From: an uncultured Myxococcales bacterium
GTDB lineage: Bacteria > Myxococcota_A > Polyangia > Polyangiales > Polyangiaceae
Length of the DNA: 64,000 bases
Direction: 5' to 3'
Assembly (NCBI GenBank): GCA_937902985.1
Contig: CALFNG010000399.1
Span: forward strand, 1-64,000
How positions within the stretch are numbered: position 1 is the stretch's first letter; each line of letters starts with the position of its first letter. The notes under the pieces were generated by a model. The model saw nothing but the letters and a program-made list of their open reading frames with translations. It was not told the origin of the DNA and did not search any database. Below are positions 1-64,000 of the stretch, in pieces. The translations under genes were made by a program, and so were the position numbers.

Positions 1-183
1 TGCGTCTACCCAACCCTGCAACCCGGGATCGATCGTCGTGCAAGGACACCTACCCGCGCGTGCAGATCGGTCTTCACATATGCCCCGGCGGGTGTGCACG
101 GATGCGCAGGGCAGGATCGATCCTTGGGTGATGCTCGGTTCACCCGCGCGTAGGTCCGCCCGCTGTCCCTCCAGACGTTCACC

Positions 184-1647
184 TCACCCGATCGCCTTGA
201 GCTTGGCGTCGGCGTCGCGGAGGGCGGTGCGCACACCCTCTTCGACGACCGGGTGATAGAAGGGCATCGTCAGCATCTCGGCGACGGTCATTCGCTTCTG
301 GTGGGCCCACGCGAGCAGATGGCCGAGGTGCTCGGCCCGCGGCCCCACCATCTCGGCTCCGAGAAAGCGCTCGCGTGTCGCGTAGATGCGCAAGCACCCG
401 CGGTTCTGGAGCATCACACGGCTCCGGCCCTGGTCGCGGAAGTCGACCTCGCCGATGACCAGGCCTCCCGCCGCGCGCGTACCCCCGTCTTCGTTCAGCG
501 ACGCGAACGAGCCGCCGACTGACGCGATCTGCGGATCGGTGAAGATGATGGAGAGCGCCGACGAGCGCACCGCGGGCTCCACGTGCGGCGAGCGCGCGGC
601 GTTCTCGCCGGCGATCGTGCCCTCGTCGGCGGCCTCGTGAAGGACGGGCGCGTCCTCATCGACGTCGCCCGCGAGGAACACGGGAGCGCGCGCGCACTGC
701 ATCGTCGCCCGGTCGAAGATCGGAACGCCTCTCGCGTCGAGTTCGAGGCCCGACTTGTCGAGCGCGAGGCGCGCGAGGTTCGGCTTTCGCCCCGTCGCCG
801 CGAGGCAGTAATCGAAGCGCTCGACGCGCGCCCTGCCCGCCTCGTCCTCGTAGTGGACTTCGACGCCAGGACCGGCTCGACGGACGGCACGCACCTTCGC
901 ATTCGCGTCGATCGACATCTCGGCGCTCAAGGCGGCCAGCGCCGCCGAGCGTACGACCGGATCCGTCAGCTGCCCGACCGAGCCGCCTCGACCGAACACG
1001 CGAATGCGCACGCCCAGGCGCTGGAGGGCCTGCCCGAGCTCGAGCCCGATGGCGCCGGTGCCGAAGACCGCCACCGACTCCGGGAGCGCGTCCCACTCGA
1101 AGACGTCGTCGTTCACGACGAGGCGGTCTTTCACTTCGTCCAAGAGCGGCGGTATCTCGGGTGACGAGCCGGTCGCGAGGACCACGGCGAGAGCCTCGAC
1201 CCGCCTGAGTGCCCCGACTGTCTCGACTTCGAGCACCCCCGGCTCGAGGAACTTCGCGTATCCGTGGAGCTTCCGATCCGCGGGAATCTCGTCGACGCCG
1301 TCGAGCACGTGGCGCACGAACCGGTCGCGCTCGCGCTTCACGCGGTCCATCACCTGGCGCGCGTCGACGCGCACGGAGCAATGAACGCCGAACGGCTCTG
1401 CGACGTGCCCCGCGTGGGCCGCGTCGGCGGCTGCGATCAGCAGCTTGCTCGGCATGCAGCCGACGCGCGCGCACGTCGTGCCTTGAGTTCCGCCTTCGAT
1501 GAGCACGGCGCGCGGCGTGATCGCGACGGCGGCGCGGTAAGCCGCGAGGCCGGCGGTGCCGCTCCCCACCACGGCCACGTCGACGCGCACGACGGCGTCC
1601 GCACCTGCCTCTGCCGGTGACGACTTCATCGTGGGCTCGACCGTCAT
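184..1647 (-). CDS. lpd: Dihydrolipoyl dehydrogenase (E3-like flavoprotein disulfide reductase)
   Basis: FAD- and NAD-dependent disulfide oxidoreductase of 487 residues that would reoxidise dihydrolipoamide of 2-oxo-acid dehydrogenase complexes in the cytoplasm. The FAD-binding GSGTAG lies at residues 28-33 and the redox pair Cys59/Cys64 sits in CARVGC. A second Rossmann motif (GTGAIG) is in the NAD domain, the FAD-closing LAGDV motif follows, and a C-terminal His465-Pro...Glu470 pair fits the acid-base dyad. The open frame extends 120 codons upstream, but that part runs antisense through the PII gene. I therefore start at the ATG at 1647; an ATG at 1629 is possible. No E1 or E2 genes adjoin it, so it may serve a distant complex or be a less specific reductase of the same family. 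Confidence 0.9.
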   Translation of the reverse strand: MTVEPTMKSSPAEAGADAVVRVDVAVVGSGTAGLAAYRAAVAITPRAVLIEGGTQGTTCARVGCMPSKLLIAAADAAHAGHVAEPFGVHCSVRVDARQVMDRVKRERDRFVRHVLDGVDEIPADRKLHGYAKFLEPGVLEVETVGALRRVEALAVVLATGSSPEIPPLLDEVKDRLVVNDDVFEWDALPESVAVFGTGAIGLELGQALQRLGVRIRVFGRGGSVGQLTDPVVRSAALAALSAEMSIDANAKVRAVRRAGPGVEVHYEDEAGRARVERFDYCLAATGRKPNLARLALDKSGLELDARGVPIFDRATMQCARAPVFLAGDVDEDAPVLHEAADEGTIAGENAARSPHVEPAVRSSALSIIFTDPQIASVGGSFASLNEDGGTRAAGGLVIGEVDFRDQGRSRVMLQNRGCLRIYATRERFLGAEMVGPRAEHLGHLLAWAHQKRMTVAEMLTMPFYHPVVEEGVRTALRDADAKLKAIG

Positions 1648-1695
1648 GGCCGTAACGTGTGCACCACCCGCCGATTTCGCCAGACGCCGCGGAAG

Positions 1696-1714
1696 TTGCA
1701 CACATCGTATGCAA
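1696..1714. promoter_or_regulatory. Candidate operator between lpd and glnB
   Basis: Inverted repeat TTGCA-N9-TGCAA in the divergent lpd/glnB intergenic region, 10 bp upstream of the -35 box of the glnB promoter. The symmetry is seen directly. A role as regulator binding site is inference; the arms are only 5 bp. Confidence 0.3.
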
Positions 1715-1723
1715 GGCCGTGCC

Positions 1724-1752
1724 TTGACGCTCGGGGCCACCGCCACTAAAAA
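1724..1752 (+). promoter_or_regulatory. Sigma-70-type promoter of the PII gene
   Basis: TTGACG (1724-1729), a 17-bp spacer and TAAAAA (1747-1752) make a near-consensus -35/-10 pair. A start about 7 bp downstream would give a leader of roughly 36 nt before the ATG at 1795. It is one of the best sigma-70-like matches in the window. Confidence 0.55.
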
Positions 1753-1794
1753 CCGCCCACCGCGCGACCCCAGTCCGTGAAAGGGAATACGACG

Positions 1795-2133
1795 ATGAAA
1801 ATGGTAGTCGCGATGATCAAGCCCCACAAGCTGGACGAAGTGAAGCAGGCGCTTTCCGAAGTCGGCATACAAGGAATGTCGATTTCTGAAATCAAGGGTT
1901 TCGGCCGTACGGGCGGCCGGACGGAGGTGTTCCGCGGATCGGCCTATCAGGTGGACTTCGTGCCCAAGATCAAGATCGAGGTCGTGGTCACCGAGAAGCA
2001 GGTGCACCCGGTGCTCGACGCGATCGAACGAAGCGCGAAGACCGGCAAGATCGGCGACGGCAAGGTGTTCGTTCTTGGCGTCGAAGAGGCCCTTCGCATC
2101 CGCACGGGCGAGCGCGGCGAGACCGCAATCTGA
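1795..2133 (+). CDS. glnB: Nitrogen regulatory protein P-II
   Basis: PII signal protein of exactly the family length (112 residues). PII trimers sense 2-oxoglutarate and ATP/ADP and act on glutamine synthetase adenylylation, NtrB or ammonium channels. Visible marks are the N-terminal IKPHKLDEV, the T-loop with the uridylylatable Tyr at residue 51 (SAYQVDF), the KTGKIGDGK nucleotide-binding segment and the C-terminal RIRTGE. A GTG 18 bp upstream is in frame, but the ATG at 1795 gives the canonical N-terminus and has AAAGGG about 10 nt ahead of it. No amtB, glnA or glnD adjoins it, so I use glnB rather than glnK on general resemblance only. Confidence 0.93.
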
Positions 2134-2234
2134 GCAGTCCTGGCGCCGAGCTCGAAGGCCAGGTCATGAGGTCTTCGGCGAGCGCCTCGACAGGGACAAT
2201 TGAAGGGGGGGCTCTTCGCTTCCCCTGAAGCCCT

Positions 2235-2258
2235 CACGCCTTCGCGTGCGCCTTTTTT
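2235..2258 (+). terminator. Rho-independent terminator after glnB
   Basis: CACGC (2235-2239), loop CTTC and GCGTG (2244-2248) form a short perfect stem followed within 5 nt by a T6 run (2253-2258). It lies about 100 bp after the PII stop codon. The stem is short, but the T run is rare in such GC-rich DNA. Confidence 0.5.
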
Positions 2259-2328
2259 CGTGGAGCTGATTCCCGCAAGACGTCCCCGTGGAGGTTCTCG
2301 TAGATCCCGAGAAGCGGGGTAAGGTCCG

Positions 2329-2835
2329 ATGATGAGCGATCGATCGCAGCCTACGCTGGTAGACCGGGGGTTTCAGCTCGCGTACGTCTGCGCGTATCGC
2401 GCGATGCGAACGTACTGGAAGGTCCGGCGCCCGACGACCCACGGCACGCTCGTGATCCTGTGGAATCGAGGCGAAGTGCTGCTCGTACGCAACTCGTACG
2501 TCCCCTACTACAGCCTGCCCGGCGGTTACCTGAACCGCGGCGAGACTGCGCGAGACGCCGCCGTTCGCGAGCTCTCCGAAGAAGTGGGGATCACGGCGAA
2601 GGCCGAGAGCCTCGAGCTCGTTCTCGAACGAACGCACGATTGGGAGGGCAAGCACGACCACGTGCAGATCTTCTCCCTCGAGCTCCCGACACGCCCGTCG
2701 ATCGCCGTCGACCACCGTGAGGTGATCGAGGCGTCGTGGTGGTCACCCGAGCGCGCCCTCGCGCTCCAGCTCTTTCCGCCGCTTCGCGACGTGATCGAGC
2801 AACGCCAGGCCCGCGACCCGGTGCCCGCGGGCTGA
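2329..2835 (+). CDS. Nudix hydrolase
   Basis: Protein of 168 residues that should hydrolyse a nucleoside diphosphate linked to another moiety. A complete Nudix box is visible: GG-x5-E-x7-RELSEEVGI in the region of residues 65-87, with the metal-binding REL-x-EE glutamates. The 35-residue N-terminal lead is Arg/Tyr-rich and does not look like a signal peptide, so a cytoplasmic location is likely. The start is a tandem ATG-ATG. It stands alone, about 200 bp after glnB and convergent with the acyl-CoA dehydrogenase. The substrate cannot be told from the sequence. Confidence 0.88.
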   Translation: MMSDRSQPTLVDRGFQLAYVCAYRAMRTYWKVRRPTTHGTLVILWNRGEVLLVRNSYVPYYSLPGGYLNRGETARDAAVRELSEEVGITAKAESLELVLERTHDWEGKHDHVQIFSLELPTRPSIAVDHREVIEASWWSPERALALQLFPPLRDVIEQRQARDPVPAG

Positions 2836-3035
2836 GCGACCGCGCGAACGCTCCGTCGAGGCGGCCGGGCGTCCCGCCCCGCAGCGGCCATCCGCGCTCA
2901 CTGGCAATCGTCGAAGGTGAGGACGCGGATCTGCGTCGACTGATCCGCGGGGTTCGTTTCGCGGGATCCACTGCCGTTTCTCCCACGGCCCGGGACTTTC
3001 GTGACGCGGCGCGACGCCCGGCCGTGACGACGAAG

Positions 3036-4823
3036 CTACGTCTCGCGCTGGATCGGGTAGCCGTCGGCCTCGAGCACCGCGCGCGCGATACGCCGCTTGG
3101 CGGCGATGACCTTGCTCGGCCAGTCGATCCGCATCTTGCCGATGGCGTCGAGGTGGCTCTGGAGCGACTCGGGTTCGCAGACGTCCATGAGAATGTGGCG
3201 GGCGGTGTGAACGCAGAAGCTGTAGGCGGGCGGCGCGAACGCCGCGAGGAGATCGCGCGCGACGGCCTTGTTCATCTCGTTCTTGCCCCCCGTGCCCTCG
3301 ACGATCTGGCGCACTCGCGCGACCGCGGTGTCGAGCGCAAAAACGTGGCTGATGATGTCGGAGAGCTCGCCGAGGATCTCCTGCTCGTCGGCGATGTTCA
3401 CGTGATACGTCTCCGCCGCCACGGCGAGCACGTAGGTCGCGATCCACTTGCAGAACTCGACCACCTGCGTCGCCACGCCGAACTCGCCCTCGCCCGCCGC
3501 GGGCGCCTGACCCTTCGCGAGCGACGCTCGAATGAAGGCCGCGCGCTCGATGAGCGGCGCCTGCCCCTTCATCGCCCGCTTCAGGATCGTGGCGGGCACG
3601 ATGAGGCGATTGATCTCGTTGGTGCCCTCGAAGATGCGATTGATGCGCGAATCGCGGAGGAGGCGCTCCGGTTGATACTCCTCGATGAAGCCGTAGCCGC
3701 CGTGGATCTGCACGCACTCGTCGGCGCAGTAGTCGAGGACCTCGGAGCCATAGACTTTGATGATCGAGGCCTCGACGGCGAACTCTTCGATCGCGGCGAC
3801 GTGAGCGTCTTCATCGGTGCTCGCGGCGAAGCGCTGGTCGATGAGGCCCGTCGTTCGGTATCCCATGCTCTCGCCGACGAAGATGCCGATGGCCATCTCG
3901 GCGAGCTTCGAGGCGACGAGGCCGAAGGCGCCGATGGGCTTCCCGAACTGGTGCCGCTCCTTGGCGTACTTCGCGGACACTTCGAGTGCGCACTTGGCCG
4001 CGCCGATCGTCCCGACCCCCAGCTTGATCCGCCCGACGTTGAGGATGTTGAACGCGATGCGGTGGCCTTTGCCGACCTCGCCGAGGAGATTGCCGGCCGG
4101 CACCTTCACGTCTTCGAACGAGAGCGCGCAGGTCGACGAGCCCCGGATGCCGAGCTTGTGCTCCTCGGGTCCGACGGTCAGACCCGGCGACGTGCGATCG
4201 ACGATCAACGCGGAAAACTTCTTCCCGCCGATCTGCGCGAACACCGTGAACACGTCGGCGAAGCCGGCGTTCGTGATGAACTGCTTCGTGCCGTTGAGCA
4301 GGTAATGCGTCCCGTCGGTCGAGAGGTCGGCCCGCGTCTTCGCCGCGAGCGCGTCCGAGCCCGACGACGCCTCGGTCAGCGCGTAGGCCGCGAACTTCTG
4401 GCCGGTCGCGAGATCCGGGAGGTACTTCGCCTTCTGCTCGGGCGTCCCGAAATACAGGATGGGCATCGTGCCGATGCCGGTGTGCGCGCCGAGCGATACG
4501 GCGAAGGAGCCGACCACCGAGAACTCTTCGGCGATGAGCATGCTCGTCGTCTTGTCGAGGCCGAGTCCGCCGTACTCGGGGGGGATATCGACCATCAGCA
4601 AGCCGAGCTCGCCGGCCTTGCGGAGGAGCTCGGGAACGAGACCCGACTTCTTGGATTCGATCTGCGCGATTCGCGGGAAGATCTCCGTTGCGGCGAACTT
4701 TCGGGCGGCGCGCGCGATCTCGCGCTGGTCTTCGGTGAAGAGCTCGGGCGCGTTGATGGTGCGACCCGCCGCCGACTCCCAGAGAAAGCTCGCGCCGGAC
4801 GGCATGGAGTTGGATCCGCTCAT
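3036..4823 (-). CDS. Acyl-CoA dehydrogenase, VLCAD-like
   Basis: FAD enzyme of fatty-acid beta-oxidation that introduces the trans-2 double bond into acyl-CoA. At 595 residues it is longer than the usual 380-400 because of a C-terminal helical extension typical of very-long-chain acyl-CoA dehydrogenases. Family signatures are visible: ALTEASSGSDA in the FAD/substrate region, the QIHGGYGFIEEY segment, and RIFEGTNEINR holding the expected catalytic Glu. The start at 4823 is preceded by a near-perfect AAAGGAGG ribosome binding site 7 nt upstream. It is transcribed alone, divergent from the 5055-5978 gene. The electron acceptor, presumably ETF, is not encoded nearby. Confidence 0.93.
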   Translation of the reverse strand: MSGSNSMPSGASFLWESAAGRTINAPELFTEDQREIARAARKFAATEIFPRIAQIESKKSGLVPELLRKAGELGLLMVDIPPEYGGLGLDKTTSMLIAEEFSVVGSFAVSLGAHTGIGTMPILYFGTPEQKAKYLPDLATGQKFAAYALTEASSGSDALAAKTRADLSTDGTHYLLNGTKQFITNAGFADVFTVFAQIGGKKFSALIVDRTSPGLTVGPEEHKLGIRGSSTCALSFEDVKVPAGNLLGEVGKGHRIAFNILNVGRIKLGVGTIGAAKCALEVSAKYAKERHQFGKPIGAFGLVASKLAEMAIGIFVGESMGYRTTGLIDQRFAASTDEDAHVAAIEEFAVEASIIKVYGSEVLDYCADECVQIHGGYGFIEEYQPERLLRDSRINRIFEGTNEINRLIVPATILKRAMKGQAPLIERAAFIRASLAKGQAPAAGEGEFGVATQVVEFCKWIATYVLAVAAETYHVNIADEQEILGELSDIISHVFALDTAVARVRQIVEGTGGKNEMNKAVARDLLAAFAPPAYSFCVHTARHILMDVCEPESLQSHLDAIGKMRIDWPSKVIAAKRRIARAVLEADGYPIQRET

Positions 4824-4892
4824 CGTCGCCTCCTTTCGCGCCGACCCATCGAGCGTCGACGGCGTTTCGCTGACTTTGGATTGGGTGTGTTT

Positions 4893-4905
4893 CTTACCGG
4901 TTAAG
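4893..4905. promoter_or_regulatory. Candidate operator upstream of the acyl-CoA dehydrogenase
   Basis: Palindrome CTTA-CCGGT-TAAG about 70 bp upstream of the dehydrogenase start, in a locally less GC-rich stretch. Fatty-acid regulators often bind such sites, but I cannot assign one. Symmetry is seen; function is inference. Confidence 0.2.
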
Positions 4906-5054
4906 TCTCAGTTTCCGTCGATGCCTTCTCGCGTCGAAGCGTGTCGAGCGATCGCCATTTCGCGATTGCCGGTGGCAATTCCGCATGCGCCAACGCTCCC
5001 GGAGTTCTAAGCTCGGCGCCGGCGTGAGGTCGGCACGTCACGGAGTAGCGCGCC

Positions 5055-5978
5055 ATGAAGAGCACGATCCCGTTTGGCAAGAAGCAGGTCATCGGCGGCC
5101 GGCTGCGGGTCTACTACTACGGCTACTGGATTAAGGCGTACGAGGTCCCGCCTGACACTCTCCACGCGAAGAAGCGCCTCATCGAAGCGCTCACGCGGCG
5201 CCTCTTCAATCACGTCGAGCACGGCCTCAACGTCCCCGGCAGCCGCCTCGACGAGGCGCGGAAGGCGCTCGCCGCGGAAGACGACCCCAAGCGCCGGCGG
5301 GTGAAGAGCGCGATGCTCGCCGGCTGCCTCTTCAACCGGGCCGCCGACATCTTCACCAAGCTGGTCGAGATCCAGGCCATCGGGGTGGCCATCACCGCGG
5401 ACAACGCCCTCATGCGGGAGTGCGGCGAGTACCTTCAAGAGGCGCTCTCGCTGGGCAAACAGGTGCTCCATCGCAGCGGCGAAGAGGGGCTCGACGAGCT
5501 GTGGGGCGAGCCTTTCAAGGCGTTCGCCTTCCCGATCGAGGAGTTTTACAACAGCCGGTACATCAAGATCGCCCAGAGCATGCAGGCCATCGACGGCATC
5601 CGTGTCGAGCTCGCACGGACGTTCGCGGGAGCGCCTTCGTTTCAGGGCGTCGACCGTCTCGCCGACGACTTCGCGCAGGCGGCCAAGGTGAAGTGCGAGA
5701 CGTTGCGAACCGACCCCGACATCTTCGACGCGTGGACGTCGTTCGCCGTTTCGGGCGAGCGGCTGGCCGAGTTCCAGCCGCTGCTGCCCATGGACCCCTC
5801 GAGTGCCGAGCGGCAGCTCGCGGCGATGGGCATGCGCTTGCTGGCTGACGGGCGCGAGGTGGTCTCGCACATCACGCGGGCCCGGGTGCCGATGCCAAAG
5901 ACCACCCTCGAGTTCGTCGAGCGATGCGCCCGCTTCCGCGAAGCCCTGCCCGCTACGCCGGCGCGCAGCGTGGCCTGA
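5055..5978 (+). CDS. Conserved hypothetical protein (307 aa)
   Basis: Not recognised. The protein is soluble, alpha-helix-rich and charged, with no signal peptide or membrane segment. The N-terminus (residues 14-30) is Tyr-rich (RVYYYGYWIKAYE). The middle contains long amphipathic helices with two Cys. It starts at an ATG preceded by GGAG ten nt upstream. Codon use matches neighbouring real genes. It is divergent from the acyl-CoA dehydrogenase, with 231 bp between the starts. No catalytic motif is evident. Confidence 0.7.
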   Translation: MKSTIPFGKKQVIGGRLRVYYYGYWIKAYEVPPDTLHAKKRLIEALTRRLFNHVEHGLNVPGSRLDEARKALAAEDDPKRRRVKSAMLAGCLFNRAADIFTKLVEIQAIGVAITADNALMRECGEYLQEALSLGKQVLHRSGEEGLDELWGEPFKAFAFPIEEFYNSRYIKIAQSMQAIDGIRVELARTFAGAPSFQGVDRLADDFAQAAKVKCETLRTDPDIFDAWTSFAVSGERLAEFQPLLPMDPSSAERQLAAMGMRLLADGREVVSHITRARVPMPKTTLEFVERCARFREALPATPARSVA

Positions 5979-6297
5979 GCGCCGCGTCCGCCCCGCGTCC
6001 GCCAGCCCTCCGCCCATCGATGCCACGCGGTACCGACGATGCATGCCACGGCATCCGGACGCGATCCCCACCGCATCCGCGCCCCGGAATCACCTGCATC
6101 CGGGGATCCATCCCATCGCCCATTCGACCGGATGCGCCCCGAACCCAGCCGCATTCGCACCCGACATCACGTGACGCCCGGCGGCAGGAGGATCGCGGGA
6201 ATAAAAATCAAAATAGCAACTTTCCAGTGACACGGAAGCCCGCGCGAGACCCCGGCGAAACCGCCGAGAAACTGCCTCTGCGTAGGGTGTCGCACAG

Positions 6298-6501
6298 GTG
6301 GCCGTGGCGACAGAGAACATCGTCCTCTTGGCTTGCGCCGCCGTTCTCTGCACGCTCCACGTGGCGGGGGGCCCGGTGAGCGGGCTATTCCGCAAACCGG
6401 CGCCGCTGAGGCGCGCTCCGAGCGCTACCGACGACCGTCCCCGGGCAGAGCCCGCCGCGATGTCGAAGTCGGAAACAGAGGGAATCTCGGGCGCCTCGTG
6501 A
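6298..6501 (+). CDS. Possible small membrane-associated protein (67 aa)
   Basis: Weak candidate in the 710-bp space between 5979 and 6688. GTG start; residues 7-27 are hydrophobic (IVLLACAAVLCTLHVAG) and are followed by an Arg/Pro-rich tail. An unusual AT-rich patch (6199-6226) 70-100 bp upstream could be its promoter. There is no convincing ribosome binding site. The rest of this space holds many GCATCCG words (about 6050-6140) and one copy of the dispersed GCCGCAGAGGCGCAG repeat. No other gene is visible there. Confidence 0.3.
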   Translation: MAVATENIVLLACAAVLCTLHVAGGPVSGLFRKPAPLRRAPSATDDRPRAEPAAMSKSETEGISGAS

Positions 6502-6571
6502 CCGGCGCGGCGAGGCTCGCGTTGCGGGCGTGCATCACCCACAGGACGCGCTGGACGAGCATCCCGAACCC

Positions 6572-6606
6572 CCTCTCTGCTCTGCGCCTCTGCGGCTTAT
6601 CTCGCT
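6572..6606 (-). repeat. Single copy of a dispersed GCCGCAGAGGCGCAG repeat
   Basis: On the minus strand this reads GATAAGCCGCAGAGGCGCAG then AGCAGAGAG. It matches the arms of the inverted element at 50784-50968 and the copy at 31723-31756. It is non-coding and lies between the 5055 gene and the Bax-inhibitor gene. Confidence 0.6.
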
Positions 6607-6688
6607 CTACCTCTCGAGCGCTAGGGGAGCCGTCCCGTCGACCCCCACGAACAGCCCTTCGCACCCCTCGCGCGCCGTGCGCGGCGAA

Positions 6689-7378
6689 TCAGCTGCGCCG
6701 GCGACCGACGAGACGAAGCAGGAACAGGAACATGTTGATGAAGTCGAGGTAGAGCGTGAGGGCCCCGACGAGGGGCAGGTTGCCACCCGCACCGCTGCGG
6801 AAGAGCGCCTTCAGGCGCTGCGTATCGTAGGCCGTCAGCGCGGCGAAGAGCACCACGCCGACGATCGTGATGAGCAACTCGAGCCCGCTGCTGTGCACGA
6901 ACATGTTGACGAGCGACGCGAGGATCACGCCGATGAGGACGAAGAAGCCGAACCGCCCTACCGCGCCGAGATCGCGCTTGGTGACAGCCCCGAAGAGCGA
7001 GAGACCGCCGAACGCTCCGGCCGTGACAAAGAACGTGGAGGCGATGGAAGAGGCCGTGTAGACGACGAACAGCGTCGAGAACGTGACGCCGGTCAGCGCC
7101 GCGTATCCGAAGAACATCAGGGCCGCGGTGAGGGTGCTGACGCGCATCGCGAGCGAGCTGAAAGCCACGACGAGGCCGAGCTGCCCGAACAGGAGCGCGT
7201 AGAAGAGTATGCGATTGCCGAGCAGGAGCTCGATGGCGTCGGGCGAATGAGCCACCGCGAGCGCCACGACGCCGGTCGTCGCGAGGCCGAGCGTCATCCA
7301 GCGGTAGGTCACCCAGAGCGCGTCGCTCGCGCTGTCACGGGCGGCTGTGACGGGCCCCCGGCTACTTACGTAATCCAT
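6689..7378 (-). CDS. Bax inhibitor-1/YccA family membrane protein
   Basis: Integral inner-membrane protein of 229 residues with seven predicted hydrophobic segments and little else, the standard shape of the BI-1 (YbhL/YccA) family. These proteins are pH-sensitive ion (calcium) leak channels or modulators of membrane protease FtsH. The C-terminal segment TAYDTQRLK followed by GALTLYLDFINMFLFLLRL is the family signature, with the conserved Asp pair. It is monocistronic, about 110 bp downstream of the lipoprotein gene on the same strand. The family assignment is firm; the role here is unknown. Confidence 0.9.
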   Translation of the reverse strand: MDYVSSRGPVTAARDSASDALWVTYRWMTLGLATTGVVALAVAHSPDAIELLLGNRILFYALLFGQLGLVVAFSSLAMRVSTLTAALMFFGYAALTGVTFSTLFVVYTASSIASTFFVTAGAFGGLSLFGAVTKRDLGAVGRFGFFVLIGVILASLVNMFVHSSGLELLITIVGVVLFAALTAYDTQRLKALFRSGAGGNLPLVGALTLYLDFINMFLFLLRLVGRRRS

Positions 7379-7486
7379 CGCCGCAACCTAACCTCGGCTA
7401 CGGCCCCGGAAAGGGGGCGTGCGGCGATTTGCAGCCACCGTCACTTGCCCGCCTCGAGGCCTTCGAGTGGCCGTGGGCTCAGCGTC

Positions 7487-8113
7487 TCACGGGCACTGGT
7501 CGGGCGTGGGTCCGGGACAGGGCAGTCCGGTACCCGGGCAACAAACCCAGACGCACTTGGTCCCCGTGGTGACGACGACCGTCGTCGAGCTCGTGGAGTT
7601 CGGGCCGGCGTCGGCGAACGTGCCGGGGTCTCCCGAGCCGGTGTCGCCCGCCGTGTCGTGCCAGGGCGCGGGGCCGAGCACGAAGTTCGGAATGGCCGTG
7701 GCCACGAGGCTGACGGAGCCGGGGGGGACGCAGACCGTCTGCATCGGATCCATCGAGGCCAGTCTACCGGCAACCGATACCGAGCACCATACCTTGATGT
7801 TCTTCACGGTGAGGGTGACGCCGCTGCAGCCTCCATCGCCGCCGTCCGTCGCCGCGTCCGCGAGCGAGCTTCCGTCGGTCGACGCTTCGGCCGAGGCGTC
7901 TTTGCCCGCCGGCCCGCTGTCGACGGGAGGCTGCGTGGACCCGGTGTCCCCTTCGGCGTCCGGGGTCGCTTGCGCGTCGTCGCCTCCGGGCGAGGCGTCT
8001 TGTGAGGCCAACGGCGCCGCGCTGCTGCTGCTGCTGCAAGCACCCGCCCCGGCAGCAAGCGCGACAGCCGTCACGCTTGCAAGCCCAACCGAGGTCCAGT
8101 TCTTGAGGTTCAT
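7487..8113 (-). CDS. Secreted lipoprotein of unknown function
   Basis: 208 residues. The N-terminus has a short basic region (MNLKN), a hydrophobic stretch and a lipobox-like AGAC at about residues 23-26, followed by a Ser run encoded by CTG/GCT triplet repeats. A long Asp/Ala/Gly/Ser linker typical of myxobacterial lipoproteins comes next. The C-terminal half is a small beta-rich domain with six Cys. I chose the ATG at 8113 because a GGAGG lies 10 nt upstream; the in-frame ATG at 8122 is too close to it. It is divergent from the ArsC-like gene, with only 40 bp between starts, so the promoters must overlap. Confidence 0.7.
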   Translation of the reverse strand: MNLKNWTSVGLASVTAVALAAGAGACSSSSSAAPLASQDASPGGDDAQATPDAEGDTGSTQPPVDSGPAGKDASAEASTDGSSLADAATDGGDGGCSGVTLTVKNIKVWCSVSVAGRLASMDPMQTVCVPPGSVSLVATAIPNFVLGPAPWHDTAGDTGSGDPGTFADAGPNSTSSTTVVVTTGTKCVWVCCPGTGLPCPGPTPDQCP

Positions 8114-8153
8114 GGGATGCATTCCTCCGCAATCGTGTGCTCTTCTCCCGCCG

Positions 8154-8510
8154 ATGGCGATCCACGTGTACCAGTATCCAAAGTGCAGCACGTGCCGGAA
8201 AGCTCTTGCCTGGCTGGACCGCCGCGGTGCCGCCTTTACGAAGAGTGACCTCGTCGCGGATCGGATTCCACTTGCGACGCTCACGGGGCTTTACCGTCGC
8301 TCGCAGCTTCCTATCGCCAAGCTCTTCAACACGTCGGGCGAGAGCTATCGAGCCGGCGGATTCAAAGCTCGGCTGCGCACGATGAGCGAAGGCGAAGCCC
8401 TCCAGGCGCTCGCCGCCGACGGCAAGTTGCTCAAGCGACCGATCGTCGATTCGGGTACGAAGGTCCTCGTCGGCTTCGACGAAGACGCCTTCGCTCGGCA
8501 GTTCGGCTGA
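8154..8510 (+). CDS. ArsC/Spx-family thioredoxin-fold protein
   Basis: 118-residue protein of the arsenate reductase/Spx/YffB family. The N-terminus MAIHVYQYPKCSTCRKA carries the CxxC (Cys11, Cys14) of the Spx/YffB branch, followed by family blocks around LFNTSG and the C-terminal RPIV motif that in ArsC contacts the oxyanion. The reaction could be glutathione-dependent arsenate reduction or a redox/regulatory role. The CxxC pattern and the lack of other ars genes argue for the second. The frame is open far upstream, but that part is antisense to the lipoprotein. Confidence 0.85.
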   Translation: MAIHVYQYPKCSTCRKALAWLDRRGAAFTKSDLVADRIPLATLTGLYRRSQLPIAKLFNTSGESYRAGGFKARLRTMSEGEALQALAADGKLLKRPIVDSGTKVLVGFDEDAFARQFG

Positions 8511-8573
8511 CGTTGACGACCGCGCGCGGAAGCGCGTCCGAGCAGTGTGCCGGGCAGTGTGCCGGGCAGGAAC

Positions 8574-8855
8574 CTACCGGCGCCGGCCCGGACGCGTTGG
8601 CGACGCCTGGCTGGTCGCCGGGCGACCTCGCTTGGTGGTCGCGCTAGCGTACGGCTTTTGAGGGGCGGAGCGGCTCACGACCAGGACTGGTTCGCCGCCG
8701 TGCAGCTCGGGATGAACGCTCGCGAAACCTTCAGTTTGCGCGAAGCCCGCGAGATCTCCCTTGTGCTCGTTCATCCACGCGCCGAAGCGCTGCCAGAGCG
8801 AGCGCGCTTCGGGTACGGGCAACGAAGTACCGTCGATGAGAACACGGAGCGGCAC
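8574..8855 (-). CDS. Small hypothetical protein (93 aa)
   Basis: Not recognised. Residues 1-67 have balanced, protein-like composition (IDGTSLPVPEARSLW, GGEPVLVVSRSAP), while the last 25 are Arg/Thr/Pro-rich. GTG start without a clear ribosome binding site. It is convergent with the ArsC-like gene and divergent from the aldose epimerase. Moderately likely to be real. Confidence 0.45.
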   Translation of the reverse strand: MPLRVLIDGTSLPVPEARSLWQRFGAWMNEHKGDLAGFAQTEGFASVHPELHGGEPVLVVSRSAPQKPYASATTKRGRPATSQASPTRPGRRR

Positions 8856-8950
8856 GGCGTTTCTCGAAGCTCGTTAGCATCGACGGCGGGCGCGCGACAG
8901 CACCACGGCTGCGAAGAGGCGCGCTCGAAAATATGTGCTTTGCTCGGCTC

Positions 8951-9823
8951 ATGCCTACAGTGACCCGCGTGGACGCGGCGCTCGAGACGCTGCGGTTGGA
9001 AGACGAGGCGAGCGGCGCGGTCGTGTCCATGGCCCCCGGGCGCGGCGGAATGGTGACCCGCTTCTCGGTGGGCTCCGTTCCCGTGCTGTTTCTCGACGAG
9101 TCGACGCTGCTCGACCCGACGAAGAGCGTGCGCGGCGGCATCCCGATCCTCTTCCCGATCGCGGGCAAGCTGCCCGGCGACCGGTACGACGCGAAGGGCC
9201 GCACGTACACCATGAAGCAGCATGGGTTCGCGCGGAACCTGCCGTGGGCGGTGACCGACGAATCGACCCGCGACGAGGCGAGCGTGACCCTCGGGCTCGA
9301 CGCGACCGACGCCACCCGCGCGCAGTACCCCTTCGAGTTCGCGCTTCGCTTCACCTACCGATTGCACGGCGGCGTTCTCTCCGTCGAGCAACGCTTCGAG
9401 AACCACGGCGACGCGCCGATGCCGGTGCAGCCGGGCCTTCATCCCTACTTCTTCGTGCCCGAAGGCACGAAGGCCGGCGCGAGGGTCGATACCGATGCGA
9501 CGCGTGCGTACGACAACGTCACCGGACGCGAGGTCGCCGTCGCGCTCCCGATCGGCCTGGCCGGGCGCGAGGTCGATCTCCATCTCCTCGATCACCGTCC
9601 CCGGGAAACGGTCCTGCACCGCCCCGGGCTGCCGGCCGTGCGCATTGGATTCGGTGACGACGAGCAAGCGCTCGTCGTCTGGACGGTGCCCGGCCGCGAC
9701 TTCGTCTGCGTCGAGCCCTGGCGAGCGAAGTTCGGCGCGCTCGCCGACGGGACGGCGCCTCGGATCGAGCCGGGGGGCTTCGCCGCGACGACCCTGATCC
9801 TCTCGCTGGTCGACGCCAAGTGA
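8951..9823 (+). CDS. Aldose 1-epimerase family protein (galactose mutarotase-like)
   Basis: 290-residue beta-sandwich enzyme that interconverts alpha and beta anomers of aldoses or hexose 6-phosphates. Visible blocks are RGGIPILFPIAGKLPG, the HGFAR motif with the substrate-binding His, the catalytic-region GLHPYF and the C-terminal CVEPW with the expected catalytic Glu. An in-frame ATG at 8933 is an alternative start; neither has a good ribosome binding site. The stop overlaps the start of the amidohydrolase gene by 4 nt (GTGA), so the two are probably translationally coupled. Sugar specificity cannot be read from the sequence. Confidence 0.88.
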   Translation: MPTVTRVDAALETLRLEDEASGAVVSMAPGRGGMVTRFSVGSVPVLFLDESTLLDPTKSVRGGIPILFPIAGKLPGDRYDAKGRTYTMKQHGFARNLPWAVTDESTRDEASVTLGLDATDATRAQYPFEFALRFTYRLHGGVLSVEQRFENHGDAPMPVQPGLHPYFFVPEGTKAGARVDTDATRAYDNVTGREVAVALPIGLAGREVDLHLLDHRPRETVLHRPGLPAVRIGFGDDEQALVVWTVPGRDFVCVEPWRAKFGALADGTAPRIEPGGFAATTLILSLVDAK

Positions 9824-10596
9824 TCCCCGATCCGCGAGCTTCGCTCCTGGGCGCGACGGACCCATCGCCGGTCTGCGTGACCAACGAGCGTGGAACGTCG
9901 AATATCCTTCTCATCGGCGACCACGCTGGAAACGCGATCCCGGCCTCGCTCGGAGACCTCGGCGTCTCGGCCGACGATCGGGTCCGCCACATCGCCTGGG
10001 ACCTCGGCGTGCAGTCCTTGGGAGAGCAGCTCGCGACCCGCCTCGACGCGACGTTCATCTCGCAGCGGTTCTCCCGCCTGGTGATCGACTGCAATCGCGA
10101 CCCGCACGCGCAGCGGGCGATCCTCGAGGTTTCCGACGGGACCGCGGTTCCGGGCAATGCGAACCTGGCCCAGGCAGCGCGTGACGAGAGGCGCACGGCC
10201 ATTCACGAGCCCTACCAGCAGCAGATCGGGAGCGAGCTCGCGACGCGGCACCATCGCGACCCGCCGCCGGTGCTCGTGGCGCTGCACAGCTTCACGCCCG
10301 TGCTCGGCGTCGAGCGGCGACCCTGGCAAATCGGGATTCTGCACGACGCGGGAGACACGCGGCTCAGCCGTGCCATGCTGCGTCGGCTCCGTCAGGAGAG
10401 TTCGCTGAAGGTCGGCGACAACGAGCCGTATCGAATGGACGGCACCGACTACTCGATCCCGAGGCACGCGTATCCGAACGGCACGCTCTACCTCGAAGTC
10501 GAGTTCCGGCACGACCTGCTTTCGGAGCCGAGCGAACGGTCGAGCTGGGCGAGCCGCTTCGCCGTCTGGCTGGCGGACGCGATCGCGGCGGCGTGA
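9820..10596 (+). CDS. N-formylglutamate amidohydrolase family protein
   Basis: 258 residues. The family hydrolyses N-formyl-glutamate to glutamate and formate in histidine degradation, although many bacterial members have other or unknown substrates. Recognisable parts are IGDHAGNAIP near residue 33, RHIAWDLGV, the FSRLVIDCNRDP block, LVALHSFTPVL and a C-terminal LYLEVEF. GTG start overlapping the epimerase stop by 4 nt, so it is the second gene of a two-gene operon. No hut genes are nearby, which weakens the histidine-catabolism reading. Confidence 0.88.
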   Translation: MIPDPRASLLGATDPSPVCVTNERGTSNILLIGDHAGNAIPASLGDLGVSADDRVRHIAWDLGVQSLGEQLATRLDATFISQRFSRLVIDCNRDPHAQRAILEVSDGTAVPGNANLAQAARDERRTAIHEPYQQQIGSELATRHHRDPPPVLVALHSFTPVLGVERRPWQIGILHDAGDTRLSRAMLRRLRQESSLKVGDNEPYRMDGTDYSIPRHAYPNGTLYLEVEFRHDLLSEPSERSSWASRFAVWLADAIAAA

Positions 10597-10606
10597 CCGC
10601 CCGCGA

Positions 10607-10789
10607 CTACCAGCTCCACTGCTCGACGAGCTTGCCCGCGGCGATGCGAAAGAGGGTGCCACCGCTCGAGACGACCTCTCGCCCCTGCTCGATTCGCAGG
10701 GTCGTGCGGCGCACGGAGACGAACTCCGTGTCGGCCCGGGTCAATTCGATCGTGGTCTGCACCTCCGGATGAGCGGCGAGGACCGGCGT
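10607..10789 (-). pseudogene. C-terminal remnant of a SnoaL/NTF2-like (ester-cyclase type) gene
   Basis: The last 60 codons read as the C-terminal half of an NTF2-fold SnoaL-like protein: IELTRADTEFVSVRRTTLRI, then SGGTLFRIAAGKLVEQWSW and a stop. The N-terminal half is missing. At about 10790 the homology stops exactly where a TetR C-terminus begins on the other strand. A deletion that removed the 5' halves of two divergent genes explains both truncations. The frame stays open upstream only by antisense reading of the TetR part. Confidence 0.6.
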
Positions 10790-10796
10790 CGACCTG

Positions 10797-11010
10797 ACGC
10801 AAGTGATGGGGGACCTGAAAAAGGAGCTCGGGCGCGTGATGGGGACGTTGCTCAAACGGGCGCAGGCCGCCGGAGCCGTCCGCAAAGACGTGGGGGTGCC
10901 CGAGATCGTGGCCCTGATGACCGGCGCGTTCGCGTCGATCGACCGCCTGGGGGCGGGTCCGCGCGCCCGGGAACGGCTCCTCGCCATCGTTCCGACGGGC
11001 TTCGGGGGCC
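10797..11010 (+). pseudogene. C-terminal remnant of a TetR-family regulator gene
   Basis: Codons from about 10803 read MGDLKKELGRVMGTLLKRA, then AGAVRKDVGVPEIVALMTGA and ERLLAIV, which is the ligand-binding C-terminal domain of a TetR repressor. No helix-turn-helix half is present upstream; that DNA belongs to the SnoaL remnant. The frame continues to 11603 without further similarity, so the original stop is also lost. See the paired remnant at 10607-10789. Confidence 0.55.
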
Positions 11011-11103
11011 GGCCGTGCAGGTTTCGACCACTGCGCCGGCTCCGCGCCGGGCCGGCCGCCCGCCTCGTGGCGCTCCGATGCGCATCCGTGTGGTCGGCCG
11101 GGT

Positions 11104-11118
11104 GCCTAGCGTCTAGGC
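11104..11118. promoter_or_regulatory. Compact hairpin or operator before the 11128 gene
   Basis: GCCTAG-CGT-CTAGGC is a perfect 6-bp inverted repeat with a 3-nt loop, ending 9 bp before the ATG at 11128. It could be an operator or a translational block. It is too close to the start to be that gene's core promoter. Confidence 0.3.
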
Positions 11119-11127
11119 TGTGTTTTG

Positions 11128-11553
11128 ATGTTTACCGGAGCTGGCGGGGATTCGTGGTCGGTGCTCTTCGGCACGCTGAAAGGGCTGCGCACCTCGTGGC
11201 CGTCGCGCGGCTGGAGCTGGGACGGCCGCTTTTCGTGCGTGACCTCCACGTTCAACGTCGAGCTCCAGGCGAAGGCGCGCTCCGCCGTGGCCGTCGCGCT
11301 CCCGACCGAGTGGACGTCGACCACGATCCAGCGCTCGCCCGCGCCCCTGCGCGATCTGGCCGAGCGCACTGGCGGCCTGCGCGAGGGGCAGATGATCCTC
11401 GTCAGCGCCGCGGTCGGCACGGCCTACGCGTACGGCCTCTGGTGGCCGTGGGGCGACGGGATCACGACGTCTCTGCGGGTCGGCCTCGGGGGCACGCACG
11501 TCCCTCAAGACGCCTTCCAGCGCCTGCGAGACGTGTTCAGCGTCGAGGTCTGA
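11128..11553 (+). CDS. Conserved hypothetical protein (141 aa)
   Basis: Not recognised. Soluble, Trp- and Thr-rich protein with composition and codon use of a true gene. A central IQRSPAPLRDLAERTGG segment is followed by a hydrophobic stretch (ILVSAAVGTAYAYGLWW) too short and mixed to call a membrane anchor. Two ATGs occur in tandem (11125 and 11128). It lies between the SnoaL/TetR scar and the helicase, 85 bp before the latter, and could be co-transcribed with it. Confidence 0.6.
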   Translation: MFTGAGGDSWSVLFGTLKGLRTSWPSRGWSWDGRFSCVTSTFNVELQAKARSAVAVALPTEWTSTTIQRSPAPLRDLAERTGGLREGQMILVSAAVGTAYAYGLWWPWGDGITTSLRVGLGGTHVPQDAFQRLRDVFSVEV

Positions 11554-11638
11554 GCCGTCCTAGTCCGCGCGCGCTCGCGTCGGTGTCGGCGAGGCCTGTG
11601 TGAGCTTGTCGCCCTTGCGCGTGCTAAAGCGCCGCGCG

Positions 11639-13615
11639 ATGACCGGGACTGACCTCACCCAGCTCGTCGGGCCCGCGCTCGCCTCGGCGCTGGCCGCGAA
11701 GGGCTACGAAACACTCACGGCCGTCCAGGAGGCCGTTCTCGACGAGGCGCTCGAGGGCCGCGACCTCAGGGTGACGTCGCAGACCGGCTCCGGCAAGACC
11801 ATCGCCATCGGGTTCGTGGTCCGCGATCTGCTCGACGACCTCACGGCGCAGGGCGGCGGGCCCGCCCGGCCCCGGGTGCTCGTCTTGACCCCGACGCGAG
11901 AGCTCGCCAAGCAGGTGGCCGAAGAGCTGACCTGGCTCTACGCGCCGCTTCGCGTGAGGGTCGCGTGCGTCACGGGCGGCGCCGGATACGTCGACCAGAA
12001 GCGCGCGCTCGCGTCGAACCCGGCGGTGATCGTCGCGACGCCCGGGCGCCTGCGCGACGCCCTCGAGCGCGCGAAGATCGACGCCTCGGACCTCGCGGCC
12101 GTCGTGCTCGACGAAGCCGACTCGATGCTCGACCTCGGCTTTCGAGAAGACCTCGAGGCGATCCTCGCGATGCTCCCGAAGGAGCGACGGTCGCACCTCG
12201 TGTCGGCGACCTTCTCGCGCGACGTGGTGACCCTGGCCGATCGCTTCCAGCAAGATCCGGTGCACGTCCAGGGAACGCGTCTCGGCGAGGCCAACGCGGA
12301 CATCGCGCACGTGGTGCACCTCGTCGAGCCGAGCCAGCGGGTCGACGCGCTCATCAACCTGCTGCTCTCGGACGAAGACGCGAAGTCGCTCGTGTTCGTG
12401 CGCACCCGGGCCGACGTGGCCCGGATCGCCGGCGAGCTCGCCGAGGCAGGGTTCGTCGTTCGAACGCTCTCGGGGGAAATGGAACAGCCGGAGCGCGATC
12501 GGGCGCTGGCGGCCTTCAGGCAAGGGGGGGTGCAGGCCCTCGTCGCGACCGACGTCGCCGCCCGCGGGATCGACGTCCGCGACATCGCCCGGGTCATTCA
12601 GGTCGAGCCGCCGACCGACGTCGAGACCTACACGCACCGGAGCGGGCGGACGGGGCGCGCCGGCAAGCAAGGAACGAGCGTTCTCTTCGTGGCGCCTTCG
12701 CACTACCCGGGCATCGCGCGGGGCCTGGCGCGCGCGAAGATCGCGCACCGCGTCGAGCCGATCCCCCGTCCCGAAGCCATCCAGCGCGCCCGCGAAGAGA
12801 AGCTGGTCGCCTGGCTCGCGCGCGAAGGAGACGGCGAGACGATCGACCCCCACGCGCTCTCCATCGCCGAGCGCATCGTGAAGAGCGGCGCGGTGGTGAC
12901 CGCCCTCGGGCGACTCATCGAGAAGGCGGGCCTCCACGGCCCGACGAAGGCCCGCGAGGTCCGGACGATCGCCCCGCCTCGAGACGATCAGCCGCCGACC
13001 CGGGCGCGGCGCGGCGTCGACCCCAAGCGCGGCCCGGTCGGCGCGGAGCGAGCGGGTCGTGGAGACCGCGCCGAGCGAGCCGAGCGAGCCGAGCGAGCCG
13101 AGCGAGCCGAGCGAGAATGGGTCCCGTTCCGGGTGACGTGGGGCGGTCAGCAGGGTGCCGACGCGCGCCGCCTGCTGGCCATCGCCTGCCGTTCAGGCAA
13201 CGTCAAAGGCAGTGACATCGGCGCGATCCGGGTCGAGGCGACCTACTCCTTCATCGACGTCGCGCGCGACGTGGCCGACGCGTTCGCGATCGCAGCGGCA
13301 CGGCCCGACCCGCGCAACCCGCGCATCCGGATCACCCGGGGCGACGAAGCGCCCCGCGAGGCGCGACCCGAACGGACCGACCATGCGCCCCGCGAGGTGC
13401 GACCCGAACGGACGGGGCCACGCCCGCGCGACGCACGCCCGGAGCGCGCGGAGAGCCGGCCGCGCGAGGTCCGGGCCGCACGCGTCGATGCCCCTCGAGA
13501 CGTGCGACCGGAGCCGCCCTCGCGCCCGAAGGCACCGCACACCGAGCCTCCACCACGCCCGCACGAGCGCCCGCGCGGCGCCATCGCGGTGCTCCGGCGC
13601 CCCCGAAAGACCTGA
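11639..13615 (+). CDS. DEAD-box RNA helicase with DbpA-type RNA-binding domain
   Basis: 658-residue ATP-dependent RNA helicase, likely acting in ribosome assembly or RNA remodelling. All core motifs are visible: a Q-like motif, Walker A TGSGKT, PTREL, TPGRL, DEAD, SAT, then FVRTRADV, ATDVAARGIDV and HRSGRTGR. A DbpA/CsdA-type RRM follows (WVPFRVTWGGQQGADARRLL to ATYSFIDV), which in DbpA gives 23S rRNA specificity. Two low-complexity parts flank it: an ERA tripeptide repeat before, and a basic tail of about 15-residue PREARPER-type repeats after, probably an RNA-binding extension. The ATG at 11639 begins the conserved domain; the in-frame GTG at 11600 adds 13 residues. The SET gene follows after 39 bp. 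Confidence 0.93.
   Translation: MTGTDLTQLVGPALASALAAKGYETLTAVQEAVLDEALEGRDLRVTSQTGSGKTIAIGFVVRDLLDDLTAQGGGPARPRVLVLTPTRELAKQVAEELTWLYAPLRVRVACVTGGAGYVDQKRALASNPAVIVATPGRLRDALERAKIDASDLAAVVLDEADSMLDLGFREDLEAILAMLPKERRSHLVSATFSRDVVTLADRFQQDPVHVQGTRLGEANADIAHVVHLVEPSQRVDALINLLLSDEDAKSLVFVRTRADVARIAGELAEAGFVVRTLSGEMEQPERDRALAAFRQGGVQALVATDVAARGIDVRDIARVIQVEPPTDVETYTHRSGRTGRAGKQGTSVLFVAPSHYPGIARGLARAKIAHRVEPIPRPEAIQRAREEKLVAWLAREGDGETIDPHALSIAERIVKSGAVVTALGRLIEKAGLHGPTKAREVRTIAPPRDDQPPTRARRGVDPKRGPVGAERAGRGDRAERAERAERAERAEREWVPFRVTWGGQQGADARRLLAIACRSGNVKGSDIGAIRVEATYSFIDVARDVADAFAIAAARPDPRNPRIRITRGDEAPREARPERTDHAPREVRPERTGPRPRDARPERAESRPREVRAARVDAPRDVRPEPPSRPKAPHTEPPPRPHERPRGAIAVLRRPRKT
13071..13115 (+). 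repeat. 9-bp tandem repeat inside the helicase gene
   Basis: About five copies of GCCGAGCGA encode Ala-Glu-Arg repeats between the helicase core and the RNA-binding domain. The period is a multiple of three, so changes in copy number stay in frame and alter only linker length. Confidence 0.75.
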
Positions 13616-13654
13616 TCGGACCTTCGACCCCTCGAACATCGTGGAGCTTCCCCG

Positions 13655-14296
13655 ATGAGCAAGAATCGGCGCGTCAAACCGATGTTCAGTCTGTCGCCGG
13701 TCGAGTTCCGCGACAGCCCGATCGCCGGCCGGGGCGTCTTCGCACGCCGTCCCTTCAGGACCGGAGACGTGGTCGTTCCCTATGCCCCGAGGCAGCGCAA
13801 GGTCGACGCGCGCGATCCCGAGGCCGTCGCGGCCGCCGAGACGAAGCTCACGCTCCTCTCGGAGCAGCGGTTCGTCATCATCCCGGACACCAGCGTGCCC
13901 GGCGGCTGGCTGTGCAACCACAGCTGCCACCCCAACGCGGCGATCTTCTCCGACCGTGAGGGACGCGTCCAGTGCACGCGGCCCATCGCCCCGGGCGACG
14001 AGGTCACCATCTTCTACGGGTGGGTGAGCCACAACGAGCCCGAGCGCGATCCGTGCCGCTGCGGCGCGCCGCGGTGCCGCGGCTTCATCAACTTCGATCT
14101 CAGCGACGAAGACGCCGCGCACGCTCATGTCGTCGAGGGCCGTCGCGTGACGATGGACGACGTCCTCGCGAGGCGGCTGGCCGAATACGGCGCGTTCTTG
14201 CACTCGATCGGCCAGGAGCAAGTTCAGGAGGCCATCGCCAATACCCTCGTGCGGATGAAGCTTCGAAAGAGCGGAAGCGTCGTCTGCGCCTTCTGA
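13655..14296 (+). CDS. SET-domain protein lysine methyltransferase
   Basis: 213-residue protein with a full SET fold signature: SPIAGRGVFARRPF at residues 21-34, the cofactor-binding NHSCHPNA, the GDEVTIFYGW motif with the catalytic-region Tyr, and a Cys-rich post-SET CRCGAPRCRGFI. Such enzymes transfer methyl groups from S-adenosylmethionine to protein lysines. Bacterial members are few, and targets such as ribosomal proteins or nucleoid proteins are not predictable here. The C-terminal 60 residues are helical and unassigned. It lies 39 bp after the DEAD-box helicase stop on the same strand, so co-transcription is likely and a helicase- or ribosome-related target is conceivable (inference). 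Confidence 0.9.
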   Translation: MSKNRRVKPMFSLSPVEFRDSPIAGRGVFARRPFRTGDVVVPYAPRQRKVDARDPEAVAAAETKLTLLSEQRFVIIPDTSVPGGWLCNHSCHPNAAIFSDREGRVQCTRPIAPGDEVTIFYGWVSHNEPERDPCRCGAPRCRGFINFDLSDEDAAHAHVVEGRRVTMDDVLARRLAEYGAFLHSIGQEQVQEAIANTLVRMKLRKSGSVVCAF

Positions 14297-14343
14297 CGCT
14301 CCTTCGACGAGTCGACAGCGACTCGAGTGATACGGTCTGCGCG

Positions 14344-15198
14344 ATGAGACGTGCCCCGGCCCCCTTCTCGCATCGAACGGTCGACGAACTCGTCATCGGC
14401 GACGAGGCCTCGCTGCGCCATGTCTCGCTCTATTCCGAGCTCAAAGAGGTCCTTCGCCGGTCGAGCTACACGTTCCGAATCTTGCCCACTCGCGCCGCCG
14501 CGCGCGCGGATCGAGCTCTCCTTCTCAACCTGACGTTCTGGAGCGCGAGCACGGGGGGCGATGTCCTCGTCGACAGGCACATCGAGGCCGACGTCATCGC
14601 CCACGCCGCCTGGCACCATCTGGCAGCGCGCGCGCTCACCGCGACGCCGAGCGAGCCGCCTGCCGTCGAGGCGCTCTTTCTCGGAGAGGCCATCGCGAGC
14701 GCGTTCGACCTGTATCTCGTCGGGCGCCTCCTGGGCCACGCGCCGCGATCGACGTTCCTCGAGACCCAGGTCCCTGCCATGGCCGAGGCTGCCGACGCCG
14801 CGGGCCTCTCGGAGCGGCGCTTCGAGGCGCTCCTGGGCAGTATCGCGCGAGACCCCGACCGCGCCTTCGCCGACTTGCGCGAGCTTCTCAGCGACGCGAC
14901 CGCGGCGCTCTACGAATGCCGGAGCGGCGAAGAGGGCCTCGCGGCTCTCACCCGGTTCGACGCCCATCGATTCGCGCCGTTGCTGCATCGCTACGAGCTG
15001 TCGAACTGGGTGCTCTACGCCCGCGCGTTTGGCGAGAAGAAGGGCAAGGGCGGCGGCGGCGGCGGCGGAGCCCGCGCGCGGGCAATCGACCGTTCCCTTC
15101 GAAAAGAAAGAGCCCCGCTCGAGTGGCTCGCCCGGCAGTGGATCCGGCAAACGCCTCATCCGAAGAGGCCGATTGCGCCCCGACGGATCGCCGTGTAA
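14344..15198 (+). CDS. Hypothetical protein (284 aa) with metalloprotease-like His motif
   Basis: Not recognised. The ATG at 14344 is chosen because the open frame upstream is antisense or out of phase with the SET gene. Around residue 88 the segment VIAHAAWHHLA, followed about 25 residues later by LFLGEAIASAFDLYL, looks like a degenerate gluzincin pattern (HxxxH plus a downstream Glu). The first Glu of HExxH is replaced by Ala, so zinc protease activity is doubtful. A run of seven Gly precedes a basic C-terminus. It lies 47 bp after the SET gene and 15 bp before the REC-GAF gene. Confidence 0.65.
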   Translation: MRRAPAPFSHRTVDELVIGDEASLRHVSLYSELKEVLRRSSYTFRILPTRAAARADRALLLNLTFWSASTGGDVLVDRHIEADVIAHAAWHHLAARALTATPSEPPAVEALFLGEAIASAFDLYLVGRLLGHAPRSTFLETQVPAMAEAADAAGLSERRFEALLGSIARDPDRAFADLRELLSDATAALYECRSGEEGLAALTRFDAHRFAPLLHRYELSNWVLYARAFGEKKGKGGGGGGGARARAIDRSLRKERAPLEWLARQWIRQTPHPKRPIAPRRIAV

Positions 15199-15213
15199 TT
15201 AGCACAGCCCCCG

Positions 15214-16065
15214 ATGCGCAAGGCTCTCGCTGGAGTCTCGGTTCTCCTCGTCGACGACGAACCGGACAATTCCGATCTGCTCGGGCTCTACGTGGAATCG
15301 CAGGGAGCGTCCGTGCGTATCGCGTCGAGCGCCCGCGAAGCCCTCGAGGTCCTCTCGTCGTGGAAACCGGACATCATGCTCCTCGACATCTCGATGCCCG
15401 AGATGGATGGCTACGATCTCCTGAAGGCGATCCGGCGCGATCCCGCCCTTCGAACGACCCCGGCAGTCGCGGTCACGGCGCACGTGTTCGAGCGCGACAA
15501 GCGCCTCGCCGCCCAGGCCACGTTCTCCGCGCACGTGTCCAAGCCCTACGACTGCGAGGCCCTCGTCTACATCGTCCAAAAGCTCACGATCGCGAAGCCG
15601 TCGGACGAAGACCCGCCCGCGATTCGCGATTTCCGCGCCGTGCTCGACGCGCAAGGGATGCACCAGGCGCTCGGGTTCCTCAATCGCAGGACGTCTCACC
15701 GCTTCACGGGCATCTTTCGATTCGACGGCAAGATCCTCCACGGCCTGCACGTGTTCGACCGCGAGCACCCGGTTCCGTCGCCGGGCAGCGACGCGCCGCT
15801 GCGGGAGACGTACGCCGCGATCGTCGAAGCCGAGCGGCAGCCGTTCGTCGTGTGGGACTCGCATCTCGCCCCGAAGCTCGCCGATCACCCGGCTCGGGAT
15901 CGAGAGCGAGCCTATTGCGGGGTGCTCTTGCGGCGCGCCAACGGCTTGCCGTTCGGAACGATCTGTCACTTCGATCCGTCGCCGGTGGCGCCGAGCCCCG
16001 ACGTGCTGGGGCTCCTGTTGCTCGTCGCGCCACTCGTCTCGTCGGCCGTCGTCGGCTCGACGTGA
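15214..16065 (+). CDS. Response regulator: REC domain plus GAF domain
   Basis: 283 residues. The receiver domain at about 8-125 has the acidic pair in LLVDDEPDN, the phospho-acceptor Asp in LLDISMPEMDG, a Thr in VAVTAHV and the conserved Lys in SKPYD. The C-terminal half is a GAF-like sensor (TSHRFTGIFRFDG, PLRETYAAIV, YCGVLLRR, FGTICHFD). There is no DNA-binding or catalytic output, so it probably passes phosphorylation and ligand sensing to a partner. The last 100 bp overlap the 3' end of the convergent DUF1003 gene. Confidence 0.9.
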   Translation: MRKALAGVSVLLVDDEPDNSDLLGLYVESQGASVRIASSAREALEVLSSWKPDIMLLDISMPEMDGYDLLKAIRRDPALRTTPAVAVTAHVFERDKRLAAQATFSAHVSKPYDCEALVYIVQKLTIAKPSDEDPPAIRDFRAVLDAQGMHQALGFLNRRTSHRFTGIFRFDGKILHGLHVFDREHPVPSPGSDAPLRETYAAIVEAERQPFVVWDSHLAPKLADHPARDRERAYCGVLLRRANGLPFGTICHFDPSPVAPSPDVLGLLLLVAPLVSSAVVGST

Positions 16066-16586
16066 GGGCTGCCGATCGTCGTTTCGAACGCTGAGAGCAC
16101 CTCGGCGGGGTTGGCCCGCTGCTGCATCGCCTCGGCCACGGCGTCCTTGCGATCGCGAACGTTTGGCAGGTCGCGCCGGAGCTCCTCGAGGAGCGAGATG
16201 ATCTTCGTCGCCTTTTGCTCGGCAATGAGGCTCAGCTGCAAGTCGAGGTGAGCGCGACGATCGGCCTCGTGATTCAAACGATTCTGCGCCGTGAGCACCG
16301 TTGTGGCCACGACGGCGGCGTAGGCAGTCAACACGCCCTGCAGGCCGTAAAAGGGCGGATGGTCGACGGCGGGCCACCCCGTCCACCGCGTCGCCGCGTT
16401 GTAAATCACCCAGACGGCGGCCGCCCCCACGAGCATGTACAGGGCTCGGGGCCGCCCGAGTTGCCCCGTCAACGCCTCGATCGCGCGTTGATGGCGGCTG
16501 ATGCGCGAGGCCGAAGCCGCGTTGAGCTGCGCGATCGTCTCGATATTTTCGGAGACGTGGTTCGGAACGCCCGGGGTCGAAGCCAT
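15966..16586 (-). CDS. DUF1003 membrane protein
   Basis: 206 residues. Two hydrophobic segments (residues about 45-62 and 75-95) precede a conserved cytoplasmic block (LTAQNRLNHEADRRAHLDLQ to EQKATKIISLLEELRRDLP) that defines DUF1003. Function is unknown in the family. The ATG at 16586 is preferred to the TTG at 16604. The last third is Ser/Thr/Gly-rich and, for 100 bp, is antisense to the REC-GAF gene, which implies a recent C-terminal extension or a lost stop. Confidence 0.85.
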   Translation of the reverse strand: MASTPGVPNHVSENIETIAQLNAASASRISRHQRAIEALTGQLGRPRALYMLVGAAAVWVIYNAATRWTGWPAVDHPPFYGLQGVLTAYAAVVATTVLTAQNRLNHEADRRAHLDLQLSLIAEQKATKIISLLEELRRDLPNVRDRKDAVAEAMQQRANPAEVLSAFETTIGSPHVEPTTADETSGATSNRSPSTSGLGATGDGSK

Positions 16587-16659
16587 CTTGGATGACCGTC
16601 GCAATTCGCGTGCTAGACGGACCGTCGGCGTCGTGGAACGAGCCCGTCGGGTGGCCCCA

Positions 16660-16677
16660 GCGCCGCGGGCGCGGCGC
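16660..16677 (-). terminator. GC hairpin after the 16684 gene
   Basis: GCGCCGCG-GG-CGCGGCGC, a perfect 8-bp stem with a 2-nt loop, lies 6 bp beyond the stop of the minus-strand gene ending at 16684. It has no T run, so it may only stabilise the 3' end or need Rho. Confidence 0.35.
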
Positions 16678-16683
16678 GAGCCA

Positions 16684-17112
16684 TCAGGCGGCGGTGTAGG
16701 TCGTCGCGCGCTTCTGACCCTTGGCCTTGAGCTTCTTCTTCGCGAGACCTTCCTTTAAGACGCGCGGCATTTCCTTGGCCTGCATCCGAAGTTCGGTCCG
16801 GATCTGTTCGGCCCGCAATCCCTCGCGGTGCTTCTTCACGAGGGCGACGACCTGATCGAGCGCCGCGGCGATATCGTCGGCCGAACGACGGGGGAGTCGG
16901 CCCGTGGCCGATGCCGCGCGGGCGCGCGCAGGGCGCTTGGGGGCCGCCTCTTCGACCGGAGCCTTCGCCCCATTGACTACATGGGTCTCCGGACGGCCCC
17001 GATGCGTGCCGGTGAGGAGCTCGTCAAGCGATACCGAACGTACGGCGGCGAGGACGGAGCCGGCAAAGGCCTGGGCGAGTTCGGTGAGCTTGGACTGCAA
17101 AGAAGTCGTCAT
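16684..17112 (-). CDS. Small probable DNA-binding regulator (142 aa)
   Basis: The C-terminal 70 residues read like a winged-helix fold: ADDIAAALDQVVALVKKHRE, then GLRAEQIRTELRMQAKEMPRVLKEGLA with a basic KKKLKAKGQKR end. That spacing is common in small DNA-binding or histone-like proteins. An N-terminal helix and a Pro/Ala/Arg-rich linker precede it. No close family name comes to mind. A promoter lies only a few bases upstream, giving a nearly leaderless mRNA. It lies 98 bp upstream of DUF1003 on the same strand. Confidence 0.65.
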   Translation of the reverse strand: MTTSLQSKLTELAQAFAGSVLAAVRSVSLDELLTGTHRGRPETHVVNGAKAPVEEAAPKRPARARAASATGRLPRRSADDIAAALDQVVALVKKHREGLRAEQIRTELRMQAKEMPRVLKEGLAKKKLKAKGQKRATTYTAA

Positions 17113-17121
17113 GGGAACGCT

Positions 17122-17151
17122 CTATAACCCGAATTCATTGGAACGCACCAA
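17122..17151 (-). promoter_or_regulatory. Promoter giving a nearly leaderless transcript
   Basis: Reading leftward: TTGGTG (17151-17146), an 18-bp spacer, TTATAG (17127-17122), then the ATG at 17112. The predicted start is 3-5 nt before the ATG, so no ribosome binding site fits. The remainder of the 323-bp space to 17435 is locally AT-richer and contains no gene I can support. Confidence 0.4.
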
Positions 17152-17435
17152 TCTTGGGATGTCTTGGCATGAAAAAACGTTCGCATCACCGCGCAGAGAC
17201 GTCGCGACCCCTTCCGAGCTCTCCGACAAAAGTGTCACGCTCGACGAGGCGGTGACGCCGATAAAAGCCAAGCACGAGGCCACTTTCGGGCACAGACGGC
17301 TCGTCGTGGCCGCGGCACGGCTTGTCGGAATGCGCGGGGTACGGACGAGACCGATCTCTCCTCCTGAATAGAAGTTTGCGTTCGGGATGTGAGGTGGTCT
17401 CGCAGCCTTTCGCGATGCGGTAGGATCGCAGCCCC

Positions 17436-18125
17436 GTGGCCCGCTCGCTCAAGTCCGACCCCAACGTGCACGCCCTCGAGCTGCTGACGCCGCGCGCGGT
17501 GCGTCCGCACGACGCGGCTCGGCAGGATGACGCGCAGCCCCCGGGGACACGGGCGCGCAAGAAGAAGCGGGCCGAGACCATCGTCGTACGCCGTATCCAC
17601 CGGCGCGACCTCAACCGAGTCTGGGAGTTCCTGAAGCTCTCGTTCCGAGACGTGAACCGGGCCACGGTCGAGTACCAGCGGCCCCGAACGAAGCAACGAT
17701 TCCTCGAGACCTACGAGGAAGAGGGCGTCGAGCAGCTCCTCTTCACGATCGATCGCAAGATTGTCGCATATGCCGAGTGCACCTTCGAGATCGTGGGCAA
17801 GGACACCTGGGTGAATCCAGCGTATTTCGAGCGCCGCGACATGCGGCCGCTCTACGTCGAAGAGCTCGCCGTCCACCCGGATTGGGCTGGGCGCGGCGTG
17901 GGGTCGTTCGTGCTCGAGCAGCTCCAGCACCTAGCTCGCGTCCGGGGGCTCACCCACCTCGTGCTCGAGGTGGCCGAGAACAACGAGAACGCGCTCGCCT
18001 GGTACCGGAAGCGCGGATTTCGCAAGCTCGACGCGGCGATCTTCCTCGCCCAGAGCGTCGATACCGAGCCCGAGCTCCTCCCGCCGCGAGAGCTCGCGCA
18101 GCGTCGCGACGACGCGGCCGGCTAA
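17436..18125 (+). CDS. GNAT-family N-acetyltransferase
   Basis: 229 residues. A basic, probably disordered N-terminus (residues 1-45) precedes a GNAT domain. The acetyl-CoA pyrophosphate loop is VHPDWAGRGVGSFVLE (Q/RxxGxG/A pattern), followed by the family block LEVAENNENALAWYRKRGF. The acceptor could be a small amine, an antibiotic or a protein N-terminus; the sequence does not say. GTG start. Its TAA stop is the first element of the 10-bp repeat array that follows. Confidence 0.88.
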   Translation: MARSLKSDPNVHALELLTPRAVRPHDAARQDDAQPPGTRARKKKRAETIVVRRIHRRDLNRVWEFLKLSFRDVNRATVEYQRPRTKQRFLETYEEEGVEQLLFTIDRKIVAYAECTFEIVGKDTWVNPAYFERRDMRPLYVEELAVHPDWAGRGVGSFVLEQLQHLARVRGLTHLVLEVAENNENALAWYRKRGFRKLDAAIFLAQSVDTEPELLPPRELAQRRDDAAG

Positions 18126-18180
18126 ACTAGGCTGAACTAGGCTGAACTAGGCTGAACTAGGCTGAACTAGGCTGAACTAG
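18121..18180 (+). repeat. 10-bp tandem array with stop codons in all frames
   Basis: One GCTAAACTAG followed by five perfect GCTGAACTAG units. The first unit contains the TAA stop of the acetyltransferase. Because the period is 10, TGA and TAG recur in all three forward frames, and TAG occurs in all reverse frames. The array sits between two convergent genes. Confidence 0.9.
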
Positions 18181-18205
18181 ACTAGCGGCACGCCGCGGTC
18201 GCGTC

Positions 18206-19438
18206 CTACGGATTGCGCACGCAGTTGTCTGTCAGCGCGATCTCGGCGCCGAGATCGACGACCTCGAAGTTGCCGACCGTGATCGCCTTGAACGAGAGCG
18301 CCGTGACGCCCTGAGTGGCCCACTTGGCCGTGGTGGTCCGGTCGTCGGCGAAGGTGAGCGCGATCTGGCCGCCGTCCGACAGGAGCATGCCGTAGGTCTT
18401 CATGGCGTGCAGAATGGTCTTCTCGCCGGCGTCGAACGGCGTCTCGTCGAAGGTCGACTTCAGGCGAAAACGGACTCCGTACGGCGGCGCGTTGTCGTCG
18501 GTGCTCGACGGCGAGCCGGCGTGCGTCGCGGGATGCACGTAGGCCATCACCTTCATGCTCCCGTTGGGCAAGATGAAGCGCAAGGCGTGCTTCACCGCGC
18601 CCGCGGCGACCTCGTCGGCCGTCGGGAGGAGCGCGGCGATCGGAAAACCGCCCGCATCGGCCGACGTGCACTGGTCCCCGCGAAGGGTGTCCGGATACGT
18701 CTTCGTCAGATCCCACACGAAGGCGCCGAGCGCGGTGAAGGCCGTGCCTGATTGGGTCGCGTTGTAGATCTCGTAGAGCTTCTTCTGGGTCTGCTCCACG
18801 ACGAGAACATGGCAATCGCCCTGTCCGTTCGTCTTGTACGAGGTGTCGCACGTGTAGTCGGCGCTGCCCTCGGTGTTGCCGTTGGCCGGCATCGGCATCT
18901 GGAGCGGCACGGTGTCGCAATCGGTCCCGCCATAGCAATACGCGCCCTTCGTGGGCTTGGTGATCGTCTGACGCGGCGTCGAGCCATCGCCGAAGAAGAG
19001 GGGAATCGAAAAGTCGATCTGGAGCCGGCCGCCGCCCCAGCCACCCGAGGCCGCGAGCGCCGCGACGATGGCGTCCGAGCGGGAGCTCTTGACGAGCCCC
19101 GATACGTCTTTCGACCACGGCTCGGGCTGCTCGAAGAGGCCGCCGACGGTCGGCGTGCCGCCGAGATCGTTTGCGTCAGGGCTCGCGCCGGCGTCGGCGC
19201 GACTGGCCTGTCCGTCGAATCCCGACGCGGCCCCCTCGGAAGTCGCGACGGCATCCTGGTCCGACCCCGCCGAGCCCTCGGCCTGGACGCTACCGTCCGG
19301 CGCGCGCATGTCGTCGGTGCCGTCGGCTCCGTCGATGTCCCCCGCGTGAGCCTGCGAAGACGAGTCGCTTCCGCACGCCGCACACGTAAGCACCGCGACC
19401 ACCCCGACTCCGGCAAACCAGGCACCGGTCTTCATCAT
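18206..19438 (-). CDS. Myxobacterial lipoprotein of unknown function (410 aa)
   Basis: The N-terminus MMKTGAWFAGVGVVAVLTCAACG is a type II signal peptide with the lipobox Cys at about residue 22. A linker of about 90 residues rich in Asp/Ala/Gly/Ser follows. The remaining 300 residues form an unrecognised globular domain with several Cys (CYGGTDC, CDTSYKTNGQGDC) and predicted beta structure, probably anchored to the outer membrane facing the periplasm or exterior. Tandem ATGs at 19438 and 19435. The open frame extends 216 codons upstream but runs antisense to the RNB gene. Confidence 0.75.
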   Translation of the reverse strand: MMKTGAWFAGVGVVAVLTCAACGSDSSSQAHAGDIDGADGTDDMRAPDGSVQAEGSAGSDQDAVATSEGAASGFDGQASRADAGASPDANDLGGTPTVGGLFEQPEPWSKDVSGLVKSSRSDAIVAALAASGGWGGGRLQIDFSIPLFFGDGSTPRQTITKPTKGAYCYGGTDCDTVPLQMPMPANGNTEGSADYTCDTSYKTNGQGDCHVLVVEQTQKKLYEIYNATQSGTAFTALGAFVWDLTKTYPDTLRGDQCTSADAGGFPIAALLPTADEVAAGAVKHALRFILPNGSMKVMAYVHPATHAGSPSSTDDNAPPYGVRFRLKSTFDETPFDAGEKTILHAMKTYGMLLSDGGQIALTFADDRTTTAKWATQGVTALSFKAITVGNFEVVDLGAEIALTDNCVRNP

Positions 19439-19756
19439 CACAGAGTACCTGCGACTTTCGCCAGCGAGAAGCGCGGCGCGCGCCGCGGCGAGCGAATCGG
19501 CGGACGACCCGATACGATTGCGCGAGATGGCGATTCGCATCATGCGCGCCGATGCCTTCGCGCCGGCCACGTCGCTCGCGCTCGTCATGTGCTCATCGGG
19601 CACGCCGGCGACCACGCGCGGACCCGACGCCTCGACGATCGCGAACGGCGGCCAAGGAGCCAGCGGCTCCGGCGGGAAACGGGTCGGGACCAGCCGAAAA
19701 ATGCCGTAGCGACGCCGGCACGGGCGGGCCTGCCCGAGGCTGCTACGGTCGCGGGC
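19439..19756. other. Divergent intergenic region without supported gene
   Basis: 318 bp between the lipoprotein and the RNB exoribonuclease. On the minus strand a short stretch (FRLVPTRFPP) resembles the start of a RES-domain protein, but it is too short to count. No promoter pair is convincing. A GC-rich imperfect hairpin (CGGCACGGGC with GCCTGCCCG) lies at about 19717-19738. Confidence 0.4.
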
Positions 19757-21238
19757 GTGAATCCCCCTTCGACCGATCGGCACGGAGCCCCCTCGATCGA
19801 TCTCGCTGCGGCCGCGTACGCGTCCGCGAAAGAGCACGGGTTCGAACCCGACTTCGGCCCGGCCGTGGCTCGCGAGGTCGATGCGCTCCGCCGACGCAGT
19901 GCGTCGCCGGTCCCCGCGGCCCGCGATCTCCGCGACCTCGTGTGGTCGTCGATCGACAACACCGAATCGAGAGACCTCGACCAGATCGAAGTGGCGGAGC
20001 GCCTCGACGGGGGGCGCGCGAAGCTCCTCGTGGGCGTCGCCGACGTCGACGCGCTCGTGCTCCGGGGCTCTGCGATCGACGCCCACGCCGCCGCGAACAC
20101 CACGTCGCTCTACACGGGCGTGCGCGTCTTCCCGATGCTGCCGGAGGCTCTCTCCACGGGCCTCACGTCGCTCAATCCGGGCGAAGACCGCCTCGCCATC
20201 GTGATCGAGATGGTGGTCTCGGGCGACGGGGCGGTCGACACGTTCGACGTCTATCGCACGCTGGTCCGCAATCGCGCGAAGCTCGCTTACGACGACACCG
20301 CCTCGTGGCTCGACGGGTCATCGCCCCTTCCGCCGGCGGCGACGCGCGTGCAGGGCCTCGAAGGGCAGCTCCGACTCCAGGACGAGCTCGCGCGGCTCCT
20401 CAAGGCGCGCCGTCTCCAGCAAGGAGCGCTCGATCTCGAGACCATCGAAGCCGGCTCGGTGATGCGCGACGGCGCGGTGGTCGCCCTCGAGCTCACGCAG
20501 AAGAGCCGCTCGCGAGACCTCATCGAAGACTTCATGATCGCCGCCAACAGCGCGATGGCGCGCTTCCTCGAGCAACGCGGGCGCTCGGCGATCCGCCGCG
20601 TCGTGCGCACCCCGAAGCGGTGGGACCGCATCGTGGCGCTGGCCGCCACGCACGGAGCCAGGCTCCCCGCGGTCGCCGAGCCCCGCGCGCTCTCGGAGTT
20701 CTTGAGCGCCCAGCGGCTACGCGATCCCACGCGATTTCCTGATCTGTCGCTCTCCATCGTCAAGCTCCTCGGGCCCGGCGAGTATGCGCTCGAGACCGCC
20801 GGCCAGCGGCACGTCGGACACTTCGGGCTGGCCACGCGGGACTACACGCACTCGACCGCGCCGAACCGGCGCTTCGCAGATCTCGTCACCCAGCGCTCGC
20901 TGAAGGCCGTGCTGGCCGGGGAGCCACCTCCTTACGACGACGCGGCGCTCGAGGCGATCGCCGGCCATTGCACCAGCAAGGAGAACGACTCGCGCGCGGT
21001 CGAGCGCTTCATGCGAAAAGTCACCGCCGCGCTCTTCCTCACCCCGCGCATCGGCGAAGAGTTCGACGCGATCGTGACCGGGGCGGCGGACAAGGGGACG
21101 TTCGTCCGGCTGGTCTCGCCGCCCGCCGAAGGCCGCGTCGTTCGCGGCGAGCAAGGGCTCGACGTGGGGGACACGCTGCGCGTCAAGCTCGTGGCGACGA
21201 CGCCGAGCAAGGGCTTCATCGACTTCGCACGTGCTTGA
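19757..21238 (+). CDS. RNB-domain 3'-5' exoribonuclease (RNase II/R family)
   Basis: 493 residues starting at GTG. The RNB catalytic domain is visible from SSIDNTESRDLDQIEVAE (Asp cluster for Mg2+) through ALSTGLTSLNPGEDRLAIVI and DFMIAANSAMARFL to the C-terminal HSTAPNRRFADLVTQRSL signature. N-terminal cold-shock domains are missing and only a short OB/S1-like tail remains, so it is the minimal class of RNB enzymes. It should degrade single-stranded RNA processively to 5'-monophosphates. The long open frame upstream is antisense to the lipoprotein. It lies 15 bp before the LOG gene and probably shares its transcript. Confidence 0.9.
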   Translation: MNPPSTDRHGAPSIDLAAAAYASAKEHGFEPDFGPAVAREVDALRRRSASPVPAARDLRDLVWSSIDNTESRDLDQIEVAERLDGGRAKLLVGVADVDALVLRGSAIDAHAAANTTSLYTGVRVFPMLPEALSTGLTSLNPGEDRLAIVIEMVVSGDGAVDTFDVYRTLVRNRAKLAYDDTASWLDGSSPLPPAATRVQGLEGQLRLQDELARLLKARRLQQGALDLETIEAGSVMRDGAVVALELTQKSRSRDLIEDFMIAANSAMARFLEQRGRSAIRRVVRTPKRWDRIVALAATHGARLPAVAEPRALSEFLSAQRLRDPTRFPDLSLSIVKLLGPGEYALETAGQRHVGHFGLATRDYTHSTAPNRRFADLVTQRSLKAVLAGEPPPYDDAALEAIAGHCTSKENDSRAVERFMRKVTAALFLTPRIGEEFDAIVTGAADKGTFVRLVSPPAEGRVVRGEQGLDVGDTLRVKLVATTPSKGFIDFARA

Positions 21239-21253
21239 AAGGCCTCCCCCTCG

Positions 21254-22009
21254 ATGCTCGCATACCGTGATCCTTCGTTCATCGACGGCGACGACGCTCG
21301 CCCCCTCCGCATCCTGGCCGAATACATCCAGCCGCTCGCGCGCTTCCGCCAACAGCGCGTGCAAGACACGATCGTGTTCTTCGGCTCTGCGCGTTTGAAA
21401 GAAGACGGTCCGCTCGGCCGCTACTACGCCGGTGCGCGCGAGCTCGCGCGGCGGGTCACCGCCTGGTCGCTGAGCCTCGCCGAGCCGCGGCGGTTCGTCG
21501 TCTGCTCGGGGGGCGGCGGCGGCATCATGGAGGCGGCGAACCGCGGCGCGGTGGACGCGGGAGGGCGCACGGTGGGCCTCAACATCGGTCTGCCTCACGA
21601 GCAGCGGCCGAACGATTACGTGACGCCGGAGCTCTCGTTCGAGTTTCACTACTTCTTCATGCGAAAGCTCTGGTTCGCACACCTCGCGCGCGCGCTCGTC
21701 GTCTTTCCGGGTGGGTTCGGCACGCTCGACGAGCTGACCGAGATGCTCACCCTCGTGCAGACCCGCAAGCTCGATCGAGAGCTCCCGATCATCCTGTACG
21801 GGTCCGAGTACTGGCGCGAGATCCTGAATTTCGAGGCGCTGGTGCGCCATGGGATGATCGATCGCGCCGACCTCGAGCTCGTCCAGTTCGCCGACGACCC
21901 CCAGAGCGCGTTCGACATTCTGCAGCGGGTGCTCACGGGCGCCCCGTCGACGACGACCCCCGCGTTCGCGAACTCGCGAACGCCTCTCGACGACGGGCCG
22001 GCCGCTTAG
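21254..22009 (+). CDS. LOG family protein (nucleoside 5'-monophosphate phosphoribohydrolase-like)
   Basis: 251 residues with both LOG signatures: the SGGGGGIMEAANRGA phosphate-binding region and PGGFGTLDEL with the catalytic Glu (PGGxGTxxE). Family members cleave the N-glycosidic bond of nucleoside monophosphates, including cytokinin riboside phosphates and, in the PpnN branch, ordinary nucleotides. Coupling with an RNB exoribonuclease that releases nucleoside monophosphates suggests a shared RNA-turnover or nucleotide-salvage role (inference). Confidence 0.9.
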   Translation: MLAYRDPSFIDGDDARPLRILAEYIQPLARFRQQRVQDTIVFFGSARLKEDGPLGRYYAGARELARRVTAWSLSLAEPRRFVVCSGGGGGIMEAANRGAVDAGGRTVGLNIGLPHEQRPNDYVTPELSFEFHYFFMRKLWFAHLARALVVFPGGFGTLDELTEMLTLVQTRKLDRELPIILYGSEYWREILNFEALVRHGMIDRADLELVQFADDPQSAFDILQRVLTGAPSTTTPAFANSRTPLDDGPAA

Positions 22010-22020
22010 CCGGCGCCCGC

Positions 22021-22044
22021 GCGCAAACGCGCAAACGCGCAAAC
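22021..22044 (+). repeat. Three copies of GCGCAAAC
   Basis: Perfect 8-bp tandem repeat (x3) between the LOG and BtuF-like genes. It is short and probably only a slippage product. I see no cobalamin-riboswitch elements around it. Confidence 0.7.
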
Positions 22045-22066
22045 GGGACCTCGCTCCCGGGCTCAG

Positions 22067-23107
22067 ATGCCCGTGACGCCCGGCCAGAACGAGAAGCCGC
22101 TCGAGCCCCCGCTCGCTCCCGAGACGCTCACGCCGTTGATGAAGACGCCGCCGCGCATCGCCTCACTCCTGCCGTCTGCGACGGAGATCGTCTGCGCCGT
22201 CGGCGCCCAGGGCGATCTCGTCGGCGTATCCCACGAATGCGACTTTCCACACGGCGTCGAGGTCCTCCCGGTTCTCACCCGCGCCCGCCTGCGCCCGGTA
22301 CGATCGAGCCGCGAAGTCGACGCCGAGGTGCGCTCGGTGCTCCAGGACGCGCTCGCCGTCTACGAGGTCGAGCTCGAACGCCTTCGCGCCGCCCACCCCG
22401 ACGTCATCGTCACGCAGGATCTCTGCGACGTGTGCGCCGTATCGCTCGACGACGTGAGCGCCGCCGTCGCTCGACTCGGGCTCGAAGGGGTGCGAATCGT
22501 CAATCTGCACCCGACCCGGCTCGGCGACATCTGGAGCGACATCGACCGTGTCGCCGTCGCGCTCGGCCGGGCCCCCGAGGGGCGGCGCGTGGTCGCGACG
22601 CTCCGCGATCGCGTCGCGGCCCTTCACGAGCGCGCTGCGCGCTGCGCAACGCGCCCCGCCGTGCTCGCGATCGAGTGGCTAGACCCCGTCATGATCGGAG
22701 GCATGTGGATGCCGGAGCTGATCGATCTCGCGGGGGGCGTCCCGCTCGTGACGCAGCCCGGAGAGCACGCGCCGACCTTGTCTCTCGATGCGCTCCGCGC
22801 GCTCGATCCCGACGTCGTCGTGGTGAAGCCGTGCGGCTTCTCGCTCGAGCGAACCCTCGGCGAGGCGCAAGTACTCGCGGCCACGCTCCCCTGGGGCGAG
22901 TGGCGCGCGGTTCGCGAGGGCCGCGTCTACGTCGCCGACGGAAACGCGTACTTCAATCGCCCCGGGCCGCGCATCGTCGAGTCGCTGGAGATCCTGGCGG
23001 CGTGTGTTCATCCCGACGCCTTCCCCGAGCTGCGTCGTGCCCACGGCGAGTCGGTCCGCAGGCTCGACGCGAACCTCGCGGTCCGCCCCTTCTTCGAAAC
23101 GGACTAG
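22067..23107 (+). CDS. BtuF-like substrate-binding protein (cobalamin/Fe3+-type)
   Basis: Up to 346 residues of the helical-backbone (class III) binding-protein fold. Marks are IASLLPSATEIVCAVGA, VSHECDFPHGVE, the linking helix and GEWRAVREGRVYVADGNAYF. These proteins bind vitamin B12 or chelated iron for an ABC transporter. No signal peptide is visible and no permease or ATPase adjoins it; such cytosolic versions exist and are annotated as cobalamin-binding. An ATG at 22139 would remove a 24-residue Pro-rich lead and gives the usual N-terminus, so the true start is uncertain. Confidence 0.85.
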   Translation: MPVTPGQNEKPLEPPLAPETLTPLMKTPPRIASLLPSATEIVCAVGAQGDLVGVSHECDFPHGVEVLPVLTRARLRPVRSSREVDAEVRSVLQDALAVYEVELERLRAAHPDVIVTQDLCDVCAVSLDDVSAAVARLGLEGVRIVNLHPTRLGDIWSDIDRVAVALGRAPEGRRVVATLRDRVAALHERAARCATRPAVLAIEWLDPVMIGGMWMPELIDLAGGVPLVTQPGEHAPTLSLDALRALDPDVVVVKPCGFSLERTLGEAQVLAATLPWGEWRAVREGRVYVADGNAYFNRPGPRIVESLEILAACVHPDAFPELRRAHGESVRRLDANLAVRPFFETD

Positions 23108-23136
23108 CGCGACGCGTCGACCATGGCAGGTGCGAC

Positions 23137-23448
23137 TCAGGCCGCTTTGCGGCTCGGCCGCTTGGTGGTCACCTGGTCGACGTCGAGCGCCCTTTGCCGC
23201 TGCAGCATCCCTGTCGCGGCGTATCCGGCCACAGCCAGGAATGCCAGTCGACCGAGACGTGGAAAGAGGAGCCCGCCGAGCGCGGCGCCGAGCGCCCCGG
23301 CCCCCGCGAACGCGAGCAAGGGTCGCGTGCGCACGAGGTCTCGAATGCCCTCGGACGTCAAGGTCAAGAGAGTGGAGAGAGATTGCTTGGCCAAATCGAG
23401 GGTGATCGCGCGCCCGCCCTCAACGTGCGTCTTTGCCTGCCTGTCCAT
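23137..23448 (-). CDS. Small membrane protein with Gly-rich helices (103 aa)
   Basis: Short charged N-terminus (MDRQAKTHVEGG), an amphipathic helix and two closely spaced hydrophobic segments (LLAFAGAGALGAALGGLLF and FLAVAGYAATGML), ending in a basic tail. The Gly/Ala-zipper composition suggests helix packing in the membrane, like DUF883 or DUF3618-type stress proteins, but I cannot assign it. It is divergent from the outer-membrane protein gene. Confidence 0.55.
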   Translation of the reverse strand: MDRQAKTHVEGGRAITLDLAKQSLSTLLTLTSEGIRDLVRTRPLLAFAGAGALGAALGGLLFPRLGRLAFLAVAGYAATGMLQRQRALDVDQVTTKRPSRKAA

Positions 23449-23528
23449 GCTCAGCCTGCGGTGCACGCGCCGTGCCTCCCGCCGCAGAGGCGGCTAGCAC
23501 AGGAACCGCCCTTGCAACGCTGAGTGAC

Positions 23529-24146
23529 ATGAACACTTCACCATCCCTTTTTGTCTCGGTCGCTGCCGCCGGCCTCGCCGGCGTGGCTGCATTCCTCACC
23601 CCGAACACCGCGCGAGCCGATCGCGTCGTCGTCGAAGAGTCTTCAGAAGACTACGAGGCGCGGCACTCGCTCGACGTCGCCTTCGATGGCGAAGGGGCCA
23701 TTCCGCTCATGGATCGCCGCTTTCAAAGCGGAAATGATCTGACGGGCGGGGGTGGCTTCAAGGTCCGCGTCGGAGAGCAGATTCGCTTTCCACGCCTCCG
23801 GTTCACTCCGGAACTGGGATACGGATACGACCACCTCTTCGCGACCGACAACGCGAACAACGCCTTCGCGTGGGACATGCATCGGCTGTTCGCCGGCGCG
23901 CGGGTGGGCTTCGGTCGGGTCGTCGTACCGACGTTCTACGGTCACGTCGGGTACGGCTGGCGTGACACGAGAGACCCCAGCGTGGCGCAGGCGAGCGGTG
24001 TCGCGCTGGACGTCGGCTTCGCGCTCGACTTCCACGTCGTGCCGCACCTCGGCTTCGGCGCGCACGTGGAGTACGCGGCGATCGACGCTCAGCCCTACAC
24101 CCCTCAGTGGCTCGCGCTCGGGCTTCACGCCGACCTCGCGTTTTGA
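23529..24146 (+). CDS. Outer-membrane beta-barrel protein (205 aa)
   Basis: Classical signal peptide (MNTSPSLFVSVAAAGLAGVA to the cleavage region NTARA, about residue 30). The mature part has alternating hydrophobic/aromatic strands (FTPELGYGYDHLF, VVPTFYGHVGYGWRD, VVPHLGFGAHVEYAAID) and ends in LHADLAF with a C-terminal Phe, as expected for BAM-inserted barrels. Probably eight strands. Structural or small-solute role; no specific family recognised. Confidence 0.75.
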   Translation: MNTSPSLFVSVAAAGLAGVAAFLTPNTARADRVVVEESSEDYEARHSLDVAFDGEGAIPLMDRRFQSGNDLTGGGGFKVRVGEQIRFPRLRFTPELGYGYDHLFATDNANNAFAWDMHRLFAGARVGFGRVVVPTFYGHVGYGWRDTRDPSVAQASGVALDVGFALDFHVVPHLGFGAHVEYAAIDAQPYTPQWLALGLHADLAF

Positions 24147-24254
24147 GCGGCAGCGGCAGAGGCTGCGCCGGGTCGCGGGGTGCCGTGCCAGGTTACTGGG
24201 GCTGGCAACCGCACCCGTTCGGTTCGTCGCGAACGCGTCCCGAGTCACTCGGCG

Positions 24255-25760
24255 TCACGTCAGGTTGAAGAACTCGCGAATCTGGCTGATGAGGCGCTTC
24301 GACCGCTCTTCGGGCGGGGCCGCGTTGCCGCCTGCGGCCTTGGCGGCGCTGATCTCCGCCTGCCGCGTCGCGAGGAGGGAGCCGAGCCCCTCGACGAGTT
24401 CGGGGTGGGCGGCGAGCACGGCATGAAATGCGTCGTGGTCGATGACCACGAGGTCGCATGCAGTCTTCGCGCGGACGGTCGCCGACCGTACTTCGCCGGT
24501 CAAGAGACCCATCTCGCCGAAGTATTCGCCGGGCCCGAGGTTCGCGAGCTCCGACGCCTCGCCGCCCTCGACGCGCACCTCGACGGTGACACGACCCCGC
24601 TCGACGACGTAGAGCGCCATGCTCTTCTCCCCTTCCCTGACCACGATCTCCCCCGGCCCATAGGGCTTCAGGGTCGCGCGCTCGATGAGCACCTGACGAG
24701 CGTCGTCGGGCACTGACTCCATCAGAGCGACGGCGCCGAGCGCGGAGACCCGGCGCCGGCGCTCGTCGTCGGCCTTGGCCCTGGGATCGACGTGCGGAAA
24801 GTGGAGCGTCCGGGCGGGAAACGGCATCTCGATGCCGGCGCGGGCGAACGCGTAGTAGATCCGATCGCGGACGGCCCCCTCGATGTTCAAAGCGAGCCCG
24901 AAGTCGTCGACGTAGAAGAGCACCTCGTACTCGATCGAGCTCTCGGCGAACGAGCGCGTTCGCGCCGACGGGGCGGGCGCTTCGAGCACGCCGGTCACTT
25001 CGCGCGCGGCCGCCACCAGCGCCTCGTGGACCTCGTGCGGCGGAGACGCGGGCGACGCGTTGACGAGGACATGCCGGCGCGCGACCGGCGACGGCCGTGA
25101 ATAGTTGCGGATGGCCGCCTTCGCCAGACCGGCGTTCGGCAGGATGACCTCGACGTGATCGAGCGTCATCACCGTGGTCGCACGCCACGTGACCTCGGTG
25201 ACCCGCCCTGCCTGGTGCCCGTCGTCGAGCTCGACCCAATCCCCGACGTCGAAGGGGCGCTGGAGCTGCAAGGCGAGACCGGAGACGAGGTTGCCGAGCG
25301 TGTCTTGCATCGCCAGCCCGACGACCGCGGTGAGCAACGCCGACGTCGTCAAGATCGATCCCGGCTCGACGTCGACGGATCGCAGCGCCAGCAGCGCGAC
25401 GAAGAGATAGACGGCGCCCGTGGACAGGTCCCGGAAGATGCGCGGAGCCGGCCGCGCCGAGCGCCGTCCCCCGAGGACGTCGATGAGCAGGACGACCATG
25501 CTGCGGCCGATGGACGCGAGCAGGAAGAAGGTGACCGCGAACTCGAGGATGCGCTGCGCGACGCTGCCCTGGAGCGGGAGCGCCCGCGCCAGCGACGCTA
25601 GCAGGGAGACGACGAGGAGCACGCCGCCCTGCCGGGCCCTCGAGCGCCGCCCGGCAGGCAGCAGCGCGCTCGCCAGGAGCACGAGCACGCTCGCGGACAG
25701 GTAGCCCGTGAGGATCGCGCCGCTGGATTCCGGAGGAACGAACGTCGACGGGTCACCCAT
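24255..25760 (-). CDS. MscS-type channel with C-terminal cyclic-nucleotide-binding domain
   Basis: 501 residues. Four or five N-terminal membrane segments lead into the MscS pore and beta domain (LTAVVGLAMQDTLGNLVSGL, then QRPFDVGDWVEL and VILPNAGL). The C-terminal domain (about 345-475) is a cNMP-binding fold: YGPGEIVVREGE, then LGPGEYFGEMGLL with the phosphate-binding cassette and RSATVRA. This matches bacterial cyclic-nucleotide-gated channels, which are gated by cAMP or cGMP rather than strongly by tension. An upstream ATG at 25772 is possible. It ends convergent with the outer-membrane protein gene. Confidence 0.92.
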   Translation of the reverse strand: MGDPSTFVPPESSGAILTGYLSASVLVLLASALLPAGRRSRARQGGVLLVVSLLASLARALPLQGSVAQRILEFAVTFFLLASIGRSMVVLLIDVLGGRRSARPAPRIFRDLSTGAVYLFVALLALRSVDVEPGSILTTSALLTAVVGLAMQDTLGNLVSGLALQLQRPFDVGDWVELDDGHQAGRVTEVTWRATTVMTLDHVEVILPNAGLAKAAIRNYSRPSPVARRHVLVNASPASPPHEVHEALVAAAREVTGVLEAPAPSARTRSFAESSIEYEVLFYVDDFGLALNIEGAVRDRIYYAFARAGIEMPFPARTLHFPHVDPRAKADDERRRRVSALGAVALMESVPDDARQVLIERATLKPYGPGEIVVREGEKSMALYVVERGRVTVEVRVEGGEASELANLGPGEYFGEMGLLTGEVRSATVRAKTACDLVVIDHDAFHAVLAAHPELVEGLGSLLATRQAEISAAKAAGGNAAPPEERSKRLISQIREFFNLT

Positions 25761-25832
25761 GCGCGGGATCATCGTACTCGAGACGCGCCTCGATCACCTG
25801 GGCAAGCCGTCGAACGAAGCGCGCGCCCCCGA

Positions 25833-26090
25833 TCAGCTCAGTATGAGGTCGGCCGCCCTTTCGGCGATCAGATTCTTCCCGACGCCTGGCAAGTCGAGGG
25901 TTACGGACAGGCCGAGCGCGCGGAGCTCGTCGGCCGGGCCCACGCCGAAGTCGCGCCACTGGTCATAATTGTCTCGGTGGCCGCGCATGTAGATCACGTG
26001 GTTGATCGAGCTCGAGCCCCCGAGCACCTTCCCGCGTGGCCAGTGCATCTCGCGACCCTTGAGGCCACGATGACGTAATCGTATGTTCCA
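25833..26090 (-). pseudogene. Collapsed GMC oxidoreductase (choline dehydrogenase-like) gene
   Basis: Only about 260 bp of a gene normally near 1.6 kb remain. In order on the minus strand: an N-terminal TYDYVIV (FAD beta strand); then, in another frame, [20 protein letters not shown] with [11 protein letters not shown] (GMC signature 1 region); then [20 protein letters not shown] (signature 2); then the extreme C-terminus [10 protein letters not shown] and a stop. At least three internal deletions and one frame change are needed. It sits between the MscS gene and the OmpA gene. Confidence 0.75.
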
Positions 26091-26223
26091 TGGCCGCTCC
26101 CGTGGCCGATCAGTACACGCGCGCCCGGCGATCGACAACTGCGGGTTCCGTCGCGGCTCCCCCCCGCGCGACTTGGCACGCCTCTGGCTTCGTGTGGGTG
26201 ACAGCAACAAGGAGGAGAACCAC

Positions 26224-26877
26224 ATGAAACTCAGCCAGACGATCGCGCCCGCACTTGCGGCGCTTCTTGTCACAGCGTGCGCCTCGCACTCGACCCACGC
26301 GGCCGCGCCGGACCGAGCGGAACAGGCCGAAGAAGACAAGCAGCACGCGGAGGACAACGCCCGCCAAGCGAGGGTCGACGCCGAGAACGCCCACGCGAAC
26401 TCCGTGGACGCCGCGCGTGCCCAGCACGAGGCAGACGTCAAAGCGCAGTATGCCGCCCAGGAGGCGGCGCAGGCCGAGCGCGACGCGCAGCAACAGCCCT
26501 CGGGCGTCACCGAACCGCAGGCCGGCGATGGCCGGATCGTCTCCGTGCCCGCGCCCGACTCGGGCGTGTCGTTCGCGACAAAGAGCGCGGACCTGAGCGG
26601 CGACGACAGAGCACGCCTCGATGATCTCGTGGCCAGCCTGCGCGCGCACCCCGCGCAGCGCGTGGTCATCAAGGGCTACGCCGACGACACCGGCTCCGAC
26701 TCCACCGACGCCCAGCTCTCCCAGCAGCGCGCCGACGCGGTCGCGCGCTATCTCGAGAAGAGGGGCGTATCGAGCGACCGGATCGCCACCAAGGTGGGCA
26801 CGTGGAGCAGGACGAGCACCGACGACGTCAGCCGCCGGCGGGCGCTTCATCATCGCGTCGAGATCATCGTCAAGTGA
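26224..26877 (+). CDS. OmpA-family lipoprotein (Pal-like)
   Basis: 217 residues. Lipoprotein signal with lipobox LVTAC (Cys19), then a charged alpha-helical region of about 75 residues (heptad-like, Ala/Glu/Gln/Asp-rich) as in Lpp/YiaD-type spacers. A C-terminal OmpA/MotB peptidoglycan-binding domain follows: [12 protein letters not shown], then [20 protein letters not shown] and the RADAVARYL block, with the diaminopimelate-binding Asp and Arg residues. It would tether the outer membrane to the cell wall. A strong AAGGAGGAG site lies 6-7 nt before the ATG. A 7-bp hairpin follows the stop. Confidence 0.9.
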
Positions 26878-26888
26878 CGGCTCTCCCG

Positions 26889-26909
26889 AGGGCGCGCAGT
26901 CGGCGCCCT
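26889..26909 (+). terminator. Hairpin after the OmpA-like gene
   Basis: AGGGCGC, loop GCAGTCG, GCGCCCT: a perfect 7-bp stem starting 12 bp after the stop codon, without a long T run. It also covers the end of the RtcB remnant on the opposite strand. Confidence 0.45.
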
Positions 26910-27588
26910 TGATGTTCGCTACGGGGTAGAGGCGGTTGGCGACCCGGGCGATTCCCGCGGCCTCGAGCACCGCGAGGACCTCGTCAAGGTCCTTGTAGAC
27001 GTGCGCGCACTCGTCGAGCGGCACATGGCGTTGGTTTCCGACGATGCCCTCGACGGTGACCCCCGCGAATGCTCGCTGCACCGTCGCCATCTCGGCGTCG
27101 ATTCGGTCCTGCTTGTGCCCGAACTTTCGCTTCGCTTCGCTTCGCCTTGCCGCGGGCGAGGAGGCGCCCCGAGCCGTGGTTGACGCTGCACGCGCTCTGG
27201 TGCGCTCCGAACCGGTGGCGACCCGCCGTTCGACCCCCCGCACCCAGCGCTCGCGCGCGTACTTGCCCGTGACTGCGCCCGCCATGCGGTCGGCCTTCAT
27301 GTAGAGGACGCCGCACGAGATGTCGTAGCCGGAGCCGCCCTGAATGAGAGTGTCCTCGGTCACGATGACGCTTCCGACGGGCACGCCGTAGCCCACGTGC
27401 ATGTCGGGCATCAGGTACGCGCCAACGACCCCCTCGAAGCTCGCGCCGCTCGCGATCTGCTGCCACACCTTCTCTTCGGAGGCCGCGAAGAGGGCCTCCG
27501 AGAGATAGGCATGCGCCTCCACCTTCATGCTCCCGACCCTGGGGAGCACGTAGTGGCCGTCCGACACGCTCTGCGCTGCGTATTTCAA
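26905..27588 (-). pseudogene. Decayed RtcB-type RNA ligase gene
   Basis: The first part reads like the RtcB N-terminus (VGAYLMPDMHVGYGVPVGSV, then GGSGYDISCGVLYMKADRM, the metal/guanylate region). About 27215-27140 the active-site block SACSVNHGSGRLLARGKAKR appears in a different frame. The first frame then resumes with FAGVTVEGIVGNQRHVP, VYKDLDEVLAVLEAAGI and YPVANIKGAD, the usual RtcB C-terminus. Roughly 230 residues of about 400-480 remain, with two frame changes and at least one large internal deletion. It cannot make a functional ligase. Confidence 0.7.
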
Positions 27589-27621
27589 GGAAAAATGACT
27601 ATCCCCTCAGGTCGGTCCACG

Positions 27622-27667
27622 AAAAAAACGACGAAGGCCGCCTCGGGGAGCTCCCCGGGCGGCCTCT
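27622..27667 (-). terminator. Orphan intrinsic terminator or attenuator facing left
   Basis: A 14-bp GC stem with one bulge (27636-27665, core GGCCGCC pairing with GGCGGCC) is followed on the minus strand by TTCGTCG and seven T (27628-27622). It is the strongest intrinsic-terminator shape in the window, yet no intact minus-strand gene lies upstream of it. It ends 34 bp before the start of the RtcB remnant, so it may have been that gene's attenuator. Confidence 0.6.
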
Positions 27668-27731
27668 TCGCACGCTCTCGCGAGTGAAAAATTGTGCCTA
27701 GGGGGCCAGCGTTCGCGGTGCGGAGGACGAC

Positions 27732-27755
27732 ATGGTTAGCTCGCTCTCTTTCTGA
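27732..27755 (+). CDS. Possible 7-residue leader peptide
   Basis: A consensus GGAGG (27722-27726) precedes an ATG that opens a 7-codon frame (MVSSLSF, stop TGA), 142 bp ahead of the alpha/beta hydrolase start. Strong Shine-Dalgarno sites are uncommon here, so a translated leader is possible; chance is also possible. The rest of 27589-27896 holds only the hairpin described separately. Confidence 0.25.
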   Translation: MVSSLSF

Positions 27756-27896
27756 CTGACGCGCGCGGGCGATCGTTCATTCACGTGGACTGACGATTCG
27801 CCGCGGCCGTAGGCTGACCGCGTTCCGCGAGCACCTTCGGGAGGCTCTCGTGGACTTCACTTCCTGGGGCCACGGCCCGGAGCATCCGAACACCGC

Positions 27897-28676
27897 ATGT
27901 TGAGACAAGGATCCGGGCCGCCCCTCGTGCTTCTCCACGGCGTCCTCGGTGCCGAGGGTATGTGGCGGGGCGTTATCCCCATCGTGTCGCGCCACCACGA
28001 CACGATCGCGCCGACCGCGCTCGGCCATCGCGGAGGCCGGTTTCCGACCGAGCGGCCGACGCGCATCGCCCACGTGATCGACGACGCCCAGAGGCTGCTC
28101 GACGAGCTGAGGATCGAGAAGGCGCACTTCGCGGGCAACTCGATGGGCGGTTGGATCGCCCTCGAGCTGGCTCGGCGCGGGCGGGCGCTCTCCGTGTGCG
28201 GCCTGTCGCCGGCGGGATGCTGGCCTCCGCTTCTCGACGGCGCGACGCGACCTGCCGCGAGGGCCCTCGGTCGCGCCGTGCGCGACACGCGCTCGGGTCG
28301 CGTGCTCCTGCCGCTCCTCGCGCCCTTCGCCCGGTTTCGCCGGTGGGCTTTGCGCGCGACCGCGGCCCACGGCGATCGGGCGAGCGCGCGCGACCTCCTC
28401 GAGCTCGCCGACGACCTCCTCGGGTGCGCCGTCAGCCGCGATCTCCTCGCCACGAACGAGCATCTCGAACCGCTGGACCCTCTGCCGTGCCCCATCACGC
28501 TGGCCTGGTCGGCGAGGGACCGCATCTTTCCGGTCGCGGTCAACGGAGAGCTCGCGCGCGAGCTGATTCCGGGCGCTCGTTTCATCGTGCTCGACGACGT
28601 CGGTCACGTTCCGATGATTGACGACCCTGGCCTCGTCGCCCGGACCATCCTCGAGACCACGCGCGTGTCATTCTGA
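27897..28676 (+). CDS. Alpha/beta-fold hydrolase
   Basis: 259-residue serine hydrolase. Oxyanion-hole motif LLHG, nucleophile elbow GNSMGG (Ser), acid Asp in SARDRIFPV and catalytic His in DVGHVPMIDDP make a complete triad. No signal peptide, so cytoplasmic. It could be an esterase, an epoxide hydrolase without the second Asp, or a C-C hydrolase; the sequence does not decide. Only 4 bp separate its stop from the TonB-receptor start, so they form an operon. The N-terminus is short before the first strand, and a non-ATG start upstream is possible. Confidence 0.88.
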   Translation: MLRQGSGPPLVLLHGVLGAEGMWRGVIPIVSRHHDTIAPTALGHRGGRFPTERPTRIAHVIDDAQRLLDELRIEKAHFAGNSMGGWIALELARRGRALSVCGLSPAGCWPPLLDGATRPAARALGRAVRDTRSGRVLLPLLAPFARFRRWALRATAAHGDRASARDLLELADDLLGCAVSRDLLATNEHLEPLDPLPCPITLAWSARDRIFPVAVNGELARELIPGARFIVLDDVGHVPMIDDPGLVARTILETTRVSF

Positions 28677-28680
28677 GGGC

Positions 28681-31080
28681 ATGTTCGCCCTGGGCTTCGC
28701 GGCCGACCTGGCGGTCGCGACTCGCCCGGCGATCGCGCAGACCGCGGGCACGCCCCAGCCGAGCCCCGTCGCCGCGCTCGAGCCGCCGCGTCTGCTCTCG
28801 GCGACCGTGGTCGCTTACCCCGACGGCGCCAGCGGCGGCGCGACGGTCCTGCTCATCGTCACCGTGAACACTGATGGCACGGTGCGCTCCGCGGTTCCAA
28901 CCGAGTCGCACGAGCCCTTCTCGGGCGTCGCCAGCGCCGCCGCACGGTCGTGGCGCTACGAGCCGGCGATGCGCGGCGGCAAGCCCGTGGCGGCCCTCAT
29001 TCGTGTCGCGATCGAGTTTCATCCGCCGGAGCCGGCCCCGCCTGCGACGGAACCGCTGCCCGAGGCTCCCGCGCCGAGCGCGACTCCCGCGGCCACGGCC
29101 ACCGCCTCTTCGCAACCCCCCGACGAGGTCCAGGTACACGGCGCTCACGAAGAGCCCTCGCGCACGGCGACACTCAGTCGCGCCGAGATCCGGCAGATCC
29201 CGGGCGCCTTTGGCGATCCCTTCCGCGCGATCGAGATCATGCCGGGCGTCACGCCCATCGTGTCGGGATTGCCCTTCTTCTACATCCGCGGCGCACCGCC
29301 CGGGAACGTCGGCTACTTCCTCGACAGCATCCGCATTCCCTACCTGTTTCACGTCGCCGTGGGGCCGTCGGTCGTTCACCCCGCGCTGGTCGATCGCGTC
29401 GACCTCTACCCCGGCGGGTACCCTGCCCGCTTCGGGCGGTTCGCCGGCGGCGTCGTGTCGGGCAAGACCGTCGATCCCGCCGAAGACGTGCACGGCGAAT
29501 ACAACGTCCGCGTCGTCGACGCCGGCGCCTACCTCGAGGCGCCGTTCGATGCCGGACGCGGCACCGTGCTCCTCGGCGGGCGCTATTCGTACACCGGTCT
29601 CGTCATCTCGCTGTTCTCGCCCGACACGGTGCTCTCGTACTGGGACTACCAGGCCCGCGCGACCTACGATCTCACGCCGCGCGACCGCATCGGGGTCTTC
29701 GCGTTCGGGGCCGACGACTTCCTCGGTCAGAAGGCGGCGGGCACGACGACCACCGTCTTCGGCGCGCAGTTCCACCGGGTCGACGTGCGCTACGACCACC
29801 GACTCGCGGGCGACGGCACCCTTCGCACCGCCGTCACGCTCGGCCAGGATCTCACCGACGTCGGGGACGGACAGTCGACGCGTGACCGCCTGGTCACCGC
29901 GCGCACCGAGATCGCCTACCGCGTGTCGCCCGCAGCGCTCGTGCGCGCCGGCGTCGACGCCGAGAGCGACACCTACGACATCGTCACGAACACGTTCGTG
30001 CTTCCGCCGGGGCAGGCGGCGTTCGCGAGCACGTTCTTTCCGTCGCGAAGCGACCTCGCGACCGGGCTCCGCGGCGACGCGGTCTTCACCGGGCTTCGCG
30101 GGCTCGAGGTCACGCCCGGCGGGCGCCTCGACTTCTTCGCCTCGAACGGCGCGACGGCGGTGGCGGTCGACCCCCGGCTCGCGGCCCGCGTGACCATGAC
30201 CGACCGCGCGCACCTCTTGTGGGCCATGGGCCTCGCGCACCAGCCGCCGTCGTTCACCATCCCGATCCCGGGGTTTCAGCCGGGAGGGCTCAAAGGCGGC
30301 CTGCAGACCGCGGTGCAGGAGAGCATGGGCGTCGAGTGGGACCTGGGAGGCGCGACGACCGCCACGGCGACGGCGTTCCACAACGGGTTCTTCGACATGA
30401 GCGACGCGCTGGGCGTGATGCCGCCCCAGACCAGCGGGTGCGCGCCGGGTTCCTTTCCGAGCGACACGCTCGCCGGCGACCCGGGCGGACTGCCGCGAGC
30501 CAGCACCTGCACGCCGCGCTTCGCGGCGGGCACGGTCGGCACCGACCGCAGCGGAGGCGGCGGACAGGCGGCGAGTGGCCGCGGCGACACGCAGACGGTC
30601 CAGGCGCTCGAGACGCGCACGAACGGCACCGCCTACGGTCTCGAGCTGTTCGTGAAGCGAAGGCTCACCGAGCGGGTCGGCGGTTTTCTCTCGTACACGC
30701 TCTCGCGCTCGACGCGCAACTACGGGAACCAGAGCTTCGTGTCGGCGTTCGATCGCACCCACGTGCTCAACGTCGCGGCCGCATACGACCTCGGTCGCAA
30801 CTGGCGCGCGGGGGCGCGCCTCACGTTTTATACCGGGCTGCCCAAGGCGCCGAACCCGACCGACTCGAGCAGCCGCCTCGCGCCTTTCACGCGCCTCGAC
30901 TTGCGCCTCGAGAAGCGCTGGCAGCTCGGCCGAAAGACGTGGATCTCGTTCGTCGCCGAGTGGATGAACGCGACGCTGAGCAAAGAACAAGTGGGCACCA
31001 GCTGCACGTTGCAAGGGTGCACGGCGATGACGGTCGGTCCGATCACCATCCCGAGCCTCGGGGTCGAAGGAGGATTCTGA
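28681..31080 (+). CDS. TonB-dependent receptor with N-terminal TonB-like C-domain
   Basis: 799 residues. After a signal-like N-terminus ending around AIAQ, residues about 35-115 resemble the TonB C-terminal domain (ATVLLIVTVNTDGTVRSAVP, SWRYEPAMRGGKPVAALIRV). A Pro/Ala linker, a plug domain (RAIEIMPGVTPIVSG, FYIRGAPPGNVGYFLDSI, DLYPGGYPARFGRFAGGVV) and a 22-strand-type barrel follow, ending near WISFVAEWMNATL and a terminal Phe. It would import a large substrate across the outer membrane. The built-in TonB-like domain is known in myxobacteria but unusual elsewhere. The stop overlaps the next ATG by one base. Confidence 0.88.
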   Translation: MFALGFAADLAVATRPAIAQTAGTPQPSPVAALEPPRLLSATVVAYPDGASGGATVLLIVTVNTDGTVRSAVPTESHEPFSGVASAAARSWRYEPAMRGGKPVAALIRVAIEFHPPEPAPPATEPLPEAPAPSATPAATATASSQPPDEVQVHGAHEEPSRTATLSRAEIRQIPGAFGDPFRAIEIMPGVTPIVSGLPFFYIRGAPPGNVGYFLDSIRIPYLFHVAVGPSVVHPALVDRVDLYPGGYPARFGRFAGGVVSGKTVDPAEDVHGEYNVRVVDAGAYLEAPFDAGRGTVLLGGRYSYTGLVISLFSPDTVLSYWDYQARATYDLTPRDRIGVFAFGADDFLGQKAAGTTTTVFGAQFHRVDVRYDHRLAGDGTLRTAVTLGQDLTDVGDGQSTRDRLVTARTEIAYRVSPAALVRAGVDAESDTYDIVTNTFVLPPGQAAFASTFFPSRSDLATGLRGDAVFTGLRGLEVTPGGRLDFFASNGATAVAVDPRLAARVTMTDRAHLLWAMGLAHQPPSFTIPIPGFQPGGLKGGLQTAVQESMGVEWDLGGATTATATAFHNGFFDMSDALGVMPPQTSGCAPGSFPSDTLAGDPGGLPRASTCTPRFAAGTVGTDRSGGGGQAASGRGDTQTVQALETRTNGTAYGLELFVKRRLTERVGGFLSYTLSRSTRNYGNQSFVSAFDRTHVLNVAAAYDLGRNWRAGARLTFYTGLPKAPNPTDSSSRLAPFTRLDLRLEKRWQLGRKTWISFVAEWMNATLSKEQVGTSCTLQGCTAMTVGPITIPSLGVEGGF

Positions 31081-31691
31081 TGAACACGACGACGACGCTT
31101 CCGGTTGTGGCGCGGTTGACGATGCTGACCCTGACGGCGGCCGGCCTCTCGTGCGGCAGCAGCGGCGCTGCGCCCGCCGCCGCGGCGGCCTGCGACGCGT
31201 CGTGCCGGGACGCCGCGGCCCTCCTGGGCCTGCGCGACGCGATCAAGGAGGTCTACAACATCGGGCTCTCGGGTCAGCCCACCGGCGTCGAGGACGCGGC
31301 GGTGCCCATGTGCCCCCTGGGCGGCACGGCGACCGTCTCCGGCCACGCGACGTCGAATGCGAAGCAAGGGTCGACGAGCGTCGACCTCATCTACGTGTTC
31401 GATCGCTGCGGGTACTCGAACATCGACACCGATCCGACGCAGGTGTTCTCGCTCACCCTGACGGGGACGATCTCCGAATCGGGGACCATCGCCGTCCAGC
31501 CCTCGACGACGACGGCGCTCGTCTTCCAGAGCGCCTCGATGACGATCACCGGGACCGTCTACAGCCCGCCGATCCCTTACGACGCCAGCGGGGCTGGTGG
31601 CGACGGCGACGCATGCACCGTCATGCTCGGACAGAACGGAAACGATCTCGCCGGGGCGCTCTGCGGCCGGAGCGCAGGCGTGACTCTCTGA
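31080..31691 (+). CDS. Lipoprotein in the TonB-receptor operon (203 aa)
   Basis: Signal peptide with lipobox-like GLSC at about residues 22-25, an Ala-rich spacer, then an unrecognised beta-rich domain (TATVSGHATSNAKQG, VDLIYVFDRCGYSN, FSLTLTGTISESGTI) with six Cys. It starts in a TGATG overlap with the receptor gene, so it is translationally coupled. It may be a surface-exposed partner of the receptor, as SusD-like proteins are for SusC, although it has no SusD similarity (inference). Confidence 0.75.
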   Translation: MNTTTTLPVVARLTMLTLTAAGLSCGSSGAAPAAAAACDASCRDAAALLGLRDAIKEVYNIGLSGQPTGVEDAAVPMCPLGGTATVSGHATSNAKQGSTSVDLIYVFDRCGYSNIDTDPTQVFSLTLTGTISESGTIAVQPSTTTALVFQSASMTITGTVYSPPIPYDASGAGGDGDACTVMLGQNGNDLAGALCGRSAGVTL

Positions 31692-31722
31692 AGGGACCAC
31701 GCCTTCGACACGTGAGGAGGTT

Positions 31723-31756
31723 GGCCGCAGAGGCCCGGAGAGCGCAGAGCCGTGAG
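31723..31756 (+). repeat. Single copy of the dispersed GCCGCAGAGGC repeat
   Basis: GGCCGCAGAGGC-CCGGAGAGCGCAGAG, 32 bp after the lipoprotein stop. Same family as 6572-6606 and the arms at 50784-50968. Confidence 0.6.
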
Positions 31757-32048
31757 AACGGTTGGTACCGAGCGTCTGGTGGGCGAGAGGGTCCACGTGT
31801 GCGATCGACCTTCGTGGCCCGCGGCGCTCGGGTCGTGGCGCAGTGGACCGTTCCCGGCGAGCACGAAGGTCCTCCCCACACCCGTGCGGTCGACTGCCGC
31901 CCAGAAAAACCCGGCCGGACGCGACTCCTGGCGAAACCGAACGGTCAGCTCGCACAAGGGCGAGGTCCGTCGCCGAGGAAGGCCGATCCGCTCGCCCCAG
32001 TGAGCCAATCGTCGGCGGCGTAGCTCGAACGGCTCCCTCGAGGAGCCC

Positions 32049-32156
32049 GTCGATCAACGACGCGACCCGATCAGCTCACCTGAGGAATCCGTCCCTCAGC
32101 GAAGTAGCCCGATCGGCTCGCCTGAGAGACCGGTCCCTCAGCGAAGTAGCCCGATC
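32049..32156. repeat. 42-bp tandem repeat (about 2.6 copies)
   Basis: Units start at 32049 (degenerate), 32091 and 32133 (partial); the last two share 24 identical bases beginning GTCCCTCAGCGAAGTAGCCC. The array lies just beyond the 3' end of the NADP oxidoreductase gene. The rest of the 489-bp space 31692-32180 has the dispersed repeat above and no gene I can support. Confidence 0.7.
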
Positions 32157-32180
32157 CCTCAGCGCGAACTCGCGCCGGGT

Positions 32181-32828
32181 TCAGGGGCGAAGCATTTTGA
32201 AGGCGTGGACCCAGTCGTTTCGCAACAAGCCGGGGATGCACCAGAGCATGCACAGCGGCTCGATCGCGCGCGCCCCCTCGACGGCGCCGCAATCTTCGCT
32301 CTCCCAGCCGAATTGCTCGAGGATGTCGCGCGCCACCCCCTTGGCGCCGGCGTCGTCGCCGCATATGAACATCGTCGGCCTGGTCGAGAGCTTCGGATCG
32401 ATCATGAGCGCGCTTCCCACGCTCGAGAAGGCCTTCACGAACTTCGCCGCGGGAGCCTGCTTCTGGAGCCGCTCCATGATCGACTCGTTCGGCCCCGTCA
32501 TGTAGGTGAGTACGCCGTTGACGGGCGGCGAGGCGGCGATCGGGTTGGTCGTGTCGAGCACGACCTTGCCGTTCAACCCGTCGCCGCAGAGGCCCACGGC
32601 TTCTGAGGCCCCCGAGCCTTTGACGGCGAGGACCACGATCTCTCCGAAGCGCGCCGCCTCGGCGAACGTACCCGTCGCGCCCTTGGCTCCCGCGCCCGCC
32701 TTCCAGTCCGCGAGCTTCGACGGATCGCGCGAGCCGCGCATCACCTCGAAGCCGTGCTTCAAGAAGCCGTCCGACAGAACCTGTCCGACCTGCCCGGAGC
32801 CAAGGACGCCTACTTTCTTGCTGGCCAT
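32181..32828 (-). CDS. NAD(P)-binding oxidoreductase (F420-dependent NADP reductase family)
   Basis: 215-residue Rossmann protein. GVLGSGQVGQVLSDGFLKHG at residues 5-24 is the dinucleotide motif, followed by MRGSRDP as expected for NADP phosphate binding. VVLAVKGSG, VVLDTTNPI and KAFSSVG are family blocks. The family includes coenzyme-F420:NADP oxidoreductase and FNO-like reductases using unknown acceptors. The start at 32828 is chosen by the domain; an ATG about 45 bp upstream is possible. No F420 biosynthesis gene is nearby. Confidence 0.85.
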   Translation of the reverse strand: MASKKVGVLGSGQVGQVLSDGFLKHGFEVMRGSRDPSKLADWKAGAGAKGATGTFAEAARFGEIVVLAVKGSGASEAVGLCGDGLNGKVVLDTTNPIAASPPVNGVLTYMTGPNESIMERLQKQAPAAKFVKAFSSVGSALMIDPKLSTRPTMFICGDDAGAKGVARDILEQFGWESEDCGAVEGARAIEPLCMLWCIPGLLRNDWVHAFKMLRP

Positions 32829-32919
32829 GGTCGAAGCGTCGGCTCGGGGACCGCGAACGTCAAGCGTCATCCCCCGCTCGCCCGCGCGTGAGGCAGGGCC
32901 CGAACCGGCCCCGGGCGCC

Positions 32920-33441
32920 TCAGCCGGCGCCGCGCTTCCGCGCCGCGGCGGCGGCGCGATCGAACTCCTTCTCGCTCGCCCCGAGGGCCACTTCGACGGC
33001 CATCGCGATCCGCTTGTCGCGCGTCGTCTCGGCGACGGCCTCTTCGACGGCGCGAATGATGTGGTTGCGCTTGCCGATCGGGAGGCGCTCGAACGGGCCC
33101 AGCACGTCGGCTTTGCGAAGCTCGTGGGCCAGGTCGTGCGGCACCGGATCCGCGACCGGGTTCTCGTCGACGCGAAGGACGATCCTGACGCGGTCGCCGG
33201 CCACGACGCGCGCTTCGCCGCGCGCGCGCGCATTGATGAGGAGCCGATGCCGTCCGCCGCCGCAAGGCACTATGCTGGCCCGCACCTCCGCGAGCCCATT
33301 CACCAGGGCGACGACGGGCACCGGCCCGCGCTTGCCGGTGGCGCGGCTGACCGATGCCGGGATCATGATGAGATGGAACCAGGAGCCCGCGGGCCGCTCG
33401 AGCCGCGTCGTGAACTTGAAGGTGCGGCTGGGCTTCGGCAT
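32920..33441 (-). CDS. DUF1905/YdeI-like protein
   Basis: 173 residues. The N-terminal half is the DUF1905 beta-barrel (FTTRLERPAGSWFHLIMIPA, PVPVVALVNGLAEVRASIVP). The C-terminal half is a YdeI/OmpD-associated helical segment (LPIGKRNHIIRAVEEAVAET, TRDKRIAMAVE). The function is unknown; YdeI relatives are linked to bacteriocin or polymyxin protection. ATG at 33441. It lies between the sigma-54 activator and the NADP oxidoreductase, all on the minus strand with gaps near 100 bp. Confidence 0.85.
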   Translation of the reverse strand: MPKPSRTFKFTTRLERPAGSWFHLIMIPASVSRATGKRGPVPVVALVNGLAEVRASIVPCGGGRHRLLINARARGEARVVAGDRVRIVLRVDENPVADPVPHDLAHELRKADVLGPFERLPIGKRNHIIRAVEEAVAETTRDKRIAMAVEVALGASEKEFDRAAAAARKRGAG

Positions 33442-33558
33442 CGCGTCGGAGCGCTCGACGGCGATTCTACCGGGATTCGCGCCCTCTCCTCGAGGGCGGT
33501 CAAGGCGGGCGCCCACGGGAGGCGCGTGGCCTCGCGGGGCGGGGCTCGCCTCGGCGGC

Positions 33559-35436
<1,878 letters not shown>

Positions 35437-35524
35437 CCCGGGAGTTTCGCACCGGCCGCGCGAGCGATCCACCCTCGATGAGCGCGACTCGCGGTCGCGA
35501 CACCTGAGCTGCAGCGCGTCATCC

Positions 35525-35541
35525 TGCTCCGTTTCGGAGCA
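35525..35541. promoter_or_regulatory. Candidate upstream activating site for the sigma-54 activator
   Basis: TGCTCCG-TTT-CGGAGCA, a perfect palindrome with 7-bp arms, centred about 152 bp upstream of the -24 element. That is a usual distance for an enhancer of an AAA+ activator. Symmetry is seen; the binding protein is inferred. Confidence 0.5.
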
Positions 35542-35683
35542 ATGCCGATCGCGGAGTGTTCGCGCGTGGTGCATCGGGACGCCAGCACGCGGACCGCGAG
35601 TCGTGGCTGAGTCCGCCCGTGTCGCGCCGGATATCGCCGAGTTGTATGGGGACCGTCCGGCTGGACGCGGAATGACGCGCGTT

Positions 35684-35699
35684 CGGCCCGTGCCTTGCG
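35684..35699 (+). promoter_or_regulatory. Sigma-54 (-24/-12) promoter for aldehyde dehydrogenase
   Basis: CGGCCCG-TGCC-TTGCG against the consensus TGGCACG-N4-TTGCA. The invariant GG (35685-35686) and GC (35697-35698) are exactly 12 bp apart. Start predicted near 35710, giving a leader of about 65 nt. The divergent AcoR-type activator supports it. Confidence 0.65.
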
Positions 35700-35776
35700 A
35701 CGGGAGACGACGGACACGGTGACCGACGCAATCGAACTCAGCACCGACCAAACAAGCTAACAAGCTGGAGGGATCC

Positions 35777-37297
35777 ATGATCTACGCGCCGCCGAATCAA
35801 GAGGGCTCCAAGGTCCGCTTCAAGTCCCGATACGGCAACTTCATCGGGGGCGAGTGGAAAGAACCGGTCAAGGGGCGGTACTTCGACAACATCACGCCGG
35901 TCACCGGGCGGCCGTTCTGCGAAATCCCGCGTTCTGGCGCAGAGGACATCGACAAGGCGCTCGACGCAGCGCACGCGGCAAAGGCAGCGTGGGCCGAGAC
36001 ACCCGCGGCGGCGCGCGCGCTCGTCTTGAACAGGATCGCCGACCGCATCGAGCAGAACCTCGAGATGCTCGCCGTGGCCGAGACGTGGGACAACGGCAAG
36101 CCCGTGCGCGAAACGCTCGCCGCGGACCTGCCGCTCGCGGTCGATCACTTTCGCTACTTCGCGGGCTGCGTTCGCGCGCAGGAGGGCCGATCTTCGCAGA
36201 TTGACAAGGACACCGTCGCCTACCACTTCAGCGAGCCGCTCGGCGTGGTCGGGCAGATCATTCCGTGGAACTTCCCGATCCTCATGGCGACGTGGAAGCT
36301 CGCGCCCGCGCTGGCCGCCGGCAACTGCGTCGTGATGAAACCGGCCGAGCAGACGCCGGCGTCGATCCTGGTCTTGATGGAGCTCATCGGCGATCTCCTG
36401 CCGCCCGGCGTCATCAACATCGTGAACGGCTTCGGCGTCGAGGCGGGTAAGCCCCTGGCGTCGAGCAACCGCATCGGGAAGATCGCGTTCACGGGCGAGA
36501 CCACGACGGGCCGCCTCATCATGCAGTACGCGTCCGAGAACCTCATTCCGGTGACGCTGGAGCTCGGCGGCAAATCGCCCAACGTCTTCTTCGAGGATGT
36601 CCTCGCGAAGAAGGACTCGTTCGTCGAGAAGGCGCTCGAGGGCTTCGGGATGTTCGCGCTCAACCAGGGCGAGGTGTGCACCTGCCCGTCGCGCGCGCTG
36701 ATCCAGCAGAGCATCTACGGGGAGTTCTCCGAGCGGGCGATCGAGCGCGCCAAGAAGCACGTCCCCGGCAATCCGCTCGACACGTCGACCACCGTCGGAG
36801 CGCAGGCCTCGAACGATCAGCTCGAGAAGATCCTGAGCTACCTCGACATCGGCAAGAAAGAAGGGGCGAAGATCGCGATGGGCGGGGAGCGGGCGAAGCT
36901 CCCGGGCGACCTCGCCGGCGGTTACTACGTGATGCCGACGGTGTTCGCCGGACACAACAAGATGCGCGTCTTCCAGGAGGAGATCTTCGGGCCGGTCGTC
37001 TCGATGACGAGCTTCAAGGACTTCGACGACGCGATCGCCATCGCCAACGACACGCTCTACGGCCTCGGCGCCGGCGTGTGGACGCGCGACGGCTCCACCG
37101 CCTACCGCGCGGGCCGCGCGATCCAGGCCGGGCGCGTGTGGACGAACTGCTACCACCTCTACCCGGCCCACGCCGCGTTCGGCGGCTACAAGCAATCCGG
37201 AATCGGGCGCGAGAACCACGCGATGATGCTCTCGCACTACCAGCAGACCAAGAACCTGCTGGTCAGCTACGATCCCAAGCCGATGGGCTTTTTTTGA
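35777..37297 (+). CDS. NAD-dependent aldehyde dehydrogenase (AcoD/ExaC type)
   Basis: 506 residues, full length. Oxidises aldehydes, probably acetaldehyde, to acids. Visible: substrate tunnel and NAD motifs [36 protein letters not shown], catalytic Glu in LELGGKSPN and nucleophilic Cys in [10 protein letters not shown], then EEIFGPV and the C-terminal [11 protein letters not shown]. The sigma-54 promoter upstream and the following DUF779 gene are the standard company of ExaC/AcoD enzymes of alcohol oxidation. An AGGAGG-like GGAGGGATCC lies just upstream of the ATG. Confidence 0.95.
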
Positions 37298-37662
37298 TTG
37301 CGAGGGTCACGTGCACGCCCGAAGCCGCGAGCCTCATTCGCGAGCTCCGGGCGGAGCACGGCCCGCTCATGTTCCACCAGTCGGGCGGCTGCTGCGATGG
37401 CAGCGCCCCCATGTGCTTCGCGCTCGGCGAGCTTCGCGTCGGCGAACGCGACGTCTTGCTCGGCGAGATCGAGGGATGTCCGTTCTACGTGGGCGGCGAC
37501 CAGTGGGCGCTCTGGCAGCACACCCGGCTGATCATCGACGTCGTGCCGGGGCGGGGCGGCGGGTTCTCGCTCGAGGCGCCGACGGGGCGACGCTTCCTGA
37601 CGCGGTCGGACCTGTGTGCGGCGCCCGAAGAACTAGCGGCTGCTGAACCGACACGCGGGTGA
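37294..37662 (+). CDS. DUF779 protein coupled to aldehyde dehydrogenase
   Basis: 122 residues. The family block [15 protein letters not shown] with adjacent Cys residues defines DUF779, which is found almost always next to ExaC/AcoD-type aldehyde dehydrogenases. The role is unknown, perhaps a metal- or thiol-based partner. No ATG fits; a TTG at 37294 overlapping the dehydrogenase stop as TTGA restores the full conserved N-terminus ([14 protein letters not shown]) and implies translational coupling. Confidence 0.85.
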
Positions 37663-37967
37663 ACGCCGCTCACCACGCGTGCTGCTCGAAGAAGTGGCGC
37701 CGACGGTCACGGCCTCCGGCGGCCTGAGCAACATCGGGAGCGCGACCGCGCTGCCCGCGGGCGCCATTGGGAGCGTCGCGCGGTAGCGTTCGCGACCGTC
37801 GCTTCGACGCGACGAGCCCTGACGAGCCCTGGCGAGCCCCAACGACACGAGTGCCGCCATCGCACGCTTCTCACGTTCGCTGGAGACGTACGTTCGCTGT
37901 CTCGTTCCTGACGCCCATCGGCGGCATCCCCAGGGCCGATGCGGGCGCCGAGACCAGCGGCACTCAG

Positions 37968-38069
37968 TACTGCGGAAAGGCAGTCTTCACCGATCTCCAT
38001 ACGAGCAGCACTTTGACCAAGTCGGCGAACAGCATCCCCTCGGACTGCAGCGGCGCCAGCCTGACGGCG
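37968..38069 (+). pseudogene. Fragment of a myxobacterial surface-protein gene
   Basis: A 34-codon stretch (YCGKAVFTDLHTSS to SIPSDCSGASLTA) resembles a segment I recall from large secreted myxobacterial proteins (CG-x-VVFSDFH...FPxxC...LTPQE). Nothing before or after it is in a consistent frame. The rest of the space 37663-38124 has no supported gene. The identification is from memory and weak. Confidence 0.35.
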
Positions 38070-38124
38070 TGCCCGCGTTGCTCGATGACGGACGTGACTG
38101 CTATCTTGCGGTGGGCCCCGCGCG

Positions 38125-38589
38125 GTGCGTCTCACCATCCATCGACCCTTCCTCGGGCTCGCGATCGCGGTCGCCGCAATCGCGTGCTCGAGCAACTCGG
38201 GCTCGGGCGCAGCCCCGACGCCGTGCAACGAAGACCCCTGGGAGTGTGCGCCGGGTCACACCTGCTGGCCCGTGTCCCCGACGTCATTCGCGTGCGTGAT
38301 CAGCGGCGACGGCAAGGCCGGTGACCCGTGCGACGACGTGACGAACCTCTCGAGCTGTGGCGATGGGCTCGCGTGCCTCGTGCCGGCCGCGTCCGGGGGC
38401 ATCTGCGCGTCCTACTGCGACGCGGTCGGCCCGGGTCACGGGTGTCCAATGGGCCAGACCTGCCGCGTCGGGCAGCTCGTCGCCTCCGCGAGCACGCAGT
38501 TCGAGGTGTGCACCCCCGCGAGCTTCGACGCGGGTGCGGTCGGAGACGCCGGCGCGACGGATTCCGCGGCGTCCGCGGACGCTGACTAG
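38125..38589 (+). CDS. Cys-rich lipoprotein (154 aa)
   Basis: GTG start. Signal peptide with lipobox AIAC (Cys21), then a compact domain with many Cys (ECAPGHTCWPV, SSCGDGLACLV, CASYCDAVGPGHGCPMGQTC) suggesting a disulfide-bonded extracellular fold like those common in Polyangiales. It ends in an Asp/Ala-rich tail. Function unknown. It is the first of two Cys-rich lipoproteins in a row. Confidence 0.7.
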   Translation: MRLTIHRPFLGLAIAVAAIACSSNSGSGAAPTPCNEDPWECAPGHTCWPVSPTSFACVISGDGKAGDPCDDVTNLSSCGDGLACLVPAASGGICASYCDAVGPGHGCPMGQTCRVGQLVASASTQFEVCTPASFDAGAVGDAGATDSAASADAD

Positions 38590-38762
38590 ACTAAGACTAG
38601 GCGCGAGCTCGCGAGGGTCACCGCGGCGACGCGAGGCCCGATCGGAGCGCGCAGAACGAAATTGCTTCCGAGGCTGAAACTACATCGCAATAGCTCGCGC
38701 GATCGACGCAGATATCCTCGATGCGCGACGGCAGCGCTCGTCAAAACGGGTAGGCTCGCGCC

Positions 38763-39476
38763 GTGTCTGGTTCGCGTTGCATCACGGCGCTCGTCGGTGG
38801 GTTGGGGCTGTTGCTTGTCGTCGCCTGTAGAAGTCCGACCGCGTACACGGCTCGGGAAGACGACGGCGCGGCTCCGGCACCTCCCGACTGCGGCGACGAG
38901 GGGGGCGACAACGGCGACGACGCCACCACGGACGCCGGCGGCTGCGACGTCGCGCGTCCAGGGTCAGGCTCGGAAGCATCCCCGGGGACGGGCGCCGCGT
39001 GCACCCCGAAGACCTGCAAGGAGCTCGGCTACGATTGCGGAACGGCCGGCGACGGCTGCGGCGGCAAGCTGAGTTGCGGCACGTGCAGCTCGCCGAGCAC
39101 CTGCAGCGGCGGCGGCGCGTACAACCATTGCGGCACGTTCCCTTTCCAGGGGCGCTCGTGCCTGATGGTCTGCTCGCAGCTGCCGGCCTCTGCAAACTGC
39201 AATCAACTGAGCGACGGGTGCGGCCACCTGATGGCTCTATGCGGCTCGAACATCGAGTGCAGCGTGGCGTCGCAGGGCACTTGCGGGGGCGGGGGCGTCC
39301 CTTTCCAGTGCGGGTCCGGCGCGAAGTGCACGCCGCTCACCTGCGCGCAGCTGAACTACAACTGCGGTCAGTACGGTGACGGCTGCAGTGGCTTCATAGA
39401 ATGCGGCAACTGCGCCCAGAACCAGATCTGCGGGGGCGGCGGGTTCAATCGCTGCGGGCCCGCGGCCAGCCCCTGA
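38763..39476 (+). CDS. Lipoprotein with Cys/Gly repeats (237 aa)
   Basis: GTG start. Signal peptide with lipobox VVAC at about residues 19-22, an acidic Gly/Asp linker, then three related modules of the pattern C-T-P-x-T-C-x-x-L-x-Y-x-C-G...DGC...C-G-x-C...C-GGGG. The first and third are the clearest; the middle one is divergent. Repeats of this type decorate many secreted myxobacterial proteins and are probably disulfide-rich surface domains. No enzymatic motif. Confidence 0.75.
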   Translation: MSGSRCITALVGGLGLLLVVACRSPTAYTAREDDGAAPAPPDCGDEGGDNGDDATTDAGGCDVARPGSGSEASPGTGAACTPKTCKELGYDCGTAGDGCGGKLSCGTCSSPSTCSGGGAYNHCGTFPFQGRSCLMVCSQLPASANCNQLSDGCGHLMALCGSNIECSVASQGTCGGGGVPFQCGSGAKCTPLTCAQLNYNCGQYGDGCSGFIECGNCAQNQICGGGGFNRCGPAASP

Positions 39477-39507
39477 CTCCCCGCGGCCCGCGGCGCGCAC
39501 GAAGGGC

Positions 39508-40878
39508 TCACGTCGGGTTCGCCCAGCCGCCTTCCGGCTGGATGCGCGACGCCTCGACGGGGCCCCAGGATCCCGGCTCGTAAGTGAACACCTGGCCCTT
39601 GCCCACGACGGGATCCACGACCCGCCATGATTCCTCGACCGCGACCCGGTCGGCGAACATCGTGGGGTCGCCGTCGAGCGCGTCGCCGATGAGACGCTCG
39701 TAAGGCTTCGTCTCTTCGGGCACGGAGCGGCGCAGAACGAGCTCCTTGCGTTCGCCCACCATCCGTTCGCCGTCTCGCTTCACGTTCGCGCCGATCGCGA
39801 TGACGTCGTCGGGACCGAGCCGAAAGCGCACGTAGTTGGGCTCCGGCGCCGACTCGTCTTGAAGCACGGGCCGGTCTCTGCGCTTCCACCGGATCCTCGC
39901 CTCCGTGGCGGTCACGGGCAGCGACTTGCCGGTGCGGATGAAGAAGGGCACGCCCTGCCATCGCGGCGAATCGACGAAGACGCGAAGCGCCGCGAAGGTC
40001 TCGGTGGTCGAGCCGTTGGCGACGCCGTCGTCGTTCTGGTATCCGCGCGCCTGACCGCGAACGACGTCTCCTGCAGACAGCACGCGAACCTTCGCTAGGA
40101 GACGGCCTCGTTCCGCGCGCAGGCCGACGTACCCCTTTTCGCTGGGGAGCTCCATCGTGAGGCAGGCCACGACCTCGAGGAGATGGTTCTGGACGACGTC
40201 GCGCACCGCGCCGACGGCGTCGTAGAACCGCGCACGGCCTTTCACCCCGAACGCCTCGGCCATGGTGATCTCGACGGTCTCGACGTACTCGCGCTGCAAG
40301 CTCGCCTCGATCAACGGATTGGCGGCGCGAAAGTAGATCAGGTTCTCGACCGACTCTTTCGCGATGTAGTGATCGATCCGGAAGATAGCCTCCTCGGGGA
40401 AATAGCGGTGGAGCGACTCGCTCAAGGCCCTGGCCGACGCCTGGTCGTTGCCGAACGGCTTCTCGAGCGACAGGCGCGCTCCCTCGTTCAAGCCGGCCTT
40501 CGCCAGGTTGGTGGCGACCTGCTCGAAGACCTCGGGCGGGAGGGCCACGTAGTGGAGCGGGTGCTTCGCTGATCCGAGCGCCTCGCGGATTTGGACGAAC
40601 GTCGATGCGTCGTCGTAGTCGACCTTGACGTATCGGATCAGCGCCGCGAGCCTGGCGAACGCCGGCGCGTCGAAGGTGCCGCTCTTCTCGATGCTCTCTT
40701 TCGCCCTTGCGCGAAGGTCGTCGACCTCGAGGTCCTTTCTGCCCACGGCGACGATCGGAAGGTCGAGGCGGCCGCGGCGCACGAGCGCCTGGAGGGCAGG
40801 GAAGACCTGCTTGAAGGCGAGGTCGCCGGTCGAGCCGAAGAAGACCAGGGCATCCGAGCGGGTGCGAGGAGACGGCAT
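39508..40878 (-). CDS. zwf: Glucose-6-phosphate 1-dehydrogenase
   Basis: 456 residues, family length. First step of the oxidative pentose phosphate and Entner-Doudoroff pathways, making NADPH. Visible: N-terminal dinucleotide motif FFGSTGDLAFK, the catalytic RIDHYIAKESVENL segment with the substrate-binding His and Lys, LEKPFG, and the C-terminal RLIGDALDGDPTMFADR. The ATG at 40878 is used; a TTG 9 bp upstream is in frame. No gnd, pgl or edd adjoins it. It is divergent from csbD. Confidence 0.95.
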   Translation of the reverse strand: MPSPRTRSDALVFFGSTGDLAFKQVFPALQALVRRGRLDLPIVAVGRKDLEVDDLRARAKESIEKSGTFDAPAFARLAALIRYVKVDYDDASTFVQIREALGSAKHPLHYVALPPEVFEQVATNLAKAGLNEGARLSLEKPFGNDQASARALSESLHRYFPEEAIFRIDHYIAKESVENLIYFRAANPLIEASLQREYVETVEITMAEAFGVKGRARFYDAVGAVRDVVQNHLLEVVACLTMELPSEKGYVGLRAERGRLLAKVRVLSAGDVVRGQARGYQNDDGVANGSTTETFAALRVFVDSPRWQGVPFFIRTGKSLPVTATEARIRWKRRDRPVLQDESAPEPNYVRFRLGPDDVIAIGANVKRDGERMVGERKELVLRRSVPEETKPYERLIGDALDGDPTMFADRVAVEESWRVVDPVVGKGQVFTYEPGSWGPVEASRIQPEGGWANPT

Positions 40879-40926
40879 GGGACACAACTAACCCAAGGGC
40901 GCCGCGGTCGCGAGAGGCGGTCCGTC

Positions 40927-40942
40927 TGGCACGGACGATGCT
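40927..40942 (+). promoter_or_regulatory. Sigma-54-like promoter upstream of csbD
   Basis: TGGCACG-GACG-ATGCT: a perfect -24 element and one mismatch in the -12, with GG (40928-40929) and GC (40940-40941) 12 bp apart. It points toward csbD with a leader of about 65 nt. No activator gene adjoins it. Confidence 0.5.
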
Positions 40943-41017
40943 CCCCTCCGGGCCTGAAGGCGCGGCGATAGTCGCTTCGCGCCTCGGTTCCACCTCACAC
41001 GAACGCGGAGAATCCTC

Positions 41018-41191
41018 ATGGGCGAGTACACCGACAAGACCAAGGGCAAGGTCAAGCAGGCGGTCGGCGAGGCCACGGACGACGACCAGCTCAAGGGCGA
41101 CGGGATCGTCGACGAGGTGAAAGGCCACATCAAGGGCGCGGCCAACGAGATCAAGAGCGCCGTCAAGCGCGTCACCCCGAAGAAGCCGTAG
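41018..41191 (+). CDS. CsbD-family stress protein (57 aa)
   Basis: Very small, highly charged protein: MGEYTDKTKGKVKQAVGEAT, DDDQLKGDGIVDEVKGHIKG and a basic end. The KxxGKxKQAxGEATxDxxLxxxG pattern is the CsbD signature. These abundant proteins are induced by general stress in many bacteria; their mechanism is unknown. It is divergent from zwf, with a sigma-54-like promoter in between, and precedes a decayed region. Confidence 0.9.
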   Translation: MGEYTDKTKGKVKQAVGEATDDDQLKGDGIVDEVKGHIKGAANEIKSAVKRVTPKKP

Positions 41192-41310
41192 AGGCGCGGC
41201 CCGGCGGCGGCCGTGCCGAGAGTCGGTATCGCCGGCGTAACGAGGCGTTCGTGCACCGTGAATGCACGACGCGTCGGCGCGGCGCGCAAGCTCGCGCTCG
41301 CGTGGTCGCG

Positions 41311-41469
41311 CTACGGCGTGCTGGCCGGCGACGGTTCGGCTTCGTCGAGCTTGTCTTCGACCTCACGGACGTGCTTGGCGTCCAGCGTCGGCCGCATTTC
41401 GCCGAGCGCCCGCCGCGCCTCGGAAGCCTTGAGGGCGCCGCGCTCGAAGTCGATGCAGATGATGCACAT
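41311..41469 (-). CDS. Small Cys-containing protein (52 aa)
   Basis: MCIICIDFERGALKASEARR, then ALGEMRPTLDAKHVREVEDK and a short acidic Pro/Ser tail. The CxxC at residues 2-5, a helix with EARRAL and the HVREVEDKLDEAE helix make a plausible compact metal- or redox-binding protein. The composition is clearly protein-like, and I recall similar short ORFs in myxobacteria. The ribosome binding site is weak. Confidence 0.5.
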   Translation of the reverse strand: MCIICIDFERGALKASEARRALGEMRPTLDAKHVREVEDKLDEAEPSPASTP

Positions 41470-41479
41470 CTGCTCGATC

Positions 41480-41780
41480 TTACGATGCGATCACGCGTCC
41501 GTCGACTCGGCGGGCAGGCGCCGGGATCGGGCGACCGTTCGCCCGTGATCGAGGCGCCTTCGCGCTGCCGGCGAGGCCACGCCGGTCATCACGCTGCGAA
41601 ACGCCCACCTCGTCGGCGATCTCGCTGCGACATCCCGTCCACGAAGAGAAGGAGCGCGATCGCATCTCGCGCTCGGGGAACGTGCCGAGCAAGCAGAGCA
41701 CGGCGTCCCGGCTCTCGAGCGTCCTGCGGGTCTTGGGCGGGATTGAAGACCCAGCGCTGGGGCCGGGTCGTCGAGCGCTA
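41480..41780 (-). pseudogene. Remnant of an RNA polymerase sigma factor (region 4)
   Basis: Pieces of sigma region 4 occur in order but in three frames: ESRDAVLCLLGTFPERE, then AIALLLFVDGMSQ, then EIADEVGVSQR. Together they make the usual LPERE...LL...G-x-S-x-x-EIADELGVS helix-turn-helix. Two single-base frame changes inside 100 bp destroy it, and no region 2 is present. It directly precedes the FHA gene's 3' end. Confidence 0.5.
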
Positions 41781-41785
41781 GGCGG

Positions 41786-42712
41786 TCAGATGCCCCGCAC
41801 GGTCAACCCGCCGGCGCCGATCCGCAGCTGCTTGGTTCCCGGACGCCGCTCGATGATGCGAGCGGGATCGGTGAGACCGAGGGTCCCGAATTGCTTTCGG
41901 ATCCGGAAGATGTCGATGGTCAGATGCTCGGGCGAGATACGCAAAGCGTCGGCCAGCTCGTCTTGATAGAGCCATCCGCACGCCGTCTCCTTGAGCTCCT
42001 GAGCGGCATCGGCGAGGCGCCGGCGCGCCAGCAAGAGGAGCAGGTAGTTGTGCGTACGACTCCCGAGGGCAGTGCACTGCCTCCCGACCTGCGCCTCGAG
42101 CTCGACGTGTTCCTCGTCGGAAGAGACCTTGAACGAAAGCCGGATCTCGGCGACCAGGCGCTGTCGCGTAGGCCAGTCGACCGTCGAGGTTTCGGCGATC
42201 ACGTTGGGGCAGGAGAACCGGTACCCGCGGCCGGCAACGTCGAAGACGGATTGCGGATTCAGGGGAACGGTCTCGTCGGCGCGTTCGAGGAACCACTCGC
42301 CGCTGGATCCGTGAAAGACCGTCGCGCGCGGATCGTCGGCCGAGGGGAGCGCGAGCACGTCACCTTCGACGAAGATCGGACCCTCTGCTCCCTCGAGAGC
42401 GACGACCATCGCTCGCGGCGGCGATTCGTCCATGAACTGCCACGTCTGCTCGGCTCGACCGAACGCGATCTTGTCCCCCGGAGAGAGCTTGTACGCCTGC
42501 CCCGGCGCGACGGCTGCGTCGTTGAGGAACGTGCCGTTCCGGCTGCCCAGATCGCGAAGCTCCCAGCCGTTGCCGATCCAGCGAAGGAGCGCGTGCTGGG
42601 CCGAGACGTAAGGCTTGGCGAGCTTCAGCGCGGCGTGTGGTGACCGGCCCACCAGGTGCTCGGTCTCGAGCACGGTCGACGTCTCCGTCAGCGTCTGGCG
42701 TAGCGTGGCCAT
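41786..42712 (-). CDS. FHA-domain protein with C-terminal winged helix
   Basis: 308 residues. The N-terminal FHA domain binds phosphothreonine (VGRSPHAALKLAKPYVSAQH, LRDLGSRNGTFLND). An unassigned middle follows, and the C-terminus (about 215-300) looks like a winged helix of the transcriptional-regulator C type (LYQDELADALRISPEHLTID, IFRIRKQFGTLG). It may turn kinase signals into transcription. It is the last gene of the catalase/cytochrome-membrane protein-FHA operon, and the Ser/Thr kinase divergent from that operon is a plausible input (inference). Confidence 0.85.
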   Translation of the reverse strand: MATLRQTLTETSTVLETEHLVGRSPHAALKLAKPYVSAQHALLRWIGNGWELRDLGSRNGTFLNDAAVAPGQAYKLSPGDKIAFGRAEQTWQFMDESPPRAMVVALEGAEGPIFVEGDVLALPSADDPRATVFHGSSGEWFLERADETVPLNPQSVFDVAGRGYRFSCPNVIAETSTVDWPTRQRLVAEIRLSFKVSSDEEHVELEAQVGRQCTALGSRTHNYLLLLLARRRLADAAQELKETACGWLYQDELADALRISPEHLTIDIFRIRKQFGTLGLTDPARIIERRPGTKQLRIGAGGLTVRGI

Positions 42713-42768
42713 CGCATGGAACAGGTTACACGAGCCTGTCCGGTCGAGAGCGTGCAAAGGAGACGTGT

Positions 42769-43962
42769 TCAGCCTTCACGGGAGCGACCATGTGCATCGT
42801 TCGGCGTATCGTTCGGCGTATCGTTCGGCGAATCGTCGGTCTGGATGTCCTTGATGGCACTCTTCAAGCTCAAGGCGTTCTCGAGGGTCCTGGCCCAGAA
42901 CGGCGCGCCCATCGACAGGAGAAGGCTCGAGAAGCCCAACCCGGCCAGCCAGCCACCGATGCTCACCACCCAGCCGAAGCACGACGGCGGCACGACCCCG
43001 GCAACGGGGGGGCACTTTCGAGCGGCGACGCACATCGCCTCCGCGATCCAGCTGTGCTGCCAGCCAAGTCCCAGATCCGGCTGGTCGAGCAGCGAGACCA
43101 GCGCGCCGACGTCGGCCGTAGCGTGCGGCGTCGTGCCATCGGGCGCCTGACTGTCCGGCGCCACGTTCTTGTTTGCCTTGTCGACCCCATGGGTCGCGGG
43201 CGGCGCGCTGTCGAGCAAAGCTTCACGGGATGTCGGCAAAGGAGCACGCTCGTCCGTCGCGCCGGATCGACGGCCCATGTCCTGAAGGTCCGGCGCCCTC
43301 TGCGCCAGATCGTCGCGCAGACCTGGCTTGCCATAAAGGTTCGCAACGAGCCGGAAGCCGTCCATGTTCAAGACGACCACGACGATGCAGGCGAGCACCG
43401 CCGTCAGGCGCTTCGACGCCTTCTTGAATTGATCCGTGCTCACGGCCTCGGTCGTCTCGAACCACTGCTCGATGTAGAAGACGAGCGCGGCGAGGCTTCG
43501 TTTCTCGGCGGCCAACGAGTTGCACCATCGCTGGGGAAACTCGCCCAGCAGTGGTTTTTGCGAGTAAGTCTGACCGTTCAAACGACAAACGATCTCAAGC
43601 AAATCTGCCTTTGCGATGTATTCGACGCTCTGCGCTGCCTTCTGCCGACTCGCCTCGATCTTGCTGGCGTCTCCCCCCATGCGCGAGACCGGCGCCGAGA
43701 GCTTCGCGGCCGGGTGCAGCATGGGGTAGGTCAAGATGTCGGTCACGAACGCGGATTGCGGGGCGTCCCCCGCGTCTGCAGGGTCTCCGTTTTCGAGACG
43801 AAAGCCGATATTGAGAGCCCCGACCATCTCGCCGAGCGAGCGACCTCGGACGTTCCCCAGGTAGTGAACCAGGCGAACGAGGTACATGATGATGATGCTG
43901 ACCGCCAGCATGATGGCCGAAAAGGCGACAGCCGTACCGATGAGGGTCCCGAGAAATGTCAT
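42769..43962 (-). CDS. Membrane protein of unknown function (397 aa)
   Basis: N-terminal membrane segment (LIGTAVAFSAIMLAVSIIIMY), a second near residue 185 (LTAVLACIVVVVLNMDGF) and a third near 340-365 (FGWVVSIGGWLAGLGFSS). The domain between the first two is helical. Not recognised. GAAGGA lies 10 nt before the ATG. It lies 34 bp after the catalase/cytochrome gene and 56 bp before the FHA gene. The C-terminus carries an Asn-Asp-Thr-Pro repeat encoded by a 12-bp tandem repeat. Confidence 0.7.
   Translation of the reverse strand: MTFLGTLIGTAVAFSAIMLAVSIIIMYLVRLVHYLGNVRGRSLGEMVGALNIGFRLENGDPADAGDAPQSAFVTDILTYPMLHPAAKLSAPVSRMGGDASKIEASRQKAAQSVEYIAKADLLEIVCRLNGQTYSQKPLLGEFPQRWCNSLAAEKRSLAALVFYIEQWFETTEAVSTDQFKKASKRLTAVLACIVVVVLNMDGFRLVANLYGKPGLRDDLAQRAPDLQDMGRRSGATDERAPLPTSREALLDSAPPATHGVDKANKNVAPDSQAPDGTTPHATADVGALVSLLDQPDLGLGWQHSWIAEAMCVAARKCPPVAGVVPPSCFGWVVSIGGWLAGLGFSSLLLSMGAPFWARTLENALSLKSAIKDIQTDDSPNDTPNDTPNDAHGRSREG
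42796..42831. repeat. 12-bp tandem repeat (3 copies)
   Basis: ATCGTTCGGCGT x3, the last with one change, near the 3' end of the 42769-43962 gene. It encodes NDTP repeats on the minus strand and stays in frame. Confidence 0.8.
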
Positions 43963-43996
43963 GAACGGCCATTCCTTCGTTGGCGATTGGCCCGAA

Positions 43997-46816
43997 TCAT
44001 AGGGTTTGAAGGTACGCGATCAGCGCCTCCTGGTCGGCGCCGTTGACCTCCGGGATACCGCCCCCTTCGGGCGCCGCGGAGTGGCCGGACGAGCTATTTC
44101 CGGGTGCAGCGGTATCGAAGAGAAATAACGGCATGCCGGCCGACATGGACTCATGCCAGGCAAAGCCCCCCTCCTTCTGGAGATATTCGGCGCTGCCCCG
44201 ATAGAACGTCGCAGGCCGGGCCTTGTCCGGGCCCAGCAGAAACGCAAGCGTCGGCACGGATCCGTTGTGAAGGTAAGGCGCCCGCGCCCACACGCCATCG
44301 AGCGGCGGGCAAAGATAGCCCGTCGTCGGCGTGAAGGCCTGCCGATACCAGAGGCCCGCCCCCGCGCCGAAGGCGTTGAGCTTCTCTATGAACCCATCGG
44401 CATTGGTGGCGTTCACCCGGAACGGGTCGGTTCTGATGGGTGTGGGCTGGACCATGCAGCCGCCGGGAAGACCCTGTAGGCGACCGTTCTCGTAAGTCCC
44501 GTGACAGGTGGCGCACCCTGAATTGTTGTAGACATTCGCTCCCGCGTCGACCAGATCCTTGCGTGAGGGGAATGGGTACGGCGGAGACGGCAAGTTCTTC
44601 TCGAGCCAGGTATTGATCTGCTGCACTTCGTATCGACGAATCGACAGTTTGTCGCCGCCGATCCCTACGACGGCGCCGTAACTCCTCGCCATCACGTCGT
44701 GCGTGTTTCCGTCCCAGTGATGGAGCGGCCGCCACTCGTCTCCTTGGTGCCAGATCGACGGCAAGTCGACCGTCGAGATGTGCGTCGTGTCGGTGACGTC
44801 GCTCCCTGGAAACAGAAACTCGAAGCGCAGGGCCCCGAACGCATCGAGGCGACCGGGCCCGTTGAGGGGCCGGTGGCGCATCCAGCTGATCCGGTCGGTC
44901 GCCGATTCGGCCAGGATCACTTTGACGATTTGCCTGTAGACCTCGACCTCCAACCAGTCGAGCGCCGACGGCGTGGGCGACTTGTCGGCGAGGAAGGGCG
45001 TCCTCGCGTGCTCTTTGGCGAGGAGCGCGTTGACGGCGCCGATCACCGTGTCTTCGGTGAACCCCGGATCCCGGAAGGAGTCGAACGCCGCCATCTTGAA
45101 ACCGGCTGTATCGAGCCGCTGGCTCGGCATTCCGTCGACGAAGTGAGGCTTCCCCAGGTCATCGAGGTATTCGCCTCGATGGCACGAGGCGCAGTTCAAG
45201 GACACCCGCTTCAACGCGACGCCCACCTCGTTGCCGCCGAGACTGAACACCGTGTCCGAGACGATGAGCCCTCGCGGGAGGCGATGGTAGTCGGTGTAGA
45301 AGTCCTGGTCGTCGCTGACGTCGAAGCCGAACTTCGACCAGTCTTCGCGGTGGTCGAACCGCGCGGGGAACATGAGCGGGAGCGCGCGAAAGATCCAGTA
45401 GGGTATTCCGCTGTTTGCTTCGGCCCCCACGGGAGAGTAGCGAAAGGTCCAGACGGGGTTCTCGGCGAACGGCTTCCCGGAATAAGAGGGATTGACCATC
45501 GCCGGAGGGATCAAGCCTTCGGAGGGCAACAGCGCGCCCAGCGGCAGCATGAGGGGGCGAACGAGGCCTCCCGGGCTGCAATGCCCGTATGCCAGCACGA
45601 GCACCAGGAGGATCGGCGCGACAACGAAGCCTTGCGGGCTCGACAAGAACGCCTCGATCAGGCGCCCCGTGCCCGGAAAGAGGTGCACGAAGCCGTTCAG
45701 GAGCATCGCGCCGACGCCCGGGACCGGATATTCGTCAGGCGACCACGCCGCTCCGGTCTCGTCGTCTTTGAGCTTCTTCCACTCGTCTTCCGTGTACGCC
45801 GGTGGCGGACCGTTCACCGAATTGGCCGTGGAGCGGAGCGACGCCGTTGCCTTGTAGACGAACAGGCGCGCCTGGTTGATGCTCCCCTGCGGCTCGTGCT
45901 GGCTCGTCCCGTTGTAAGGGTTGAACGAGAGTCTCTCGGCAAAATCGTTCCGTGTCTTCGTCGCCAGCGTCTGCTTCGGGACGATCACGCGAGCGACCGT
46001 GATGAATGGGTACTTGACGCCGTCCCACACCTGGGTCGCGTCGTCGATCTCGTCGGGGGGTATCTCGGCGATCCGTCTCGGTTGAATCTCGAAGCGGAAG
46101 ACGAAGTCTTTCCCGGCACCACTTTGATCCTGGATGCGTCCGCGAAGCGCCTCGTGGAGATAGTTCGAAGTGGCTCGCTTCGAGCTGCTCTTCGGGACCG
46201 GCTCGTCCGGTCGCAACCGGTACTTCACCAGCCACTCGCTGCCGAGCTTGTACGGCGTCTGACTGAAGTAGGTGAGGTCCAGCGGACTATCGGCCTGAGC
46301 CGAAGTCATGGCCACGGTGGCCGCCAGCCCCGCCAGCCGTCCGGGCGAAGCGAAGAACGTCGACGGGAACGCGTCGTCTGCCTGGAGCCGGGCGGCGATG
46401 ACCATGTCGGCGGCGTTCCGCGCGAAGAACGCGGGGCCGTTGAGCAGGACGAAGTCTTGCGTGTCGCGCTGAGGAGCATCCGCGATGAGTCGCTCGCCGG
46501 GGACGGCGAGGAGCTTGATCGCCACGCCCCGTCCGTCGGGTATCGTGTCGGACTGCGGGGTGGAGCTGCTGTTCGAGAAGCGGATCCAGGCCTTGAAGGG
46601 CATCTCGCTTCGGGCGAAGACGCCGATCTGGTACGCGGCGTCGAGCTGGTCGTCGACCTCGAAGAGCGCGGCCACGCATCCGTGGTGCTTTGCGTGAACG
46701 TCGCGGCGAGCGTTCGCGGGAAAGTCTGGCCGTTCTGTGACGACGCGGCGAGCCGAGTCGACGATGCTCTCGATGTCCGGGGTCGGCACGGACGCGGGCA
46801 CGTTCGGCTGGATCAT
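43997..46816 (-). CDS. Catalase-like haem enzyme fused to di-haem cytochrome c
   Basis: 939 residues. Residues 1-335 form a small catalase-related domain: VHAK at 40-43 (His41 as distal His), WIRFSNSSSTPQSD, DGRGVAIKLL, and RLFVYKATASLR with Tyr321 as proximal haem ligand. A hydrophobic segment (about 397-410) follows. The rest is a di-haem cytochrome c of the peroxidase/methylamine-utilisation type, with CASCH (542-546) and CATCH (768-772). Both parts look intact. There is no N-terminal signal, so the catalase part should be cytoplasmic and the cytochrome part periplasmic, joined through the membrane helix (inference). First gene of a three-gene operon. Confidence 0.85.
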   Translation of the reverse strand: MIQPNVPASVPTPDIESIVDSARRVVTERPDFPANARRDVHAKHHGCVAALFEVDDQLDAAYQIGVFARSEMPFKAWIRFSNSSSTPQSDTIPDGRGVAIKLLAVPGERLIADAPQRDTQDFVLLNGPAFFARNAADMVIAARLQADDAFPSTFFASPGRLAGLAATVAMTSAQADSPLDLTYFSQTPYKLGSEWLVKYRLRPDEPVPKSSSKRATSNYLHEALRGRIQDQSGAGKDFVFRFEIQPRRIAEIPPDEIDDATQVWDGVKYPFITVARVIVPKQTLATKTRNDFAERLSFNPYNGTSQHEPQGSINQARLFVYKATASLRSTANSVNGPPPAYTEDEWKKLKDDETGAAWSPDEYPVPGVGAMLLNGFVHLFPGTGRLIEAFLSSPQGFVVAPILLVLVLAYGHCSPGGLVRPLMLPLGALLPSEGLIPPAMVNPSYSGKPFAENPVWTFRYSPVGAEANSGIPYWIFRALPLMFPARFDHREDWSKFGFDVSDDQDFYTDYHRLPRGLIVSDTVFSLGGNEVGVALKRVSLNCASCHRGEYLDDLGKPHFVDGMPSQRLDTAGFKMAAFDSFRDPGFTEDTVIGAVNALLAKEHARTPFLADKSPTPSALDWLEVEVYRQIVKVILAESATDRISWMRHRPLNGPGRLDAFGALRFEFLFPGSDVTDTTHISTVDLPSIWHQGDEWRPLHHWDGNTHDVMARSYGAVVGIGGDKLSIRRYEVQQINTWLEKNLPSPPYPFPSRKDLVDAGANVYNNSGCATCHGTYENGRLQGLPGGCMVQPTPIRTDPFRVNATNADGFIEKLNAFGAGAGLWYRQAFTPTTGYLCPPLDGVWARAPYLHNGSVPTLAFLLGPDKARPATFYRGSAEYLQKEGGFAWHESMSAGMPLFLFDTAAPGNSSSGHSAAPEGGGIPEVNGADQEALIAYLQTL

Positions 46817-46975
46817 GGCGCGGGGCTCGCCTCGTTGATACTTCCGTGGGCTGCACGCGTCCGCACCTATCGCTCCACGGCGGCGAATACCGGCCCGGCG
46901 CGCCAAAGGCCCGGGCGCCGACCCTTCTATTGCGCCGGTGATGGTGTAAACCTGACGGGGTGAAGGGCGAGAGCC

Positions 46976-49900
46976 GTGGGTGAGGCAGGAAGTCCCGGCT
47001 ACGGGAGGCCGTTTCCGAGTGTCAGGGGCTACGCGATCGAAGACGTTCTGGGGGAAGGGGGAATGGGGGTCGTCTATCGGGCGCGCGAGCTCGAGACGAA
47101 GCAGGCCGTAGCGCTCAAGATGCTGAAGCGCACCGATCCCACGGGCATCTATCGCTTGAAGCGCGAGTTTCGAACGCTCGCCGATGTCGTTCACCCGAAC
47201 CTCGTGCGCCTTCACGAGCTCCGGTGCGAAGACTCCGTCTGGTTTTTTACGATGGATCTCATCGCCGGTCGCTCCTTTCATCAGTTTCTGAAATTCGACC
47301 GATGGAGCGCGGTTCCACCGCCTTCGGGGGTGACGGAAACGATTGACGTCATAAGCGAGACCTCGGGCCCGCGGGCCGCGAGGCGCCCCGACTCGCTCGA
47401 CGAGACCAGGTTACGGCGCTGCTTCGTCCAGCTCGCCCGCGGCGTCGCGGCGATTCACCAGGCAGGCAAGGTCCACTGCGACATCAAGCCGTCGAATCTG
47501 ATGGTCACGGAAGACGAGCGCCTCGTCGTGCTGGATTTTGGCATCAGCAGCAGCTTTGGCCAGGACGATCCCTTCGCGACCCGCGACGGATGGAACGCGG
47601 GGACGCCCCTCTACATGTCTCCCGAACAGGCGGCCGGCGAGGCCCTCGGACCGGCCTCGGACTGGTACGCGGTGGGGACCGTCCTCTACGAGGTCCTCAC
47701 AGGGGCGCTTCCGTTCTCGGGGGCCACGCCCTTCGTCATCGCACGGAAGCGCAGCGAGACGCCGCCACGGCCAAGCGCCTTGCGACCGGACGTACCGGCC
47801 GACCTCGACGCGCTGTGCATGGATCTCCTCGCCCACGAGGCAAGTCGCCGCCCCACGGGCGAACAGGTCATCGCGCGTCTCGAGAGCCCGGCTGCGCCAC
47901 GGCGGTCGCCTTCTTCCGGGCTCGAACGAGCTCCGGTCCCGGGGGAGCGGGCGAACGCCTGGATAGGCCGCGCCATGGAGCTCGCCTGGCTGAGAGCGGC
48001 CGCCAACCACGTGCAGGCCTCACGGCCCGTCGTCGCTCTGGTCATGGGGGCTTCCGGGATCGGAAAGAGCGAGCTCGTGCACGCGTTCGGGCGAGAGCTC
48101 CGGGCCGACGCGGGGGTCCTCGTCCTCGGCGGCCGTTGCTACGAGTCCGAGTCCGTTCCGAACAAGGCCATCGACCCGCTCATCGACGAGCTATCCAGGT
48201 TCTTGCGTCGACTGAGCGACCAGGAGGCCGCCGAGCTCCTTCCTCGCGACATACGCGCGCTCGCGCGGGTGTTTCCCGTTCTCGACCGCGTGCCGGCGAT
48301 CCAGACCGCGAGCGGTCGACCGGCCGAGGGTGACCTCGCCGAGGTGCGGCGGCGGGCGTCACGCGCGCTGAAGGAGCTCCTCGATCGCCTCGCCGACCGA
48401 TGGCGGGTGGTCCTCATCGTCGACGACGCGCAGTGGGGCGACGTCGATAGCGCGCGTCTGCTCCTCGAGGCCCTCGAGCCGCCCGATACCCCGGGTGTGC
48501 TCGTCATCCTGGCGGCGCGCGACGTCGACCCCGAGCGCAGCCCGATGCTCCGTGCGCTGCTCGACGCCAAGGAAGGCGCGATCGTCGCGCCGTTCGTTCG
48601 CCGTCTGCAGGTGACGGCCATGGATCGCGACGAGGCGTCCCGGCTGGCTGCGACGTTCCTCGGCCACGAGGCGACCGACGAGCTGTCGGCTGCGGTCGCC
48701 GAGGAGTCCGGCGGCAATCCATTCTTCGTCCGCGAGCTCGCGCTCCACGCGCGGGGCGGCGAAGGCCAGAAGCCGGAGGTCGGTTCGCGCCTCCGACTGG
48801 AATCGATCCTGCGCGAGCGAATCGAAGCCCTTCCCCGCGATCTGCGGGCGATGCTCGAGCTCGTCGCGGTCTCGGGCCAGCCGGTCTCGGAGGCGACGAT
48901 GGGACGCTTGAGCGCGTCCGGGTCGCCCAGAGCGTCGCAGTGGACGGCGCTGAGCGACGCGCACCTCATTCGGCTCGCCGGGGCCGCGAGCGATCGCAGC
49001 GTCGAGTGCTTTCACGACCGCGTACGGGAAGTGGCCATCGCGGCGATGCCGCCCGAGCGCACCTCCGAGTGCCACGGACTCCTCGCGGGGGCTCTCGAGA
49101 AGAGCGGCGATGCCGACCCCGAAGTGCTCCTCGAGCACTATCGACTGGCGGGAGACCTCGACTCCGCTCGCAAGCACGTCCTCGCGTCGGCGGATGCGGC
49201 GCGGAGCGCGCTCGCCTTCTCGCGCGCAGCCCGGCTCTATCAGATGTCGCTCGACCTCGTGCCCGTCGAGCAATGGGCTCGCCTCGAGCTCGAACGTCGC
49301 CTGGCCGAAGCGCTGGCCCTCGACGGCCGGCTGCGGCAAGCCGCGGCGGCCTACAGCGCCGCGGCGGAGCGAGCGGAGGGCCTCGAGGCCATCACGCTTC
49401 GCCGCTTGTCCGCGCAGCATTTCCTCACCAGCGGCGACCGCGAGCGGGGCCTGGAGGTGCTGGAGCGCGTCATGCGCGACGTGGGACTCAAGTACCCCTC
49501 GACGCCGACCCTCGCCCTCGGCCGGCTCGCCTGGGCGCGCGCGAAGCTTCGCGTCGGGGGGCTGCGCTTCGAGGAACGCGTCGCCGCCGAGGTGCCCCCG
49601 CTCGATCTCGCGCGCGCTGACGTGTGCTTCTCCGCGGCGGCCGGCCTGTCGATGAACGACCTGGCGCGCACGGCCGCCCTCTCGGCCGAGCACCTGGTGC
49701 TTGCTCTGCGCACGGGCGAGCCTACGCGAATCGCGAGAGGCCTCGCATTCGAGATGGGCGTCGCGCCCGGCGCCGGGGCCGAAGGCCTGCGCTGGGCCGA
49801 TCGCGCGCTGCCGGTGGCCGAGCGATTGAGCGAGCGGCACGACGACAGCTACCACCGAGGCCTCTTCTTCCTCGCGCAGGGCTACGTCGCCTACCTGAGC

Positions 49901-50764
49901 GGGCAGTGGAAGGCGGCCGTCGACTGGCTGCTTCGGGCCGAGATTGACCTGCGCAGCCCGCAGGCGACCGACGTGCAGTGGGCCCTCCTCTCGTGCAACA
50001 TGCTCACCCTGAACGCCTGCGCGGTCTCGGGCGACCTGCAGACCGTCGAGACCCGGCTGCACGTGCTGATGAAAGAGGCGCGGCAGCGCGACGACCTCCA
50101 CGGCCCTTCCCTCTTCGTGTACCCGAGCGTCGTCCTGCATCTCTCGCGCGATCGGGTCGACGCGGCGCGCGCGCTCCTGCACGAGACGGCCCGGGACCAG
50201 CCGGCCGACGCGTTCGATCTGCGAGACTTCACCGCTCTCCATTGCGCGCTGCTCGTCGACCGGTACGTCGGTCAACCGCGCGCGGCCTGGCGACGACTGG
50301 AAGAGAAGTGGCCCGCCATCACGCGCTCGAAGATCCTCGTCGTGAACGTCGTTCGAACGGCGCTCCTCGCCGAGCGCGGCACGGCGGCCCTAGCGATGGC
50401 GACCGGGCGAGACGCGGCCCATCACCTCCGCGTCGCGAAGGATTGCGCGAAGCAGCTCTTGCAAGACAAGCTGCCCTACTCGCGAGCGCTGGGGCGCGTC
50501 ATGCAGGGTCGCATCCATCGCGTCCTCGGCGACGGGCCGCGCGCGCTCTCCACCCTGACCGACGCGAGCGTCGACCTTCACTTCGTCGGCCTGGCGGGTC
50601 AAGCGCTGTGCGCTCGCCGGGCGCTCGGCTGCATGAAGGGGGGCAACGTGGGCCGCGTTCTCGTCGAAGAAATGGACGCCGCCCTCCGGAAAGAGGGGGT
50701 CGTGGACCCTGCTCGCTTCGCCGAGCTGATGATTCCCGGCTTCGCCACGTCGTTGCCCGGCTAG
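46976..50764 (+). CDS. Ser/Thr protein kinase with AAA ATPase and TPR-like region (PknK type)
   Basis: 1262 residues. Kinase domain at about 18-300: GEGGMGVVY loop, Lys48 in VALK, catalytic Asp169 in HCDIKPSN, DFG 187-189, and MSPEQ. An AAA_16-like ATPase follows with Walker A GASGIGKS (358-365) and a LIVDDAQWGD Walker B. The C-terminal 600 residues are helical repeats. The family links environmental signals to transcription in myxobacteria. GTG start preceded by GAAGGG. It is divergent from the catalase-FHA operon (159 bp); the FHA protein is a candidate partner. Confidence 0.92.
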   Translation: MGEAGSPGYGRPFPSVRGYAIEDVLGEGGMGVVYRARELETKQAVALKMLKRTDPTGIYRLKREFRTLADVVHPNLVRLHELRCEDSVWFFTMDLIAGRSFHQFLKFDRWSAVPPPSGVTETIDVISETSGPRAARRPDSLDETRLRRCFVQLARGVAAIHQAGKVHCDIKPSNLMVTEDERLVVLDFGISSSFGQDDPFATRDGWNAGTPLYMSPEQAAGEALGPASDWYAVGTVLYEVLTGALPFSGATPFVIARKRSETPPRPSALRPDVPADLDALCMDLLAHEASRRPTGEQVIARLESPAAPRRSPSSGLERAPVPGERANAWIGRAMELAWLRAAANHVQASRPVVALVMGASGIGKSELVHAFGRELRADAGVLVLGGRCYESESVPNKAIDPLIDELSRFLRRLSDQEAAELLPRDIRALARVFPVLDRVPAIQTASGRPAEGDLAEVRRRASRALKELLDRLADRWRVVLIVDDAQWGDVDSARLLLEALEPPDTPGVLVILAARDVDPERSPMLRALLDAKEGAIVAPFVRRLQVTAMDRDEASRLAATFLGHEATDELSAAVAEESGGNPFFVRELALHARGGEGQKPEVGSRLRLESILRERIEALPRDLRAMLELVAVSGQPVSEATMGRLSASGSPRASQWTALSDAHLIRLAGAASDRSVECFHDRVREVAIAAMPPERTSECHGLLAGALEKSGDADPEVLLEHYRLAGDLDSARKHVLASADAARSALAFSRAARLYQMSLDLVPVEQWARLELERRLAEALALDGRLRQAAAAYSAAAERAEGLEAITLRRLSAQHFLTSGDRERGLEVLERVMRDVGLKYPSTPTLALGRLAWARAKLRVGGLRFEERVAAEVPPLDLARADVCFSAAAGLSMNDLARTAALSAEHLVLALRTGEPTRIARGLAFEMGVAPGAGAEGLRWADRALPVAERLSERHDDSYHRGLFFLAQGYVAYLSGQWKAAVDWLLRAEIDLRSPQATDVQWALLSCNMLTLNACAVSGDLQTVETRLHVLMKEARQRDDLHGPSLFVYPSVVLHLSRDRVDAARALLHETARDQPADAFDLRDFTALHCALLVDRYVGQPRAAWRRLEEKWPAITRSKILVVNVVRTALLAERGTAALAMATGRDAAHHLRVAKDCAKQLLQDKLPYSRALGRVMQGRIHRVLGDGPRALSTLTDASVDLHFVGLAGQALCARRALGCMKGGNVGRVLVEEMDAALRKEGVVDPARFAELMIPGFATSLPG

Positions 50765-50783
50765 CGGCAACGGTCGACAACGA

Positions 50784-50968
50784 GCGAAGGAGAGGGAGAT
50801 GGGCCGCAGAGGCGCAGAGAGCGCAGAGCAGAGATTGGGGTCGAATGCTGGAAACCTGCGCGGCGGATCCGATCTGCGCTGGCTTTAGCTACTCGAGCGC
50901 GGGCAAAACCTTCTGTCCTCCGTCCTCTGCGCCCTCTGCGCCTCCGCGGCCCATCTCTCTCTCGCTTA
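50784..50968. repeat. Inverted-repeat element with dispersed GCCGCAGAGGCGCAG arms
   Basis: Left arm 50784-50832 and right arm 50921-50968 are inverted copies (about 45 bp with roughly 6 mismatches and small indels) around an 88-bp unique centre. Each arm carries GATGGGCCGC, AGAGGCGCAGAG and GCGCAGAG blocks. It fills the gap between the convergent kinase and patatin genes. Single arms of the same family occur at 6572-6606 and 31723-31756. Confidence 0.85.
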
Positions 50969-50985
50969 AGTGAGCGGCACTGGAG

Positions 50986-52176
50986 CTAGCCGGTGGTCTT
51001 CCAGGGAAGGGTCCCGCCGAGCATGAGGCTGTCGGCGTCTTTCTGGCCCATTTCGATCAGCGCGCTCAAGAATTTCGGCTCGAAAAAGAGAAAGCTCAGG
51101 AGCTCGTCGTGGGTCGGCCCCTCGTTGCCGATCAGCCGGCTGATCACGCTGAACGTGGAGAGCGGCCAGCGCCGCTTCGCCCCGAAGATCTCGCCGGCCT
51201 TCTTGGCGAGGTGTCCCCGCCACGGAGGGCCGAAGTAGCAGTGGTCGAGCACCTGAAACGAGTGGCCGGCGGTGCGGACGTCCGGCACGCGCTTCTTCTG
51301 GCTGGCCTCGACGAGGGCGTTCACCCGGCGCAGCGACTGGACGTCTTCCGCGACGCGGTCGACGAGGTTCGCGTAGATGATCGCGATCCCCTCGCCGAGA
51401 ATGTCGGGGCGGCGGCTGACGACCGGCCGGGACGACCGCTTCGGCACCTGATTCGGATCGGGCTCGGTGGACACGACGACGACGCGGTTGTTCCGTCCCG
51501 GAGCGACCTTCTCGAGGAGCTCGATGGCCGGTGCGATCGGCGTATTGAGGCGGACTCCACCGTCCACGAACCAGTTGCTCCCGAGAACGTTGACGCTCGG
51601 GAACAGGACGGGGATCGCGGCGGACGCGAGGACGTGATCCGGCGCCAGCACGGCGCGCCGGTACTCGATGTCGCGGGCTTGATTCGCCCGGGGCAAGTTG
51701 GTTCCGAGCCCCTCCACGAAGACAATGCTCTTTCCGCTCTCGACCTCGGTCGCCACGATGCCCGCGGCCTTCAGCCAGCCGGTCTCGAACTTGGCGCTCA
51801 GCGTGGCCCAGTCGACATGGCCACCGTCGGTCACGGTGCCGCGGAGCGGGGTGGTGTCGAAGAGCGCGCAGGCGTGCTTTCGAGAGAAGCCAATCGCTTG
51901 CGCGGCGTAGGCCGGGAGCGCCGCGCGATCGAGCGTGAAGACGCTGCTGACATCGAGCGTGCGCCACGCCGCGAGGAGGCGGTCGGCGATGGCGGCGGCG
52001 CTCTCGTTGGCCGCCCCGGCGGCGATCGCGGCGTTGATGGCCCCGGCGCTGGTGCCGACCAGGACGATCTCGGCTTCGCGCTCCTCGTCGATCAGCTTGG
52101 GCAAGACGCGCGAAAGAACCCCCGCTTCGTATGCGCCTCGCGCTCCCGCTCCCGCCGTTACTATCGCCGTGGCCAT
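50986..52176 (-). CDS. Patatin-like phospholipase
   Basis: 396 residues. Patatin hydrolase with oxyanion loop GAGARGAYEAG (residues about 8-18), nucleophile elbow GTSAG (Ser about 42) and the catalytic-dyad Asp in DGGVRLNTP. It should deacylate phospholipids. The C-terminal third is unassigned. No signal peptide, so it acts on the inner membrane from the cytoplasm or is delivered elsewhere. It is divergent from the phosphoesterase/TIR operon. Patatin enzymes are frequent membrane-damaging effectors of bacterial defence systems, but housekeeping versions are also common. Confidence 0.9.
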   Translation of the reverse strand: MATAIVTAGAGARGAYEAGVLSRVLPKLIDEEREAEIVLVGTSAGAINAAIAAGAANESAAAIADRLLAAWRTLDVSSVFTLDRAALPAYAAQAIGFSRKHACALFDTTPLRGTVTDGGHVDWATLSAKFETGWLKAAGIVATEVESGKSIVFVEGLGTNLPRANQARDIEYRRAVLAPDHVLASAAIPVLFPSVNVLGSNWFVDGGVRLNTPIAPAIELLEKVAPGRNNRVVVVSTEPDPNQVPKRSSRPVVSRRPDILGEGIAIIYANLVDRVAEDVQSLRRVNALVEASQKKRVPDVRTAGHSFQVLDHCYFGPPWRGHLAKKAGEIFGAKRRWPLSTFSVISRLIGNEGPTHDELLSFLFFEPKFLSALIEMGQKDADSLMLGGTLPWKTTG

Positions 52177-52500
52177 GACCAAGATCCTCGGGTCACCCAC
52201 CGAGCCAGCCTCGGTATGACGAAACAAGAGCGCACCCATCCATCACTCGTCTCGAGCGCGAACGCCGACCCTCGTCTGCCTCTGTCAATCGCTCGCTGGT
52301 GAGGAAATAAACATCCCTCTTTCTTCGCCCGCCCTTTTACGCGTGCGCGGCTGCGGCCAAAGGAATGGTGACCGGCTCGTCGAGCTTCTTGAGTGATTCG
52401 TGCGCCAGCGTGCAAGTAACCCCCGCACGGCCACCGCGGCCATAGTCCTTTCTTTCGGGAGGTTTTTTGCTATCGCGCGCTGCGCGGGCTCGGGTGTCCC

Positions 52501-52529
52501 TTGACGGCAGGGCTCGATGCGGTCGTAAT
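52501..52529 (+). promoter_or_regulatory. Probable promoter of the phosphoesterase-TIR operon
   Basis: TTGACG (52501-52506), 17-bp spacer, CGTAAT (52524-52529). The -10 is weak. A start near 52536 would leave a 30-nt leader to the ATG at 52567. This reading argues against the TTG at 52501 as start codon. The remainder of 52177-52500 has no gene I can support. Confidence 0.4.
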
Positions 52530-52566
52530 CGCGCCGACTGTCGTGCTCGTCGTGCTCACCGTGGGG

Positions 52567-54072
52567 ATGCAAGTGACCAGTCTGTTCGTCATCTCTGACC
52601 TTCACCTCGGCGGTCGGCCGGCCGAAGGGGGCAAGCCCGCCTTCCAGATGTGCACCGCAGAGGGCCGCAAGCGGCTTTGCCAGTTCCTGCAGTGGCTGAC
52701 CGCGGAGGCGAAGCCGTCGAAGCCGGGCGAGCGCGAGGTGCACCTCGTCATCGCGGGCGACATCGTCGACTTCCTCGCGCAGGAGACCGACGATGGCTTC
52801 TCGCCGTTCACGGGAGACGACGGCAAGGCCGCGAGGAAGCTCCAGGCCATCTTCGACACGACGGCCGAAGTCTGGAATGCGCTCGGCGCCTTCGTGGCGG
52901 CCGGGGGCCGGCTCACGCTGATGCTCGGCAATCACGATCTCGAGCTCTCGCTACCCGGCCCGCGACGCATGCTCCTCGACCGTCTGGGCCCCGGACGGGT
53001 GGAGTTCATTTATGACAACCAGGCGCTCGCGGTGGGCAAGGTGCTGATCGAGCACGGGAACCGGTACGACGACTGGAACGCCGTGCCGCACGACGCCCTC
53101 CGCGAGGCCCGGTCGAAGGCGTCGCGCGGCGAAGCGGCGGCGTTCGAAGCCCTGCCAGGGAGCGAACTGGTCGTCCAGCTCGTCAATCCGATCAAGACGC
53201 AACTCTCGTTCATCGACCTCCTGAAACCTGAGGACGCAGCGCTCTTGCCGTTCGTCGCGCTCTTCGCTCCGGATCTCTACAAGGAAGCGGCGGTGACCCT
53301 CAAGAATCGTGTGCGCGCGCTCCGTGTTCGCTACGCCGCGGGTCAGCAGCCACGCGATCCGAACTACATCGGCGCCCAGGTCGCGGGCGCAGCGCCGGCG
53401 CCTGTCTTGCTCGGGTCGGGCAACGAAGACGACGACGCGCTCTTCGCCCTCGCAGACCGAGCCGCGGCGGGAGGGGACGCGTCGATGGCGTCCGCGGGGG
53501 CCGTCTCGTTCTTCGAGCGCTGGCGGAGCAAGCTGGCAGAGGCGTACCGCAACACGCAGCTCGACCTGATTCTGAAGGTCCTGCGGGCGTGGCGCGGCGC
53601 CAGCGAGCGTGCGTTCGACGTCGCCATCGAAGACGAGAAGTACCTGCGAGCGGCGACAGAGACGGCCGCCCGTGGCTTCGACGTGGTGATCTACGGGCAC
53701 ACGCACCTGGCGAAGCGAGTGCCGCTCGGGGGGCGGATGGCGAGCAACGGGCGCTCCGTTGGCACCGGCGCCCTCTATTACAACAGCGGCACCTGGGCCG
53801 ACCTCACGGCGATTCCCGACGAGATCCTCGCCCCCGCGAGCCAGGTCCCCGGCGAAGCACGCGCGCGGCTGGCGGCCTTCGTGGACGACCTCGCGGCGAA
53901 TCATGTCGAGAAGTGGCGCCGGCGGCTCCCGACGTACGTTCGCGTCGAGCTCGAGACGAAGCCGGACGGCGAGAGCCGGATCGTATCGTCTGCGCTGCAG
54001 ATGCTCGGCGAGCGAGGCGAGCCGATCGACGTCACGACGCCGGTCTTTCGCGCAGCCCTCCAAGGAAAGTGA
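52567..54072 (+). CDS. Calcineurin-like metallophosphoesterase
   Basis: 501 residues. The four metal-binding motifs are present: DLH at 11-13, GD at 64-65, GNHD at 121-124 and GHTH at 377-380, so a two-metal phosphoesterase is intact. The stretch between motifs 3 and 4 is about 250 residues, far longer than in simple family members, and holds an EHGNRYDDW segment. The ATG at 52567 starts right before the first strand. The next gene starts within 9 bp, or overlaps it by GTGA, so both form one operon. It may cleave a phosphodiester or cyclic-nucleotide-like signal linked to the TIR protein (inference). Confidence 0.9.
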   Translation: MQVTSLFVISDLHLGGRPAEGGKPAFQMCTAEGRKRLCQFLQWLTAEAKPSKPGEREVHLVIAGDIVDFLAQETDDGFSPFTGDDGKAARKLQAIFDTTAEVWNALGAFVAAGGRLTLMLGNHDLELSLPGPRRMLLDRLGPGRVEFIYDNQALAVGKVLIEHGNRYDDWNAVPHDALREARSKASRGEAAAFEALPGSELVVQLVNPIKTQLSFIDLLKPEDAALLPFVALFAPDLYKEAAVTLKNRVRALRVRYAAGQQPRDPNYIGAQVAGAAPAPVLLGSGNEDDDALFALADRAAAGGDASMASAGAVSFFERWRSKLAEAYRNTQLDLILKVLRAWRGASERAFDVAIEDEKYLRAATETAARGFDVVIYGHTHLAKRVPLGGRMASNGRSVGTGALYYNSGTWADLTAIPDEILAPASQVPGEARARLAAFVDDLAANHVEKWRRRLPTYVRVELETKPDGESRIVSSALQMLGERGEPIDVTTPVFRAALQGK

Positions 54073-54080
54073 TCCGGACC

Positions 54081-56495
54081 ATGCCTTCCCTCGCCGACTC
54101 TTGCGCGCTGATCACGGCCGGCTCGGATCGCGGTACGGCCTACCTCGTCGGGACCAGGACCGTAGCCACGTGTCACCACGTCATCGAGAGCGTTGGAGAG
54201 GGAGCCGAAGTCGAGCTCGCGTTCGCCGAGCGAACGGTGACGGGTCACGTGGGCAAGTTCGACCAGACCACGGACTGCGCGCTGATCGACCTCGACGAGG
54301 CAATGCCGGTCGAGCTCGTGCGCTCGCTCGCGGGCCCACCGGCGCAGAAGACGCAGTGGGACGGCTACGGGTTTCCCGCCCTCACCGTGAGCTCCGGTCT
54401 CTCCCTCTTCGGCCTCGTGCTCGATCCGTCGTCGCGCGACGATCTCAGGCGGCCGATGATCACGCTCTATTCCGACATGGTGGCCGCCGGGATGGCCGCC
54501 CCGATCAACGGCTTCTCCGGCGGACCGGTGATCGTGAACGGCTCCGTGATCGGCCATTTCAGCCGCGTCGTGTCCGACCCAGGCGCGCCTGGCCGCCCCG
54601 CGCTGGGGGTCGTCTACGCGGCTACGGCCTCGAACGTCTTGAAGCTCCTCGGCGCGCTGCCGCCTCCGCCCGCGCCGGCCACCGCACCCGTGCCGCTCCT
54701 GGCCGAGACGATCCCGGCCCTCCCGGCGGGCGAATACCACGCCTTCATCAGCCATCGCTCCACCGACCGCGCGTTCGCCCGGGCTCTCTATGAACGGCTC
54801 GATGGCGCGGGGTTCCGCGTCTTTCTCGACGAGCGCGAGCTGGTGCTGGGGGACTCGCTGGCGGGTGTCTTGCACGAGGCGATGGCGAAGTCGCGGACCG
54901 GGATCGTGCTCGTGAGCAAGGCGTGGCGCGAGTCGACCTGGTGCGTCGAAGAAGGCAACACGATGGTCTCGCGCGCCATCCAGGAACCGAGCCGCTTCCG
55001 CGTCATCCCGTTGCGCATCGACTCCACGGAGATACCCCCGATCTTTCAGAGCCGACTCTGGCTCGACTTCTCCGAGGAGCGCGCCCCCGTCGGGCCAAAG
55101 CTCGACCAGGTCATGTACGCCGTGCTCGGTTTGGTGCCGCCGCAAGGCGACACCGCCGAACACAAGGCTCGCGTAACGCGGACCGCGGCGGCAGACGAGG
55201 CGCTGAAGCGCATCGACTCCGCGAAGGAAGACCCGGCCAAGGCCCGACCTGTCGTCGACTTCTTGAAGCAGAACGGGCTGCCCTCGGCCGCGGCCAGCTT
55301 CCGTCTCGCCCAGGCGCTCATCGGCGTCGCTCGTCCGGAAGCGGCGTTCGAGGTCCTTTCGGTTGCGCCGGAAGATTCGCTACGCGCCCGCCAACTGCGC
55401 GCCCTCGCGCTCTCCAAGAGCGATCGCCACGACGCGGCGCTGGAGATCTTGGAGCCTCTCTTCGAGAGCGGCGAGGCCAATGACGCCGAGACCGGCGGCA
55501 TTCTCGGCGGCATCTACAAGCGAATGTGGAATGCCACTCCGAACCGCGTCTACCTCATCAAGTCCATCGAGACCTATCGGCGGACATACCAGCTCACTGG
55601 GGACAGCTATCCCGGGATCAACCTTGCGACCCTGGCTTTTCTCGACGGCGAGACCGCGGAGGCGCATCGGGTCGCCAGCGCCATCGTCGAAGATCTGGGC
55701 CACCGAACCGAGGCCGAGATCGATCAGTGGAAGCTCGCCACCCTCGCCGAAGCGTTCTTGATCCTCGATCGCCGGAAGGAGGCCGCGGCCTGGTACATGA
55801 AGGCGACCGCGGCCGCGTACCGCCAGCCTGCGGACATCGCCGTCATGCGGCGCCAGGCCCGCCGCCTGCTGGCGAAGCTCGGGGGCGACCCCAAGGTCAT
55901 CGAAGACGCGCTCCCCGTCCCGCGGGTGATCGCGTTCTCGGGCCACATGACCGACGCTCCGGGCCGCGCCATTCCGCGATTCAGCGAAGACCACGTCGCC
56001 GCGACCCGGGATCGGATCGAGGCGTGGCTCAGAGCGAACGGCGGCGTCGTGCACGCCGTCTGTTCGGCCGCGCGCGGCGGCGACCTCGTGTTTCTCGAGA
56101 CCGTCCTCGAGCTTCGTGGCACCGCGACGGTGCTGCTCCCCTTCCCCGAAGCCGACTTCAAGAAGAGCTCCGTCGGCAGCGGCCTGTCGCGAAACGGGAA
56201 GACGTGGGTGGAACGCTTCGACGCCGTCCTCAAGTGCGATCGGGTCGTCACCCGCAAACCCCTCATGGAGAAGGCGCCGCCTCCGCCCGAACAACCCGCG
56301 GCGTTCGCTCGTTGCAACGACACGATCGTCGAAGAGGCCGAGCGCCTGGCGAACCTCTTCGACGACGCGGCGCCCACGCTGCTCACTCTGTTGACCAAGG
56401 GCGCCGCCGACGGGCGCGGTGGAACGGCCGATATGGTGAAGCTGTGGAAGAAGCGCAACCATCCGAGCGTGAACATCGATCCCGGCACGGCGTGA
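54081..56495 (+). CDS. Trypsin-like protease-TIR-TRAFs-binding-Rossmann fusion protein
   Basis: 804 residues (a GTG at 54069 overlapping the previous stop would add four). Residues 1-190: trypsin-like protease with His33 (TCHHV), Asp65 (TDCALIDLD) and Ser146 in GFSGGP. Residues 219-350: TIR domain (YHAFISHRSTDRAFARAL, FLDERELVLGDSL) with the Glu290/291 pair of STWCVEE at the NADase position. Residues about 370-605: TRAFs-binding/TPR-like helices (GILGGIYKRMWNATP, YPGINLATLAFLDGE). Residues 616-804: Rossmann/SLOG-like domain (FSGHMTDAPGR, CSAARGGDLVFLE, VLLPFPEADF). No membrane or export signal. The combination suggests a cytoplasmic conflict sensor-effector; activity is untested inference. 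Confidence 0.9.
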   Translation: MPSLADSCALITAGSDRGTAYLVGTRTVATCHHVIESVGEGAEVELAFAERTVTGHVGKFDQTTDCALIDLDEAMPVELVRSLAGPPAQKTQWDGYGFPALTVSSGLSLFGLVLDPSSRDDLRRPMITLYSDMVAAGMAAPINGFSGGPVIVNGSVIGHFSRVVSDPGAPGRPALGVVYAATASNVLKLLGALPPPPAPATAPVPLLAETIPALPAGEYHAFISHRSTDRAFARALYERLDGAGFRVFLDERELVLGDSLAGVLHEAMAKSRTGIVLVSKAWRESTWCVEEGNTMVSRAIQEPSRFRVIPLRIDSTEIPPIFQSRLWLDFSEERAPVGPKLDQVMYAVLGLVPPQGDTAEHKARVTRTAAADEALKRIDSAKEDPAKARPVVDFLKQNGLPSAAASFRLAQALIGVARPEAAFEVLSVAPEDSLRARQLRALALSKSDRHDAALEILEPLFESGEANDAETGGILGGIYKRMWNATPNRVYLIKSIETYRRTYQLTGDSYPGINLATLAFLDGETAEAHRVASAIVEDLGHRTEAEIDQWKLATLAEAFLILDRRKEAAAWYMKATAAAYRQPADIAVMRRQARRLLAKLGGDPKVIEDALPVPRVIAFSGHMTDAPGRAIPRFSEDHVAATRDRIEAWLRANGGVVHAVCSAARGGDLVFLETVLELRGTATVLLPFPEADFKKSSVGSGLSRNGKTWVERFDAVLKCDRVVTRKPLMEKAPPPPEQPAAFARCNDTIVEEAERLANLFDDAAPTLLTLLTKGAADGRGGTADMVKLWKKRNHPSVNIDPGTA

Positions 56496-56619
56496 GACGC
56501 GTCACCGGACCACGAACGTCGGTGCCCGGGGATCGAAACGGCGTGGGCGAACCTACTGCTGGCCCGATCGCGGTGGCATCATCGTCCTGCGGGTCTTCCA
56601 TCATGCCCTTGTCGCTTCA

Positions 56620-57010
56620 GGCGATGACCCTGAGGCATCATGGACATCGCCGTGATCGGTCATGACGATGACCTTGACCGGCCAGCGCGATCGCCCTGAG
56701 CGACCAAGGCAATCGCCATGAGTCGTCTGAGCCATCGCCCTGAGCGACCAAGGCAATCGCCGTGAGTCGTCATCACCATCGCCATGGTCGACCACGGCAA
56801 TCGCCATGAGGCGTCATCACCATTGCCATGATCGACCAGGCCGATGACCATGAGGCGTCATGGCCATCGCCATGATCGACCAAGGCGATGGCCATGAGTC
56901 GTCATCACCATCGCCATGGTCGACCACGGCGATGACCGTGATCGATCTTGGCAAAGACCGTGGCTCGTCATGGCGATGATCATGGCCGACCACGGCAATC
57001 GCCATGAGCG
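56620..57010. repeat. Array of 44-bp partly palindromic repeats
   Basis: About eight imperfect 44-bp units, each made of two related 22-bp halves sharing ATCGCCATG. Many units contain inverted repeats, the best being ATGGCCATCGCC at about 56861 with GGCGATGGCCAT 12 bp later. One extra 22-bp half-unit breaks the phase near 56945. Since 44 is not a multiple of three, the array is not coding. The rest of 56496-57047 holds no gene. Confidence 0.85.
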
Positions 57011-57047
57011 ACATTGGTTCTCGCCAAGATCGAGTAGCGTGGCGCTC

Positions 57048-57365
57048 ATGTCCTCCATCGCCCCGCTCAATTTTCTCTCGGCCACGCTCGTTCTCGACAC
57101 GTCGCTCGAGGGGTGGACGCTGCTCGACCCGTCCAAGGACGGCGTGCGCGCCTTCCGCTACGAAGTGGTGTTCAGTCGCCCGTTCTTGACCTTTCCGGTC
57201 GTTCACGTCGGAATCGTGGGTCTCGACGTGAGCAACAGCGACAATCTTCGCGTCCGGGTGCGCGCGCTCGGCATCACGGCGAACGGGTTCACGCTGCAGG
57301 CGGAGACGTGGCTGAACACGAAGATCTGGTCGGTCGAGACGTCCTGGCTGGCCATCGGCGGCTGA
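57048..57365 (+). CDS. H-type lectin domain protein (105 aa)
   Basis: Small protein that is almost entirely one H-type lectin domain: FRYEVVFSRPFLTFPVVHVG, IVGLDVSNSDNLRVRVRALG, ITANGFTLQAETWLNTKIWS, then VSWLAIGG-like VETSWLAIGG. This fold (snail agglutinin, discoidin C-terminus) forms trimers that bind GalNAc-type sugars. No signal peptide is present. The ATG at 57048 lies just after the 44-bp repeat array; the open frame before it runs through the repeats and is not protein-like. Confidence 0.85.
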   Translation: MSSIAPLNFLSATLVLDTSLEGWTLLDPSKDGVRAFRYEVVFSRPFLTFPVVHVGIVGLDVSNSDNLRVRVRALGITANGFTLQAETWLNTKIWSVETSWLAIGG

Positions 57366-57410
57366 CGGCACCGCCGCCGCCCGCTCCGCTTCACCTGCAG
57401 GCCGCCCTCC

Positions 57411-57575
57411 TTGAAGGGCACTGCCGCCCGCCACCTGGCGGAGGGCGTCGTCTGGCTCGGAATCGACTCCGCAGCTCCGGGCAAACAGGGATACGAACCG
57501 GACGACATTCTCGACGGCGTGAAGCGTTTCGGCCTGACGCACCCGATCTTGCGTGACGAGACGGGCCTCGTCGGT
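57411..57575 (+). pseudogene. Fragment of a redoxin/thioredoxin-family gene
   Basis: About 55 codons (LKGTAARHLAEGVVWLGIDS, APGKQGYEPDD, KRFGLTHPILRDETGLVG) match the middle of AhpC/TSA-type redoxin proteins, after the position of the active-site Cys. Neither the Cys-containing N-terminus nor the C-terminus is present. Confidence 0.5.
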
Positions 57576-58367
57576 CGTGAAGGGTGTCACTTCGCCCTCG
57601 CGTCGATCGGGCCCGAAGGTCGCGATTGCCGCGGGAGCGAGCAACGTGGACCCCTCCATGCTCAATTCCGGCCCTCCGACCGTTTCTCTCGCCCTGCCAC
57701 GCGACAGATCCTTACCGGCGTCCGCGAAATCTACGCTAAATTCGGGCGTAGCTGCACGCGGCGTCGCGCAAGCGAGGCCGTCCGGTGGCGTCGTCCGTCT
57801 CGGCTTGCGGTTCGGCACGCTAGAATGGGATCGTGCGAGTAGCGCCTCCGGCTCTCGTCGGGGGCGCTCGAACATGTCGACGTCGGGTCGATACGCCGCC
57901 GACCCCGCAGACTGCGTGCTAACGTTCTCACGGTTCACGAACGGGGGGGGATTCATGGGGGAGCTCATTGACGTGAGCGCAGCGGTCCGGTCCATGCCGG
58001 AGGCCAATTGACGACGCGATGGCCGCCGCGCGATCGAAACGTTTGGCGGGACGGAGCGAGCGGAGGAGGCGTCGTCGCCGCGAAGGTAAGGAGCGTTCGT
58101 CTCGCCGTGCGCGTGGCCCTCGGTGCCGCATGGATCCTGTTGTTCGCGGCGACCGCTGCCGCTCGAGCGCCCGCCGGTGAAGCTCTCCGGGCCCGCAGCG
58201 GTAGTGCACGCCGTGGCCGCTCCCCTTGTGCACGCAGACCGGCTGCCAGGCGGGCGAGGCCCACGCCGGCGCGTGCCCTTCGGGCTGGCAGTGCCTCACC
58301 GTTTCGGCCAACCCCCTCGGTCTGCTTGAAGAACTGACCGTCAGGATCGCACACCGGCGTACCGAAG
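57576..58367. other. Spacer of about 790 bp without a supported gene
   Basis: Several open frames exist on both strands, but none has a ribosome binding site, a recognisable domain or convincing composition. On the minus strand 58200-58370 shows Cys-containing bits (FGTPVCDPDGQFF in one frame, WQPVCVHKG in another) that may be remains of a Cys-rich surface protein. Read as decayed DNA. Confidence 0.4.
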
Positions 58368-61007
58368 ATGAACCGGCTCTCCATCCGCATCAAGCTCGTT
58401 CTCCTCGCGGGGGTGCCCGTCTTGGGCGCCCTCGTGCTCGCCGGGATCATCGCGGTCGGCGTTCGGCGTCAGGCCGAGGCGGCGGGTGCGCTCGGCTCGT
58501 TCGACGACGTCGCGCAGCTGACGGCCCACATGAGCGTGGCGAGACGTGCTCTGCAGCTGGAGCGCGCGAACGTGGCGCTGCGCGAGGGGGTCGCGGCCAG
58601 ACCGGGCGCGGACCCCGGCGTGCGCAACAAGGCCGCCCCGGCGCTCGCCCAGCAGTACACCGGGACCGACGCGGCGCTCGACAGCCTCGATCAATTCCTC
58701 GACGGGCGCGCGCTCTCGCGGCTGCCGCCGCGACTTGCGCGGGGCCTGAGCGTCGCGCGCGAGCGGCTCGCGCGTCGCAAGGAGTTCCGCGAGCGCTTGC
58801 GCACGAACGGCGCGCAGCTCGACGACATCCTCGCCTTCTACGCCGAGACGACCGAGGCGCTGCTCGACGCGACGGCCGCGCTCACGGAGCTGAGCGACGA
58901 CGGCAAGCTCCTTCGACCCATCTCGTCGCTCGTCGCCCTCGGGGAGCTGACCGAGCGCGAGAGCCTCGAGCACGCCCTCCTCGCGTACGTGTTCGCCTCG
59001 ACGCAGTTCCCGCCCGGGTCGTACAAGACGCTGGTCACGGTCGCGACCGAGCAAAGCATCTACGAAAATGCGTTTCGTTCGAACGCAGCAGACGCCATCG
59101 TGCGCGAATACGACGCGGCAGAAGCGTCCTCCGACGCCACCGCAGCGATTGCGATGAGCGCCAAGGCGCTCGCGACGACCGACGAGATCCTCGACTTCGA
59201 TGTTCGCGAATGGTTCGAACGCGAGAGCGGTCGACTCGCCCGGCAATACGCCATCGAGGACGAGATCTTGGCCGCCGTCGCGTCCGCCGCGTCCGCGAAG
59301 ATGGAAGCCGCGCGCACCTCGACCCGGACCAGCTTTGCGCTCTCGTCCTTCGTTCTCCTGGCGTCGGCGCTCCTCGCCTGGACGATCGGACGCGGCGTCA
59401 TACGGACCGTGATCGCCCTCTCGAGCGCCGCGGCCCTCGTGCGGCGAACCAAGGACTACAGCATTCGAGCCCCCAAGACGAGCGCCGACGAGCTCGGCGC
59501 CCTGACCGACGCATTCAACGAAATGCTCTCGGACATCCAGGGGCGCGACAAGGAGCTGCAGGTCCACCGCGACAACCTCGAGTCGACGGTCGCGTCTCGG
59601 ACCGCAGAGCTCGTCTCGCGCACTGCAGCGATGCGCCTCGTCCTCGACAACGTCGACCAGGGCCTCGCCACCATTCGCCGGGACGGCAAGCTCGATAGCG
59701 AGCGGTCCGCGGCCTTCGATCGCCTCTTCGGCCGTCCCGTCGACGGGATTGGCTTCGCCGAGCACCTGGGCGCGGCGGACGAAACGCTCGCGCAGCGGCT
59801 GAAGATCGGATGGGAGCAGGTCGTGGACGCGTGGCTGCCGATCGAAGTGGCCATCGAGCAGCTGCCGCAACACATCGTGTGCGAGGGCACGCACGTGACC
59901 CTCGGCTATCGACCGATTCAACGAGACGGCCTGCTCGACGGCGTGCTGCTCGTCGCGAGCGACGTGACCGCCGAGCACGCGGCGCGCGAGGGACAGGAGC
60001 GCCAGCGGGAGTATATTGCCACGTTCGAGCGCATCACGCGCGACCGCGACGGCTTCGTCGAGTTCTTCACGGAGATCGCGCGCCTCTTGAAGCGTCTGGC
60101 CGACGGGAGCGCGGATCCGATCGAGCGAATGCGGATCGCGCACACCATCAAGGGCAACGCCGCCCAGTGGGGGGTCTCGTCAGTGGCGAAGATCGCCCAC
60201 GAGCTCGAGTCGAAGCTCGTCGCCGGCGACGGCGCGACGGAGCATGACTTCCAGCAGCTCTTCGACACCTGGGAGGCCGTCCGTATTCGGTATACTCCTT
60301 TGCTCGGCGACGAGGGGGTGCGCCTGACCATCACGTCCGCCGAGATGGATGGCGTCCTGTCGGAGATCCAGGCGCGCGTGCCGCACGACGAGCTCCTGCG
60401 CCGGATCGAGCGTCTTCGGCACGAGCCGACCGGAACGCGCTTCGAACGAATGGCGGCCGACCTCCACCGCCTCGCGGACCGGCTGAACAAGCCCATGCCC
60501 AAGGTCGTCGTCGACGCGAACGACGTTCGTTTGCCCGCGTCGCGCTTCTCGCCGTTCTGGCAGGCGACCGTGCACGTACTTCGCAACATCATGGACCACG
60601 GAATCGAGACCGCCGAAGAGCGCGCCGCCGCGGGCAAGCCAGAAGCGGGCACGGTGACCTTGCGTTCGGTGGCGACCGGCGATCAATTTCGGATCGAGTT
60701 CTCCGACGACGGGCGCGGCATCGATTGGGGCAAGATCGCCAGCAAGGCGCTCGAAGCGGGCCTTCCCGCCGAGAGACATGCCGATCTCGAGCGGGCCCTC
60801 TTCGCCCCGGGCATCAGCACTGCGGCGGCCGTGACCGACCTGTCCGGCCGCGGCGTGGGCCTGTCCTCCGTCGAGGCGTGCTGCAAGGCGCTCGGAGGCT
60901 TCGCGACCGTCACGAGCGAGCTTGGGAAGGGGACTCGGTTCAGCTTCGTCTTTCCACGCAAGCCCAACGAGAACTCTATTCGGCCCGAGGCCCGTTCGCT
61001 CAACTGA
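58368..61007 (+). CDS. Sensor histidine kinase with Hpt and CheA-like ATPase domains
   Basis: 879 residues. Membrane segment 1 (LVLLAGVPVLGALVLAGIIA), a periplasmic helical sensor of about 260 residues resembling nitrate/nitrite-sensing domains, membrane segment 2 near 325, a HAMP domain and a PAS-like region. Then an Hpt domain with His592 in AHTIKGN and a CheA-type ATPase (RNIMDHGIE N-box, DDGRGIDW, GRGVGLSSV). It lacks the CheA dimerisation/CheW parts. Phosphotransfer would run from ATP to the Hpt His and on to an unlinked receiver; none adjoins it. Confidence 0.88.
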   Translation: MNRLSIRIKLVLLAGVPVLGALVLAGIIAVGVRRQAEAAGALGSFDDVAQLTAHMSVARRALQLERANVALREGVAARPGADPGVRNKAAPALAQQYTGTDAALDSLDQFLDGRALSRLPPRLARGLSVARERLARRKEFRERLRTNGAQLDDILAFYAETTEALLDATAALTELSDDGKLLRPISSLVALGELTERESLEHALLAYVFASTQFPPGSYKTLVTVATEQSIYENAFRSNAADAIVREYDAAEASSDATAAIAMSAKALATTDEILDFDVREWFERESGRLARQYAIEDEILAAVASAASAKMEAARTSTRTSFALSSFVLLASALLAWTIGRGVIRTVIALSSAAALVRRTKDYSIRAPKTSADELGALTDAFNEMLSDIQGRDKELQVHRDNLESTVASRTAELVSRTAAMRLVLDNVDQGLATIRRDGKLDSERSAAFDRLFGRPVDGIGFAEHLGAADETLAQRLKIGWEQVVDAWLPIEVAIEQLPQHIVCEGTHVTLGYRPIQRDGLLDGVLLVASDVTAEHAAREGQERQREYIATFERITRDRDGFVEFFTEIARLLKRLADGSADPIERMRIAHTIKGNAAQWGVSSVAKIAHELESKLVAGDGATEHDFQQLFDTWEAVRIRYTPLLGDEGVRLTITSAEMDGVLSEIQARVPHDELLRRIERLRHEPTGTRFERMAADLHRLADRLNKPMPKVVVDANDVRLPASRFSPFWQATVHVLRNIMDHGIETAEERAAAGKPEAGTVTLRSVATGDQFRIEFSDDGRGIDWGKIASKALEAGLPAERHADLERALFAPGISTAAAVTDLSGRGVGLSSVEACCKALGGFATVTSELGKGTRFSFVFPRKPNENSIRPEARSLN

Positions 61008-61260
61008 GAAGGCTAGCGGAGGCGAGCCACGTCTCGCCGACGGCGCGGCGAACCTCCGGACTCAACGGCCGCGCATGGGGCGGGACGACGGTGAGCGCTC
61101 CGAGCCCGCACGGATGCCTTTTGCATTGCTCCATCACGAGGTCGCCGAGCCTCGGGCGAGCGCCCACGCGCGGGGGTCGCCGAAGAGGGAGCACGGCCGC
61201 GCTCCAGCGCGTCCGGGGGCAGGCCCCGTCGCCCGACCCTACCCGGACCCCTGGAACCAT
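61000..61260 (-). CDS. Doubtful small protein (up to 86 aa)
   Basis: Weak candidate in the 314-bp space before the SHOCT gene. The C-terminal half (MEQCKRHPCGLGALTVVPPH, ARPLSPEVRRAVGETW) has plausible composition and ends 8 bp inside the kinase gene's 3' end. No ribosome binding site or domain. Could equally be a chance frame. Confidence 0.2.
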   Translation of the reverse strand: MVPGVRVGSGDGACPRTRWSAAVLPLRRPPRVGARPRLGDLVMEQCKRHPCGLGALTVVPPHARPLSPEVRRAVGETWLASASLLS

Positions 61261-61321
61261 GCTTCATTCGCCCCGTTCGCCGCGCTGGGACGCGAGTTTG
61301 ACGGAGAGAAGTGAGGACACG

Positions 61322-62179
61322 ATGCAAGAACTGACCGCTTCGGCAACGCAGACCATTCGCGAGCTGGCGCAACGCTACGGCACCAGCGAAGACGCCGTTC
61401 GCGCCCTGCTGTTCGCCGTCTCGGCGGGGGGCGGATCGATGGCGCAGTTCTATCACCATGATCTCGGCGGCGGCGGTCAGTGGATGCGCGGCGGCATGAC
61501 CATGGTCGGGGACATGTTCAACTCGGGCCTCCAGTCGCGGGTCAACGGCATCTGCTCGGAGCTCTCGTCGCTGCTCGCCTCGCAGAACGTGTTCGTCCCG
61601 ATGCCCCAGCAAGACTCCTGGGGGCACTCCGCGGGGACCGGGAACTCCACGGGCGCGTGGTGGCCTTCCGACCTCGGGTCGCCCAGCTCGACCGGCGGGC
61701 AGAACGACTCCCGGTATGCCTACTTCCCGGACACGCGCCGCCTCGCGATTCTCGAGAACGGCCGGCTGTCCATCTACGACACCCTCGATCATCGCATCGG
61801 AGGCGTTCAGCAACAGCAAGGCGGCCAGAGCGGCTCGCTCTCGTTTTCGAGTCAGTTCGGGACCTTCTCGGTCGGGTCGCTTCCGTTCGCATCGAGTGGC
61901 GGTTCGAGCTCGAACTTCGCGCCAGCGCCGCCGCAGGCGCCGAGCCCCACGCCCGCGCCTTCGCACGGATATGCGCCCTCGCAGTCCCAGTCGCAGGGGT
62001 ACGCGCCCGCGGCGCCTTACGCTCCTCCCCCGACTACGAGCTACGGGCCCCCGGGGCACGGGCGTACCTCCCAGGACATCCTCGCGGCGATCGAGCGATT
62101 GGGCGACCTGCACCACAAAGGCGTGCTGACCGACGCCGAGTTCCAGACGAAGAAGGCCGAGCTCCTCGCGCAGCTCTGA
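61322..62179 (+). CDS. SHOCT-domain protein
   Basis: 285 residues. A conserved N-terminal part (LAQRYGTSEDAVRALLFAVS, MAQFYHHDLGGGGQWMRGGM, MVGDMFNSGLQSRVNGICSE) is shared with SHOCT-domain proteins of many phyla. A low-complexity Gln/Gly/Ser/Pro region (about 175-240) separates it from the C-terminal SHOCT domain (DILAAIERLGDLHHKGVLTD, AEFQTKKAELLAQL). SHOCT is a short helical hairpin of unknown function, often at the end of envelope or oligomerising proteins. ATG preceded by GAGAAGTGAGGAC. Confidence 0.88.
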   Translation: MQELTASATQTIRELAQRYGTSEDAVRALLFAVSAGGGSMAQFYHHDLGGGGQWMRGGMTMVGDMFNSGLQSRVNGICSELSSLLASQNVFVPMPQQDSWGHSAGTGNSTGAWWPSDLGSPSSTGGQNDSRYAYFPDTRRLAILENGRLSIYDTLDHRIGGVQQQQGGQSGSLSFSSQFGTFSVGSLPFASSGGSSSNFAPAPPQAPSPTPAPSHGYAPSQSQSQGYAPAAPYAPPPTTSYGPPGHGRTSQDILAAIERLGDLHHKGVLTDAEFQTKKAELLAQL

Positions 62180-62430
62180 CTTGCCCTCGATTCGATCATG
62201 GCCCGAGCCGTGGTCGTTCTGGGCGCTCGATCGTGCTCCGCTCCTCGCGCCGGCAGCGGATGATCCAGGGGCGCGGACACCCCGCGTGCGAGCGTCCGAG
62301 CCCGACGAGCTCGACGCCTCGCTCGTGACGCAATCGTCCCGATCTTGTCGGAAATCCTTCGCACTGGCCCCGGTAGGGTCGCGCGCGTCGATTCGCACGT
62401 CGCGCGTCGCCCGTCCCGCCCGGAGGCTCC

Positions 62431-64000
62431 ATGACCACGGACCGTCGCAAGTTTCTCAAGATCCTGAGCGCAGGCGCCTTCGCCTCGGCCCTCCCTGGAA
62501 GCATCAAGCGAGCCCTGGCGGTCCCGGCGCATAACCGGACCGGGACCATCGAAGACGTGGAGCACATCGTCTTCTTGATGCAGGAGAATCGCTCGTTCGA
62601 TCACTACTTCGGCACGCTGCGCGGCGTGCGCGGCTTCGGCGATCCACGCCCGATGGCGCTCCCCTCGGGCGATCCGGTCTGGTACCAGCCGAACGGTGCC
62701 GGTCGCGTCGCGCCGTTCCACCCGGACGCGCAGAACCTCGGCCTGCAGTTCATTGAAGATCTGCCGCACGGCTGGACGGACACGCACAAGGCGTGGAACG
62801 GCGGCAAGTACGACCAGTGGGTGCCCGCCAAGGGCAGCACGACGATGGCCTACCTGACGCGGAGCGACATTCCGTTCCACTACGCGCTCGCCGACGCCTT
62901 CACGGTTTGCGACGCGTACCACTGCTCGCTCCTCGGGCCGACCGACCCGAATCGCTACCACATGTGGACGGGCTGGGTCGGCAACGACGGGCAGAACGGC
63001 GGCCCGGTGCTCGACAACGCCGAAGCCGGATACGACTGGTCGACCTTTCCCGAGCGCCTCACGAAGGCCGGCATCACCTGGAAGGTCTATCAAGACGCGG
63101 GCGCCGGGCTCGACGCCGCACACTTCTGGGGCTGGGGAGACGACGCGTACATCGGCAACTACGGCGACAACTCGCTCCTCTACTTTCATCAATATCAAAA
63201 CGCGCAGCCGGGCAGCCCGCTCTTCGAGGGTGCGCTGACGGGAACGAACGTCTCGCAGGGCGGTACGCTGTTCGATCAGTTCAAGCAAGACATCGACGCC
63301 GGCAAGCTGCCGCAGGTCTCGTGGATCGTCGCGCCGGAGGCGTTCACCGAGCATCCGAACTGGCCGGCGAACTACGGCGCCGGGTACGTCTCGCAGATGC
63401 TCGACGCGCTGACGGCGAACCCGGAGGTGTGGAGTAAGACCGTCTTCTTCTTGATGTTCGACGAGAACGACGGCTTCTTCGATCACATGGTGCCGCCGAC
63501 CCCGCCGCCCTCTGCCGCGCAGGGTCAGTCGACCGTGGACACGACCCACGAGATCTTCGCGGGGAACTCGCAATATGCCGCCGGGCCTTACGGGCTCGGC
63601 ATGCGCGTCCCGATGATCGTCATCTCGCCCTGGAGCAAGGGCGGCTGGGTCGACTCGGAGCTCTTCGACCACACGTCGCTCATCCAGTTCATCGAGAAGC
63701 GCTTCGCCCGGCAGTATCCCAGCCTCGTCGAATCGAACATCACGGCGTGGCGCCGCGCGGTCTCGGGAGATCTCACGTCGGCCTTCGACTTTCGATCGCC
63801 CAGCGATGGCATCGTCCCGCTGCCGAGCACGATCGCCTATGCACCGCCCGATAACGACAGGCACCCGGACTACTCGCCCGTTCCGCCGACGGGGCTGTCG
63901 GTGCCGAAGCAAGAGCCCGGCCTTCGCTTGGCGCGCGCGGTTCCCTACGAGCTTCACGTCGTCGACGAGACCGACGTCGCGGAAGGCACCGTCGAAGTGT
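62431..64000 (+). CDS. Phosphoesterase / phospholipase C (partial, runs off the window)
   Basis: At least 523 residues; the 3' end is beyond the window. The N-terminus MTTDRRKFLKILSAGAFASA is a Tat signal with the RRxFLK motif, so it is exported folded. The mature part has the phosphoesterase-family blocks IVFLMQENRSFDHYFGTLRG, SLLGPTDPNRYHMWTG, WIVAPEAFTEHPN, FDENDGFFDHMVPP and RVPMIVISPWSKGG, matching bacterial phosphocholine-type phospholipases C and acid phosphatases. The expected C-terminal beta repeats begin just before the window ends. GGAGG sits 5 nt ahead of the ATG. Confidence 0.92.
   Translation, partial: MTTDRRKFLKILSAGAFASALPGSIKRALAVPAHNRTGTIEDVEHIVFLMQENRSFDHYFGTLRGVRGFGDPRPMALPSGDPVWYQPNGAGRVAPFHPDAQNLGLQFIEDLPHGWTDTHKAWNGGKYDQWVPAKGSTTMAYLTRSDIPFHYALADAFTVCDAYHCSLLGPTDPNRYHMWTGWVGNDGQNGGPVLDNAEAGYDWSTFPERLTKAGITWKVYQDAGAGLDAAHFWGWGDDAYIGNYGDNSLLYFHQYQNAQPGSPLFEGALTGTNVSQGGTLFDQFKQDIDAGKLPQVSWIVAPEAFTEHPNWPANYGAGYVSQMLDALTANPEVWSKTVFFLMFDENDGFFDHMVPPTPPPSAAQGQSTVDTTHEIFAGNSQYAAGPYGLGMRVPMIVISPWSKGGWVDSELFDHTSLIQFIEKRFARQYPSLVESNITAWRRAVSGDLTSAFDFRSPSDGIVPLPSTIAYAPPDNDRHPDYSPVPPTGLSVPKQEPGLRLARAVPYELHVVDETDVAEGTVEV

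Follow-up and report, generated by a model that had tools for sequence, protein, structure and literature searches.

An uncultured Myxococcales bacterium encodes in a single chain a catalase-like domain, probably of the y4iL type, and a di-haem domain of the RoxA / CytoC_perox kind, which are connected via one membrane helix. The gene is located on the minus strand (43997..46816) of the window, i.e., the entire stretch of 64,000 nucleotides analysed, and codes for 939 amino acids followed by a stop. Both haem families are already known, and it is their combination which is new. The fusion has so far been seen in one genome, with support from a module of separate genes in relatives.

The fusion gene and its two haem domains

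The open frame of 939 codons plus stop contains no internal stop codon, and its product is the sole match in the genome, a draft assembly of 8.3 Mb in 563 contigs. Pfam, NCBIfam and hydropathy agree on the succession of catalase-like domain, membrane helix and di-haem cytochrome described in an earlier note on this DNA, which had not given the (minus) strand. The start at 46816 provides the catalase part with a length matching that of separate relatives. An upstream ATG at 47281 was rejected, since it would overlap the divergent gene upstream of the fusion (46976-50764, plus strand; start at 46976), which codes for a serine/threonine kinase with an AAA_16 domain. A shadow ORF was rejected on the basis of codon periodicity and homologues. 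Third-position GC periodicity is continuous across the joint (GC3 of 0.85, 0.86 and 0.82 for catalase part, linker and cytochrome part, respectively), and codon usage of the two halves correlates at 0.84. An assembly chimera is therefore unlikely, as is the missed stop or frameshift which the earlier note had considered fatal to its reading. Judged from the draft assembly sequence, the joint is taken as a real fusion.

The catalase-like domain (residues 1-340; 45797..46816, minus strand) was assigned from Pfam, the solved structure 3e4w, fold matches and invariant residues. Pfam Catalase matches residues 38-333 with 38.0 bits (cutoff 25). The haem pocket of the catalase superfamily is complete, comprising the RxxxY motif R317-Y321 (Y321, 45854-45856, minus strand), the distal histidine H41 (46694-46696, minus strand) and R38, R79 and R328. 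Six residues invariant in 39 of 39 relatives (R38, R79, S81, R317, Y321, R328) are all kept, as are H41 (32 of 39 relatives) and N126 (23 of 39). Overall, the domain retains 36 of 39 highly conserved positions and has lost W301, which is 97 % conserved among relatives. V40, preceding the distal histidine, is a catalase-like residue, unlike that of coral allene oxide synthase (AOS). A five-sequence profile retrieved 3e4w, a catalase-related 33-kDa protein from Mycobacterium avium paratuberculosis, as best solved sequence match, followed by true catalases and coral AOS. The structure model (mean pLDDT 59.7, pTM 0.69) yielded 184 Foldseek matches at E<=0.001, the best 50 of which are all catalase-fold. 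In a tree of 40 catalase-like domains, that of the window belongs to no well-supported group and has the longest end branch (1.37, median 0.36), which together with the intact pocket indicates that the domain evolved fast while keeping its haem site.

Similarity to the y4iL gene of Sinorhizobium NGR234, along with the tree, suggests assignment to the y4iL type (cd08152), as the earlier note had proposed. The two proteins are alike in length, haem-pocket residues and neighbouring di-haem genes, and share 31 % identity over two pieces. There the genes are separate, whereas the domain encoded in the window has diverged far more and is joined to a membrane anchor plus a di-haem domain.

The di-haem domain (residues 409-939; 44000..45592, minus strand) was delimited by Pfam, NCBIfam and alignments. 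Matches comprise Pfam Cytochrom_C (residues 757-782), Pfam RoxA-like_Cyt-c (residues 833-871; 64.3 bits, cutoff 26.7) and NCBIfam NF040606 (di-heme CytoC_perox). The latter exceeds its cutoff of 150 by a narrow margin (150.6 with the whole protein, 153.7 with the C-terminal half), in line with the di-haem peroxidase-type partner named before. By far the strongest solved match is RoxA (4b2n); a structure model of this half (mean pLDDT 50.9, pTM 0.53) gave no match under E 1.5. In a 19-sequence profile aligned to 4b2n, the haem c sites CASCH (542-546; 45179..45193, minus strand) and CATCH (768-772; 44501..44515, minus strand) fall on the two haem sites of RoxA; these sites, H41 and Y321 were all recovered at the positions noted earlier. 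Both residues typical of RoxA and FadCcp are present, i.e., the inter-haem tryptophan (W701, equivalent to RoxA W302; 44714..44716, minus strand; profile alignment to 4b2n) and the distal histidine of the second haem (H912 in GNSSSGH, equivalent to RoxA H641; 44081..44083, minus strand). PYLHNGSVP (847-855; 44252..44278, minus strand) corresponds to what has been named the 'MauG motif' in RoxA and PA2077 (PMC4496055, PMC10837239).

Two CXXCH sites, PYxHNGSVP and W302/H641 equivalents are thus shared with RoxA, RoxB, RoxC and Pseudomonas aeruginosa PA2077/PA2078 (FadCcp). These proteins, however, possess a cleaved signal peptide and no catalase domain, whereas the window protein is helix-anchored and carries one. 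FadCcp was likened to the C-terminal half by its published description, and the oleate dioxygenase/diol synthase activity is that of FadCcp. With the RoxA, RoxB and RoxC models, scores are 36-52 bits and thus far below the equivalog cutoffs (900-1000 bits), and the phenylalanine characteristic of rubber dioxygenases (RoxA F317) is replaced by V717 in the profile alignment to 4b2n. By these tests the domain is of the RoxA / CytoC_perox kind, and the low scores and V717 led to rejection of a rubber oxygenase identity. RoxA and RoxB carry Phe at the F317 position, while tested RoxC proteins have Ala there and Phe at the Trp position, and do not cleave rubber (PMC10837239).

Gene module in relatives and predicted topology

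A gene for a membrane protein of 397 amino acids with three predicted helices (42769..43962, minus strand) starts 34 bases past the stop of the fusion gene. The protein matched no Pfam family and is a homologue of the module protein of relatives, being 29-33 % identical to three aligned proteins encoded after the separate di-haem gene; no invariant histidine was found in this alignment.

The module was delineated with six separately encoded close relatives of the di-haem half, which come from genomes of the Polyangia type and show 37-41 % identity. Scanning of contigs retrieved 0 loci with a single-protein query and 8 loci with an alignment query, and the halves were aligned separately; a full-length joint alignment placed the C-terminal parts of the catalases in the cytochrome region. 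All six close loci contain a gene for a membrane protein of 360-410 amino acids directly after the di-haem gene, and four of the six have a y4iL-type catalase gene within one or two genes of it, located downstream in three Sorangium genomes and divergently in JAIOQA010000102; in the remaining two (L054, L056), the surroundings of the di-haem gene lack a catalase gene. The Sorangium cases represent one lineage, leaving two independent arrangements in addition to the fusion. The membrane protein was detected in ten genomes of the class, six of which, including that of the window, also encode the di-haem clade; in the four without this clade, the genes next to it gave no further clue.

Whole-protein queries covered overlapping samples of 377 phylum, 108 family, 183 order and 317 class genomes of Myxococcota, and in the larger samples scoring was confined to the few best candidates of each genome. 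A second catalase/di-haem fusion was not found in these four samples, and none of 168 matching plasmid records covers 80 % of the fusion in one place. The genome samples and module loci bear out the expectation that the two proteins are usually encoded separately. Lack of similar fusions in relatives, named beforehand as refuting the reading, is literally what the samples show; the conserved separate-gene module nevertheless makes it credible that partners which were associated before have truly been fused.

The module would also account for the predicted topology. A linker (residues 341-389) and a single membrane helix (residues 390-408; 45593-45649) connect both halves (45593..45796, minus strand), as judged from hydropathy, flanking charges and the N-termini of relatives. 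The helix, at about 390-408, is the only strongly hydrophobic one of the protein (KD mean 2.05), and its own positive-inside bias is weak. Separate di-haem relatives begin with a short tail and 2-4 positive residues by one helix, followed by the haem domain; this is an N-in anchor pattern which would place the haem domain in the periplasm. The separate catalases of the module have no N-terminal hydrophobic stretch or signal peptide, and signal-peptide-like N-termini occur in some other y4iL-type catalases of the phylum (L002, L012, L052). Tail-helix-haem order and signal-less catalases suggest that each half of the fusion keeps its usual compartment. From hydropathy prediction, the fusion would swap the short tail of the di-haem protein for the catalase domain, and topology no longer poses the puzzle previously seen in it. 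A secreted catalase domain was discarded, as its N-terminus shows no hydrophobic stretch.

Related fusions and gene neighbourhoods

Fusions of y4iL-type domains with other oxidising enzymes occur elsewhere in Myxococcota. Two are with lipoxygenases (L065:2030-4774, L066:1182-4232), and in three genomes the domain is N-terminal to a LodA-like quinoprotein (L064:2147-5164, L069:872-3886 and, by sequence likeness, L068:1930-5154). In frames of 1300-1360 amino acids it forms the C-terminus (L061:968-5038, L062:4207-8235, L063:3806-7711); L061 harbours DyP peroxidase domains by Pfam, and L062 and L063 are alike by sequence. At a further locus (L067:1509-3794), a catalase-like domain precedes a long repeated-looking stretch without Pfam match.

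Genes for a di-haem RoxA-like protein, a catalase family protein and an animal haem peroxidase are consecutive on a Paracoccus yeei plasmid (L041:4975-9451). In Sinorhizobium NGR234, y4iL is flanked by di-haem genes and followed by a gene that weakly matches patatin-like proteins, and in Methylobacterium currus a peroxidase-family gene is paired with a catalase-family gene. The neighbours in P. yeei and NGR234 and the lipoxygenase, LodA and DyP fusions point to a context of hydroperoxide chemistry. At another locus (L049:5331-10858, genome G443), a class 3 lipase gene adjoins two di-haem CytoC_perox-type genes.

Fusions of y4iL-type domains to LodA enzymes, which make H2O2, have been published (PMC4417212), as have cyanobacterial fusions of catalase with LOX and with haem dioxygenase (PMC11719350). 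Hydroperoxides of fatty acids are known substrates of catalase-related proteins that occur alongside lipoxygenases or haem dioxygenases (PMC11719350, PMC13049297), coral cAOS being a catalase-related example of such conversion (PMC5617202). The catalase-LOX and AOS-LOX fusions of cyanobacteria and corals and the y4iL-LodA fusions resemble the window protein in their N-terminal catalase-fold domain on an oxidising enzyme (PMC5617202, PMC11719350, PMC4417212); here, by contrast, the partner is a di-haem c-type enzyme across a membrane helix. A catalase-related 10S-hydroperoxide lyase working with a 10S-dioxygenase in cyanobacteria likewise places a catalase-related protein beside a haem dioxygenase; as described in PMC13049297, however, that dioxygenase is COX-like and encoded by a separate gene, whereas the window enzyme is di-haem c-type and fused.

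Proposed function and alternative explanations

The reading tentatively put forward from sequence comparison is that of a di-haem enzyme which oxidises lipids in the periplasm and is tethered to a domain converting hydroperoxides in the cytoplasm. The C-terminal half would be a membrane-anchored periplasmic enzyme of the RoxA / fatty-acid-dioxygenase kind. By analogy to RoxA, its first haem may be an open site binding oxygen or peroxide, and the second, ligated by H772 and H912, may pass electrons via W701. The N-terminal half would be a cytoplasmic Tyr-ligated haem enzyme, most likely acting on hydroperoxides as a lyase, isomerase or peroxidase and not as a classical catalase. The fusion and the membrane protein encoded downstream would jointly oxidise unsaturated lipids of the membrane, or comparable hydrophobic substrates, and the resulting hydroperoxide would be processed at the same membrane. 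Substrate class, order of reactions and transfer of the product to the other side of the membrane are presumed.

Intact haem pockets in both halves and conservation of the module, which occurs in two lineages with differing gene order, count in favour of lipid-hydroperoxide processing. So does the published conversion of fatty-acid hydroperoxides by catalase-related proteins next to dioxygenases or lipoxygenases. Lipid oxidation is also supported by the di-haem relatives, as RoxA oxygenates rubber (PMC10837239) and PA2077 is a 10S-dioxygenase of oleic acid, in which both Trp and Phe are kept and both haems are needed (PMC4496055). On the opposing side, V717 replaces the essential F317 of RoxA, and RoxC, also devoid of this Phe, is rubber-inactive; V40 is catalase-like rather than coral-AOS-like. 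Further counterpoints are the predicted location of the active sites on opposite sides of the membrane, the two relatives without a nearby catalase gene and the absence of any fatty-acid gene inside the module. Moreover, no substrate or activity is to our knowledge known for y4iL and this di-haem clade, which counts against the proposal as well.

Formation of oxylipins, raised as an alternative in the earlier note, would receive indirect support from the lipoxygenase fusions, the animal-haem-peroxidase neighbours and the published catalase-related hydroperoxide enzymes. The most novel version would be an oxylipin machine made of one chain, whose periplasmic di-haem dioxygenase and cytoplasmic catalase-fold hydroperoxide enzyme pass a lipid product across the membrane, helped by a new three-helix membrane protein family; it is speculative and on balance unlikely.

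A serious rival to lipid-hydroperoxide processing, though itself somewhat unlikely, is peroxide defence by a two-sided shield, in which H2O2 or organic peroxides are reduced in the periplasm by a cytochrome c peroxidase, while those inside the cell are removed by the cytoplasmic half. It agrees with the NF040606 name of the C-terminal half (di-heme cytochrome C peroxidase, just over cutoff), with the catalase fold including V40-H41 and R317-Y321 as in catalases, and with the fusion of y4iL-type domains to H2O2-producing LodA enzymes (PMC4417212). The C-terminal half, however, belongs to a RoxA-like clade (RoxA-like_Cyt-c; 4b2n strongest) and not to the classical short peroxidases, and the nearest solved catalase-fold sequence, 3e4w, is no true catalase.

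It is doubtful that the cytoplasmic catalase-like enzyme is merely tethered to a membrane complex, with unlinked reactions or a decaying catalase domain. Occurrence of the fusion in a single genome so far, the longest end branch among 40 domains and the loss of the otherwise conserved W301 would fit such a course, but the domain retains every haem-pocket residue and differs at just three of 39 highly conserved positions.

Coupling of cytoplasmic peroxide chemistry to electron transfer in the periplasm by way of the single chain, as earlier envisaged, could draw on two intact haem sites in one chain and is nonetheless very improbable. Neither a haem site within the fusion helix nor an invariant histidine in the partner membrane protein was found, leaving such coupling unsupported. 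A transmembrane haem relay was dismissed, as the single helix offers no ligands, and relatives encode the partners as two proteins, one soluble and the other anchored. An assembly chimera or a missed stop joining two genes can hardly be entertained: the genome is a 563-contig draft and a second fusion was not found in the sampled genomes, but frame and codon periodicity run on through the joint, and the gene that follows codes for the membrane protein belonging to the module.

The natural fusion of neighbours suggests that y4iL-type and RoxA-like di-haem proteins act in one pathway. It further names the downstream membrane protein as third partner, so that a single gene cluster would suffice to probe what the three proteins do. 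Past the kinase gene, four kilobases from the fusion, the window also contains a patatin-like phospholipase gene (50986-52239, minus strand), which is possibly unrelated.
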